From positions 1 through 37,559 of IMG/VR virus record IMGVR_UViG_3300021233_000106: a DNA stretch of 37,559 nucleotides; one strand, written 5' to 3'. Of the stretch, positions 1 to 37,559 are shown in pieces. The notes beneath the pieces were generated by a model, which was given only the letters and a program-made list of their open reading frames with translations, was not told where the DNA came from and made no database searches. Every line of letters begins with the position of its first letter. Position 1 is the first letter of the stretch. The stretch is from a virus. The position numbers and the translations under genes were made by a program.

Positions 1-62
1 CAGGATCTATGAATAAAAAGAAAACTGGTTACAGGGGTCAAACCGCCAAGGGTTCAAAGTAA
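1..62 (+). CDS. C-terminal end of a gene or 17-aa basic peptide
   Basis: The frame is open from the window edge and stops with TAA at 60-62. An ATG at 9 would give a 17-residue Lys/Gly-rich peptide (MNKKKTGYRGQTAKGSK), but the frame is also open upstream, so this may be the basic tail of a larger gene that begins outside the window. Function unknown. Confidence 0.4.
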   Translation, partial: GSMNKKKTGYRGQTAKGSK

Positions 63-65
63 TTT

Positions 66-188
66 ATGTTTTCTGATAAATGTCAAGTAAATGGTTGCGA
101 TAAAAAAGCTACAAGGATAGGTTCTTTGCCAGAGTCTGGAATAATAGACATGTGCACAGATTGTTATGAAAAGATATATAAGCGTTGA
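66..188 (+). CDS. 40-aa zinc-ribbon microprotein
   Basis: ATG at 66 follows the previous stop by three bases. The product has two Cys pairs, CQVNGC near the N-terminus and CTDC near the C-terminus, separated by about 20 residues, which is the layout of a small zinc ribbon. It resembles the 39-aa product at 22883-23002, so the two may be paralogues. Its TGA stop overlaps the TTG start of the downstream oxygenase, implying translational coupling. Function unknown. Confidence 0.6.
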   Translation: MFSDKCQVNGCDKKATRIGSLPESGIIDMCTDCYEKIYKR

Positions 189-760
189 ACTCAAAAGAAA
201 TTATACCTAATGTTTTTGTTATAGAAAATTATATTTCAAAGGCAACATGTGATTTACTAATAAATAGTTTATCAAAAGATATGCATTCAACACCAAGAAA
301 AAATATATTTGGTGGCATATCTGGTACTGATATTAACCACATTCAATATGATTTAGATGATCAATATAATGTTGCAATAGATATTTATAAAACAACTTTA
401 ATATCAATAGGTAATACAATATCCAACAAACTAAATATAAATCATAAGATTAAAAGCTATTTTTTTTCTTGCATGAAGCCTGGAGCAAAGATTGGTATTC
501 ACGTAGATAATGATTACCTTGCTGCAGGAGACACTGAAGAAAATCAATTTTTATACGATAAAAATATATCTGCTCTTTTATACTTAAACAACAACTATGA
601 GGGCGGGGACATCAGATTTACAGAATATAATAAGTCTATCAAGCCCAGCCCAGGGACTTTAATATTTTTTGAGGGTGATTCAAGTAAACCTCATGAGGTA
701 GAAGAGGTTATAAGTGGAGATAGGTATAATATTGTTCTATTTTATGAACCAGTCAACTAA
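185..760 (+). CDS. 2OG-Fe(II) oxygenase 1 (prolyl 4-hydroxylase-like)
   Basis: 191-aa product with the double-stranded beta-helix signature of Fe(II)/2-oxoglutarate oxygenases. The metal triad is His106-x-Asp108 and His170, and Arg180, ten residues after the distal His, would bind the 2OG carboxylate. The segments LLYLNNNYEGGDIRF and KPSPGTLIFF are typical of the P4H-like subgroup. Such enzymes couple decarboxylation of 2OG to hydroxylation of a protein or small molecule; the substrate is not predictable. The start is a TTG (185) overlapping the preceding stop as TTGA; no ATG fits better. It is one of seven such enzymes here. Confidence 0.9.
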   Translation: MNSKEIIPNVFVIENYISKATCDLLINSLSKDMHSTPRKNIFGGISGTDINHIQYDLDDQYNVAIDIYKTTLISIGNTISNKLNINHKIKSYFFSCMKPGAKIGIHVDNDYLAAGDTEENQFLYDKNISALLYLNNNYEGGDIRFTEYNKSIKPSPGTLIFFEGDSSKPHEVEEVISGDRYNIVLFYEPVN

Positions 761-773
761 ATAACAACAATGC

Positions 774-779
774 TATAAT
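774..779 (+). promoter_or_regulatory. Extended -10 promoter for the 837-1496 operon
   Basis: TGC directly followed by TATAAT forms an extended -10 just after the oxygenase stop. No good -35 is seen. A leader of about 50 nt follows, with a ribosome binding site (TAGGAG) near 823-829 before the ATG at 837. Confidence 0.55.
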
Positions 780-836
780 AGACCTATGAGCGGATTACTA
801 GTCCCGCTTAAATAAACAACCTATAGGAGTAAAAAA

Positions 837-992
837 ATGACAGACGGAAACAACCTTACAGGCTTTAACGAGACAAAGCCAGCAGGAACAAATAGCATCA
901 ACGCACACTATTCAGATAACCCAGGATCAGCTTTTCCTGCAACTGATAAGTCCACACAGGACAGCGCAGGCGTTAACCAAGGCGGAAAGTAG
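837..992 (+). CDS. 51-aa hypothetical protein
   Basis: ATG at 837 preceded by TAGGAG at good spacing. The product is polar and rich in Gly, Asn, Ser and Thr with no hydrophobic core, so probably disordered. It is first in a run of four overlapping small genes behind the 774 promoter. Not recognised. Confidence 0.6.
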   Translation: MTDGNNLTGFNETKPAGTNSINAHYSDNPGSAFPATDKSTQDSAGVNQGGK

Positions 993-994
993 TA

Positions 995-1159
995 ATGACT
1001 GACCTAGAAAAAGAAGATCTAGTTGCTCCAAAAGCTGAAGCAACTCCAGAGGCTAAGAAGCCAGAGACAATTGCACCAACAAAATCTAATGTTGAGTGCA
1101 CAAGAGACACAAGAGGCGAAGCCCCTTGTGCTGTCAAAGATTGTGAGAACTGCAACTAA
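995..1159 (+). CDS. 54-aa protein with Cys-rich tail
   Basis: The N-terminal half is a low-complexity Glu/Lys/Ala/Pro stretch. The C-terminal 20 residues carry four Cys (CTRD...PCAVKDCENC), probably a metal site. The TAA stop overlaps the next ATG (TAATG). Function unknown. Confidence 0.6.
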   Translation: MTDLEKEDLVAPKAEATPEAKKPETIAPTKSNVECTRDTRGEAPCAVKDCENCN

Positions 1160-1290
1160 TGTGTATTGAATGTGGTTGCGGTACGAATTCAGTAGGATCA
1201 GCATCAGGAATGATGTCTGTTGAAATGGAAGAATCTTTACAGCATGAAATGTCAGAGCCAAAAGGCCCAAATGGAGAGGACATCGATTAG
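1159..1290 (+). CDS. 43-aa protein with N-terminal CxxCGC motif
   Basis: Starts MCIECGCG. The CxxCGC motif directly after the initiator Met is the arrangement that binds nickel at the N-terminus of the hydrogenase accessory protein HypB, but nothing else of HypB (no GTPase domain) is present. The rest is Met- and Glu-rich. It overlaps the previous stop and the next GTG start by one base each. Metal binding is inferred; biological role unknown. Confidence 0.6.
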   Translation: MCIECGCGTNSVGSASGMMSVEMEESLQHEMSEPKGPNGEDID

Positions 1291-1496
1291 TGTCTGAAAG
1301 TTTTAAAAAAGAAGACGGAACTGGAACAGTGCCAGCACCAAATGCTGGAGCTGCAGCGGGGGCCGTTACAAGCAGAGAAACACCTAAGAAGTATCCTAGA
1401 CAAGGTGTAAAAATTGATACTAATAAACACGGAATAAGAAGAGAAACAAGTTTAATTCCAAAGCCTGCTAAAAAAACTGGCAGAAAAAAAGTATAA
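1290..1496 (+). CDS. 68-aa basic hypothetical protein
   Basis: GTG start at 1290 overlaps the previous TAG. The product has an Ala/Gly-rich N-terminal part and a strongly basic C-terminus ending KKTGRKKV, suggesting nucleic-acid contact. Last gene of the 837-1496 operon; the hairpin at 1514-1545 follows. Confidence 0.55.
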   Translation: MSESFKKEDGTGTVPAPNAGAAAGAVTSRETPKKYPRQGVKIDTNKHGIRRETSLIPKPAKKTGRKKV

Positions 1497-1503
1497 ATAT
1501 CTA

Positions 1504-1545
1504 TTGCTAGCTTGTCCCATATATAGTATACTCTATATGTGGGAC
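1504..1545 (+). promoter_or_regulatory. Promoter with its -10 in the loop of a 13-bp hairpin
   Basis: TTGCTA (1504-1509), a 17-bp spacer and TATACT (1527-1532) form a near-consensus promoter for the gene at 1574. The -10 is exactly the loop of an inverted repeat: arms 1514-1526 and 1533-1545, 13 pairs including one G-U. The hairpin may also terminate the upstream operon, although the following T content is modest. Confidence 0.6.
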
Positions 1546-1573
1546 TTGCTATTTATAAAAAGAGAGAAGATAA

Positions 1574-2335
1574 ATGATTATTCAAATAATTGGTTTGCCT
1601 GGTTCTGGCAAAACAGAGTTAGCAAAAGCTTTAAAAGAAAGAATAAACGCAATACATTTAAATGCAGATGAAATTAGATCATCAATGAATTCAGACTTGG
1701 GGTTTTCTTTAAAAGATAGAATTGAGCATTCACGTAGGCTCGGAAGCCTAGCAAAAATTGTTGCAAAGCAGGGCGTTGCCCCAGTTATTGTTGATTTTGT
1801 GTGCCCCACTGTAGATACAAGAACAGCGTTTGGCAAGCCAGATATTTTAGTGTTTATGGATACAATTAAAGAAAGTAGATTTCAGGACACAAACCAAATG
1901 TTTGAAAGACCAAAAGAATACGACATATGTTTCCAAAACCACGACATGAGCCCAGAAGAAAAGGCAACAGAAGTCATTATAAGATTTGGTTTACACGATT
2001 GGTCAGCTCCAACAACTTTAATGTTAGGAAGGTATCAGCCATGGCACGAAGGTCACCATGCTTTGTATGAGGAAGCTGGTAAAAGGACTAATCAGGTTTT
2101 ACTTGGAGTTCGTAATACATATAATACCAGCGAAAAAGATCCTCTTAAGTTTGATGAAGTAAAAGAATACATTGCAAAAGATGAGTTTATGGCTGGGTCT
2201 ATGGTTCTTAGGATGCCTAATATAACCAACATTGTATACGGACGTGACGTAGGCTATAAAGTTGAACAGATAAAGTTGGGAGATGAAATTGAAGCTATTA
2301 GCGCTACTGAAAAACGTAAAGAAATGGGCATATAG
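1574..2335 (+). CDS. APS-kinase-like / cytidylyltransferase-like fusion protein
   Basis: 253 aa with two domains. Residues 1-140 form a P-loop kinase: Walker A GLPGSGKT at 7-14, then LNADEIR and an EHSRRLGSLAK segment as in adenylylsulfate kinases (CysC), which make PAPS from APS and ATP. Residues about 146-253 look like a nucleotidyltransferase of the cytidylyltransferase/NMNAT fold: HEGH (158-161) in a GRYQPWHEGHH context and ISATEKR (242-248), matching the HxGH and ISxTxxR motifs. The order kinase then nucleotidyltransferase could give a sulfate-activating or nucleotide-sugar/cofactor enzyme; the second domain is much shorter than ATP sulfurylase, so that reaction is not assured. The downstream DUF2061 gene supports a sulfur link. 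Confidence 0.75.
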   Translation: MIIQIIGLPGSGKTELAKALKERINAIHLNADEIRSSMNSDLGFSLKDRIEHSRRLGSLAKIVAKQGVAPVIVDFVCPTVDTRTAFGKPDILVFMDTIKESRFQDTNQMFERPKEYDICFQNHDMSPEEKATEVIIRFGLHDWSAPTTLMLGRYQPWHEGHHALYEEAGKRTNQVLLGVRNTYNTSEKDPLKFDEVKEYIAKDEFMAGSMVLRMPNITNIVYGRDVGYKVEQIKLGDEIEAISATEKRKEMGI

Positions 2336-2397
2336 TTTTATTTTTGAAAACAACTTGGCTGATAGAGAAGTAGAATTATATTTTAGTAAGGATAAAA

Positions 2398-2604
2398 ATG
2401 AAAGTAACTAAATCAAGATCATTTACAAAATCATTAAGCTATCGTATTTTTGGTACGCTATCTTCATTTTTGGTAGCATACGCAATTACAGGAAAAGGAA
2501 GTCTTTCTGCATTAATTGCTTTTTGGGAAACTGTTGTAAAAGTTGGAATATATTATTGGCATGAAAGAATATGGAACCACATTAAATGGGGAAGATATGT
2601 GTAA
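2398..2604 (+). CDS. DUF2061 family membrane protein
   Basis: 68 aa matching the DUF2061 pattern: basic N-terminus with RSFTKSLSYRIFGT, a hydrophobic stretch, then ETVVKVGIYYWHERIWN and a C-terminal WG. Two hydrophobic segments (about 18-30 and 36-54) suggest a small inner-membrane protein. DUF2061 is known to occur next to or fused with cysC-type APS kinases in bacteria, matching its place here. Ribosome binding site TAAGGAT precedes the ATG. Biochemical role unknown. Confidence 0.8.
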   Translation: MKVTKSRSFTKSLSYRIFGTLSSFLVAYAITGKGSLSALIAFWETVVKVGIYYWHERIWNHIKWGRYV

Positions 2605-2686
2605 GCAATGCGGAAACTGCACAAAAGAACACTCAGCGTCAATAGATGATGCTGTTGACACAATAGAAGAAAGCTCTATAGTATAA
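2597..2686 (+). CDS. 29-aa Cys-cluster microprotein
   Basis: ATG at 2597 overlaps the end of the DUF2061 gene by 8 bases. The product begins MCKQCGNC (Cys 2, 5 and 8) followed by an acidic helix. Too short for the family to be recognised; the overlap and early Cys triplet, similar to the 1159 gene, argue that it is real. Confidence 0.45.
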   Translation: MCKQCGNCTKEHSASIDDAVDTIEESSIV

Positions 2687-2687
2687 T
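2655..2687 (+). promoter_or_regulatory. Promoter giving a leaderless 2694 transcript
   Basis: TTGACA at 2655-2660 and TATAAT at 2682-2687. The spacing to this -10 is 21 bp, while the overlapping TATAGT at 2677 gives 16 bp. TATAAT ends exactly 6 nt before the ATG at 2694, so the start codon coincides with the expected +1. The same 6-nt arrangement recurs elsewhere in the window. Confidence 0.55.
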
Positions 2688-2693
2688 AGTATA

Positions 2694-2912
2694 ATGAGAA
2701 GACTTTTAAACAATGTTTATAGCTTTCTGCCTAAAATGTATCAGGGAGCTGAAGTGGAAGAGTTTCCAAATGCAGTGGATTTAACTATACACACTAAAGC
2801 CCCAGGCAAATGGTTGTTGATTGATTTAGAAACTGGACAAGAGTATATAGGTGCGGAAGTTCCAAATAAATATGGTAGATGGTTAAGGCTAAAGGATAAG
2901 CATGTATGTTAA
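2694..2912 (+). CDS. 72-aa hypothetical protein
   Basis: No ribosome binding site; probably leaderless from the -10 at 2682. The sequence has a beta-rich centre (KWLLIDLETGQEYIG) and a C-terminal basic patch. Not recognised. Its 3' end overlaps the next gene by 7 bases. Confidence 0.55.
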   Translation: MRRLLNNVYSFLPKMYQGAEVEEFPNAVDLTIHTKAPGKWLLIDLETGQEYIGAEVPNKYGRWLRLKDKHVC

Positions 2913-3037
2913 ATAAATTGTTTTGTAAGATTTTTGGACACAAAATAGAGCATGCTGGGTTTTGCCCATTTACTAAAATAGATTATGATGTGTGCACCAA
3001 ATGCACTAAAATGATACCGTCGAAAGGTAAGGCATGA
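2906..3037 (+). CDS. 43-aa zinc-ribbon microprotein
   Basis: MLNKLFCKIFGHK start, then one Cys in GFCPF and a CTKC pair near the end, with a His between: a probable zinc site. Overlaps the upstream stop and, through ATGA, the downstream oxygenase start at 3034, so it is translationally coupled to both. Function unknown. Confidence 0.55.
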   Translation: MLNKLFCKIFGHKIEHAGFCPFTKIDYDVCTKCTKMIPSKGKA

Positions 3038-3636
3038 GCAATTTAATAAAAAGAGATAATTTAATTTGGGAATGGCAAAATTTTTCTGATGCTTCTCAAG
3101 AAATATTACAAAAAGTTTTACTAAAAGAAAATTGGGTTTACTACACAAATTCTGGCGGGGTTGGAGAAAATCTTGAAGACGAAACAATCAAAGGAAGATC
3201 TACAAGCGTATGGCCAGACGAAGATATATACATGGACGTTATGAGTATATTTAAAGAGTGTTTAAATGAATATATAGAGCAGAACTCTTTATCTATTAAA
3301 GACTCTAATATGGATAGCGGCAGATGGCTGTTTCGAGAGTATAATCCAGGAACCAAGCTTGCACCACATAATGATGCTTATAGCTATGTCCAAGATCAGG
3401 GTAAACCAGTTAGACCAGTTTTAACTATTTTATTTTATCTTAATGATGATTATGTTGGCGGTGAAATAGATTTCCCTAACGACAACTTATGCATAAAGCC
3501 AAAAGCTGGATCAGTAGTCATATTCCCAAGTGAAAAAATACATTCAGTTCTTGAAATGTTTTCAGGAAAAAGATATATGACTCAGACTTATGTTTATGAA
3601 AGAGAATATACTTCATACGATCAAATTTGGAAGTAA
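3034..3636 (+). CDS. 2OG-Fe(II) oxygenase 2
   Basis: 200 aa. Iron ligands His112-x-Asp114 and His170, 2OG-binding Arg180 (H-x9-R). Core strands TILFYLNDDYVGGEIDF and KPKAGSVVIFP are diagnostic of the P4H-like family. The 110-residue N-terminal part is not clearly related to the other copies here, so it is a separate lineage and not a recent duplicate. It directly precedes a third oxygenase gene (4-bp gap), so the two are co-translated. Substrate unknown. Confidence 0.9.
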   Translation: MSNLIKRDNLIWEWQNFSDASQEILQKVLLKENWVYYTNSGGVGENLEDETIKGRSTSVWPDEDIYMDVMSIFKECLNEYIEQNSLSIKDSNMDSGRWLFREYNPGTKLAPHNDAYSYVQDQGKPVRPVLTILFYLNDDYVGGEIDFPNDNLCIKPKAGSVVIFPSEKIHSVLEMFSGKRYMTQTYVYEREYTSYDQIWK

Positions 3637-3640
3637 ATAA

Positions 3641-4183
3641 ATGGAAGTTTTATCGGATAAAATAATTAAATTTTCAAATGCATTTAATCCAAATCATTTT
3701 ATAGATTTAATTGAAGAAGTTTCAATATCATCTTATCCGCTAAAACGTGTTGAAAGAAGACCACACTTAACAATGGAGCTTCCAACTTTATTTTCTAAAA
3801 CAGATGATGTTAAATCAGTTAAATTAAGAAATTTATGCATATCAACACTTTTCCCATTAATATCACAATACATATCTATATACAATCTATCTCATATGGC
3901 TCCTAAAAAAGATTTTATAACAATATCAAAGCTTGAGTCTGGAAACTTTATGGATGTACACTCTGACGACGACCAATTAGATTCAGATAATTTTATTTGT
4001 ATGGCCTATATAAACGATAACTATAAAGGCGGGGAATTGCATTTTCCTGAAATAGGAATTCAATACAAACCCAGGGCTGGGGAAGCAATACTATATCAAG
4101 CTAAAGAAAAGCATATGGTTACAGAGTTACTGTCTGGTACAAGGTATACTATAGGTTATGGACTACGTGGACCAATTAGTTGA
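3641..4183 (+). CDS. 2OG-Fe(II) oxygenase 3
   Basis: 180 aa. His107-x-Asp109, His158 and Arg168 form the expected site. The ligand loop is very acidic (VHSDDDQLDSD). Core strands are MAYINDNYKGGELHF and KPRAGEAILYQ. Follows oxygenase 2 after four bases and overlaps the hydrolase-like gene at 4158. Substrate unknown. Confidence 0.9.
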   Translation: MEVLSDKIIKFSNAFNPNHFIDLIEEVSISSYPLKRVERRPHLTMELPTLFSKTDDVKSVKLRNLCISTLFPLISQYISIYNLSHMAPKKDFITISKLESGNFMDVHSDDDQLDSDNFICMAYINDNYKGGELHFPEIGIQYKPRAGEAILYQAKEKHMVTELLSGTRYTIGYGLRGPIS

Positions 4184-4829
4184 ATACAAAGAGCCAGACA
4201 TGGATCTTTTGTATGAAGATGATAATCTAAAAATTTCTATAAAAAATAGATATTCCGAAAATGTATTTTTATGTTTTTCTGGTGCTGGCATGATGATAGC
4301 TAATATTGAAATACAAAAAGAAGAATTTGCTAAATCTACTAAGAACTCCACATCAATATTTATTGTAGACAAAACAAGGTCTTGGGGAAATTTTGATTGG
4401 TATCACCTTAAATCTATTATAGATTCATATTTAATAAACAAAACTATTTACTCTTTAGGAAATTCTATGGGGGGATTTTGTGCAATATTAGCTTCAAAAT
4501 ATTTTGATATAAATAAAGTAATTGCTTTTGTACCTCAATGGTCAGTTAACAAATCTATAGTCCCCTTTGAAAATCGATGGGAGCATTATACTGACAATAT
4601 AATAATATGGAATCACTTATCTTTAGAGGGATCTTTTAATAATAGATCTATATATCATGTTATATTTGGAAATAGAGGTGATGATATGAAGCATGCCAAA
4701 CTTTTTCCAGATAAACATAACGTAATATTGCATTTTTTTGAGGGAAACCATTATATTGTCCAGTCACTAAAAGATAAGGGATATTTATATAGTATAATAG
4801 ATGATATAGTAGGAGGTTGTTATGAATAA
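4158..4829 (+). CDS. Alpha/beta-hydrolase-fold protein (esterase-like)
   Basis: 223 aa. A nucleophile elbow GNSMGG places the Ser at 103, following a beta-strand (KTIYSL). His198 in FEGNHYI near the C-terminus and Asp175/Asp176 in GNRGDD are candidates for the rest of the triad. An early strand VFLCFSGAG would supply the oxyanion hole. The start at 4158 overlaps oxygenase 3 by 26 bases; an in-frame ATG at 4200 is an alternative. Reaction inferred as ester or amide hydrolysis; substrate unknown. Confidence 0.65.
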   Translation: MDYVDQLVEYKEPDMDLLYEDDNLKISIKNRYSENVFLCFSGAGMMIANIEIQKEEFAKSTKNSTSIFIVDKTRSWGNFDWYHLKSIIDSYLINKTIYSLGNSMGGFCAILASKYFDINKVIAFVPQWSVNKSIVPFENRWEHYTDNIIIWNHLSLEGSFNNRSIYHVIFGNRGDDMKHAKLFPDKHNVILHFFEGNHYIVQSLKDKGYLYSIIDDIVGGCYE

Positions 4830-4953
4830 AATCATGGGATATTCAGAAGAAAAATGTTATTATTGCGAAAATCCTGGAACCTACTGGGATCAGGTTGGCG
4901 CAACGATTATAAGCGTATGCAAAAAGCATTCTACAAACTATTACGCTGGATAG
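4822..4953 (+). CDS. 43-aa zinc-binding microprotein
   Basis: Preceded by a perfect AGGAGG at 4811-4816. CYYC at residues 12-15 and C...H (VCKKH) further on form a CCCH-type metal site. Overlaps the previous stop. Similar in size and plan to the other Cys-pair microproteins in this block. Function unknown. Confidence 0.6.
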   Translation: MNKIMGYSEEKCYYCENPGTYWDQVGATIISVCKKHSTNYYAG

Positions 4954-4955
4954 TA

Positions 4956-4984
4956 TTGACCCTGCCACTTTAATATAGTATACT
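4956..4984 (+). promoter_or_regulatory. Sigma70-type promoter, leaderless gene at 4991
   Basis: TTGACC (4956-4961), a 17-bp spacer and TATACT (4979-4984), ending 6 nt before the ATG at 4991. This is the clearest rightward promoter in the first 9 kb and predicts transcription starting at the start codon. Confidence 0.75.
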
Positions 4985-4990
4985 AAAGAA

Positions 4991-5098
4991 ATGAAAGAGC
5001 CTAAGATTATGAAAATGGACTGGCGTTCTTTAGGATATTGGCCTGTTTATAAAGACGGCAAACTTACATGGGAAAAGGATCCAGATGATACTGATTAA
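4991..5098 (+). CDS. 35-aa hypothetical protein
   Basis: No ribosome binding site; starts at the expected +1 of the 4956-4984 promoter. Rich in Trp, Lys and Asp (MDWRSLGYWPVYKDG). Overlaps the next start by 14 bases. Not recognised. Confidence 0.5.
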   Translation: MKEPKIMKMDWRSLGYWPVYKDGKLTWEKDPDDTD

Positions 5099-5369
5099 TT
5101 TAGTAGAAAAATACCTCATGCGTCCTAAGCGCCTTAGAGAAGCAATTCAGGCTGTAGTTCATGCTGATGACGAATTGCTACGCAGACTTGCAGAATATAA
5201 AGAAGATGGTCCAACTAATTTAACATGGGCAGAAGGCGATAGGTGGTATGGCTGGACTTACAACCCAGTCAATAAAAGATTTTATTTTGATGATATCGGA
5301 AATGAATCTCTCATGGGATTATGGGAAGATCAATGGGCAAGAGAGGCAGAAGTAAATGGGGCTATGTAA
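5085..5369 (+). CDS. 94-aa hypothetical protein
   Basis: Helical N-terminal half (RPKRLREAIQAVVHADDELLRRLAEY) followed by a Trp-rich beta region (WAEGDRWYGWTYNP). An in-frame ATG at 5118 would remove 11 residues. No family recognised. Overlaps the CDGSH-like gene. Confidence 0.6.
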   Translation: MILINLVEKYLMRPKRLREAIQAVVHADDELLRRLAEYKEDGPTNLTWAEGDRWYGWTYNPVNKRFYFDDIGNESLMGLWEDQWAREAEVNGAM

Positions 5370-5490
5370 ATGTGGCTTGTCAGATGCATATCCAGAGTGT
5401 AATGGTACGCATAATGCAACTAAAAATGATAAACTTAGAGAAGCAATATTAAAAGCTTTTAGAGAGAACGAACATCTTCTAGAGGAATGA
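5356..5490 (+). CDS. 44-aa CDGSH-type iron-sulfur mini-protein
   Basis: The product reads CKCGLSDAYPECNGTH near its N-terminus, fitting the CDGSH consensus C-x-C-x2-[ST]-x3-P-x-C-D-G-[ST]-H with one change (Asp to Asn). In mitoNEET-type proteins the three Cys and one His bind a [2Fe-2S] cluster for electron or cluster transfer; all four ligands (Cys4, Cys6, Cys15, His19) are present. A Lys/Glu-rich helix follows. It lies in an alternate frame overlapping the neighbours by 14 and 4 bases. Cluster binding is inferred from the motif. Confidence 0.7.
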   Translation: MGLCKCGLSDAYPECNGTHNATKNDKLREAILKAFRENEHLLEE

Positions 5491-5723
5491 CAATAAAGCT
5501 AAATGCCTTTTGTATTCTTTGCAATAAGAATGTAGAAGGAAAGCTAACCGAGATGGTGATCTTGGATTCAGGTAACTGGCTACACATTGGTGAATGCCCA
5601 GAATGCTTTTATAGAATCAAGAGAATTGTCCCCAAAGATAATTCAGGTTCCTATAATGGACGTAGAGCAGTTTCCGAAACTGAAAATGAAGGTTCGAGCC
5701 CTTCACCTGAAGCTTATGAGTAA
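5487..5723 (+). CDS. 78-aa zinc-ribbon protein
   Basis: CILC at residues 9-12 and CPEC about 27 residues later make a classical zinc ribbon in the first 45 residues. The tail (GSYNGRRAVSETENEGSS...) is low complexity. ATGA overlap with the CDGSH gene. Role unknown; possibly nucleic-acid binding. Confidence 0.6.
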   Translation: MTIKLNAFCILCNKNVEGKLTEMVILDSGNWLHIGECPECFYRIKRIVPKDNSGSYNGRRAVSETENEGSSPSPEAYE

Positions 5724-5835
5724 AGTTTGGTCAGATAAGTCAGAATGGATAACAAATTGTCCTATTTGTTATTGTGCTGTTACTCATCAACTAAGGGATT
5801 ACCACATACAGTATCATGAAATTAAGGAGAAATAA
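5716..5835 (+). CDS. 39-aa C2H2-type zinc-finger microprotein
   Basis: ATG at 5716 overlaps the previous stop by 8 bases. The product contains CPIC, 11 residues, then H-x3-H (HIQYH): a single C2H2-like finger. A longer frame from a GTG at 5587 is possible but overlaps the zinc-ribbon gene heavily. Ends one base before the next oxygenase. DNA or protein binding is inferred. Confidence 0.6.
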   Translation: MSKVWSDKSEWITNCPICYCAVTHQLRDYHIQYHEIKEK

Positions 5836-6510
5836 ATGTTTGAAGCAGTTCAATTAGCAGAAAAAGTTTGGCTATTTAAAGATGCAATAGATAGTCCAAA
5901 AGAATTTTTTAGATCTATAAGCGGGTGGGTGCCAGTAGGAAATCAACAATATATGGAAACTGCAATTGTTCCAACTAAACAATTTCTTGAAGATACAGAT
6001 GAGGCAATCATGAAGTGTTTAGATATATATTACTTAAATAATCAACATTTAAATGATTTAAATTATAAACTTGCTCAATTTACACATTATTACAGAAGAG
6101 GGGCTGGCGAAGGATATGGTGATCATACAGATTTTGCAAGATTGCCAGACGATACATTCTCACCAGTTCAAGCAACTATTTTAGGGTATTACTCAGACCC
6201 AGATGAATACGAAGGTGGAGAAATATTTTTTAGCGATTATGATGTTTCTATAAAACCAGAGGCTGGTAGCATAATAATATTTGGGGATAAAGTTCTTCAT
6301 GGTGTTGCCGAGGTAACTGGTGGAACTAGAACCCTAAGTAGCGTTTTCCTGTTAAAAAATAGAACTTGGGAGAAACAGACTGGAATTAATTTATCTACAT
6401 TAACAAAAGAAGATGAAAGATGGATTAGAGAGAATTCACCACAATATGAAAGAAAAAATGGTGTCTGGAACAGCAGTGTATCAGAACCAATTGAAAAGCT
6501 AGAAGGATAA
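5836..6510 (+). CDS. 2OG-Fe(II) oxygenase 4
   Basis: 224 aa. His97-x-Asp99, His155 and Arg165. Core strands TILGYYSDPDEYEGGEIFF and KPEAGSIIIFG. A C-terminal extension of about 50 residues (ending PIEKLEG) is longer than in the other small copies and resembles that of phage and bacterial Fe(II)-dependent hydroxylases. AAGGAGAAATAA lies before the ATG. It sits one base ahead of a thiol peroxidase gene, so one mRNA carries both. Confidence 0.9.
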   Translation: MFEAVQLAEKVWLFKDAIDSPKEFFRSISGWVPVGNQQYMETAIVPTKQFLEDTDEAIMKCLDIYYLNNQHLNDLNYKLAQFTHYYRRGAGEGYGDHTDFARLPDDTFSPVQATILGYYSDPDEYEGGEIFFSDYDVSIKPEAGSIIIFGDKVLHGVAEVTGGTRTLSSVFLLKNRTWEKQTGINLSTLTKEDERWIRENSPQYERKNGVWNSSVSEPIEKLEG

Positions 6511-6511
6511 A

Positions 6512-6979
6512 ATGTCCATATACGATTTAAATTTTACCGATATTGATGGCAATAATGTCAATATGAAAGATTTTGAAGGTAAAGTAATGTTACTTGTAAA
6601 TACAGCAAGCCAGTGTGGTTTTACAAAACAATACGCTGAGTTACAGGATCTTCATGAAAAGCATAAGGGTGATGGCCTAAAGATCATTGGCTTCCCATGT
6701 AATCAGTTTAATAATCAAGAGCCTGGTACCAACGAAGATATTAAAGATTTTTGTACCAAAAACTATGGCGTAACCTTCCTTATGTCTGAAAAGATAGATG
6801 TCCGAGGAGATTCTGCTCACCCTATTTATAAATTCCTTACATCCACAGTTGGCAGAGAGATTCCTTGGAACTTTGATAAGTTTATTGTAGATAAGTCTGG
6901 GAATGTGACTGGGCTTGCACCACATGAGACACCAGAAACATTCGGTCCTTTCTTAGAATCTTTACTTGGAGATAAATAA
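6512..6979 (+). CDS. Glutathione-peroxidase-family thiol peroxidase
   Basis: 155 aa, the usual length of bacterial GPx-like proteins. Peroxidatic Cys35 lies in NTASQCGFT, the Gln motif in FPCNQFNNQEPG, and Trp119-Asn120 in PWNFDKF. Cys81 in FCTKNYGVTF matches the resolving Cys of yeast Gpx3, so this is the two-Cys, thioredoxin-dependent type and not a true glutathione enzyme. It reduces H2O2 or lipid hydroperoxides in the cytoplasm. Flanked by two 2OG oxygenases, it may protect Fe(II) enzymes or the host membrane from peroxide; that link is inferred. Confidence 0.93.
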   Translation: MSIYDLNFTDIDGNNVNMKDFEGKVMLLVNTASQCGFTKQYAELQDLHEKHKGDGLKIIGFPCNQFNNQEPGTNEDIKDFCTKNYGVTFLMSEKIDVRGDSAHPIYKFLTSTVGREIPWNFDKFIVDKSGNVTGLAPHETPETFGPFLESLLGDK

Positions 6980-6980
6980 A

Positions 6981-7538
6981 ATGGCTCAGCCTAACGTAGT
7001 AGAGGGATTTATATCGCCAGAGACAGCAAAATATTTAAATAATTATTTAAAGTCTAGGTCTTACGTAAATCCAAGAGGACTTCTTAATGTTTACCTTAAA
7101 CCAATTAGATTGAATGAAGAGGGAACAGAAGAAAGCTTTGTGGTTCAAGATTTAATAAATAGGATCGAAGATTCAATATCTAATCAGTTAGGATTTACAA
7201 AAGATCAGGTCGAACTGGATAGAATGAACTATCAAATCCTACAAAAAGGCGAGAGTTTGGGTTGGCATACAGACGCATACGGTGGAGTAGATGGGTACAC
7301 AAGTAGCTACTACTCAGCGCTGCTTTATTTAACAGATGATTACGATGGCGGAGAGATATTATTCTATAACGATAATACTGGTTCGGTAGAGTCAAGCGTA
7401 GCCTACAAGCCAACAGCAGGCACATTAATATACTTTAAGGGTGATGAGAACTATCCTCATTCTGTCAATGAAGTAATAGATGGTGAACGAAGTAATATTA
7501 TACTATTCTATAATGTTAACAATATAGGTCCCAATTAG
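6981..7538 (+). CDS. 2OG-Fe(II) oxygenase 5
   Basis: 185 aa from the ATG at 6981, one base after the peroxidase stop; a TTG at 6966 in the same frame is less likely because it lies inside the peroxidase gene. His96-x-Asp98, His160 and Arg170. Core: ALLYLTDDYDGGEILFY and KPTAGTLIYF. Closest in plan to oxygenase 1 (same C-terminal NIxLFY pattern), so the two may be paralogues. Confidence 0.9.
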   Translation: MAQPNVVEGFISPETAKYLNNYLKSRSYVNPRGLLNVYLKPIRLNEEGTEESFVVQDLINRIEDSISNQLGFTKDQVELDRMNYQILQKGESLGWHTDAYGGVDGYTSSYYSALLYLTDDYDGGEILFYNDNTGSVESSVAYKPTAGTLIYFKGDENYPHSVNEVIDGERSNIILFYNVNNIGPN

Positions 7539-7597
7539 TGAAATCGGCGGCGGTAGAGAGATCCCAGTCAACTACGTTGACAGATTTAATGGTATAA
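7538..7597 (+). CDS. Possible 19-aa peptide
   Basis: GTG at 7538 overlaps the oxygenase TAG, and the frame stops inside the -10 of the next promoter. The peptide (KSAAVERSQSTTLTDLM core) is polar. Only the stop/start overlap supports it. Confidence 0.3.
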   Translation: MKSAAVERSQSTTLTDLMV

Positions 7598-7598
7598 T
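7577..7598 (+). promoter_or_regulatory. Extended -10 promoter, leaderless gene at 7605
   Basis: TGG-TATAAT (7590-7598) ends 6 nt before ATG 7605. TTGACA lies only 10 bp upstream of the -10. The same TTGAC/10 bp/TGG/TATA layout recurs at 22855-22876, so the short spacing may be functional. Confidence 0.6.
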
Positions 7599-7604
7599 AA
7601 ACAT

Positions 7605-7841
7605 ATGGATAACATTGAATTAAATGACGAAGAGATCTCAAAGACATATGTCTCAGATGATGAGCATGTCGACAAATGGAATAACATGGAGAAAGCTTGT
7701 TGGGCGGGATATAAGCAAGTAGGCATGAAGGACAAAGGCGGAAAAAGAGTTCCTAATTGTGTTCCAGTTAATAAAGCGACGGGATTACCAGAAGAACCAA
7801 AGACTTCATGGTCAGGTGTATTTAAGCCAAAGGTAGACTAA
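7605..7841 (+). CDS. 78-aa protein with CWAGYKQVG...PNCVP motif
   Basis: Acidic N-terminus, then KACWAGYKQVGMKDKGGKRVPNCVP (residues 30-54), a Cys/Lys-rich motif that recurs in many unrelated phage proteins of unknown function. No ribosome binding site; probably leaderless. Its TAA overlaps the next ATG (TAATG). Function not assigned. Confidence 0.65.
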   Translation: MDNIELNDEEISKTYVSDDEHVDKWNNMEKACWAGYKQVGMKDKGGKRVPNCVPVNKATGLPEEPKTSWSGVFKPKVD

Positions 7842-7948
7842 TGGGTATATTAGATAACCTAGAGGCATATCTTGAATTAGAGCCAGATAATTTAGCAACT
7901 AAAGTATTTATTGAAGATGTATGTGATGACTGTAAAGCAGTCGACTAG
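7841..7948 (+). CDS. 35-aa acidic microprotein with CDDC
   Basis: Acidic helix (NLEAYLELEPDNLATKVF) followed by a CDDC pair near the C-terminus. Coupled to the preceding gene by TAATG. Function unknown. Confidence 0.5.
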   Translation: MGILDNLEAYLELEPDNLATKVFIEDVCDDCKAVD

Positions 7949-7965
7949 GATTAAGGTATAGATAT

Positions 7966-8196
7966 ATGATATGGTCATGGATATTAGCCATAATAGGCGT
8001 AACTGGAATTTATTTTGTCGGACGCAAGACAATTTGGGGATGGTTTGTATTACTATTTAACGAGTGTCTTTGGATAGCTTACGCTATAGTAACTAAACAA
8101 TATGGATTCATAGCTTCAGCAATCGCCTATGCAGCAGTATATATTAGATCATACATACACTGGTCAAAAGAGCCTGTAAATGAGATTCATCTCTAA
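7966..8196 (+). CDS. 76-aa multi-spanning membrane protein
   Basis: Three hydrophobic segments (about residues 1-18, 24-42 and 48-62) rich in Trp and Tyr, with a short basic loop GRKT. The pattern of Trp/Tyr and the half-transporter size recall PnuC or SemiSWEET-like repeat units, but the likeness is too weak to name. TTAAGG at 7951-7956 is the likely ribosome binding site. Confidence 0.6.
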   Translation: MIWSWILAIIGVTGIYFVGRKTIWGWFVLLFNECLWIAYAIVTKQYGFIASAIAYAAVYIRSYIHWSKEPVNEIHL

Positions 8197-8210
8197 AAGG
8201 CGGGGAACCA

Positions 8211-8462
8211 ATGGCATATAGCAGATTCTTCGATAGCGACATCTACATATATGCTCATGTAGAAGGATATATAGAATGTTGTGCATGTTGGCTGAATGAA
8301 AGATTAGATACAAACTTATTTGGACTATCTGAGAAAATAACTAATGATGAGCAATTAGAAGCTCATTTAGATGAACATCTGCTAGCTGGTCATGACATCC
8401 CAAATAACTTGCTTCAAGAGATACTGGATGATCCAGACAGATATGGTAAACTAGAACCATGA
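8211..8462 (+). CDS. 83-aa hypothetical protein, probable Zn site
   Basis: Begins AYSRFFDSDIYIYAHVEGYIECCACWL, a beta-hairpin followed by CCxC; HLDEHLLAGH supplies His ligands in the second half. The SRF-x2-SD-x-Y start resembles a conserved small actinophage protein. Preceded by AAGGCGGGG. Overlaps the next gene by ATGA. Confidence 0.65.
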   Translation: MAYSRFFDSDIYIYAHVEGYIECCACWLNERLDTNLFGLSEKITNDEQLEAHLDEHLLAGHDIPNNLLQEILDDPDRYGKLEP

Positions 8463-8827
8463 AAAAGATCCTAATTGCTGATGTGATCAAGGCGGTGGAA
8501 TCCGATGAGGAAAAATATCAGCGTAACTATAATGAAGCTCTAATTGAATACACAAGAGATCCCTTTACAGTAACTGGGACAAGTACTCAAGTATGGGGAA
8601 CTTTAAAAGTACCTACTGAAGAGATAATAACACCAGAATTAGATGAAGAGTCATTAGGCACCTATGAAGATATAGTTAATAATAATATAAATGATAATCC
8701 TTCCTATACTCTGGAAGTTTTTGGATATTCATATGAATTAGACCTTGAGACCTTAGATGCTTGGATCAAAGACCCTAAGATGAGCTATTACAATGCTAAC
8801 ATAAGGGTCAAACCAGATCCATTTTAG
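8459..8827 (+). CDS. 122-aa hypothetical protein
   Basis: Helical N-terminus (KKILIADVIKAVESDEEKYQ), then an acidic, Thr-rich middle and a beta-rich end. No motif recognised. Last gene of the first rightward block. Confidence 0.6.
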   Translation: MKKILIADVIKAVESDEEKYQRNYNEALIEYTRDPFTVTGTSTQVWGTLKVPTEEIITPELDEESLGTYEDIVNNNINDNPSYTLEVFGYSYELDLETLDAWIKDPKMSYYNANIRVKPDPF

Positions 8828-8890
8828 CTCCTAACTCCTATATCCCCTCCCATTTATCTCCTCTCCTAGAGCCCTTAGAAGGCTTATATA

Positions 8891-8916
8891 GTGGAGTAAA
8901 GTGGAGCATTGTGGAG
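8891..8916. repeat. Three GTGGAG iterons, 10-bp period
   Basis: GTGGAG occurs at 8891, 8901 and 8911, once per helical turn. CTCC repeats just upstream could pair with them. Phased short repeats of this sort are typical protein-binding iterons. Confidence 0.6.
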
Positions 8917-9153
8917 AATTTATACTATAGATTAGTTTTAATATACTATAGATATATCTAGTTAAACATATCTATGTAATGGGACATGCCCTATCATAAT
9001 GAACCCGTAATGTCAAGCCCTAAATTTGCAGCATATTGATCCATATTTGTCAATAGTTTTATGGAGAAATTTTGATCTATTTTGCCAAATTCTCTACACA
9101 TTTGTCGACATTTATAATGTATAATTAATCATTTAGACATATTGTGTAGCAAA

Positions 9154-9249
9154 TTTCAGGGATTTTGTCAAGGCCTTCGTAAATATAAAATTTGGCCCAC
9201 ATTTCAGGGATTTTAAATAAGCTGTCGTAAATAGAAAAATTTGCCCACA
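9154..9249. repeat. 48-bp tandem repeat, two copies
   Basis: Copies 9154-9201 and 9202-9249 share TTTCAGGGATTTT, CGTAAATA and AAATTTGxCCCACA and differ in the middle. Each contains the CAGGG-N16-CGTAA motif (9157-9182 and 9205-9230) found in intergenic regions up to 20.3 kb. Confidence 0.85.
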
Positions 9250-9266
9250 AGCCCACACATACAAAA

Positions 9267-9299
9267 ATATCCACAACCTGTGGATAAAGTTGTGGATAT
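9267..9299. repeat. Inverted repeat with three DnaA-box-like sites
   Basis: Arms ATATCCACAAC (9267-9277) and GTTGTGGATAT (9289-9299) are perfectly complementary. The loop holds a perfect DnaA box on the minus strand (TGTGGATAA, 9279-9287), and each arm has a one-mismatch box. Confidence 0.75.
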
Positions 9300-9361
9300 C
9301 TTGGGCTAGATATGTTTATCTATCTAACCAGGCATTCGATCTCTCATTGTAAGTATGCCTA

Positions 9362-9730
9362 TTAGTTGAATGGATCTAGTTCTTCTGACCGCCATCCAAA
9401 TGTATGAGTCTTTGGTTCCTCCCGCTTTACTTTATAGGAACGGGAGGGCAACTTAAGATTAGTTAAGTTATTATCTTCTTGGTAAGCCTTAATACATTCA
9501 TTAAGTTCATTAGCAAGAGATAGACCTTCGGTTGTTTCATTTCTATTTAGATATACATTGTACATCTTGGCTTGCTCAGATATAATTGACACAACCATTT
9601 CCATAACTCGGTCAATTGTATATAGTGGCTGTTCAGCCAAATATCGACCAAACACTGTTGGATTAAACCAATGGTCATCCATTAGATTAGTTAATGATTC
9701 TGCTACTTTGATTTCAGGTGATTTACTCAT
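9362..9730 (-). CDS. 122-aa hypothetical protein
   Basis: Mostly helical: SLTNLMDDHWFNPTVFGRYL, then MEMVVSIISEQAKMY, with a basic stretch (RSYKVKREEPK) and a short acidic end. No family recognised. Driven by the promoter at 9756-9784; preceded by GGCGGAAGGCGGA as ribosome binding site. It is the last gene of the leftward block. Confidence 0.65.
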   Translation of the reverse strand: MSKSPEIKVAESLTNLMDDHWFNPTVFGRYLAEQPLYTIDRVMEMVVSIISEQAKMYNVYLNRNETTEGLSLANELNECIKAYQEDNNLTNLKLPSRSYKVKREEPKTHTFGWRSEELDPFN

Positions 9731-9755
9731 ATGTCCGCCTTCCGCCTAACTGTCG

Positions 9756-9784
9756 ATTATATCAAAAATAAGAGACGAGGTCAA
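9756..9784 (-). promoter_or_regulatory. Sigma70-type promoter for the 9362-9730 gene
   Basis: On the minus strand TTGACC (9779-9784), 17 bp, TATAAT (9756-9761). It overlaps the terminator of the upstream gene: TTGACC is part of the hairpin arm. Confidence 0.8.
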
Positions 9785-9809
9785 GGACCAACGAAGCCCT
9801 GACCCCGTC
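9763..9809 (-). terminator. Rho-independent terminator after the Lsr2-like gene
   Basis: Minus-strand stem GACGGGGTCA/TGACCTCGTC (9800-9809 with 9774-9783, one mismatch) followed by TCTTATTTTTG. It lies eight bases past the stop of the 9817-9966 gene. Confidence 0.7.
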
Positions 9810-9816
9810 CCTGGTC

Positions 9817-9966
9817 TTACTTAGCCTTGTTGGTTGGGACCTCTGCAGTAAACTTGATTCCCTTAGCTTCAGCTTCCGCCAAAGCTACCTTTGCTGCACC
9901 TGAGAAACGTCCACGTACACCAACTGAAATGCCCTGCTGCTTAAGATATTCACGCTTTGTTGCCAT
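9817..9966 (-). CDS. 49-aa Lsr2-like C-terminal-domain DNA-binding protein
   Basis: The product reads REYLKQQGISVGVRGRFSGA then a helix AKVALAEAEAKG. This fits the C-terminal domain of Lsr2, the actinobacterial xenogeneic silencer, where a helix, an RGR core that enters the AT minor groove and a second helix form the whole DNA-binding unit. The N-terminal oligomerisation domain of Lsr2 is absent, so the protein could compete with host Lsr2 or act as a small nucleoid protein. The start is set by GAAAGGGG upstream; the promoter is 10005-10033. Confidence 0.75.
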   Translation of the reverse strand: MATKREYLKQQGISVGVRGRFSGAAKVALAEAEAKGIKFTAEVPTNKAK

Positions 9967-10004
9967 TTGATAATCCCCTTTCAAGAGATAGTTATTGTAT
10001 ATTT

Positions 10005-10033
10005 ATTATATCAACTATTTACAATTTTGTAAA
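10005..10033 (-). promoter_or_regulatory. Promoter of the Lsr2-like gene
   Basis: Minus strand TTTACA (10028-10033), 17 bp, TGA-TATAAT (10005-10010). It carries a canonical -35 instead of the TGTCAG element used by most leftward operons. The intergenic DNA upstream holds a variant CAGGA-N16-CGTAA element (10041-10066). Confidence 0.7.
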
Positions 10034-10082
10034 TAGTTTTCAGGAGTTTATTAAGTTGTACCGTAACGACCAAATTTGGCCC

Positions 10083-10223
10083 CTACGAAAGATCTGCTTG
10101 CTCTACTCGATCTCTGATTAATTTACTAATGATGTTATGGGCCTCGATGTTTTCAGTTTCGCTGCCACCCCACAATAGTTGTTGGGCTTTATTTAATTGA
10201 TCATTAATGTATGAGTCACTCAT
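10083..10223 (-). CDS. 46-aa hypothetical helical protein
   Basis: ATG overlaps the upstream stop as ATGAGTGA. The peptide is a polar helix (DQLNKAQQLLWGG...NIISKLIRDRVEQ). Last gene of the 12203-to-10083 operon. Not recognised. Confidence 0.6.
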   Translation of the reverse strand: MSDSYINDQLNKAQQLLWGGSETENIEAHNIISKLIRDRVEQADLS

Positions 10224-10533
10224 CTTCATCTTCGTCTTCCTCATCCTCTTCAAACATTGTGTCTACAATGTATTCACGATTTAACATCCATTCAAGTACA
10301 TCTTCCTGATGTTGTTCCGCCCCGTATTCCAAGGAGAACCCGTGGCCAGCCTCTACAGCCTCACAGAGGTGGTCCCACATCTGATCGATAGTAACCTTTT
10401 GCTTGTAGGTCTCATCTTCCATGATGTTGTTAATGGTGCTCCAGGTCCACAGCCAAACCAGGGATAGGCCTAGGTCGGTGGTGTCAAGAATCTTTAAGCA
10501 TTCATTTAGTTTATCTTTGTCATCAGGCTTCAT
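10216..10533 (-). CDS. 105-aa protein with acidic tail
   Basis: Start chosen at 10533, with GGAGCAAAG just upstream; a start at 10563 would overlap the preceding gene by 41 bases. Trp-rich centre (SLVWLWTWSTINNIM) and a C-terminus made almost only of Glu and Asp. A DNA-mimic or chaperone-like role is possible but not shown. Confidence 0.65.
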   Translation of the reverse strand: MKPDDKDKLNECLKILDTTDLGLSLVWLWTWSTINNIMEDETYKQKVTIDQMWDHLCEAVEAGHGFSLEYGAEQHQEDVLEWMLNREYIVDTMFEEDEEDEDEDE

Positions 10534-10804
10534 TCTTTGCTCCAATCGCAAATGATAAGTCATAAGTTAGTTTGTAAAGTTGTGCATATGCGTCAAGGAC
10601 GCCTTCTGCATATTTGCGGTCCATAGATTCCATTGCGTCTGAGTAGTCATTCTCTTCTTCAATACGTACAGTCTCTTCGAATTCCTTCTCAGCAATGTAC
10701 ATTAGGTTCTTTAGTTCCCCGTGCATTATGTCTAGGCCCGTTACTCCAGCATTCACCATACGTTGAAGGTGAGGCGGGAGCCCAATATCTTCTGCAGTCA
10801 TCAT
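10523..10804 (-). CDS. 93-aa hypothetical protein
   Basis: Largely helical and acidic (KNLMYIAEKEFEETVRIEEE). ATGATGA overlap with the gene upstream, and a TGTCAG-N10-TATAAT promoter plus AACGAAAGG lie inside that upstream gene, so it can be expressed separately. Not recognised. Confidence 0.65.
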   Translation of the reverse strand: MMTAEDIGLPPHLQRMVNAGVTGLDIMHGELKNLMYIAEKEFEETVRIEEENDYSDAMESMDRKYAEGVLDAYAQLYKLTYDLSFAIGAKNEA

Positions 10805-11037
10805 ACATATTCCCTTTCGTTAGAAGAGTTCATTATATCAGTAGCCACTGACAACAAATGCCTGGTTGCTATAATCTGTCCATTTAAAGATATGTCTTCA
10901 ATCTCTAAAGTTTCATATTCATGTGAATCCATGTTATATTCAAACTGAGACATCTCATCTTGAATCTTTTCCGAATCTTGTTCTAAACTAATTAGATGTA
11001 ACTTCATATACTCTAGGAAATGAGATGACTTAGACAT
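10801..11037 (-). CDS. 78-aa hypothetical protein
   Basis: Coiled-coil-like acidic helix (LEQDSEKIQDEMSQFEYNM). Its 3' end encodes LSVATDIMNSSNERE, and the same bases form a promoter and ribosome binding site for the next gene. Overlaps the upstream gene by 8 bases. Confidence 0.6.
   Translation of the reverse strand: MSKSSHFLEYMKLHLISLEQDSEKIQDEMSQFEYNMDSHEYETLEIEDISLNGQIIATRHLLSVATDIMNSSNEREYV
10832..10853 (-). promoter_or_regulatory. Intragenic TGTCAG-N10-TATAAT promoter
   Basis: TGTCAG (10848-10853) and TATAAT (10832-10837) at exactly 10 bp, inside the coding sequence of the 10801-11037 gene; AACGAAAGG follows before ATG 10804. Confidence 0.65.
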
Positions 11038-11191
11038 GATCGAAATACCCTTCTGCCCATAGTCCTTCTAAAAAGTCCTGAGCTTTATTTAAACTAACTC
11101 TTTCTTCATCTGTTAATTTTGGGTGGGGACCTAAAGCAACAGCAATAGAACTAATCATATTATCTAAATCTTCTTTAGAATAACCTAACAT
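11030..11191 (-). CDS. 53-aa hypothetical protein
   Basis: Two helices with a Pro-rich turn (ALGPHPKLTDEERVSLNKAQDFLEGLW). TAATG coupling to the upstream gene and an 8-base overlap downstream. Not recognised. Confidence 0.6.
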   Translation of the reverse strand: MLGYSKEDLDNMISSIAVALGPHPKLTDEERVSLNKAQDFLEGLWAEGYFDHV

Positions 11192-11430
11192 TATTTCTCC
11201 TCATCCCATTCTATGTAGTATTCATCTTCGGGTTTCAAATCATAGAATTGATTGAACCTACCTTTGAGATAATTTGAATCTGACATATCTGCAATGCGCC
11301 AGTCTGCATAGAATTGGCCCTCATTTAGATTTTCATAAATCCAATCATTAAGTAGTTGTTCGGCAATAGTCTGCAGTTCTGCGTCAATCACCATTTGATT
11401 CTCATTTTCTAGAAATGATACATCAGCCAT
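11191..11430 (-). CDS. 79-aa hypothetical acidic protein
   Basis: Start set at the ATG 11430, which overlaps the stop of the Api92-like gene (TAATG); a longer reading to 11481 would run inside that gene. Acidic, with WIYENLNEGQFYADWRIADM in the middle. Not recognised. Confidence 0.6.
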   Translation of the reverse strand: MADVSFLENENQMVIDAELQTIAEQLLNDWIYENLNEGQFYADWRIADMSDSNYLKGRFNQFYDLKPEDEYYIEWDEEK

Positions 11431-12203
11431 TATGCTTCCACCTTTTCTGTAGTTTCCAATAGTACCATGTGGGTCTGACATTTTGCCATAGCCTCTTCAT
11501 CCTGCCAAGAGCCTTGATTACATTCTGAGCAGAATTCACCGCAATCATCTTCACAGTAAGACAATGTATCAAAAGATTGGCAAGCATAACAACGGTTCTC
11601 CCATTCTGCCAATTCTTTTACATCACCACGGATAATCTCATATTCTCCACCCCAACCTGTCTCCTCTTCATATTCAAGAGTAAGGACGGAATTCGGAACA
11701 AGATTACTTAGTTTAGTTAGAATAGTTACAGCAGGTGACCATGCAGTCTCATACTTATATACAAGCCAATGGTCTTCACCCTCTGACTTATATTCAATTA
11801 GTTCTGTATTTGGATATTCATCACCGTCACGGACGGCTACATCCCATTTAGTTCCCCAATTAGAATTGTTCCATGAGTACCAATCCTTTTGGGTCTTAGC
11901 AAACTCAACAGACTTAGCAAACCAATCAGGTGACTTCATATCTATATTGTCACGTTTTGGCTGGCAGGCATATTCCTCATCAGTAATGCCGTCATCTTTA
12001 TATGAATGAATGTTAAAGAAAGCAAAGACAGGATTAGAATAAGTAACCTGTTGAATTTTGGTGGGGAAACCCATAGATGAAATATCACCCATACCATATG
12101 TCTCCTGTGCTAATGTAAATGGACTATTAAGTCTATCTTTAATCATATCTATCTCAGACTTAGGTCCTTGTATTGTTAATGTGTTATATACCCAGTTTGG
12201 CAT
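11430..12203 (-). CDS. Api92-like / DUF1281 ferredoxin-fold protein with Zn-ribbon tail
   Basis: 257 aa starting MPNWVYNTLTIQGP, the hallmark of the DUF1281/Api92-like family found in phages and plasmids, with a ferredoxin-like fold (TETGWGGEYE and AWSPAVTILTKL segments). The last 60 residues add CYAC...YCEDDCGEFCSEC, a Cys-rich zinc ribbon, then a final Cys. Function of the family is unknown. First gene of an operon under the promoter at 12232-12253. Confidence 0.8.
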   Translation of the reverse strand: MPNWVYNTLTIQGPKSEIDMIKDRLNSPFTLAQETYGMGDISSMGFPTKIQQVTYSNPVFAFFNIHSYKDDGITDEEYACQPKRDNIDMKSPDWFAKSVEFAKTQKDWYSWNNSNWGTKWDVAVRDGDEYPNTELIEYKSEGEDHWLVYKYETAWSPAVTILTKLSNLVPNSVLTLEYEEETGWGGEYEIIRGDVKELAEWENRCYACQSFDTLSYCEDDCGEFCSECNQGSWQDEEAMAKCQTHMVLLETTEKVEA

Positions 12204-12231
12204 ATTTATATCCTTTCGTTGATATGTGATA

Positions 12232-12253
12232 ATTATATACTAGGGCACTGACA
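12232..12253 (-). promoter_or_regulatory. TGTCAG-N10-TATAAT promoter
   Basis: Minus strand TGTCAG (12248-12253), TGCCCTAGTA, TATAAT (12232-12237); AACGAAAGG lies just before ATG 12203. A one-mismatch Crp-like box (12272-12287) lies upstream. Confidence 0.8.
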
Positions 12254-12387
12254 AATGGAATAGCAAATCCCTGTGATTCCCACCACATTGATCAAAGCTG
12301 ATCTCAAATTGTGGAATTTTCAGGGTTTTTACTTGACAACCGTAAATATGATATGTTACCCTCAGTTCTTTTGTGGGCAAATAGAAT

Positions 12388-12410
12388 ACCCCCTAGCATA
12401 GCTAGGGGGT
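12388..12410. terminator. Strong 10-bp hairpin, probably bidirectional terminator
   Basis: ACCCCCTAGC and GCTAGGGGGT pair perfectly around an ATA loop; short T-rich tails follow on both strands. Confidence 0.75.
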
Positions 12411-12507
12411 TTGTGATATGGCTGCCTGGATTTCCAACGAAAGAAATAAACCCGCTTTACTTAGCACCTGGCCCGTAGACTAATTAGATGCACCATTCAT
12501 TTCCTAT

Positions 12508-12529
12508 TAAAACCAGGACCCAAGGTCCT
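12508..12529 (-). terminator. Terminator after the 12537-12905 gene
   Basis: Minus strand AGGACC-TTG-GGTCCT then GGTTTTAATAG, a few bases past the stop codon. Short stem but correct placement. Confidence 0.5.
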
Positions 12530-12536
12530 AGATTAA

Positions 12537-12905
12537 TTATACCATACTTAGTTGACTGGAATACTTTTCAACAAACTTGCTTAGTTCCATTTTAAATACT
12601 ACAGTCTGCAGGTCCTCTTCCATTAGAGTAAACGTTTTGTTTTTCCAATCGATAATAGGTACCTTGTGCTCATTGTCTGCTAATGTGTTGACGGTTATAC
12701 CCCAACCTGTTTCGCTTTCCCATTCCTTATTAATTAATCTTGAGATAGCAATACGTGTTGCATATGATTCATCGTTCCAACGTGGTGCCGCAGCCTGCAC
12801 AGCATCTGCTAAATTTTCTAGCATTCTGTAACCAGCCCAGTGTCCGTATAGAAATACAATATCTTCCTTGGAATCCTTGAAACCAAAGTTTGCTCTGTCA
12901 CCCAT
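12537..12905 (-). CDS. 122-aa conserved phage protein (MGDRANFGF family)
   Basis: Starts MGDRANFGFKD, followed by IVFLYGHWAGYRMLENLADAVQ and RWNDESYATRIAISRLI. This pattern is seen in uncharacterised proteins of many actinophages and other phages. Alpha/beta in character, no catalytic motif seen. Last gene of the 14100-to-12537 operon, followed by two terminators. Confidence 0.7.
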   Translation of the reverse strand: MGDRANFGFKDSKEDIVFLYGHWAGYRMLENLADAVQAAAPRWNDESYATRIAISRLINKEWESETGWGITVNTLADNEHKVPIIDWKNKTFTLMEEDLQTVVFKMELSKFVEKYSSQLSMV

Positions 12906-12906
12906 T

Positions 12907-13086
12907 TTATTCCGCCATTTCTTTTTCGTAGTTGAGTAATTGTATCATTTCGTGGGCCCAATCCACAAGTGGTTCGCCCTGTTCATTTTTATGATGTCCG
13001 CAAAAATAAAGAGACATAGAATCTTTTTTAGCTTCCCACATAGCTTGAGCTGCACATTGATCACACTTAAGCCACTCAGCCATCAT
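12907..13086 (-). CDS. 59-aa zinc-ribbon protein
   Basis: KCDQC near the N-terminus and YFCGHH 20 residues later give a CCCH/H zinc site; the C-terminal half is a helix (DWAHEMIQLLNYEKEM). ATGATG start overlaps the upstream stop. Function unknown. Confidence 0.65.
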   Translation of the reverse strand: MMAEWLKCDQCAAQAMWEAKKDSMSLYFCGHHKNEQGEPLVDWAHEMIQLLNYEKEMAE

Positions 13087-13229
13087 AGGTTACCGCCTTC
13101 AATCATCTCAGAAAGACGATCAAGAATCCATGAGTCGATGTCAGCAATATCAATCTCTGCAAGTTTCTCCATGATTTCCTCACGAGCAAACTTGTACCCG
13201 TCTTGAAATCCATCTTTATAATCTGACAT
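13083..13229 (-). CDS. 48-aa acidic helical protein
   Basis: Sequence begins MSDYKDGFQDGYKFAREEIMEKL, a motif (DGFxxGYxxAREE) seen in small phage proteins. Coupled on both sides by overlaps. Function unknown. Confidence 0.65.
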   Translation of the reverse strand: MSDYKDGFQDGYKFAREEIMEKLAEIDIADIDSWILDRLSEMIEGGNL

Positions 13230-13441
13230 TATTTCTCCCTATATCCTGTCGCTTCTCTATCTGACCAATATGATTCTGATAAATTATATTTGTCACGGAT
13301 GCGACTTACTTTCTCAATGCTACCAGTTCCCACATTGAAAGTCAATGGTGGCATAAACTCAGGGTCAAGACCCATAATCTGTGCATCCCAATAGGCCATC
13401 TCAAGAGACAGCCTATCGGGAGCGGTTAACTCAAAGTACAT
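13229..13441 (-). CDS. 70-aa hypothetical protein
   Basis: Mixed alpha/beta: YFELTAPDRLSLEMAYWDAQ, then PPLTFNVGTGSIEKVSRIRDKY. Coupled to the upstream gene by TAATG. Not recognised. Confidence 0.6.
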   Translation of the reverse strand: MYFELTAPDRLSLEMAYWDAQIMGLDPEFMPPLTFNVGTGSIEKVSRIRDKYNLSESYWSDREATGYREK

Positions 13442-14100
13442 TAGTATGCCTCACGAACGTGGCAAACCTCAATGTCACCAATTGTAATTGCCCCACTCTG
13501 AGAATCAACATAAAGATTATCTGTAACTTCTCCGTCAAGGTCAAAGTCATAGTCTGAAAGAACATCATATTCATATGTTCCACTAACTTCAATTGTTGCC
13601 GTGAATTCAACAGTTCGCATTAATTCAATTGATAATGCTTCAGCAATTGCACGAAGAGTATCTTGGTCTTCTGAATCTGCATATGCTTCAGTAATAATAT
13701 CTTTAACTGTATTAATCTTAGATTGAAGAACACCAACAGTCTTTTGTGATTGACGTCCATTGTGTAGGTCCCATTCAAGGCTGGTGACCTTTGATGTTGT
13801 ATATTCAGGGTCGGAATAACCATGAAGTACTTTGTATGTAACTAGTAGATTAGGATTATATTCTACTGCAGGTGAATGCAATGCATCTGAACCGATTGTT
13901 GTTTCCATTTGTTCCTCTTTCGTTGTAGTTATAGGTGGTATTGTAGCATCTTCCACTGACAATAAGACGCAATTAGAGTTACATGGGCATGTGAGTTCCA
14001 TCACACCATTAGGCCAACCAAATCCATCCTTAAATGTATATTCAATTAGCGCATCACAGTCTCCCGTGCAAACCCAGGTATATTTCTGATATGTTGTCAT
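13441..14100 (-). CDS. 219-aa protein, likely fusion of a Zn-ribbon and a second gene
   Basis: Residues 1-50 carry CTGDCD and CPCNSNC, a zinc ribbon. From Met66 (ATG 13908) the protein becomes an unrelated acidic alpha/beta domain (TYKVLHGYSDPEY..., TVEFTATIEVSGTYEYDV). Between them the frame crosses a full TGTCAG-N10-TACAAT promoter and an AACGAAAGAGG ribosome binding site, so a 155-aa protein (13441-13908) is probably made as well. The full-length form is leaderless: TATAAT ends 6 nt before the ATG 14100. Not recognised. Confidence 0.65.
   Translation of the reverse strand: MTTYQKYTWVCTGDCDALIEYTFKDGFGWPNGVMELTCPCNSNCVLLSVEDATIPPITTTKEEQMETTIGSDALHSPAVEYNPNLLVTYKVLHGYSDPEYTTSKVTSLEWDLHNGRQSQKTVGVLQSKINTVKDIITEAYADSEDQDTLRAIAEALSIELMRTVEFTATIEVSGTYEYDVLSDYDFDLDGEVTDNLYVDSQSGAITIGDIEVCHVREAY
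13940..13961 (-). promoter_or_regulatory. Intragenic TGTCAG-N10-TACAAT promoter
   Basis: TGTCAG (13956-13961), 10 bp, TACAAT (13940-13945), then AACGAAAGAGGAACAA and ATG 13908, all inside the 13441-14100 frame. Confidence 0.7.
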
Positions 14101-14106
14101 GCGAGT

Positions 14107-14128
14107 ATTATAGCGGACCCCACTGACA
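14107..14128 (-). promoter_or_regulatory. TGTCAG-N10-TATAAT promoter, leaderless
   Basis: TGTCAG (14123-14128), 10 bp, TATAAT (14107-14112), then 6 nt and ATG 14100. TTGTAA also sits at the canonical -35 distance (17 bp). A one-mismatch Crp-like box (14156-14171) and CAGGG-N15-CGTAA (14143-14167) lie upstream. Confidence 0.8.
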
Positions 14129-14203
14129 TTTACAAGGATTTCCAGGGATTATTTTTGTGACTCGTAACACACTTTTAGCTCCCTTAGTATTGCGGGCGAT
14201 TTG

Positions 14204-14277
14204 CGATCTGTATGGGACTTGAACCCACGACCTCTACCGTGACAGGGTAGCGCTCTAACCAACTGAGCTAACAGACC
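14204..14277 (-). tRNA. tRNA-Asp (GUC)
   Basis: 74-nt cloverleaf on the minus strand: acceptor GGTCTGT/ACAGATC (one G-U), D-stem GCTC/GAGC, anticodon stem CTACC/GGTAG with loop CTGTCAC (anticodon GTC), T-stem GTGGG/CCCAT with TTCAAGT loop, discriminator G as expected for Asp. CCA is not encoded. It lies 43 bp downstream of the DUF932 gene and is probably co-transcribed with it. Confidence 0.95.
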
Positions 14278-14320
14278 AATAAATGGTGAGCAGTTTTAAA
14301 TCTTGCTCAGGATTTTTTCT

Positions 14321-15325
14321 TTAGAAGGATTTAACCAACTTAAGAATTTTATTTTTTTCTGCGGTAAGAACTGGGTCAAAGCCACTTGCACCAGCCATTA
14401 GCGATTCAGAATTTCCACGACCAGAGCGGAAATAATCAAGGCGCTCAGTAAGTGCATTAAACGCACCCCACTTTGTTCCCTTGATTGTAGCGTTAGTAGG
14501 TGAGTTATGATAAAGGTCATCAAGCAAGACAACTTTATTTTCCCACTTCTTAATTGCACCCTTAGCATCTTTTTCAGGCTTTGGATAAATTGTCTGAATC
14601 AACTTTGAGAATTCAGCATCGGTAATTGCTTGAGAGTAAAGAGATTGAGCCTCTTTTTCAAACTCATCAAAATAACCAAGAGCAAGCCCAAGAGTTTCAC
14701 GAGCAACTTGAATACGACCCTCAACAGATTGTGTGTGGCGAATCTTGAAAGATTGCTTAGCACTCTTCATTGCAAGGTTAAGAGTATTTTGGCAAACTAC
14801 ACGAACAGGTGTAACCGCTGCTTGAACAGCAACAGAACCATCGTGTGATGTCCAAACAATTAGATATAACTTTGTTTGGTCATTTGCGCCTTGTGGGTCA
14901 AGAACCATTGTGCGAGGAATATCAACAGTACCGAACACAACTTTGCCCTTCTTAAGAGAGCCAGCAGATTCCCAACGGCAATCGGCGTTAGCATCGTGAA
15001 TTGCATCAGCAAATGCGAACAATTCTTCATTCTGAACAGGCTTGTAACGCTTTCCAACAGTAGCAAGAACATCAGTTCCGCCATTGAATGGATTTGTGCG
15101 AACAACTAGAGATGAATCTGAAACATCGTTCCAAGATTCGTCAATATGATTTGTGATTGGAGATAAGCGAACATTCCAATTTGCTAACTTTGCTTCTTCA
15201 AGCATTGTTGCAGTTGTAACTTCCTCATCTGCAGAGAAGATGCGATTTGCAAGGTTATGCCAAGCAGGAGCACCACGTAGAGCGAAAGCAACTTCGCCAT
15301 TTTCGACTTCGAGATTATGAGCCAT
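14321..15325 (-). CDS. DUF932 family protein
   Basis: 334 aa beginning MAHNLEVENGEVAFALRGAPAWHNL and containing YKPVQNEELFAFADAI and TPVRVVCQNTLNLAM, all typical of the DUF932 phage/plasmid family (TIGR03299-like). Length is normal for the family. The biochemical role is unknown; family members are common in large plasmids and actinophages. Own promoter at 15355-15376 and AACGAAAGG ribosome binding site. This is the longest gene of the leftward block. Confidence 0.9.
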   Translation of the reverse strand: MAHNLEVENGEVAFALRGAPAWHNLANRIFSADEEVTTATMLEEAKLANWNVRLSPITNHIDESWNDVSDSSLVVRTNPFNGGTDVLATVGKRYKPVQNEELFAFADAIHDANADCRWESAGSLKKGKVVFGTVDIPRTMVLDPQGANDQTKLYLIVWTSHDGSVAVQAAVTPVRVVCQNTLNLAMKSAKQSFKIRHTQSVEGRIQVARETLGLALGYFDEFEKEAQSLYSQAITDAEFSKLIQTIYPKPEKDAKGAIKKWENKVVLLDDLYHNSPTNATIKGTKWGAFNALTERLDYFRSGRGNSESLMAGASGFDPVLTAEKNKILKLVKSF

Positions 15326-15354
15326 TTTTTACCTTTCGTTTGTTTGATTAAGCA

Positions 15355-15376
15355 ATTATAACAGGTGGGTCTGACA
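15355..15376 (-). promoter_or_regulatory. TGTCAG-N10-TATAAT promoter of the DUF932 gene
   Basis: TGTCAG (15371-15376), ACCCACCTGT, TATAAT (15355-15360); TTGTAA also lies at the usual -35 distance. A perfect Crp-like box is about 75 bp upstream of the expected start. Confidence 0.8.
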
Positions 15377-15492
15377 TTTACAAGGTTAGTTAGTCATTTG
15401 TCCGAATTGTCTCTTGTGATCAATCTCACAAATTTTCAGGGTTTTCCACAGTTTGTCGTAACGCTGTGGATAACCCCTCAAAAGCGGGGGCC
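15377..15492. repeat. Composite intergenic module (Crp-like box, CAGGG/CGTAA, DnaA boxes)
   Basis: In plus-strand order: TGTGA-N6-TCACA (15415-15430), CAGGG-N15-CGTAA (15437-15461), DnaA-like pair TTTTCCACA (15442-15450) and perfect TGTGGATAA (15465-15473), then a CCCC...GGGG hairpin (15475-15490). Confidence 0.75.
15415..15430. promoter_or_regulatory. Crp/GlxR-like box
   Basis: Perfect TGTGA-N6-TCACA (spacer TCAATC), centred about 75 bp upstream of the predicted start of the DUF932 transcript. Confidence 0.6.
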
Positions 15493-15517
15493 GAGCTGGG
15501 GATTAACTCCCCAACTC
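15493..15517 (-). terminator. Hairpin enclosing the stop codon of the 15503-15763 gene
   Basis: GAG-TGGGG and CCCCA-CTC arms pair around a 7-nt loop (15502-15508) that contains the stop codon (15503-15505). A second CCCC/GGGG hairpin follows. No strong T-run. Confidence 0.5.
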
Positions 15518-15763
15518 TACCTTTGTCGCATTTTTAATTATGTTCTTATTAAATTCAACTGTGCTCTCATCAAGAAACATTGCAGTTGTCTTTTTCTTTT
15601 TTACATTATCAAAAACATAAGCATTTACTTTGCCGCTAAAGTTTCTGATGTTGCTGAATACTAATTCAGTTAAGTATTCTTTATCGACACCTTGATCTGA
15701 ATAGATAGTGATGTCATTTGCTTTGTTTGCGTCATAGATTTCTACTCTAAAACGATTTGCCAT
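15503..15763 (-). CDS. 86-aa hypothetical protein
   Basis: Starts MANRFRVEIYDANKANDITIYSD, a beta-hairpin pattern, with a basic KKKK patch in the middle and a helical end. Second gene of the operon from 16258. Not recognised. Confidence 0.65.
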   Translation of the reverse strand: MANRFRVEIYDANKANDITIYSDQGVDKEYLTELVFSNIRNFSGKVNAYVFDNVKKKKTTAMFLDESTVEFNKNIIKNATKVELGS

Positions 15764-15785
15764 TGTATTGCCTTTGTTAGTAGGG

Positions 15786-15799
15786 ACACCCGAAGGTGT
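15786..15799 (-). promoter_or_regulatory. Intercistronic UUCG-tetraloop hairpin
   Basis: Minus strand ACACC-TTCG-GGTGT, a very stable tetraloop hairpin in the 72-nt gap between two genes of one operon. It could protect or process the mRNA; no promoter is seen in the gap. Confidence 0.45.
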
Positions 15800-15835
15800 G
15801 AGCAGTTTGGCGACTTACTCAGGTCGTTGGATTAG

Positions 15836-16258
15836 TTAGAGATAACGAGCAATAGCATTGTAAGTGCTTGTGCTTACAACTTCCTCGTCTGTCATTTTGA
15901 GAATACGAATTGCGTTCTCAATTTCCTCTTTCATCTCATTGTAAGAGTGTTGGTGTAGAACCTCAAAGTCCCTCTGTGGTTCAGCAGGGAAATCACCCTC
16001 ATTACAAGTTAGGTCAAAATCCACATTTAGGGTTTTGTTCCAAGAGCGATAGTTTGTGCGGAAGTTTTCTGCCTTTGCGACATTGGCAATAGCAAACTTA
16101 CCAACTTCCTTGCGCCACTTTTCTCTTGCCTTTTCATACTTGGCTTCGTTCTCACCTTGTGTAGCCCAACTCTTATTGAGTTCTGCCAATTTAGTTTCTA
16201 GTGCCTTGATTACCTTTGGTGTGGCAATCTTGACATTTATTGCTTTTCCTCTAGCCAT
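15836..16258 (-). CDS. 140-aa helical phage protein
   Basis: Basic N-terminus (MARGKAINVKIATPKVIKALETKL), long Lys/Glu-rich helices (AKYEKAREKWRKEVGKFAI), then a helix ending NAIARYL. Recalls uncharacterised actinophage proteins of similar size. First gene of its operon; GAAAGAGG precedes the ATG. Confidence 0.65.
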   Translation of the reverse strand: MARGKAINVKIATPKVIKALETKLAELNKSWATQGENEAKYEKAREKWRKEVGKFAIANVAKAENFRTNYRSWNKTLNVDFDLTCNEGDFPAEPQRDFEVLHQHSYNEMKEEIENAIRILKMTDEEVVSTSTYNAIARYL

Positions 16259-16293
16259 TTATTTTCCTCTTTCGTTGGTTGGTTTATTTGGTT

Positions 16294-16315
16294 AGTATAA
16301 CATAGGGGTCTGACA
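16294..16315 (-). promoter_or_regulatory. TGTCAG-N10-TATACT promoter
   Basis: TGTCAG (16310-16315), ACCCCTATGT, TATACT (16294-16299), upstream of the 15836-16258 gene. Confidence 0.78.
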
Positions 16316-16392
16316 TTTACCCCGAAGGGTGAGAGTTCTTACTTACGACATTGGGCGAGATACTCTCTAAACTGCCCCTGTTTCGTTCTAAG

Positions 16393-16575
16393 TTATGCGC
16401 CTAGAAGTGTTTTAGCGGATACGGAAGTCCAGCGAGTTTCCTTGCTTGGCATTTCCAGTAGCACACGCACCGAGCCAGATGCCTGTGGGTGGATTTCCTT
16501 AATCACACCTGTTTTCTTTGACTTTAGGGTGGTGAATAAATCGCCAACCTGATACAACTTGTCGTTGATTGTCAT
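16393..16575 (-). CDS. 60-aa hypothetical protein
   Basis: Beta-rich small protein (YQVGDLFTTLKSKKTGVIKEIH, VRVLLEMPSKETRWTSV), possibly SH3-like. Single-gene transcription unit with its own promoter. Similar short proteins occur in actinophages; function unknown. Confidence 0.65.
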   Translation of the reverse strand: MTINDKLYQVGDLFTTLKSKKTGVIKEIHPQASGSVRVLLEMPSKETRWTSVSAKTLLGA

Positions 16576-16602
16576 TTTTGCCTCTTTTCTTTGTAGGTAG
16601 GT

Positions 16603-16624
16603 AGTATAGCATTGGGGTCTGACA
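16603..16624 (-). promoter_or_regulatory. TGTCAG-N10-TATACT promoter
   Basis: TGTCAG (16619-16624), ACCCCAATGC, TATACT (16603-16608). A one-mismatch Crp-like box TGTGA-N6-TCACT (16663-16678) lies about 75 bp upstream and overlaps the stop of the next gene. Confidence 0.78.
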
Positions 16625-16669
16625 TTAGTCTAGCCCTATCTCAGTATTTGAGAAAGTTATTGTGTGACC

Positions 16670-16936
16670 TTAGTCACTTTCAGGTAGCCATGCGTGTAGA
16701 TGGTGCTGGTCTATGATTGCGTGAGCGGGTGCGTATCTATCTCCACGATAAGATACTCCTTCGGGCATTTCGATCAATTTATTATAGTCCTCGTCATAGT
16801 ATGCGTCAATAGCCTCGATACATGGCTCGACCATAGATAGCGGAACGGGCGGGTAATGATTAGATTGTAGATGAATAGATAGAGCCATTTCTAAATCTAA
16901 AGTTTCTGATAAATCTAGTGCTGTGTTGTAACCCAT
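16670..16936 (-). CDS. 88-aa conserved actinophage protein (MGYNTALDLSETLDLEMALSI type)
   Basis: The N-terminus MGYNTALDLSETLDLEMALS and the segments HYPPVPLSMVEPCIEAIDAY and YAPAHAIIDQHHLHAWL are strongly patterned and recall a conserved small actinophage family. His-rich C-terminus. Starts two bases from the upstream stop. Function unknown. Confidence 0.75.
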   Translation of the reverse strand: MGYNTALDLSETLDLEMALSIHLQSNHYPPVPLSMVEPCIEAIDAYYDEDYNKLIEMPEGVSYRGDRYAPAHAIIDQHHLHAWLPESD

Positions 16937-16937
16937 T

Positions 16938-17162
16938 TTATTCTGTATCCTTTACTGTTAATTCTGCCCAAGTATTATTTTCATTTGCAACTGTAAGTGT
17001 ATTAGACATGGCAAGAGCATGAACTGTTGCACCCTTACACATTTCTGTAATTAAACTTGTATCCATTGTTAGCAGGCGTGGCAATAAATTTGCAGGAATT
17101 TTATCCAAGTCAATAATTGCCTCAAACTCAACTGTGTGTGGAATTTTCATTAGATTAGACAT
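16938..17162 (-). CDS. 74-aa hypothetical protein
   Basis: Alpha/beta: KIPHTVEFEAIIDLDKIPANLLPRLL then a C-terminal beta region (NTWAELTVKDT). First gene of a two-gene operon with a TGTCAG promoter. Not recognised. Confidence 0.65.
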   Translation of the reverse strand: MSNLMKIPHTVEFEAIIDLDKIPANLLPRLLTMDTSLITEMCKGATVHALAMSNTLTVANENNTWAELTVKDTE

Positions 17163-17191
17163 TTGTTACCTTTCGTTGTTGGAATAAGAGT

Positions 17192-17213
17192 ATTTTAGCA
17201 TAGGCCACTGACA
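17192..17213 (-). promoter_or_regulatory. TGTCAG-N10-TAAAAT promoter
   Basis: TGTCAG (17208-17213), TGGCCTATGC, TAAAAT (17192-17197), followed by AACGAAAGG before ATG 17162. Confidence 0.78.
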
Positions 17214-17352
17214 TTTCCTAATCCATACTCGGCGTGTCGCAGCTTTTGTGAGATTAATCACAAAATCCAGGGTTATCCACAATAACCCGTAAGCCTGTGG
17301 AAAACCCCACAATATTGCGGGCCAAGCTGACAATTGTCAACTTGACACGCCG
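17214..17352. repeat. Composite intergenic module
   Basis: Contains GGCGTGTC (17231-17238), a perfect Crp-like box (17247-17262), CAGGG-N15-CGTAA (17268-17292), DnaA box TTATCCACA (17273-17281) facing TGTGGAAAA (17296-17304), a CCCC/GGG hairpin, the palindrome GACAATTGTC and GACACGCC (17344-17351). Confidence 0.75.
17247..17262. promoter_or_regulatory. Crp/GlxR-like box
   Basis: Perfect TGTGA-N6-TCACA (spacer GATTAA), centred about 70 bp upstream of the expected start of the 17162 transcript. Confidence 0.6.
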
Positions 17353-17502
17353 TTACCTATCCCAACGATTAGGCAAATCTTCTTTTCCGTCTTTATCGAT
17401 ATCTATTTTTCCACTGTTCCACATGTACATTGCTAGCATAATTGGTGAGCACAAAAATAAAATTAATATGATTCCGATCAAGGATCCTAATACATCATAC
17501 AT
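17353..17502 (-). CDS. 49-aa single-span membrane protein
   Basis: Hydrophobic segment LIGIILILFLCSPIMLAMYMW (residues about 8-28) followed by a charged tail (KIDIDKDGKEDLPNRW) with an EF-hand-like DIDKDGKED. Coupled to the GP88 gene by TAATG. Function unknown. Confidence 0.65.
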   Translation of the reverse strand: MYDVLGSLIGIILILFLCSPIMLAMYMWNSGKIDIDKDGKEDLPNRWDR

Positions 17503-18221
17503 TATTTTTTACTCGCAGAAAATCTAATATCCGCTTTACCATAAACACACAAGCCACATGAAACACATGCGGACCCTGCATTGCTAATAAGTGGAATAGA
17601 CTTATTATTCTCAGGGCATTTAGCGCCAGGTTTACCAGTCAACTCTTTCATGGTGCTTTCGGTTGCAGAGAATGTCTTACCTAGGTACGCAAGGCGGACA
17701 CCGTCATTTAGTTTTAATTCGTGAGCAATTTCTTTATTATCGTCATCTGTAGAATAATATAAAGATAGGTTAGAGACGTTATTAAGAATAAGTGCTGCAG
17801 ACTTTACACGTGTATAAACCCAAAATTGAACATCGGGATGATTAGTAATAATTGTCTTCCATGCATATGCATAAGTATCGCTAAAGAAATCTCCGTCCCA
17901 ATGAATGCGAAATAGTTTAGGAGCGTCTTTCTTTTCACAATCTGCAATAAATTCTGTAATCATTTCATCAAGCAATAGCAACATGCTATCCATATCTGCA
18001 TTCTTCAATAGGTCCCAATTATGAAGAAGATTAGTTTTTACTCCTGGGAATAATTTTTCAAGCTTGCCTGCATAGCAAACACTTTCGCAGATAGACGTAG
18101 CGCTAGGACATGAATAGTTTTTTCCTGCAGGTAATCCGAACGTGTTAGCAATTGCGGCTTGCTTTCCATTTTTTGTGACAAGGTTAGCCACCTTTCTATC
18201 ATTAGAGCGCTTTAATTTCAT
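17502..18221 (-). CDS. GP88 family protein (Cys-rich)
   Basis: 239 aa. Cys38, Cys45 and Cys49 lie in SCPSATSICESVCYAGK; Cys202, Cys219, Cys222 and Cys225 in KCPEN and SACVSCGLCVYGK. This layout, with LPAGKNYSCP at the front and FRIHWDGDFFSDTYAYAW in the middle, fits the 'gene product 88' family of actinophages. The Cys sets could bind one or two Fe-S clusters or zinc; there is no CxxxCxxC radical-SAM motif. Own promoter at 18248-18269. Function unknown. Confidence 0.8.
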   Translation of the reverse strand: MKLKRSNDRKVANLVTKNGKQAAIANTFGLPAGKNYSCPSATSICESVCYAGKLEKLFPGVKTNLLHNWDLLKNADMDSMLLLLDEMITEFIADCEKKDAPKLFRIHWDGDFFSDTYAYAWKTIITNHPDVQFWVYTRVKSAALILNNVSNLSLYYSTDDDNKEIAHELKLNDGVRLAYLGKTFSATESTMKELTGKPGAKCPENNKSIPLISNAGSACVSCGLCVYGKADIRFSASKK

Positions 18222-18247
18222 GAGGGCCTTTCGTCGTTGGTAGTAGA

Positions 18248-18269
18248 ATTATAGCCTAAGCCACTGACA
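18248..18269 (-). promoter_or_regulatory. TGTCAG-N10-TATAAT promoter of the GP88 gene
   Basis: TGTCAG (18264-18269), TGGCTTAGGC, TATAAT (18248-18253). Confidence 0.8.
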
Positions 18270-18367
18270 TTTCATAATCGACACGCCGTAAATCCAGGGC
18301 ATTTTTAAAATGTGTCGTAATTCACATCGAGCCCCCGCAAAAGAGAGGGCAGCTGCATATTTATGCG
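18270..18367. repeat. Composite intergenic module
   Basis: Contains GACACGCC (18280-18287), CAGGG-N16-CGTAA (18295-18320), a one-mismatch Crp-like box TGTGT-N6-TCACA (18311-18326) that overlaps it, and a GCCC...GGGC hairpin (18331-18350). No DnaA boxes here. Confidence 0.7.
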
Positions 18368-18499
18368 TTACTCTGAATTTTTATTCTTATGTTTGATCTT
18401 GCGTGTATACTTTTTTTTATTACGAATAGGTTGCGCCGCATTGCTACGGCGCAACTCTTGAATTCGTTTTACTTTATCTTGAACTGAAGTTAGGAACAT
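18368..18499 (-). CDS. 43-aa highly basic protein
   Basis: ATG 18499 overlaps the end of the upstream gene in another frame. The product has about 16 Lys/Arg in 43 residues (RRSNAAQPIRNKKKYTRKIK) and is likely to bind nucleic acid. Its coding DNA includes a perfect inverted repeat GTTGCGCCG/CGGCGCAAC. Not recognised; the overlap and terminal position argue for a real gene. Confidence 0.5.
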   Translation of the reverse strand: MFLTSVQDKVKRIQELRRSNAAQPIRNKKKYTRKIKHKNKNSE

Positions 18500-18665
18500 G
18501 ATACCCACTCGCTTCATGAAATCGTTTTACATCAAAACGAGGATTATCAACCGCAAACATTTCAGCAAAATCATTTACAATTTTAGAAAAAACGGCAGGG
18601 TGAGTTTTGTTGCTGGCATACTTTAGAATTTCTGCCGTTGCCACATAGTCTTTGCGTGTCATCAT
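18474..18665 (-). CDS. 63-aa conserved small phage protein
   Basis: MTRKDYVATAEILKYASNK at the start and FAEMFAVDNPRFDVKRFHEASGY near the end form a pattern repeatedly seen in small actinophage proteins. All-helical. ATG overlaps the upstream stop. Function unknown. Confidence 0.75.
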   Translation of the reverse strand: MMTRKDYVATAEILKYASNKTHPAVFSKIVNDFAEMFAVDNPRFDVKRFHEASGYHVPNFSSR

Positions 18666-18868
18666 TTTGTTACGACCTTTCGTCCCTCACGATAAAATAA
18701 TTTCGTATACATTTTGCCAGTTGGTGTCATTAGATTTACAGTTGAGTATTCGTTAGCAAATCCCCAATCGGTAAATGAAAGAAATGCGGTGAACGCTTCG
18801 AGAGCGTCTGAATAGTTTTTGTTGAAATGGATAGGCTTGCTATCGTAGGCAACAGTTATTTGATACAT
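18662..18868 (-). CDS. 68-aa hypothetical protein
   Basis: Beta-alpha-beta pattern (YQITVAYDSKPIHF, DALEAFTAFLSF, VNLMTPTGKMYTKLFY). Ribosome binding site CGAAAGGG overlaps the upstream stop region. Not recognised. Confidence 0.65.
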   Translation of the reverse strand: MYQITVAYDSKPIHFNKNYSDALEAFTAFLSFTDWGFANEYSTVNLMTPTGKMYTKLFYREGRKVVTK

Positions 18869-18883
18869 AGGTTTTCCCTTTCG

Positions 18884-19021
18884 TTAGTTGAAAAATAAAT
18901 CTTGCTCTTTGCCAAAATCACAATCGCAAGTTTCTACATCATAGTCTAAATCGTTTCCAAAAAAGATTAGTCCAGTAGAATTACACTCTGAACAATCTAT
19001 ACGCATTACTGAGTTTATCAT
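18884..19021 (-). CDS. 45-aa zinc-ribbon microprotein
   Basis: CSEC at residues 10-13 and CDC about 20 residues later; the rest is acidic. TAATG coupling upstream. Function unknown. Confidence 0.6.
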   Translation of the reverse strand: MINSVMRIDCSECNSTGLIFFGNDLDYDVETCDCDFGKEQDLFFN

Positions 19022-19182
19022 TAGTGTTGTTCCTCGCAATTCTTAGAGTAATCAAATTCGCAAAAGTAGCAACCCATAAACTCTAGGTGCTCCTCGCAAT
19101 AATACTTGAACTGACTTTCATCACAGCAAAAGTGTAATTCGTCTGAGATTTCATAGAAATCTGTTTTGTCAATTATGTTCAT
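19021..19182 (-). CDS. 53-aa Cys-rich protein
   Basis: FCCDE, YYCEEH and GCYFCEF plus a final Cys give six Cys in about 35 residues; a probable zinc or Fe-S site. First gene of a six-gene operon behind the promoter at 19216-19237; GAAAGGAAAA precedes the ATG. Confidence 0.65.
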   Translation of the reverse strand: MNIIDKTDFYEISDELHFCCDESQFKYYCEEHLEFMGCYFCEFDYSKNCEEQH

Positions 19183-19215
19183 CTAGTTTTCCTTTCGTGT
19201 TTTATTTATAGAGAG

Positions 19216-19237
19216 ATTATAGCGCAAGGCACTGACA
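19216..19237 (-). promoter_or_regulatory. TGTCAG-N10-TATAAT promoter
   Basis: TGTCAG (19232-19237), TGCCTTGCGC, TATAAT (19216-19221). The upstream gene stops two bases away, so this operon lacks the intergenic module. Confidence 0.8.
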
Positions 19238-19238
19238 A

Positions 19239-19439
19239 TTAGTCAGATACCTTTACGGCTACTGAGCGATAGGTATAACCGCCATTTGATTTGCGAATTT
19301 CTACACGATACGCTTCTGCGCCGTCATACCAAATTGCTTGCGGGTGTTTTTCCGCTGAGATAATTTCGCCCTGAGTAGAACGAGAGAAATACATTTTGCC
19401 GATAAGTAAATCGGCTACTGAATAGACATTTGCTGACAT
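19239..19439 (-). CDS. 66-aa hypothetical protein
   Basis: Beta-rich (VYSVADLLIGKMYFSRSTQGEIISAEKH, YRVEIRKSNGGYTYRSVAV). Single-gene unit with its own promoter. Not recognised. Confidence 0.65.
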   Translation of the reverse strand: MSANVYSVADLLIGKMYFSRSTQGEIISAEKHPQAIWYDGAEAYRVEIRKSNGGYTYRSVAVKVSD

Positions 19440-19471
19440 TAGTTGTCACCTTTCGTTTGTTGATGGTAGCA

Positions 19472-19493
19472 ATTATAGCCTATGGCACTGACA
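19472..19493 (-). promoter_or_regulatory. TGTCAG-N10-TATAAT promoter
   Basis: TGTCAG (19488-19493), TGCCATAGGC, TATAAT (19472-19477); AACGAAAGG before ATG 19439. Confidence 0.8.
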
Positions 19494-19651
19494 TTTTCTA
19501 ATTACTAGCCAGTAAATCCAAATAGTGAGACGCTCAAGTCATGTGATTAATCTCACAAAATTTCAGGGTTTTTATAACTCTTTCATAACGACACGCCCGA
19601 CCCCGTGCTTTTGTGGGCGGATCAGCTTTTGTCAAGCCGACACGCCGCTAC
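19494..19651. repeat. Composite intergenic module
   Basis: Contains a perfect Crp-like box (19542-19557), CAGGG-N15-CATAA (19564-19588), GACACGCC at about 19590 and 19639, a hairpin CCC-GTGCTTTTGT-GGG (19602-19617) and GCTT-TTGTC-AAGC (19625-19637). No DnaA boxes. Confidence 0.72.
19542..19557. promoter_or_regulatory. Crp/GlxR-like box
   Basis: Perfect TGTGA-N6-TCACA (spacer TTAATC), about 85 bp upstream of the expected start of the 19439 transcript. Confidence 0.58.
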
Positions 19652-19750
19652 TTATTGAAAATCTTTTAGAATTTCTTCTAATTGATTTATTTGTTCATCG
19701 CTAAGATGATCTAATTGAATTGCTTTTTCAAATCCGAATAAATCGCTCAT
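19652..19750 (-). CDS. 32-aa microprotein
   Basis: Short acidic helix (FGFEKAIQLDHLSDEQINQL). ATGA overlap with the upstream gene supports translation. Function unknown. Confidence 0.5.
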   Translation of the reverse strand: MSDLFGFEKAIQLDHLSDEQINQLEEILKDFQ

Positions 19751-19944
19751 TCGTTTTCCATTTCTGCTAAATAATCTTCGTGTTCTACTAATCCGATTGC
19801 AAAAGCAACAGGGTCACAACACTCTAAGATTTCGGCGGGTGTAAATGTAGAGTATCCAATTTTTACCTCTGGGTAAATGTCATTTAGTAAATCAATAAAA
19901 CTTTCCTTGATTTCTAAATCTTTTTCAAATTGTGTTTTTTCCAT
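19747..19944 (-). CDS. 65-aa acidic protein
   Basis: Helical, with TFTPAEILECCDPVAFAIGLVEH in the second half, a pattern seen in small actinophage proteins. Coupled by overlaps on both sides. Function unknown. Confidence 0.65.
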   Translation of the reverse strand: MEKTQFEKDLEIKESFIDLLNDIYPEVKIGYSTFTPAEILECCDPVAFAIGLVEHEDYLAEMENE

Positions 19945-20066
19945 TAGAGAGCCCCCTCATTTAGTAATCCTAATTCAATGTTGAACAATTCATCTGGTGT
20001 TGCTTCTGATAAATCAACCCAGCCAGCGCCCTCATCATCTAGGCGAAAGATTTCAATGTATCCCAT
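19944..20066 (-). CDS. 40-aa hypothetical protein
   Basis: MGYIEIFRLDDEGAGWVDLSEATPDELF...: two strands and a helix. GAGGAGG lies in the upstream gene's end, which also contains a promoter at 20100-20121. Function unknown. Confidence 0.6.
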   Translation of the reverse strand: MGYIEIFRLDDEGAGWVDLSEATPDELFNIELGLLNEGAL

Positions 20067-20194
20067 TACTTAGCCTCCTCTGTTCCGAACAGTTGAGACA
20101 TTTTAGCATTAGCCTCTGACATTGTTGCGATAGCCTTTAGTAGGCTCGCCTTGCGTTGCGCTTCTACATGCGCCTTGTATTCTTCAAGTGTCAT
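20066..20194 (-). CDS. 42-aa helical protein
   Basis: One long Ala/Lys/Glu helix (YKAHVEAQRKASLLKAIATM). First gene of a five-gene operon. Its coding DNA contains a second TGTCAG-type promoter. Function unknown. Confidence 0.6.
   Translation of the reverse strand: MTLEEYKAHVEAQRKASLLKAIATMSEANAKMSQLFGTEEAK
20100..20121 (-). promoter_or_regulatory. Intragenic TGTCAG-N10-TAAAAT promoter
   Basis: TGTCAG (20116-20121), 10 bp, TAAAAT (20100-20105) within the 20066-20194 gene, upstream of GAGGAGG and ATG 20066. Spacing is exact; function is inferred. Confidence 0.5.
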
Positions 20195-20226
20195 TTTAAC
20201 GACCTTTCGTTGTTGTTATAGTGGAA

Positions 20227-20248
20227 ATTATAGCAGAGGGGACTGACA
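20227..20248 (-). promoter_or_regulatory. TGTCAG-N10-TATAAT promoter
   Basis: TGTCAG (20243-20248), TCCCCTCTGC, TATAAT (20227-20232); AACGAAAGG before ATG 20194. Confidence 0.8.
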
Positions 20249-20287
20249 TTTACCACACGACACGCCGTGTTTTAATAAATCTTTTTT

Positions 20288-20303
20288 TGTGATAAACCTC
20301 ACA
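20288..20303. promoter_or_regulatory. Crp/GlxR-like box
   Basis: Perfect TGTGA-N6-TCACA (spacer TAAACC), about 75 bp upstream of the expected start of the 20194 transcript. Confidence 0.6.
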
Positions 20304-20313
20304 AATTTCCAGG

Positions 20314-20347
20314 GTTATCCACACCTATACGTAACCCTGTGGATAAC
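20314..20347. repeat. Inverted pair of perfect DnaA boxes
   Basis: GTTATCCACA (20314-20323) and TGTGGATAAC (20338-20347) are perfect inverted repeats with a 14-bp loop. An alternative hairpin CAGGGTTA/TAACCCTG (20310-20317 with 20332-20339) uses overlapping bases and excludes the first. Confidence 0.75.
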
Positions 20348-20402
20348 TCCCCACAAAGACTGGGGGCAGCTGACGCCTTTGTCAAGGCGACACGCCGTTA
20401 CC

Positions 20403-20522
20403 CTAGTGTGATTTATCCCACTCCTTGAAATCGGCTACGATCTCACGCCACATCATGCGCCCCATGTAGAGGGCGGGAATACCAATACCTATTTGCACTA
20501 GGCTAGTTAGTAGTCTATTCAT
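20403..20522 (-). CDS. 39-aa membrane-anchored protein
   Basis: Hydrophobic N-terminal segment (LLTSLVQIGIGIPALYMG) then a charged tail (RMMWREIVADFKEWDK). Last gene of the operon from 21002. Function unknown. Confidence 0.6.
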   Translation of the reverse strand: MNRLLTSLVQIGIGIPALYMGRMMWREIVADFKEWDKSH

Positions 20523-20659
20523 TAGTTATTCTTCTTTCTCTTGTAAATCTTGTAAGCAATAAGGGCAAGGGTGGCGGGAATAAGTATCTGCCATGATAAC
20601 GCTATGTAGCACACATAGGTGTCAAATTCTAGCCCATAGTCATTTAGTTCTAGTGTCAT
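20522..20659 (-). CDS. 45-aa single-span membrane protein
   Basis: Acidic N-terminus, a hydrophobic span (VCYIALSWQILIPATLALIAY) and a basic tail KIYKRKKNN: an N-out/C-in type II-like anchor. TAATG coupling downstream. Function unknown. Confidence 0.62.
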   Translation of the reverse strand: MTLELNDYGLEFDTYVCYIALSWQILIPATLALIAYKIYKRKKNN

Positions 20660-20661
20660 TA

Positions 20662-20850
20662 TTAGTTCTCCCATGTTAGTGCGTATAGTTTTGCTAGTTG
20701 CTCATCATCTTCATCATCAAAATCATCAAAGTCATCTGCTGGCACATCTGCCTCTTCTTCATCCATCCACACATAGGCATCCGCCACATCTGATTGGATT
20801 GTGTCCCATTTAGAGACGCTATTAGTTTGGTATGAGTATGCGTATGACAT
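20662..20850 (-). CDS. 62-aa very acidic protein
   Basis: The second half is a run of Asp/Glu (ADDFDDFDDEDDEQLAKLY). Such charge recalls DNA-mimic inhibitors made by phages, but no family is recognised. TAATG coupling with the upstream gene. Confidence 0.62.
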   Translation of the reverse strand: MSYAYSYQTNSVSKWDTIQSDVADAYVWMDEEEADVPADDFDDFDDEDDEQLAKLYALTWEN

Positions 20851-21002
20851 TAGTTCTGTTCTACCTTTCGCATGTGTGCTACTACATTTTTAGAAACCTT
20901 TTGCAATTCTGCAACTGTCTTGTTCATTTCATCTGCGCTAGACGCCTTGAAATCTACACCTAGTAGTTGAGCGCCGTCCCATAGTGAGTAAGTGATTGTC
21001 AT
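20850..21002 (-). CDS. 50-aa hypothetical protein
   Basis: TYSLWDGAQLLGVDFKASSADEMNKTVAELQKVSKNVVAHMRKVEQ: a beta-hairpin and a long helix. First gene of a four-gene operon. Function unknown. Confidence 0.62.
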   Translation of the reverse strand: MTITYSLWDGAQLLGVDFKASSADEMNKTVAELQKVSKNVVAHMRKVEQN

Positions 21003-21038
21003 TGTCTGTTCTTCTTTCGTTAGTTTGTTATAGTTGGA

Positions 21039-21060
21039 ATTGTAGCGGATAGGGCTGACA
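21039..21060 (-). promoter_or_regulatory. TGTCAG-N10-TACAAT promoter
   Basis: TGTCAG (21055-21060), CCCTATCCGC, TACAAT (21039-21044), then AACGAAAGAAG before ATG 21002. Confidence 0.75.
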
Positions 21061-21077
21061 TTATCAACACGACACGC

Positions 21078-21245
21078 CTATGCGTGTGTGTGACCTTGCT
21101 CACATAGGTTGCAGTGAGCGGGTAGGCTGAATAAGTGCTTAAGTAGAGCCTTGCGCTCATAGGTAGTTAATTCAGGGTGGTTAGACTTTACGCCACCATG
21201 TTGGTATTCATAGACTATCTTGTCTAGTGTAGTTTGAGTAAGCAT
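21078..21245 (-). CDS. 55-aa protein with C-terminal CxxC...HxH site
   Basis: TYERKALLKHLFSLPAHCNLCEQGHTHA at the end: CNLC plus HTH would bind zinc. The final codons also spell a perfect TGTGA-N6-TCACA box (21089-21104). GGAGATAAGCAA precedes the ATG. First leftward gene; own promoter at 21279-21300. Confidence 0.65.
   Translation of the reverse strand: MLTQTTLDKIVYEYQHGGVKSNHPELTTYERKALLKHLFSLPAHCNLCEQGHTHA
21089..21104. promoter_or_regulatory. Crp/GlxR-like box inside a coding sequence
   Basis: Perfect TGTGA-N6-TCACA (spacer CCTTGC), about 65 bp upstream of the expected start of the 21002 transcript and within the 3' end of the 21078-21245 gene. Confidence 0.5.
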
Positions 21246-21278
21246 TTGCTTATCTCCTTTCTTTAACCTTATATCTTA

Positions 21279-21300
21279 AGAATAGCAGGGGGGTCTGACA
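21279..21300 (-). promoter_or_regulatory. TGTCAG-N10-TATTCT promoter
   Basis: TGTCAG (21295-21300), ACCCCCCTGC, TATTCT (21279-21284), upstream of ATG 21245. Confidence 0.75.
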
Positions 21301-21348
21301 TTTATCAAGTCGCAACACCGACAAATCGGACATTTTGAAAAAAATCTT

Positions 21349-21364
21349 TGTGATATGGCTCACA
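21349..21364. promoter_or_regulatory. Crp/GlxR-like box
   Basis: Perfect TGTGA-N6-TCACA (spacer TATGGC), about 85 bp upstream of the expected start of the 21245 transcript, in the divergent region. Confidence 0.58.
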
Positions 21365-21494
21365 AAGCCCTTAAACACACGCTCATTATGGGCGGTCTAT
21401 CCTAAATGTCCGTTTTTGTTTTAGATGTGTATCGTACAAATTAAAAATATATTAACATTTTTTGAAATCTGAAAAAGCAGTTGATTAAAAATAG

Positions 21495-21503
21495 TGCTAA
21501 ACT
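21495..21503 (+). promoter_or_regulatory. Extended -10 promoter, leaderless gene at 21510
   Basis: TGC-TAAACT ends 6 nt before ATG 21510. A second TATAAT abuts the ATG itself but is too close to be the working -10. Confidence 0.55.
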
Positions 21504-21509
21504 TATAAT

Positions 21510-22025
21510 ATGAAAAAATATTTGACTGAAGATCGTCGTGTGTGGGCGGTGGAAAAATTTTTGTCGGAAGAAGAGCTATCTGAATTTGATAGACATATTT
21601 CCAGTACCAAATGGGTTACAAAAGAAGGTTGGTCAAATCCATTGTGGTTTAACAATATATCGATATTTCCAAATTTTCAATTTGTAATTGATAGAGTGAA
21701 TGAAATAACAGAAAATCAATACGAGTGGGTTAGCATGGGTGTCATAATGAGAATTCAGGTTGGGAATCATATGAATCCACATGTAGATAATTATAATTTT
21801 TCAGAAACGGACATAAAGGACAAGTTTTTATCAGCTACACTTTATCTAAATGATGATTTCCTAGGCGGTGAACTATATTATACTAATTTAGGAATAAGCT
21901 ATACTCCTAAAAAAGGATCAATAGTATTTCATCCAGGGTTTGAAGAACTTTATAAGCATGGCGTTAGTGAAGTTAAAGAAAAAGATAGATATGCAGTTGG
22001 TCTTATCGGAAAAGCCTTGACATAG
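21510..22025 (+). CDS. 2OG-Fe(II) oxygenase 6
   Basis: 171 aa, the shortest copy. His91-x-Asp93, His150 and Arg160. Core strands ATLYLNDDFLGGELYY and TPKKGSIVFHP. No ribosome binding site, consistent with a leaderless mRNA. It is alone, followed by a repeat-rich gap. Substrate unknown. Confidence 0.88.
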   Translation: MKKYLTEDRRVWAVEKFLSEEELSEFDRHISSTKWVTKEGWSNPLWFNNISIFPNFQFVIDRVNEITENQYEWVSMGVIMRIQVGNHMNPHVDNYNFSETDIKDKFLSATLYLNDDFLGGELYYTNLGISYTPKKGSIVFHPGFEELYKHGVSEVKEKDRYAVGLIGKALT

Positions 22026-22051
22026 AATATTGAAATAGTATACTTCGTATA

Positions 22052-22122
22052 GGGGGGTCGGGGGGTCAGTAAATCAATAAATAATAAATATATAATATAT
22101 ATAAGACCTAAGACCTAAGATC
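22052..22122. repeat. Short tandem repeats: GGGGGGTC x2 and AAGACCT x2
   Basis: GGGGGGTC is repeated at 22052 and 22060, just after the perfect hairpin TATAC-TTC-GTATA. After an AT-rich stretch, AAGACCT is repeated at 22103 and 22110. Isolated G-runs are unusual in this AT-rich DNA. Confidence 0.7.
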
Positions 22123-22137
22123 AAGTGATAAGTAGAA

Positions 22138-22146
22138 TGATACAAT
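22138..22146 (+). promoter_or_regulatory. Extended -10 promoter for the SGNH-like gene
   Basis: TGA-TACAAT ends 5 nt before ATG 22152, again suggesting a leaderless or nearly leaderless mRNA. Confidence 0.5.
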
Positions 22147-22151
22147 AAAGT

Positions 22152-22862
22152 ATGAAAAAAGTATATCTAATAGGCGATTGTCACTCTACAAGAGTTTGGC
22201 AGCACTGGGATCCAGAAAGATGTCCTCTCCAGTTTAAAGTATGGGGATTGGCTGGGTTGACAGCTTGGACATTTGATCCATATCTATATGAAAAAAAACA
22301 CAAACTATCGGAGGGCATTGAAAACGTAAACCAATATGTTGAAAAAGAACAAAATTGGTGGGTTAGAGATTTTAATGATTTTAAAGATCCAGACCTAGTA
22401 ATAGTTTGGTTAGGATATGTCGACATTAGACAAAGACTTCCACATTTCAAAAATGCAAAACAAGATGCAATTCAATATTTAGATAGAGTTAGAAATTATT
22501 ATAAAAATTCACAAATACAAATTGTGGAACCTTTACCTCAATTCACTGAAATGCTTTTAAAATACGATGGTATATCTCCAACATATACTTATGAAGAAAG
22601 ACAGTCTCAAAATGATGAATTTTGCAAAGCCATCAATGACTATGCATATCAGCATGGAATGATCAAGCCAATAACTCAGCAGCAAATAAAAGATGCGGTG
22701 GGAATAATGGAATTTACAACAGAATATGCAGCAGATGCTTTTCCATTAGCTGAACCTTGGCATAACTCTAAAAAAGATTCATTAAAAGAAGAATATTGGG
22801 AAAAAATTTATTATTTATTTATGCACAATGCAATACAGATATTAGATATTGCAGTTGACTAG
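22152..22862 (+). CDS. SGNH/GDSL-like hydrolase-fold protein
   Basis: 236 aa. YLIGDCHSTRVW at the N-terminus corresponds to SGNH block I (GDS-like; here GDCHS at 8-12), VIVWLGYVDIRQR (around residues 83-95) to block III, and Asp195 with PWHNSKKD (His204) to block V. SGNH proteins are esterases, acyltransferases or acetyl-xylan/peptidoglycan deacetylases. The block I Ser is displaced, so the active site may be altered. Substrate unknown. Confidence 0.55.
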   Translation: MKKVYLIGDCHSTRVWQHWDPERCPLQFKVWGLAGLTAWTFDPYLYEKKHKLSEGIENVNQYVEKEQNWWVRDFNDFKDPDLVIVWLGYVDIRQRLPHFKNAKQDAIQYLDRVRNYYKNSQIQIVEPLPQFTEMLLKYDGISPTYTYEERQSQNDEFCKAINDYAYQHGMIKPITQQQIKDAVGIMEFTTEYAADAFPLAEPWHNSKKDSLKEEYWEKIYYLFMHNAIQILDIAVD

Positions 22863-22876
22863 AATTATGGTATACT
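22855..22876 (+). promoter_or_regulatory. Extended -10 promoter, leaderless gene at 22883
   Basis: TGG-TATACT (22868-22876) ends 6 nt before ATG 22883. TTGACT (22855-22860) is 10 bp upstream, overlapping the previous stop, as at 7577-7598. Confidence 0.65.
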
Positions 22877-22882
22877 AATATT

Positions 22883-23002
22883 ATGAAATGTGACTTTTGC
22901 GAAAATCCAAAGTATGTAGAGCGTATTAACGCTAAAGGCATACTTGAAAACTTTTGCACAAATTGCATTGAAAAATTAGTGGCGGAAAACCGAATACGCT
23001 AG
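22883..23002 (+). CDS. 39-aa zinc-ribbon microprotein
   Basis: KCDFCENP and FCTNCIEK give two CxxC pairs 21 residues apart. Resembles the 40-aa protein at 66-188 (CTDCYEK end). No ribosome binding site; leaderless. The tRNA gene follows within seven bases. Function unknown. Confidence 0.65.
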   Translation: MKCDFCENPKYVERINAKGILENFCTNCIEKLVAENRIR

Positions 23003-23008
23003 TCCCTA

Positions 23009-23083
23009 GGGGATATAGCTTAATCTGGTTAAAGCACTTGTCTTATATACAATAGATTCTGGGTTCAAATCCCAGTATCCCTA
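23009..23083 (+). tRNA. tRNA-Ile (UAU)
   Basis: 75-nt cloverleaf: acceptor GGGGATA/TATCCCT (one G-U), D-stem GCTT/AAGC, anticodon stem TTGT/ACAA with loop CTTATAT, which puts TAT in the anticodon, T-stem CTGGG/CCCAG with TTCAAAT loop, discriminator A. The 27-43 pair is a mismatch. CCA is not encoded. A UAU anticodon reads AUA directly, a codon common in this genome, whereas most bacteria use lysidine-modified CAU for AUA. Confidence 0.88.
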
Positions 23084-23094
23084 CAAGGAGATAC

Positions 23095-23244
23095 ATGAAA
23101 AAGCTTTGGGCATTATTAGTTGTAATTGCGACAGCAATTCTTTCTGGAGCTTTGCTTTCTAGATTTTTAAATTGGGCGGGAAAAGAAGAAATCTTTGATT
23201 TTGACCTAAATGAAGATATAGACGATGAACTCTCAGCTATATAA
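23095..23244 (+). CDS. 49-aa membrane-anchored protein
   Basis: AAGGAG at 23085. N-terminal basic start and hydrophobic span (LWALLVVIATAILSGALL) like a signal anchor, followed by an acidic tail (DFDLNEDIDDEL). Overlaps the next gene. Function unknown. Confidence 0.62.
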   Translation: MKKLWALLVVIATAILSGALLSRFLNWAGKEEIFDFDLNEDIDDELSAI

Positions 23245-23311
23245 AGGTCTAATTATCTTTTCATGGATCCTTATAGGTCTATATTTCTCTATATTAATCT
23301 TAGTCAACTAA
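23225..23311 (+). CDS. 28-aa single-span membrane peptide
   Basis: ATG 23225 overlaps the previous gene by 20 bases. Almost the whole peptide is a membrane span (GLIIFSWILIGLYFSILILV). Could be a small holin or antiholin partner of the preceding protein; this is a guess. Confidence 0.45.
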   Translation: MNSQLYKGLIIFSWILIGLYFSILILVN

Positions 23312-23361
23312 AATATAGCAATATTGTCTTTGTCAGATTCTGTCAGAATAGGTCTTAAAGG

Positions 23362-23373
23362 GCCTTAGAAGGC
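23362..23373. terminator. Small hairpin between converging genes
   Basis: GCCTT-AG-AAGGC; the element CCTTAGAAGGCT also occurs at 8873-8884, again at the end of a rightward block facing a leftward one. No T-run, so termination is uncertain. Confidence 0.35.
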
Positions 23374-23422
23374 TCATAGAGAATTTAACCAGTATATCTG
23401 GTAGAGTTTTACTCAGAAAGCC

Positions 23423-23581
23423 TTACTTGGCCTTGTATCGTTTAAAATTAAATAAACTAAGAAATGAAGCAATTTTCTTTTCTATCTTCATTTCAATTTG
23501 AGCTTCTTTTGATTCATTCTTATAATGATCTGTTTGAAAGTATGGGCTTTTCATCATCTTGCTAAAATGGTCTCTACTCAT
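23423..23581 (-). CDS. 52-aa basic helical protein
   Basis: GGAGG lies at good distance before the ATG (23581). Product: MSRDHFSKMMKSPYF, then a Lys/Glu helix (EAQIEMKIEKKIASFLSLF) and a basic end. Lies downstream of the seventh oxygenase on the same strand. Not recognised. Confidence 0.6.
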   Translation of the reverse strand: MSRDHFSKMMKSPYFQTDHYKNESKEAQIEMKIEKKIASFLSLFNFKRYKAK

Positions 23582-23652
23582 ATATCCTCCAAATGGTTCT
23601 TCTACCGCCGCCGCACTTCAATTTTTTCACTTTCGCACTATTTGGCAATAAA

Positions 23653-24516
23653 TTATTCTTTTACAAAGTTAGCATTAAACTCTGCTGCAAGTTCTTTACC
23701 CTCTAAGCCAGATGCCTGCATTACTGCAATTCTTTCATCTGTAAACATTGGGTTTACCTTTAGAGGCTTTAGCCAATTATCAATTCTTTCTTGCGATCTA
23801 TCACCGATTTGTTCGTAGTACTCTGGAGTCTTGTAGTTATAAAAAGTTCCAGGGTTATCTACTGCTTTAAGTACAAAGTTTGAGAAAGCATATCGTACAC
23901 CAGATGTAACTTCACGAACTCCATGTGCATATGGGTCAAAAGCGCTGTGAATTATAAGATCTCCTCTTTCTGGAGCATATTCAAAACAAGGCTCTCCTAC
24001 TGCTGGTGGAATATTAAATCCATTTGAATCTATATTCAATACGCCATTAGCAGGAACGCTAGGGTAGAATATTTCTCCTCCAGTATAGTTTCCAAAATAT
24101 GCAACTAGGCCGTAATCTAATTCACAGCATGTATCGTACTTATCGTCTTGCGATAGCAAATGACACATTCCTTTTCCTGGACTATCTGAATGAATAAACA
24201 TTCCATTGTCGCCTGGCCTTACGTTTAATATTGCTTGTGAAGGATGAACCACCCATGTTGGATAAAGAAGCTCACTTATAAGCTCCCAAAGCTCCAGTAA
24301 TCTTTTTGGCCTAGGTGTAATTTTATTTGTATACCAGCTTATTAAAGTTGATCCGTAGCTATCTTCATCCCTACCTTTTTCAGAAACGTCAGCCTCTAGG
24401 TCTAGCATCAGTTCTTCAGGTATAAAATTCTTAAATAAGAAGATACCGCTCTCAGTACCGTAAGCATCAATATGCTTAGATAGTCTGATACAGTCTGGTC
24501 GTTCGTAAAAATGCAT
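23653..24516 (-). CDS. 2OG-Fe(II) oxygenase 7 (long form)
   Basis: 287 aa, the largest copy. His109-x-Asp111, His198 and Arg208; core YGLVAYFGNYTGGEIFYP and APERGDLIIHSA. About 25 residues are inserted between the GGEIFYP strand and the distal His motif, and a 75-residue C-terminal extension (TFYNYKTPEYYEQIG onward) recalls bacteriophage and cyanobacterial hydroxylases of this subgroup. AGAAGGAGA ribosome binding site. Only leftward oxygenase. Substrate unknown. Confidence 0.9.
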   Translation of the reverse strand: MHFYERPDCIRLSKHIDAYGTESGIFLFKNFIPEELMLDLEADVSEKGRDEDSYGSTLISWYTNKITPRPKRLLELWELISELLYPTWVVHPSQAILNVRPGDNGMFIHSDSPGKGMCHLLSQDDKYDTCCELDYGLVAYFGNYTGGEIFYPSVPANGVLNIDSNGFNIPPAVGEPCFEYAPERGDLIIHSAFDPYAHGVREVTSGVRYAFSNFVLKAVDNPGTFYNYKTPEYYEQIGDRSQERIDNWLKPLKVNPMFTDERIAVMQASGLEGKELAAEFNANFVKE

Positions 24517-24543
24517 ATTTTTATCTCCTTCTTGTTAAGAACA

Positions 24544-24552
24544 ATTGTAGCA
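24544..24552 (-). promoter_or_regulatory. Extended -10 promoter of oxygenase 7
   Basis: Minus strand TGC-TACAAT (24544-24552), about 28 nt before ATG 24516. Confidence 0.55.
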
Positions 24553-24579
24553 TGTTTTTAACAATAAAATAGACTATCC

Positions 24580-24777
24580 TTAAACGTTAATGTATCCATT
24601 AGAAGACATGTCTTTAAAAACTTTAGATAAAATCATAAAAACATACTCTTCATTTGATTTTGAGTATTTTTCGGCATCTTCTTTTGCCATACCGCTAGAA
24701 ATAGCCATATCAAGGTTATACTGATTAAATTTATCTACCATAAATTTCAGTATTTCAGTATTTGTCATAGTTGTCAT
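24580..24777 (-). CDS. 65-aa hypothetical helical protein
   Basis: Start chosen at ATG 24777, 6 nt after TAGAAT, giving a leaderless mRNA; a GTG two codons upstream is less likely. Helical (TEILKFMVDKFNQYNLDMAI, EYVFMILSKVFKDM). Not recognised. Confidence 0.55.
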   Translation of the reverse strand: MTTMTNTEILKFMVDKFNQYNLDMAISSGMAKEDAEKYSKSNEEYVFMILSKVFKDMSSNGYINV

Positions 24778-24783
24778 TCTCAC

Positions 24784-24792
24784 ATTCTATCA
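24784..24792 (-). promoter_or_regulatory. Extended -10 promoter, leaderless
   Basis: Minus strand TGA-TAGAAT (24784-24792), ending 6 nt before ATG 24777. Confidence 0.55.
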
Positions 24793-24808
24793 TTTTAGAA
24801 ATACAAAA

Positions 24809-24836
24809 GCCTAAACAGAGGCGGATCCGTTTAGGC
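24809..24836 (-). terminator. Rho-independent terminator
   Basis: GCCTAAAC (24809-24816) and GTTTAGGC (24829-24836) pair perfectly; on the minus strand the stem is followed by TTTTGTATTT. It ends the operon that starts at 25983 or 25424. Confidence 0.75.
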
Positions 24837-24882
24837 CATGTACGTGCATTTAGCACACGGGGAACATGAATGCTCAACCCGA

Positions 24883-24905
24883 TTTAAAGTATAAAATACT
24901 TTAAA
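24883..24905. repeat. AT-rich perfect inverted repeat
   Basis: TTTAAAGTAT (24883-24892) and ATACTTTAAA (24896-24905) around AAA, just past the 24913 stop. Could be an extra terminator or a protein site. Confidence 0.55.
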
Positions 24906-24912
24906 TTATATG

Positions 24913-25125
24913 TCAATCATTTTCTGGGGGAGAATAAGATGGGCTTGGGCCTAAAAGATATCCTTGGTCATGATAAGAAATCATTTTACTAACCTCTTCT
25001 TGCCCCACACAGCTTTTTGCTATCAAACTTAGCAAATCATATATTCTATGTAGCATTATATAATTTACTAAAGGTAAATTATCCTCTAAATTAGAGGAAT
25101 CAACATTATTCTGGTCTTCCTGCAT
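24913..25125 (-). CDS. 70-aa hypothetical protein
   Basis: Acidic N-terminus, helix (YIMLHRIYDLLSLIAKSCVG) and a Pro/Ser-rich tail. Overlaps the upstream gene by 20 bases. Not recognised. Confidence 0.55.
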   Translation of the reverse strand: MQEDQNNVDSSNLEDNLPLVNYIMLHRIYDLLSLIAKSCVGQEEVSKMISYHDQGYLLGPSPSYSPPEND

Positions 25126-25216
25126 CTTGCCACCAAACTTCTCTACCCATAGAATCGGTTACTCTGATAGGGTCAGACTCATTTTCAATTTTACAAATAC
25201 ATTCGCCTCTACACAT
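25106..25216 (-). CDS. 36-aa Cys-rich microprotein
   Basis: Begins MCRGECICKIENESDP (Cys 2, 6 and 8), then GREVWWQDAGRPE. Another of the Cys-first microproteins. Overlaps both neighbours. Function unknown. Confidence 0.5.
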   Translation of the reverse strand: MCRGECICKIENESDPIRVTDSMGREVWWQDAGRPE

Positions 25217-25424
25217 TATGAACCCCTTCAATACTTTTTACAATTTTATCATATTTTGAGATCCCAATATTATTCTTATATTCACACTCTAAACAATATA
25301 GGTAAATGTTATCTTCTAAATCTTGATTACAAAAAAGAATGGATTGGTCTACTGGGCATAAAAGCTTTTCAACCAATCCTTCTCTTGACATGGAGATGTA
25401 AGTTGATACGTATTGTATCTTCAT
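25209..25424 (-). CDS. 71-aa zinc-ribbon protein
   Basis: LLCPVDQSILFC and YCLECEYK give a four-Cys ribbon; basic C-terminus. Ten bases after the lysozyme stop, so probably in its operon. Function unknown. Confidence 0.6.
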   Translation of the reverse strand: MKIQYVSTYISMSREGLVEKLLCPVDQSILFCNQDLEDNIYLYCLECEYKNNIGISKYDKIVKSIEGVHNV

Positions 25425-25434
25425 CCCATCTCCT

Positions 25435-25983
25435 TTACTTTGTCGGAAATTTTAATAAAAATTCCTTAGCTTTTGGGGTCATACCCTTCCAAGCTGACCA
25501 ATCAGTTCCGCCATCGGTCATATAGTACGTTATCTCTGCGTTTGTTACTGGGTCGAATAACTCCTTGTTACTCTGTAGATTAAATTTCTCAAGTCTTTCA
25601 GGACCAAGATTTCCAATCATATTTATCTGAAACAATCCGTAAGAACTGTCTCCTGTATTCCTATTCCCGTTATATGCAAGCGGTCTTCCATTAGATTCAC
25701 GCTTTGCTATTGACCAAGCTTTCTTAAGGCCTAATCCTTCGAACCCTACAGTCTCAAGTAATAGTTTTAACTTTTCGTCTGTAAGCATCTCAGATGGCTT
25801 GTAAATCACTTTACTAAAACTATCTAAGACTTCTTGCTTTAATTGGGCTTCAGTTTTCACTAAAGGTTTTACAGTTAAAGCATTTGCTGGTGATCCAGAA
25901 AATAAAAACAATGTTACCATTGTTATTACTGTCCAGTCACGAACCAAATCGCTAAACTGTTGTTTTATATTCTCCATTGGCAT
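25435..25983 (-). CDS. Secreted lysozyme / lytic transglycosylase-like protein
   Basis: 182 aa from ATG 25983, fixed by AGGAGG three bases upstream; a start at 26040 would overlap the promoter. A hydrophobic segment (WTVITMVTLFLFSGSPANA, about 17-35) looks like a signal peptide or anchor. Residues 85-175 resemble an SLT-type lysozyme domain: catalytic Glu96 in AKRESNGRPLAYN, then SYGLFQIN and a C-terminal DWSAWKGM. It would cleave peptidoglycan, either as endolysin exported by a signal-arrest mechanism or as a secreted cell-wall enzyme. Confidence 0.8.
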   Translation of the reverse strand: MPMENIKQQFSDLVRDWTVITMVTLFLFSGSPANALTVKPLVKTEAQLKQEVLDSFSKVIYKPSEMLTDEKLKLLLETVGFEGLGLKKAWSIAKRESNGRPLAYNGNRNTGDSSYGLFQINMIGNLGPERLEKFNLQSNKELFDPVTNAEITYYMTDGGTDWSAWKGMTPKAKEFLLKFPTK

Positions 25984-26010
25984 TTCCTCCTCTAGAGATA
26001 ACGAACTATA

Positions 26011-26040
26011 AGAATAGCATTGAATATAAACAACTGTCAA
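26011..26040 (-). promoter_or_regulatory. Sigma70-type promoter of the lysozyme gene
   Basis: Minus strand TTGACA (26035-26040), 18 bp, TGC-TATTCT (26011-26016). Confidence 0.75.
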
Positions 26041-26118
26041 GTTAGTTAACTAAAACAATATCTCATATAATGATATTTGAAAAAATATTTTTACCCCCTA
26101 GACCACTAAATAAAAGTT

Positions 26119-26127
26119 TGATACACT
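26119..26127 (+). promoter_or_regulatory. Extended -10 promoter of the ribonucleotide reductase gene
   Basis: TGA-TACACT gives a leader of about 47 nt that contains a small GC hairpin (CCGCC-A-GGCGG) running into GGAGAAAAGG. The leader is too short for a cobalamin riboswitch. TATAAT at 26173-26178 is too near the ATG to serve. Confidence 0.5.
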
Positions 26128-26180
26128 AGGACTTCATTCAAAAATTAGCACCGCCAGGCGGAGAAAAGGTCGTATAATAA

Positions 26181-28115
26181 ATGTCACAAACTATTGCAAA
26201 CCCTTATGAAAACTTTATTGCTTTATCTAGATATGCAAAATGGGTAGAAGCAGAAGGTCGTAGAGAAACTTGGGGTGAAACAGTAGATCGATATTTTAAT
26301 TTTATGACTAATCATTTAAAAACAAATCATAATTATATTCCAAATGAAAAGCTAGTTGCGGAATTAAAAGAGTTTGTGTTTGAACGAAATGTAATGCCAT
26401 CCATGAGGTCGGTCATGACTTCGGGAGCAGCACTAGAAAGAGATAATGTAGCTGGATACAACTGTGCTTTTCTACCAGTTGATTCACCACGTTCATTTGA
26501 TGAAACAATGTATGTATTAATGTGTGGAACTGGTGTAGGTTTTTCAGTAGAATATAAATATATCAACAAGCTTCCTGCTGTCCCAGAAAAACTTGAAAAA
26601 TCAGACACAGTAATTGTTGTAGAAGATTCAAAGCAAGGTTGGGCAAAAGCATATCGTGAGCTGCTTGCATTACTTTGGACAGGACACATTCCAGCAATTG
26701 ATGTTTCAAAAGTTCGTCCTGCAGGCGCAAGACTTAAGACGATGGGAGGAAGATCGTCTGGACCACAACCACTTGTAAATCTTTTTGATTTTACTATTGC
26801 AAAATTTAAGAATGCAGCTGGAAGAAACCTCAAGCCAATTGAATGTCATGATATTATGTGTAAGATTGGTGAAGTTGTTGTTGTAGGTGGAGTTAGAAGA
26901 TCTGCGATGATTTCTCTTTCAAATATTAATGATATTGAAATGGCACAGGCAAAATCTGGAAACTGGTGGGAAGCCAGTCCGCAAAGAGCTTTGTCAAATA
27001 ATTCTGTTGCGTATTCTCGCAAACCAGAAATGGAACAGTTTATTGCAGAATGGAAATCTTTATATGACTCAAAATCTGGAGAACGAGGTATATACAATGT
27101 GGCCGCAGCTCAAGCCCAAGCAGCAAAATTTGGAAGAAGAGATCCAGATATACACTATGGAACTAACCCATGCTCAGAAATTATATTACGTCCTTATCAG
27201 TTTTGTAATCTTTCAGAAGTCGTATTACGTGAAAATGATACAAAGAAAGATATACAACGCAAGGTTGAGCTTGCTACAATTCTTGGCACATGGCAGTCAA
27301 CGCTAACAGATTTTAAATATCTTCGCAAAATTTGGAAAGACAACACAGAAGAAGAAAGACTGCTAGGGGTTTCACTTACAGGTCAATTTGGACATAAATT
27401 TATGTCTGGCAAAGAAGATATTATTGCACTTGAAGCATTCTTGATGTCTATGCGTGACAGAGCTAGAGAAATTAATAAAGAAGAAGCTAAAAAAATTGGA
27501 ATCCCAGAGTCTGCAGCTATTACATGTGTAAAGCCTTCTGGAACAGTATCCCAGTTAGTCGGAGTCTCTTCAGGAATGCATCCTTGGCACTCACAGTATT
27601 ACATTCGCACAGTGCGTGGATCTAAGGGAGATCCAATTTCTACATTTTTAAAAGAAGTCGGAATTCCAGTTGAAGACGATGTCATGAAACCAAACGACAC
27701 ATATGTATTTTCATTTCCAGTAAAAGCTCCAGAAGGTGCAATTGTAAGAAACGATTTAACTGCTATTGACCATTTAAATATATGGTTAGTTTATCAACGT
27801 GCATGGTGTGAACACAAGCCATCGATTACAGTTTCTGTAAAAGAAGATGAATGGATGGAGGTTGGAGCCTGGGTCTATAAAAACTTTGATGAAGTGTCTG
27901 GAATTTCTTTCCTACCACACTCAGATCACACCTATAAACAAGCTCCATATCAAGAAGTTTCAAAAGAAGAGTACGAGGCTTTAGTTGCAAAAATGCCTAA
28001 AAATATTCGCTGGGAAGATTTATCATTTTATGAGATAGAGGATGGAACATCCCCAACAGCTACGCTTGCATGTAGTTCTGATGGAAATTGTGAGCTTGTA
28101 GATATTTCAGCTTAA
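26181..28115 (+). CDS. nrdJ: Adenosylcobalamin-dependent ribonucleotide reductase (class II)
   Basis: 644 aa. Reduces ribonucleotides to deoxyribonucleotides using an adenosylcobalamin-derived thiyl radical. Key residues: Cys331 (thiyl) and Glu333 in NPCSEI, Asn329, redox pair Cys95 (GYNCAFLP) and Cys342, and a C-terminal shuttle pair Cys631/Cys637 (CSSDGNC). VGGVRRSAMI and KPSGTVSQLVG are family signatures. No N-terminal ATP cone; the length fits the monomeric RtpR-like group. It works with or without oxygen and needs B12 from the host. A host thioredoxin would reduce it. It stands alone between the lysozyme and holin-like genes. Confidence 0.95.
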   Translation: MSQTIANPYENFIALSRYAKWVEAEGRRETWGETVDRYFNFMTNHLKTNHNYIPNEKLVAELKEFVFERNVMPSMRSVMTSGAALERDNVAGYNCAFLPVDSPRSFDETMYVLMCGTGVGFSVEYKYINKLPAVPEKLEKSDTVIVVEDSKQGWAKAYRELLALLWTGHIPAIDVSKVRPAGARLKTMGGRSSGPQPLVNLFDFTIAKFKNAAGRNLKPIECHDIMCKIGEVVVVGGVRRSAMISLSNINDIEMAQAKSGNWWEASPQRALSNNSVAYSRKPEMEQFIAEWKSLYDSKSGERGIYNVAAAQAQAAKFGRRDPDIHYGTNPCSEIILRPYQFCNLSEVVLRENDTKKDIQRKVELATILGTWQSTLTDFKYLRKIWKDNTEEERLLGVSLTGQFGHKFMSGKEDIIALEAFLMSMRDRAREINKEEAKKIGIPESAAITCVKPSGTVSQLVGVSSGMHPWHSQYYIRTVRGSKGDPISTFLKEVGIPVEDDVMKPNDTYVFSFPVKAPEGAIVRNDLTAIDHLNIWLVYQRAWCEHKPSITVSVKEDEWMEVGAWVYKNFDEVSGISFLPHSDHTYKQAPYQEVSKEEYEALVAKMPKNIRWEDLSFYEIEDGTSPTATLACSSDGNCELVDISA

Positions 28116-28181
28116 TGGTAAAATTATAATATTGGGTAAAACCAAAATTCTTGGGCATCCCGCCCACGAGGAGACGATAAA

Positions 28182-28418
28182 ATGGCTAAATTCGATAAAG
28201 CGGATTTAAACAAAGATGGAAAGGTAACAATGCAGGAACAAATTCTTTCAGCATTATCAAGTTATGGAAGAGCTTTTCTTTCAGCAGCAATTGCTTTATA
28301 CATGACTGGAAATACAAATCCAAAGGATCTTTTAATGGGTGGCATAGCAGCAATCGCACCAGTAATTTTGAAGGCCCTAAATCCAAATGATAAGAGCTTT
28401 GGATTTACAAATAAGTAA
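28182..28418 (+). CDS. Holin-like membrane protein with EF-hand loop
   Basis: 78 aa. Residues 8-19 (DLNKDGKVTMQE) are a perfect EF-hand calcium loop. They are followed by a hydrophobic region (about 28-68) with two possible spans and a charged end. Size, topology and closeness to the lysozyme and tail genes suggest a holin, as in several actinophages; not proven. GAGGAGA precedes the ATG. Confidence 0.6.
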   Translation: MAKFDKADLNKDGKVTMQEQILSALSSYGRAFLSAAIALYMTGNTNPKDLLMGGIAAIAPVILKALNPNDKSFGFTNK

Positions 28419-28446
28419 CCCTTAAGTTATAGTCAATTAGGAACGT

Positions 28447-28470
28447 CCTTATGCTAAAATTGGCATAAGG
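28447..28470 (+). terminator. Terminator hairpin with an extended -10 in the loop
   Basis: CCTTATGC (28447-28454) and GCATAAGG (28463-28470), then GGCTTTTCTAATTT: a terminator for the holin-like gene. The arm and loop also spell TGC-TAAAAT, an extended -10 for the fibre operon starting at 28494. Confidence 0.65.
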
Positions 28471-28493
28471 GCTTTTCTAATTTAGGGGTAAAT

Positions 28494-28838
28494 GTGGCAG
28501 CACAAAAAAATTTTGAAGTAGACCAAAATACAACTTTTACATTCGAAGTTCAGTATTTGGACGAAGACGAATCCCCTATTCAATTAAACTTCCACACAGC
28601 TAAATTGCAAGTTAGAGACACCCAAGGTGGTAAAAAACTAGCTTTTACATTAACAGAACAAGATGGTATACATATTAGTCCAACAGAAGGAAAACTTAAA
28701 ATTTCTATTTCTGCTGACAGAACAAATAAGATGTTTTATCCAAAATCTGCATACGACCTAGTTATAGTTGATCCAAGTGTCAATAAAACAAGATTATTAG
28801 AAGGGTACATGACGCTCAATAGGTCGGTAACGGTATAA
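28494..28838 (+). CDS. Small virion/tail-associated protein
   Basis: 114 aa from a GTG start. All-beta: FEVDQNTTFTFEVQYLDEDESPI, LNFHTAKLQVRD, YDLVIVDPSVNKTRLLEGYM. This resembles the short beta-sandwich proteins often encoded ahead of fibre genes in phages. First gene of the fibre operon; its stop overlaps the next ATG. Confidence 0.6.
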   Translation: MAAQKNFEVDQNTTFTFEVQYLDEDESPIQLNFHTAKLQVRDTQGGKKLAFTLTEQDGIHISPTEGKLKISISADRTNKMFYPKSAYDLVIVDPSVNKTRLLEGYMTLNRSVTV

Positions 28839-29275
28839 TGGCAACACGTTTAATAGTAACCGAAAATAATCCACTCGTAGTTGTAAGATCAACAGGTGCT
28901 CCTGGACGCACCATTATTAGTGGCGAAGGAAATCCAGACAATGCCCTAGGTGTTCCTGGAGATTTTTATTTTGATACAAATACAACAAGATTCTGGGGAC
29001 CTAAAGATACCCAGACAAACACATGGAATATTGCAAAAAGTTTTATTCTAGATAAGCAAATATCATTAACGCATTCTTGGGAACTAGCACAAATTGTAGG
29101 ACCAGTTGATGGGATTTACTCAGTCCCAATAACACATAACCTTGGCTTCCATCCAAACGTAACGGTCAAATCAAGTGCTGGGGATATATTAGAAACTGGA
29201 ATAGACTATAATAGTATAAACATATTAACACTGACTATGGCACAACCGTTTTCAGGGACAGCATATCTGTCATAA
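28838..29275 (+). CDS. Tail-fibre-associated protein
   Basis: 145 aa. N-terminal segment (TRLIVTENNPLVVVRSTGAPG) and GVPGDFYFDTNTTRFWGPKD resemble the attachment part of phage fibre proteins; the C-terminal IYSVPITHNLGFHPNVTV motif (also in the next gene as YTITHNLG) is a short beta domain common in fibres. Confidence 0.65.
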   Translation: MATRLIVTENNPLVVVRSTGAPGRTIISGEGNPDNALGVPGDFYFDTNTTRFWGPKDTQTNTWNIAKSFILDKQISLTHSWELAQIVGPVDGIYSVPITHNLGFHPNVTVKSSAGDILETGIDYNSINILTLTMAQPFSGTAYLS

Positions 29276-29287
29276 GGGAGAAAGAAA

Positions 29288-30487
29288 ATGGCAAAAAAGT
29301 TTTTAGTTAGCATTGATCTCAATAAAAATGAGCTATTAAATGCTAGAATTCAAAATTTGGGCTCAGCCCCATCTAACCCAGTCATCGGCCAAATTTACTA
29401 TAACAGTGGCGACAATGTTATGTATTATTACAATGGACTTAGTTCACCTAATGGTCCATGGATGCCAATGTCTGCATCACAAGAGGTTATTCAAGACCTA
29501 GTAGGATCATCTATATCTGGCGGAACTGGTTTAACTGCTACATATGTAGATTCAACAGGTATAACAACAATTGATTTAGATAATACTGCAGTAAACGCAG
29601 GCGCATACGGATCACAAACAAAAATCCCTACATTTACAGTAGATCAGCAAGGTAGATTGACTGCAGCTGGAGAAGTAGATGTAGCAACAGAGCTTTCAAT
29701 TACTGGAGATAGCGGAAACACATCAATATCACTACTTACAGAAGGATTGACTGTAACTGGCGGTGAAGGTATAGATGTTACTGTAACAAATAATGAAATC
29801 ACAATTTCTGGTGAAGATGCTTCAACAACTAATAAGGGAGTTGCTTCATTTGCTTCAACAGATTTTAATGTTTCAGCAGGCGCAGTATCTATTAAAAATG
29901 TTAATTTAGACGAACAAACAACTGGTGATTATGTTGCAACTATTGTTGGAACCCCAAATGAGATTACAGTATCACCAAATAGTGGACATAATGCAGCAGT
30001 AACTGTTGGGCTACCAGATAACGTAGAAATTACTGGCAATTTGCAGGTTGGCGGAAATCTTAATGTTATTGGAACTGTTAATTCTGTAAATACTACTCAG
30101 ATTAACATTGAAGATAATAAGGTAAAGCTTAATAGCAATTTTACTGGAGCTCCAACAACAGATGCTGGAATTTTAGTAGAGCGTGGATTAGAAACAGATG
30201 TTGAAATTCTTTGGAATGAAACATCAGATAAATGGACGCTAACAAATGATGGTTCAAGCTATCATGCAATTGCTAGAAAGTATGCAGAAACTCTCGGAGC
30301 TTCAGCAACCTCATATACAATTACGCACAACCTAGGCACTACAGATGTAACAGTTCAAATTTTTGAAGCTGCATCACCATTTGCACAAGTTGAGGCAGAT
30401 GTTAAAAGAACTAGCTCAAATACAGTAACGGTGGATTTTGCAATTGCACCATCAGCTGGAGAATATAAAGTAGTAGTTGTAGGATAA
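29288..30487 (+). CDS. Tail fibre protein
   Basis: 399 aa. N-terminal fibre module (ARIQNLGSAPSNPVIGQIYYNS), central Thr/Ser/Gly beta-repeats, then LQVGGNLNVIGTVNSVNTTQINIEDN, a trimeric beta-helix-like motif widespread in fibres, and an SYTITHNLG beta end domain. AGGGAGAAAG ribosome binding site. Likely part of the receptor-binding apparatus. Confidence 0.8.
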   Translation: MAKKFLVSIDLNKNELLNARIQNLGSAPSNPVIGQIYYNSGDNVMYYYNGLSSPNGPWMPMSASQEVIQDLVGSSISGGTGLTATYVDSTGITTIDLDNTAVNAGAYGSQTKIPTFTVDQQGRLTAAGEVDVATELSITGDSGNTSISLLTEGLTVTGGEGIDVTVTNNEITISGEDASTTNKGVASFASTDFNVSAGAVSIKNVNLDEQTTGDYVATIVGTPNEITVSPNSGHNAAVTVGLPDNVEITGNLQVGGNLNVIGTVNSVNTTQINIEDNKVKLNSNFTGAPTTDAGILVERGLETDVEILWNETSDKWTLTNDGSSYHAIARKYAETLGASATSYTITHNLGTTDVTVQIFEAASPFAQVEADVKRTSSNTVTVDFAIAPSAGEYKVVVVG

Positions 30488-30491
30488 TACA

Positions 30492-30950
30492 ATGTCCAGA
30501 CAAATGAAGGTTGCACTTAATCTTCTTACATCTATGGAGAATCCAGACATAGCCACAGTCGGAGATATTTACTTCAATGTAGTAAGCAAGAATTTAAGAA
30601 TATATAATGGTATGGACTGGGTTGAGCTTACCCCGCCAAGCACAGATCCAACTCCATTTTATATGCATACACACACATTTGATGGAGATGTTCATACAAT
30701 TGATGTTCAGAATAAAATTACATTTAAAGAAACTAATACAGAAGATTCTCCCGATCTTGTATTACCTTTAGTAATTGGATACGATGGACAAAATCCTTCA
30801 TCATTAAATGATGGAGGGACGTTTGAAAACCAAACACTACTTGATGGTGGAGACCCAAGTGGAAATGTTGGTGTAGCACAAGATGAAATTCTAGAAGGAG
30901 GAAGTTCTGCAGAGAACAATGGTATAATTGTCGATGCGGGAGGTTCATAA
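30492..30950 (+). CDS. Tail fibre-associated protein
   Basis: 152 aa. N-terminus ALNLLTSMENPDIATVGDIYFNVVSKNLRIYNGMDWVEL resembles the fibre module of the neighbours. The C-terminus is Gly/Asp/Ser-rich (LDGGDPSGNVGVAQDEILEGG), a run of near-repeats LLDGG, ILEGG and IVDAGG. Function inferred from place. Confidence 0.65.
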   Translation: MSRQMKVALNLLTSMENPDIATVGDIYFNVVSKNLRIYNGMDWVELTPPSTDPTPFYMHTHTFDGDVHTIDVQNKITFKETNTEDSPDLVLPLVIGYDGQNPSSLNDGGTFENQTLLDGGDPSGNVGVAQDEILEGGSSAENNGIIVDAGGS

Positions 30951-30951
30951 A

Positions 30952-33279
30952 ATGGCAGCATTAAGAATACAGCTTAGAAGAGATACCGCATCAAATTGGG
31001 TTGCAAATAATCCAATACTATTACCTGGTGAACTAGGTATAGAGACAGATACATTAAAGTTTAAAATCGGTAACGGTTCTAGATGGAATGCCACTATATC
31101 ATATGCATTAAAGCCTGGTGAAGCAAATGGAGTTGCAACATTAAACTCACTTGGTAAAATTCCTACCTCACAACTCCCAGATTCTTTATCAGTTACAGCA
31201 GATCTCGCAGCTGCACTTGCAGCACTAACAACAAATTCAATTTCAGAAGGCTCTACAAATAAATATTTTACTAATCAAAGAGCCATAGACGCAGTTTCAG
31301 CATCTATAACAACCGCAATAAACACAGAAATTTCTAACAGAAACACTGCAATTGCAACAGCAAAATCAGAAGCAATAAATACTGCATCCACAGATGCAAC
31401 AAATAAATCTGCAACAGCAAAATCAGAAGCAATATTAGCAGCAGCTGCAGCAGCAGATACAAAAGATACTGCAGCCATCGCATCAGCCGTCGCTACAGCA
31501 AATTCTTATACAGACGGAAAAATTTCAACAGAAGTAACTAATAGAAATAATGCTATAAATACAGCAATTTCAACAGAAATAACAAACAGAAATACAGCAA
31601 TTAATGCTGCTGTTTCTGGTCTATCTTCTGGAGGCGGATCTTCTACAATAACAATTGGAACCGTTACAACTGGTTCCCCAGGTACTTCAGCCTCAATTAC
31701 AAATTCTGGAACATCTCAAAATCCAATATTTAATTTTTCTATTCCTAAAGGAGACATTGGCCCACAAGGTTTAAAGGGTGATACAGGTGACACAGGTGCT
31801 ACTGGAGCAACAGGTGCTACTGGAGCAACAGGCCCACAAGGTTTAAAGGGTGATAAGGGCGACACGGGTGCAGCAGGAGCTAATGGTACTAATGGCGCCG
31901 ACGGCACAGCAGCAACAATAACAATTGGATCTGTTACTACTGGAAATCCTGGCACATCAGTTTCTGTAACAAATTCTGGAACAACATCTGCAGCAGTTTT
32001 AAACTTTACAATACCTCGTGGTGCAGATGGTACTGGAGGTTCCAGTTTTTCTGGAACTACTGATAATGTATCAGAAGGAACCAATAATCTATATTTTACA
32101 GATGCAAGAGCAATTTCTGCAACAAATCAAAGATTTACTGATGTTTATATTAATATAAATCAGGCAACAGATGATTTATTGACATATGCAAATCAACACT
32201 TTTTAACATCAACAAGTTTGGGTAATACATTAGATGCTTATTTAACAGAAGCAGATGCAGATATACTATATCCAAAGATTAGTGCTGCAACTGGACATAT
32301 TTCAGATTCAGTAATCTCTGAAACATTTGCAAAGACTTCAGATGTTAATTCATCTATTACGTCTGCAATAGCAAATTTAGTTAACGGTGCACCAGCTTCA
32401 TTAGATACACTTAAAGAACTTGCAGACCAATTGGCAGCTGACGAATCTGCAGCAGCTACACTAACTACTTTAGTTGGCACTAAGCTTTCTTCATCTTTAG
32501 CAGCATCAACTTATGCTCCAATTAATGCACCAACATTTACTGGAACAGTAAGCGGTATTACAAAATCAATGGTTGGACTTGGAAGCGTAGATAATACTTC
32601 TGATTTAGGAAAACCAATATCAACAGCAACGCAAACAGCTTTAGATGCAAAGCTATCAACTGCAACAGCATCTTCAACTTATGCTACAAAACTCTCTCCA
32701 ACATTTACTGGAACAGTAGATTTTTCTGGAGCAACAGTAACTGGAATCACAGCGCTTCCATCACAAACAGGAAATTCTGGAAAATATTTAACAACAAATG
32801 GAACAGCAGCTTCTTGGTCTACTTTAAATCTATCTGACTATATGCCACTAACAGGCGGGGTTATAGATGGAACACTAACAGCAAATGCTCTTTATAACGT
32901 TGGAAATGTTTTTTATCTTGGATACGGAACTAATGGAGCAGCAGAAATATCTGTAGATTCTTCTACAGGAAGACTATATCATAAGAAGACTATTGGCGGA
33001 ACCCCGCTAGAAATTATTAATGAGTCATGGACACAGACATTAACAAATAAAACAATATCTGGATCTAACAACACCATAACAAATATACCAGCCTCAGCTT
33101 TTACTGATGGAACAATTACTAATGCAAAACTTGCTAATTCTACAATCACAATAAATGGAACTTCAGTGGCATTAGGATCTACAGCAACAATCTCAGGCGG
33201 AGCAAAAACATTCTATAATAATACTGGCACACTACCATCATCAGGAATGGTTGCTGGAGATATATACATACAATACTAG
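30952..33279 (+). CDS. Large tail fibre with Mtd-like N-terminus and collagen-like repeats
   Basis: 775 aa from ATG 30952. Residues 1-45 (LRIQLRRDTASNWVANNPIL, GELGIETDTLKFKIGNG) match the N-terminal domain of major tropism determinant-type fibres. Coiled-coil repeats TEISNRNTAIATAKSEA and relatives follow, then 17 uninterrupted Gly-X-Y triplets (31750-31902), further beta-repeats including APASLDTLKELADQLAADE, and a C-terminal tip. Collagen-like stretches form trimeric rods in phage fibres. The protein is the likely long receptor-binding fibre. Confidence 0.88.
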   Translation: MAALRIQLRRDTASNWVANNPILLPGELGIETDTLKFKIGNGSRWNATISYALKPGEANGVATLNSLGKIPTSQLPDSLSVTADLAAALAALTTNSISEGSTNKYFTNQRAIDAVSASITTAINTEISNRNTAIATAKSEAINTASTDATNKSATAKSEAILAAAAAADTKDTAAIASAVATANSYTDGKISTEVTNRNNAINTAISTEITNRNTAINAAVSGLSSGGGSSTITIGTVTTGSPGTSASITNSGTSQNPIFNFSIPKGDIGPQGLKGDTGDTGATGATGATGATGPQGLKGDKGDTGAAGANGTNGADGTAATITIGSVTTGNPGTSVSVTNSGTTSAAVLNFTIPRGADGTGGSSFSGTTDNVSEGTNNLYFTDARAISATNQRFTDVYININQATDDLLTYANQHFLTSTSLGNTLDAYLTEADADILYPKISAATGHISDSVISETFAKTSDVNSSITSAIANLVNGAPASLDTLKELADQLAADESAAATLTTLVGTKLSSSLAASTYAPINAPTFTGTVSGITKSMVGLGSVDNTSDLGKPISTATQTALDAKLSTATASSTYATKLSPTFTGTVDFSGATVTGITALPSQTGNSGKYLTTNGTAASWSTLNLSDYMPLTGGVIDGTLTANALYNVGNVFYLGYGTNGAAEISVDSSTGRLYHKKTIGGTPLEIINESWTQTLTNKTISGSNNTITNIPASAFTDGTITNAKLANSTITINGTSVALGSTATISGGAKTFYNNTGTLPSSGMVAGDIYIQY
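31759..31855 (+). repeat. DNA direct repeats in the collagen-like region
   Basis: A 25-bp unit (31759-31783) recurs at 31831-31855, and between them an 18-bp GCTACTGGAGCAACAGGT unit is tandem. These repeats can slip or recombine and so change rod length. Confidence 0.8.
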
Positions 33280-33286
33280 GATATAG

Positions 33287-35080
33287 ATGAAAATATATGA
33301 TGGGTCAAATTGGCAAGAAGCTAAATCATTAAAAATACATAATGGTAGCAGCTGGCTTTCTGCTGTAAAGGGTTGGGTATATAATAATGGATGGCAACTT
33401 GCTTATCCAAACTCACCAGTGTTGTTAAGTGGACCAACATTTGTATATTCTGGAACTGTATATGCTGGAGTCGGTTCAACATTTGAAGCAAATTCATCTT
33501 GGAATATGGATGCCGCATACGCACCAGTATCTTATACATATCAATGGAAACGTGGCAGTACAAATATTTCAGGGGCAACATCAAAAACTTATACAGCAAC
33601 AGCATCTGATGTTGATCAAATTTTGGGTGTAACTATAACAGCAACAAATGCAAGAGGAAGCACAACGATAAGCGGAAGCTCAGGGTTAACCATATTACCA
33701 ATTTTAACCTCTATGTCTGCATATGACTCGACTGCAACACCATCCCAGCCATCAGTTTCAATAAACGTAAGTAATTTATCTTATAGTGGTTCTTGGGGAA
33801 CATCTTCAAATGCAAATGTTTATAGCATTTCTACCAACAATGGAACCGTAAGCCCGACATCAGCGACATCGGCTGGAAATTATAGCGGGTCTGGTTCAGC
33901 AGGCTCAGTAACAGTTTCAGTAACCCCAATAAATACAAATAAACAAGTTTATATATATTGGAGCGCAGCGTCAGGTGCATCATCTTATGATATAGTAAAA
34001 TATGGCAATAACATTACAACTACAGTAAACGTTCCATCTACACAAACAAATTATACATGGCCTATTGCAGATGGAAATGAAGGAAATTATTTTACGGTAT
34101 ATCCAAAAACAGCTGCTGGAAGTCAAGGCTATGGGATCCAAGTATCTGTTATGACATCTAATAAAACTGGTACTGCTGGATCAGCTAGCGGAAACCTAAT
34201 TGCAATCGCAGTTCCAGGCGGTGGATCTGCAAGCTTAACTCCATCTGGAACAGTACAGGCACGTACACAAATAACTGGATCAACATCATTTAGCACTGGT
34301 AGCCCAACTGCTTATGAAACTCAAATTAGAAAAGCTACTGGAGTTTCACCAGACTATAATTCTGGGACCCAAGTAGATTTAAGATCTGGACAAAATGCTT
34401 ATTGGACAATTACTGATTCCGAAGCATCTGGAACACCAGATCAATTTGCAGCATTTGGTAGAGCTTATAATGCTGGCGGTTGGTCAGACTGGGTAAAATC
34501 AAATACAGTTGTATCTACCCCATACGTAGCCCCAGTAACAACTTATACTGCCACCTATAATGCAAACGGGGGTTCAGGAGGAGGAACTTCTACTTACACC
34601 GCAGGGGGAGCAACAACAGCCCCAGGGGCACCAACTAGATCAGGATATACATTTAACGGCTGGTATGACACTTCAGCACTTGATTGGAATTACTACGTAG
34701 GTGCTGGTGGAACATGGTATCCACCATCAAGAGATATAACAATGGTTGCAAGATGGTCGGCAGTGGTAACGGGCTCAGCGCCAACAATCAGTGTTTCAAA
34801 TTCTTATGATGGATTTATAAATAATAAATATCAGTGGACTCTAACAATTACTAATACATCATCATCCGCAGCCACATCTTATTCTTGGGGAATTCAATTC
34901 TCTAATTCAAATGGCGGAACAGTAAATGCTTCAACTACTGGTTCAGGTGGCTCCATACCAGCAGGCGGATCAGTAACAGTTACTAGAAACGATGCAACAA
35001 ATACATGGGCTAGATGGGTAGATGTTGTAGCATCTAATGGCTATGGAAGCTCTTCAACATTATCAACAGGATGGGCATAA
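33287..35080 (+). CDS. Tail tip/adhesin with Ig-like domains and an InlB B-repeat
   Basis: 597 aa. Starts with short repeats (IYDGSNWQEAK, IHNGSSWLSAV, VYNNGWQ). Ig/Fn3-like domains follow (YTYQWKRGSTNISGATSKTYTATASDVDQ is the bacterial Ig 'immunoglobulin-like' pattern). Around 34540-34757 lies TATYNANGGSGG...GYTFNGWYDT...ITMVARW, the Listeria-Bacteroides (InlB B) repeat found in surface adhesins. The end is another beta-sandwich. Likely host-surface binding. Confidence 0.78.
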   Translation: MKIYDGSNWQEAKSLKIHNGSSWLSAVKGWVYNNGWQLAYPNSPVLLSGPTFVYSGTVYAGVGSTFEANSSWNMDAAYAPVSYTYQWKRGSTNISGATSKTYTATASDVDQILGVTITATNARGSTTISGSSGLTILPILTSMSAYDSTATPSQPSVSINVSNLSYSGSWGTSSNANVYSISTNNGTVSPTSATSAGNYSGSGSAGSVTVSVTPINTNKQVYIYWSAASGASSYDIVKYGNNITTTVNVPSTQTNYTWPIADGNEGNYFTVYPKTAAGSQGYGIQVSVMTSNKTGTAGSASGNLIAIAVPGGGSASLTPSGTVQARTQITGSTSFSTGSPTAYETQIRKATGVSPDYNSGTQVDLRSGQNAYWTITDSEASGTPDQFAAFGRAYNAGGWSDWVKSNTVVSTPYVAPVTTYTATYNANGGSGGGTSTYTAGGATTAPGAPTRSGYTFNGWYDTSALDWNYYVGAGGTWYPPSRDITMVARWSAVVTGSAPTISVSNSYDGFINNKYQWTLTITNTSSSAATSYSWGIQFSNSNGGTVNASTTGSGGSIPAGGSVTVTRNDATNTWARWVDVVASNGYGSSSTLSTGWA

Positions 35081-35081
35081 A

Positions 35082-35264
35082 ATGACAATAGATGAACAAA
35101 AAGAAATTTTAAATGATAAAATAGAAAGATTAAATTTTTTGATTTCTGAAATTGAGCCATGGAAAAATGAGGCACCAGAAGGAAAACCATCAAACCAATC
35201 AATTTTAGATAATCATATTGCTGAACGAGACACATACGTTCAGCTCTTATCTCAATTAGGATAA
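35082..35264 (+). CDS. 60-aa helical protein
   Basis: ATG 35082 lies one base after the adhesin stop. Coiled-coil helix (DEQKEILNDKIERLNFLISEIE), Pro-rich loop and a second helix. Small chaperone-like proteins often follow fibre genes; role unproven. Confidence 0.62.
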   Translation: MTIDEQKEILNDKIERLNFLISEIEPWKNEAPEGKPSNQSILDNHIAERDTYVQLLSQLG

Positions 35265-35266
35265 AG

Positions 35267-35467
35267 ATGTCTTACGAGTACCTCTCAGAACCAGAAAAAG
35301 AAGCAATCAAGCAGTCTACAATAAGATCTTTAGAGTATCAAAAATATACATTTGAAATTGAAAAAATTGCTGAGCTTGCCAAGAATAGCCCAGACGCTGA
35401 AAAAGTAAATTTACTTGAAGAACAGATACAAGAAAAAACTATACAAATTTTAGCTATTAAAGCGTAA
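35267..35467 (+). CDS. 66-aa helical protein
   Basis: Long charged helix (SEPEKEAIKQSTIRSLEYQKY, VNLLEEQIQEKTIQILAIKA), two bases after the previous gene. Possible partner of the 60-aa protein. Function unknown. Confidence 0.6.
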   Translation: MSYEYLSEPEKEAIKQSTIRSLEYQKYTFEIEKIAELAKNSPDAEKVNLLEEQIQEKTIQILAIKA

Positions 35468-35483
35468 TAAAATTTTTATAAGA

Positions 35484-35489
35484 TATAAT
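35484..35489 (+). promoter_or_regulatory. Possible -10 for the last fibre genes
   Basis: TATAAT in an AT-rich gap, with AGGAGG (about 35510) before ATG 35519. No -35 or TG extension. Confidence 0.4.
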
Positions 35490-35518
35490 ATATATATGCA
35501 ACATCGCTAGGAGGCACT

Positions 35519-36073
35519 ATGCCAAGCAATTTCCCAGACAGTAAAGATAACCTTTCTAATCCATCTGCAACAGATGAGTTAGTTGGCCATGCAGCACAGC
35601 ATGCTAACGCTAATGATGCAATTGAAGCATTAGAAAATGTTATTGGTATAACAAACTCCACAGATTCAGATTCTTTAACATACAAAATAAACCAGCTGTC
35701 ATCATCAGTTTCAACATTGTCAAATACATCAGCAAGCATTGAAACGCTTATGGGTCTTGATGGCAATAATGATCTTGTTGTAAATGGAATACAAAATAAG
35801 ACAACCATAGACTCATATAGTTCTTCAGACTATAGAACCGCAAGCTATGCTGTTCAAATCAGTAAGCCTTCAACTGGAGAGTACTATTTCTCTAATATTA
35901 CCGCCCTACAAGGTGGAAGCGATATTTACGTATCAGAATCAAACATAGTAACAAACGCAGATCTACCAATAGCTACAACAGCCTTTGAAGCTGTTGCTGG
36001 TATAATTAATCTAACAGTCACCCCAGTATCAGGAGAAGTAACTGTAAGATATTTTAGAACGGCATTAAAATAA
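35519..36073 (+). CDS. Tail fibre-associated protein
   Basis: 184 aa. N-terminal ATDELVGHAAQHANANDAIEALENVIG is a motif found in phage fibre and neck-appendage proteins; the middle is a Ser-rich coiled coil (INQLSSSVSTLSNTSASIETL) and the end a small beta domain. Strong AGGAGG ribosome binding site. Confidence 0.72.
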   Translation: MPSNFPDSKDNLSNPSATDELVGHAAQHANANDAIEALENVIGITNSTDSDSLTYKINQLSSSVSTLSNTSASIETLMGLDGNNDLVVNGIQNKTTIDSYSSSDYRTASYAVQISKPSTGEYYFSNITALQGGSDIYVSESNIVTNADLPIATTAFEAVAGIINLTVTPVSGEVTVRYFRTALK

Positions 36074-36096
36074 AGCAGTAAGAGGAGTCATAAATT

Positions 36097-37559
36097 ATGG
36101 CAATTGTAAATAAAAACTTTAGAGTAAAGAATGGCCTTATTGTTGACGGTTCAATCGCAACAGTAAATGGTTATAATGTATTAACAGAGGCATCAACGGC
36201 CTTTATCATCAACACAGTTGGCGGATCAGCAGATAGTGCCAATACTCCTAATACTGTTGTAAAGCGTGATGGATCAGGTAATTTTTCAGCTGGAACAATA
36301 ACAGCAACATTTAGCGGTAACCTAACAGGTGATGTAACAGGTACCGTATCAAGCCTTTCAAATCATGATACAAATGCTCTTGCAGAAGGAACAGGCATAG
36401 GAGCAAACCTATACTTTACAAATGCTCGTGCATTAGCGGCTACAGCAGCTGCTTACGATGCCGCAGGTGCAGCATCAAGCGCACAGGCAAATGCAGCAAC
36501 ATACACAGATTCAGCAATTACAACAGAAGTTACAAACCGTAACTCAGCGATTGCTACAGCTAAATCAGAGGCAATTTCAGCAGCAGCTTCTGACGCAACA
36601 AACAAAGCAGATACAGCATATGATAATGCAGTAGCAGATGCAGCTACAGATGCAACTACAAAAGCAAATGCAGCAAAGACATATGCAGAAGGATTAGTTT
36701 CACAAGAAGCTCAAGATAGATATACAGCAATTACAAATGCTATTAACTCAGAGGTTCAAGACAGAAATTCAGCTATCAGCTCAGCAATTTCAACAGAAGT
36801 AACAAATCGTAACTCTGCAATTGCCACAGCTAAGTCAGAAGCAATCTCATCTGCTAATTCATATACAGATGGAAAAGTGGCAGATCTTGTAGACTCAGCT
36901 CCAGCCCTTCTTGACACACTTAATGAAATAGCGGCAGCTATTGCTGATAACCCAAATTATGCAACAGATGTTGCTAATTTAGTTGCAACAAAAGCAGATA
37001 CATCTTATGTTAACTCTGAGATATCAGATCTAGATACAGCAGCTCAAGGTTATGCTTCTACAGCACAGTCTAATGCTGAGTCTTTTGCAACATCAGCAGA
37101 TTCAGCTTTATATAGCACAGTAACATCAGATATTTCTACAGCAATATCTACAGAAGTTTCAAATAGAAATTCAGCAATTGCACTCGCTAAATCAGAAGCA
37201 ATTTCAGATGCGGCAGATTATACAAATACGGTAGCTACCGATATAACAGAAGGCGCTACAGCATTTACAGAAGTAAATGTAAATGAGGTTGCAAAAATTC
37301 ATGCCACAGAGGTATCAGTTGCATCTGCTGGAACAGTAAATGCAATGACATGGTCAGTTTCTGCAGCAAGAACAGCAAAAGCTGTGGTTAAATTTAAAAA
37401 TGGTGTAAACACTCAAGTTTCTGAAGTGCTTATTACACTAGATACAAATGACAATGTTGCAATAACAGAGTTTGGCTCAATTGCAACAAACGGAGATCTT
37501 GGAACTATAACAGCAGTAGTTGCTGGAAATCAGGTTTCAATATCAGTAACAACAACATA
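36097..37559 (+). CDS. Tail fibre protein, N-terminal part (runs off window)
   Basis: At least 487 aa with no stop before the window end. N-terminus VNKNFRVKNGLIVDGSIATVNG and NLTGDVTGTVSSL are fibre modules. TEVTNRNSAIATAKSEAIS-type units recur four times as a trimeric coiled coil, shared with the 30952 gene. PALLDTLNEIAAAIADNPNYAT is a fibre repeat seen across many phages. AGAGGAG precedes the ATG. Confidence 0.85.
   Translation, partial: MAIVNKNFRVKNGLIVDGSIATVNGYNVLTEASTAFIINTVGGSADSANTPNTVVKRDGSGNFSAGTITATFSGNLTGDVTGTVSSLSNHDTNALAEGTGIGANLYFTNARALAATAAAYDAAGAASSAQANAATYTDSAITTEVTNRNSAIATAKSEAISAAASDATNKADTAYDNAVADAATDATTKANAAKTYAEGLVSQEAQDRYTAITNAINSEVQDRNSAISSAISTEVTNRNSAIATAKSEAISSANSYTDGKVADLVDSAPALLDTLNEIAAAIADNPNYATDVANLVATKADTSYVNSEISDLDTAAQGYASTAQSNAESFATSADSALYSTVTSDISTAISTEVSNRNSAIALAKSEAISDAADYTNTVATDITEGATAFTEVNVNEVAKIHATEVSVASAGTVNAMTWSVSAARTAKAVVKFKNGVNTQVSEVLITLDTNDNVAITEFGSIATNGDLGTITAVVAGNQVSISVTTT

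Follow-up and report, generated by a model that had tools for sequence, protein, structure and literature searches.

A kinase-adenylyltransferase fusion encoded by phages is probably a minimal bifunctional PAPS synthase that feeds phage sulfotransferases. The fusion gene (positions 1574..2335, plus strand; 253 aa, ATG start) joins an APS-kinase-type kinase to a small HxGH adenylyltransferase. It lies in an IMG/VR virus record of 37,559 bases, the whole of which was analysed and is called the window here; the record may be a fragment, and related records reach up to 117 kb. Production of PAPS is probable because the kinase and an unusually small nucleotide-transfer domain are joined and often stand near sulfotransferase genes. 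The support, drawn from sequence and structure prediction, consists of two intact domains, an APS-kinase identity with its contacts kept, a predicted nucleotidyltransferase fold and linkage to sulfotransferase and DUF2061 genes.

In the proposed pathway the adenylyltransferase (NT) domain would adenylate sulfate, its presumed acceptor (ATP + sulfate -> APS + PPi), and the kinase would phosphorylate the 3′-OH of APS, with PAPS as the presumed product. Placing both steps on one chain would help to drive the first reaction, which is unfavourable. Sulfotransferases of the phage, often encoded nearby, would then transfer the sulfate from PAPS to some acceptor; glycans, lipids, nucleotides and small molecules are all possible targets. 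DUF2061 would assist sulfate activation as a small accessory protein. A dedicated supply of PAPS would mean that the phage brings its own sulfation programme, and would give a direct route to the sulfated product.

Phage sulfotransferases are already known. Their role in phage genomes has been called unclear (PMC10580990), sulfotransferase-based nucleotide modification systems are said to be reported in phages (PMC10829341) and a phage PAPS reductase is treated in PMC10434257. What is new here is the genomic context of the kinase-NT fusion, namely its sulfotransferase neighbours, its split halves and the association of DUF2061 with cysD/cysN. The passages available from the open-access literature on phage sulfotransferase, APS kinase, PAPS and cysC contain no description of such a fusion.

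Architecture and distribution of the fusion

The kinase domain occupies residues 1-140 (1574..1993, plus strand) and carries the Walker A motif GLPGSGKT at residues 7-14. The NT domain occupies residues 143-253 (2000..2332, plus strand), with GRYQPWHEGH at 152-161 (HEGH at 158-161), GRD at 223-225 and ISATEKR at 242-248. The Walker A, HxGH and ISxTxxR motifs reported by the initial annotation are therefore all present, as is the adjacent DUF2061 gene. A whole-fusion AlphaFold2 model from 65 sequences (pLDDT 92.7, pTM 0.84) predicts two domains confidently. The loss of either active site would have counted against that annotation; both are found in the model and in the alignments.

The reading frame is not a chance ORF, as judged from its relatives, a PHROG match and restrained amino-acid change. 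The family is very common, with relatives encoded by at least 589 IMG/VR stretches (589 of the 599 pattern-matched stretches listed), 80 of which were kept. The profile phrog_10255 (PHROG 10255), annotated only 'kinase', aligns over its full length, fusion residues 1-252 matching 2-229 of its 230 positions (E 5.4e-65). Purifying restraint on amino-acid change is strong in both halves of the fusion in all seven pairs tested, with dN of 0.20-0.24 in the kinase versus 0.03-0.11 in the NT domain and synonymous sites close to saturation.

When 84,980 species genomes were scanned with a pattern that detects close relatives only, one contig with the fusion turned up, in a metagenome-assembled genome. 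At E <= 1e-20 the family profile matched one of 296 sampled genomes of the same phylum, and this was the metagenome-assembled genome itself. At least 80% of the fusion protein is covered by matches in the named phages Clavibacter phage 33, Stenotrophomonas phages Bhz60, Suzuki and DLP_6, and Xanthomonas phage AhaSv. Megablast of positions 1-25000 of the window against named phages gave no match. WhiB-like genes lie close to the fusion in 61 loci (cluster 8, one member tested), which suggests that the window's group has actinobacterial hosts.

The kinase domain

By fold and sequence the N-terminal domain is predicted to be an APS kinase. Pfam APS_kinase (PF01583) matches fusion residues 2-85 at E 1.1e-14 with 55.2 bits against a cut-off of 21.1, and the fusion misses the cut-off of the NCBIfam equivalog apsK TIGR00455 (56.6 vs 138.7 bits). 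With VIA, the model of the kinase half matches APS kinases at Z 18.4 to 15.9, and the next family, gluconate kinase, at 15.5 ties with the lowest of these matches. The divergent split kinases of loci L173 and L170 also find APS kinases as their best matches.

In M. tuberculosis CysC, Phe492 and Phe576 stack on the APS adenine, Arg483 and Arg497 hold the phosphosulfate, Asp480 and Lys562 are placed at the ribose and Lys456 lies near the 3′-OH (PMC4373884). Counted along the alignments, K456, D480, R483, F492, R497 and F576 of CysC correspond to K13, D32, R35, F44, R49 and F103 of the window kinase, the pairing of F103 with F576 coming from a second, non-significant alignment stretch. These six positions are kept in all 65 aligned sequences, with F103 occupied by F in 49 and by Y in 16. 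The lid lysine K562 has no clear alignable counterpart in the window kinase. At the position aligned to the Asn that follows DR.E in APS kinases, the 65 sequences have Q (56), H (8) or N (1).

The adenylyltransferase domain

The C-terminal domain is predicted to be an intact HxGH adenylyltransferase fold. At 111 aa it is as short as the initial annotation had held, and modelled alone with AlphaFold2 on 79 sequences it reaches a pLDDT of 94. Its small size is real, since stand-alone NT ORFs measure 111-144 aa (a 50-aa piece in L149 apart). A truncated or dead domain was considered and rejected, as the catalytic motifs are kept and conservation is higher in the NT domain than in the kinase in seven of seven pairs. 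As a single sequence the window domain matches CTP_transf_like at E 0.0022 (18.6 bits, under the cut-off of 21), and at E <= 1 this profile matches all 79 aligned NT members, the best at 3.6e-9.

Motifs named for ATP sulfurylase are a QxRN loop, in which Gln and Arg contact sulfate, a GRD loop, HxxH and SGTxxR (PMC3779200). HxGH, which satisfies HxxH, is invariant in the NT alignment (79/79). The GRD loop is found in 71 of the 79 members (GRG in seven, GRE in one) and SATxxR, with A replacing the G of SGTxxR, in 77. Where ATP sulfurylase has QxRN, all 79 members have GRxQ, so the sulfate loop is missing. An NMNAT-like GRxQPxHxGH loop is present in 77 of 79 members, and GRxVGY is invariant. Because GRxQ stands in place of QxRN, the NT domain is not an ATP sulfurylase by sequence, yet it could work like one. 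Profile searches at E <= 1 with the ATP-sulfurylase family PF01747 match 24 of the 79 members (best 0.0024), the window domain being absent from the matches listed, and there is no ATP sulfurylase domain among the best 50 structural matches of the NT model. There is about an even chance that the NT domain is a second ATP sulfurylase, evolved independently in phages: a domain of some 110 residues that came from an NMNAT-like ancestor, was trimmed until it accepted inorganic sulfate and was paired with an APS kinase, which would give many phage lineages a sulfation chemistry of their own. Were sulfate its acceptor, the domain would represent a small sulfate-activating enzyme of separate origin, and would be of use for regenerating PAPS.

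Fold comparison with VIA places the NT model near phosphopantetheine adenylyltransferase (PPAT, Z 10.4), glycerol-3-phosphate cytidylyltransferase (9.2) and archaeal NMNAT (9.1), with alignments that span about 99-108 of the 111 residues (103-105 for the NMNATs). The Z scores overlap among these families and the NT fold therefore names no acceptor. The fusion might then make a different activated compound, as the initial annotation had suggested for its short second domain: the NT domain would attach a nucleotide to a different small phosphate or acid, and a 3′-phosphate would be added by the kinase-like domain. CoA synthase, which combines PPAT with dephospho-CoA kinase, is a precedent for such a pairing. 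APS-kinase-fold enzymes also act on other substrates, and in Campylobacter phosphoramidate activation an APS-kinase relative acts on a CDP compound. The closeness to NMNATs and the missing QxRN loop fit this proposal. However, both arginines that correspond to the phosphosulfate-holding pair of CysC are invariant in the kinase, and among the recognised neighbour enzymes are sulfotransferases, whose donor is PAPS. Within the span that aligns, PPAT also has about 28 residues more than the NT domain, which therefore probably offers less room for a large acceptor. Manufacture of another compound is accordingly judged unlikely, and less likely than synthesis of PAPS.

Sulfotransferase genes near the fusion

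Evidence for a sulfate-activating role of the fusion comes from its neighbours. Sulfotransferases over the Pfam cut-off adjoin the fusion or its split form in L005, L016, L019, L076, L157, L173, L174 and L244. Four of these loci (L005, L016, L019 and L076) fall into the identity group that contains the window (60% identity or more). The locus set comprised 244 loci, the window and 243 fetched, with near-duplicates and a few twice-fetched contigs included. Sulfotransferase clusters confirmed through scanned members over the Pfam cut-off, rather than through every member, lie no more than 300 b from the gene in 23 of the 244 loci; with the limit at 6 kb, the number is 46. Because different sulfotransferase families adjoin the same enzyme in separate phage lineages, these neighbourhoods point to a common need for PAPS.

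The position of these genes was examined with Pfam profiles, which are free of the bias of profiles built near the fusion. Among 50 records searched, 25 have a Pfam sulfotransferase match at E <= 0.001: 11 to PF13469 (six over the cut-off) and 14 to PF03567 (five over the cut-off). Seven of the 25 have their nearest match within 1 kb of the fusion (1.25 expected; 1 of 20,000 shifts). At a distance of up to 3 kb the number is 13 (2.5 expected; 0 of 20,000), and at up to 5 kb it is 14 (3.7 expected; 0 of 20,000). Many of these matches are under the Pfam cut-off, and this test, like those that follow, counts related records as independent. Restricted to matches over the cut-off, with L131 left out, the count within 3 kb is 5/11 (1.25 expected; 164 of 50,000 shifts). 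With L131, which was added after its PF17784 match had been seen, it is 6/12 (1.36 expected; 24 of 50,000). Four named Casjensviridae phages each have a single PF17784 match in about 56 kb; its distance from the fusion is 638-730 b, and it exceeds the cut-off in three of the four. PF17784 gave no match in Stenotrophomonas phage DLP_6, and PF13469 none in five named phages.

A comparison between groups gave confirmed sulfotransferase genes in 27 of 108 window-group loci versus 4/80 loci around the phage RNR gene and 1/80 around GP88, counts that are biased because the profiles were built from genes near the fusion. As a negative control, a 2OG-oxygenase cluster showed no enrichment (26/108 vs 32/80 and 35/80). 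The window itself has no match to PF13469 or PF03567 over its 37,559 bases, in one scan of which the control genomes gave none either, and none to the local sulfotransferase profiles. In fourteen of 21 identity groups neither a confirmed cluster (up to 6 kb away) nor a weak one (up to 300 b) was counted; among these fourteen, groups 10 and 14 (Casjensviridae) and 13 (L127) have other Pfam sulfotransferase matches nearby.

Several further neighbours were not accepted as sulfotransferases. Cluster 27 has a PRTxST-like motif only, with no Pfam match (L117, L154, L149) and no sulfotransferase in a PDB search. Cluster 30, found directly upstream of the fusion in 11 of 13 group-2 loci, is weakly Stf0-like (4/16 members, best 0.0011) and has no PDB relative. 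Taken together, these two clusters place a gene within 300 b in 29 of the 244 loci, all outside the 23 confirmed. Two scanned members of cluster 144 had no sulfotransferase match, and the neighbour in L167 reached 17.6 bits against a cut-off of 27.

DUF2061

The ORF downstream of the fusion (2398..2604, plus strand, 68 aa) is a DUF2061 protein (PF09834, E 2.2e-17, 63.6 bits vs a cut-off of 23.1). DUF2061 is present in 139 of the 244 loci, in 120 of them no more than 400 b from the fusion. It occurs in 102 of 108 window-group loci versus 0/80 loci around the RNR gene and 0/80 around GP88.

The rhizobial plasmid context suggests a role for DUF2061 in sulfate activation. A plasmid survey gave 21 records with a DUF2061 match, nine of which were inspected. 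Two Mesorhizobium plasmid loci have the order sulfotransferase, DUF2061, cysD, cysN beside nod genes, and two unannotated Microvirga plasmid loci have the order cysD, cysN, DUF2061 by tblastn. The DUF2061 genes beside cysD/cysN lie at 4980-5213 in L254, at 4480-4713 in L420 and near 4501 in L421 and L422. Since each pair is closely related, these four of nine loci amount to two cases. The other five (Phaeobacter, Bradyrhizobium and three haloarchaea) show no cysD/cysN link within 4.5-5 kb. The initial annotation had tied DUF2061 to cysC in bacteria: a linkage to sulfate-activation genes is indeed seen, but the genes are cysD/cysN, with a kinase P-loop carried by the Mesorhizobium CysN.

The same annotation had proposed a phage sulfur-activation module for sulfation of a phage or host glycan. 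The sulfotransferases beside the fusion in several lineages and the plasmid loci speak for the module, with a glycan as one of several conceivable targets, and overall its interpretation is partly supported.

NAD-linked neighbours

The closest solved sequence relatives of the NT domain are archaeal NMNATs (1f9a, E 4e-10), and the NMNAT profile PRK01153 matches all 79 NT members (best 3.4e-13). NadR combines a P-loop kinase with an HxGH adenylyltransferase in the reverse of the order seen in the phage fusion. A corresponding salvage of NAD, in which the kinase would phosphorylate nicotinamide riboside and the NT domain would adenylate NMN to NAD, perhaps restoring NAD during host defence, could be fed by a PnuC-like transporter. 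The window has a PnuC-like ORF of 76 aa (7966..8196, plus strand), noted here as context and outside the module assignment. PnuC-like homologues directly precede the fusion in four loci (L015, L023, L063 and L075), and such a gene is present in 10/108 window-group loci versus 0/80 and 0/80 controls, a comparison biased because its profile was built from genes near the fusion. A NADAR-domain gene, which also fits an NAD theme, adjoins the fusion in each of the three Casjensviridae checked (L082, L083 and L086), where it lies between the fusion and a Sulfotransfer_4-like gene.

However, the kinase is of the APS-kinase type with the APS contacts kept, and not of the ribosylnicotinamide-kinase type, the AAA_28 profile for which reaches 18.1 bits, below its cut-off of 27. 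Significant profile similarity of the NT domain to NMNAT is confined to positions 6-77 of 113, and the window domain misses both NMNAT NCBIfam cut-offs (PRK01153, 26.2 vs 127 bits; TIGR01527, 20.5 vs 181.2). The PnuC-like ORF is partial, covering positions 2-69 of 175 in PF04973 at 27.5 bits against a cut-off of 27.3, and the homologue in L023 falls under it at 26.9. NAD salvage would also leave the sulfotransferase linkage and the DUF2061 association with cysD/cysN unexplained. It is thus improbable, ranking just after the different activated compound, and PAPS synthesis is the preferred reading.

Fused and split forms

A profile search of the 244 loci found 265 ORFs: 213 full fusions, 28 kinase-only and 24 NT-only. 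By locus, the gene is fused in 213, both halves are separate ORFs in 21, the kinase is alone in seven and the NT domain is alone in three. L149 may be a fusion with an interrupted frame, and L246 (kinase-only) and L171 are cut by contig ends. The order of the kinase and NT genes is reversed in L168, and tblastn of the split kinase of L173 against named phages gave no match.

The seven loci with a kinase ORF without NT (L246 among them) and the presence of cysC among the viral genes of a virome survey (PMC8066274) would fit a kinase that makes PAPS from host-made APS with the NT domain as an auxiliary, for example in APS hydrolysis, regulation or dimerisation, but this is very improbable given that constraint is stronger on the NT domain, whose catalytic motifs are kept, and that split halves share a neighbourhood in 21 loci.

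A GIY-YIG endonuclease-like gene lies between the split kinase and NT genes in L157, L158, L160, L161, L163 and L165 (tested in L157), a placement that looks like the insertion of a homing gene.

Relation to known enzymes and gene clusters

The two human PAPS synthases, PAPSS1 and PAPSS2, have an N-terminal APS kinase and a C-terminal HxGH adenylyltransferase (PMC11697783). The phage fusion shares this domain order together with Walker A and HxGH, and PAPSS1 chains are among its matches. In contrast to the human enzymes, it is phage-encoded and its NT domain is limited to 111 aa, has GRxQPxHxGH for QxRN and finds its nearest relatives among NMNATs. Archaeal NMNATs (1f9a, 1ej2) resemble the NT domain in the GRxQPFHxGH and NPF blocks as well as in fold, whereas the profile match stops before the GRD block and the NT domain is shorter, is fused to or near an APS kinase and has the invariant GRxVGY. 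NadR structures 6gyf and 6gzo are weak matches of the NT domain, and the fusion differs from NadR in the APS-kinase type of its kinase. The Nod-factor sulfation cluster of Mesorhizobium likewise brings together a sulfotransferase, DUF2061 and sulfate-activating genes, and differs in using CysD/CysN instead of an HxGH mini-domain and in its location on a bacterial symbiosis plasmid.

Among viral proteins the best structural match is the 'adenosine 5′-phosphosulfate kinase' of Ralstonia phage RSL1 (B2ZYE1, 231 aa), with 40% identity over 148 columns; no paper on it was found in the open-access literature. A Ralstonia phage with a 144-aa adenylylsulfate kinase is reported in PMC8504454. In Lake Baikal viromes cysC and nadM are given separately (PMC8066274). 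The fusion might correct surveys that count its halves as cysC and nadM, and the Baikal genes may be this one.

Other genes near the fusion

The window contains seven 2OG-Fe(II) oxygenase-like ORFs (185-760, 3034-3636, 3641-4183, 5836-6510, 6966-7538, 21510-22025 and 23653-24516), six of which exceed the PF13640 cut-off while the last falls below it. A glutathione peroxidase gene is located at 6512-6979 (PF00255, 143.8 bits). Elsewhere, an adenylosuccinate synthetase-like gene, possibly of the PurZ type, immediately precedes the fusion in 17 of 25 group-1 loci (the L100-L123 group), for example at 4976-6001 in L109 (261.9 bits). A QueC-like PP-loop gene (cluster 22, tested in L149 and L100) is found near the fusion in 25 loci, comprising the L100-L123 group and L149. 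In group 0, the start of the cluster 35 protein, encoded near the fusion in 22 loci, resembles by eye a tryptophan-halogenase flavoprotein.
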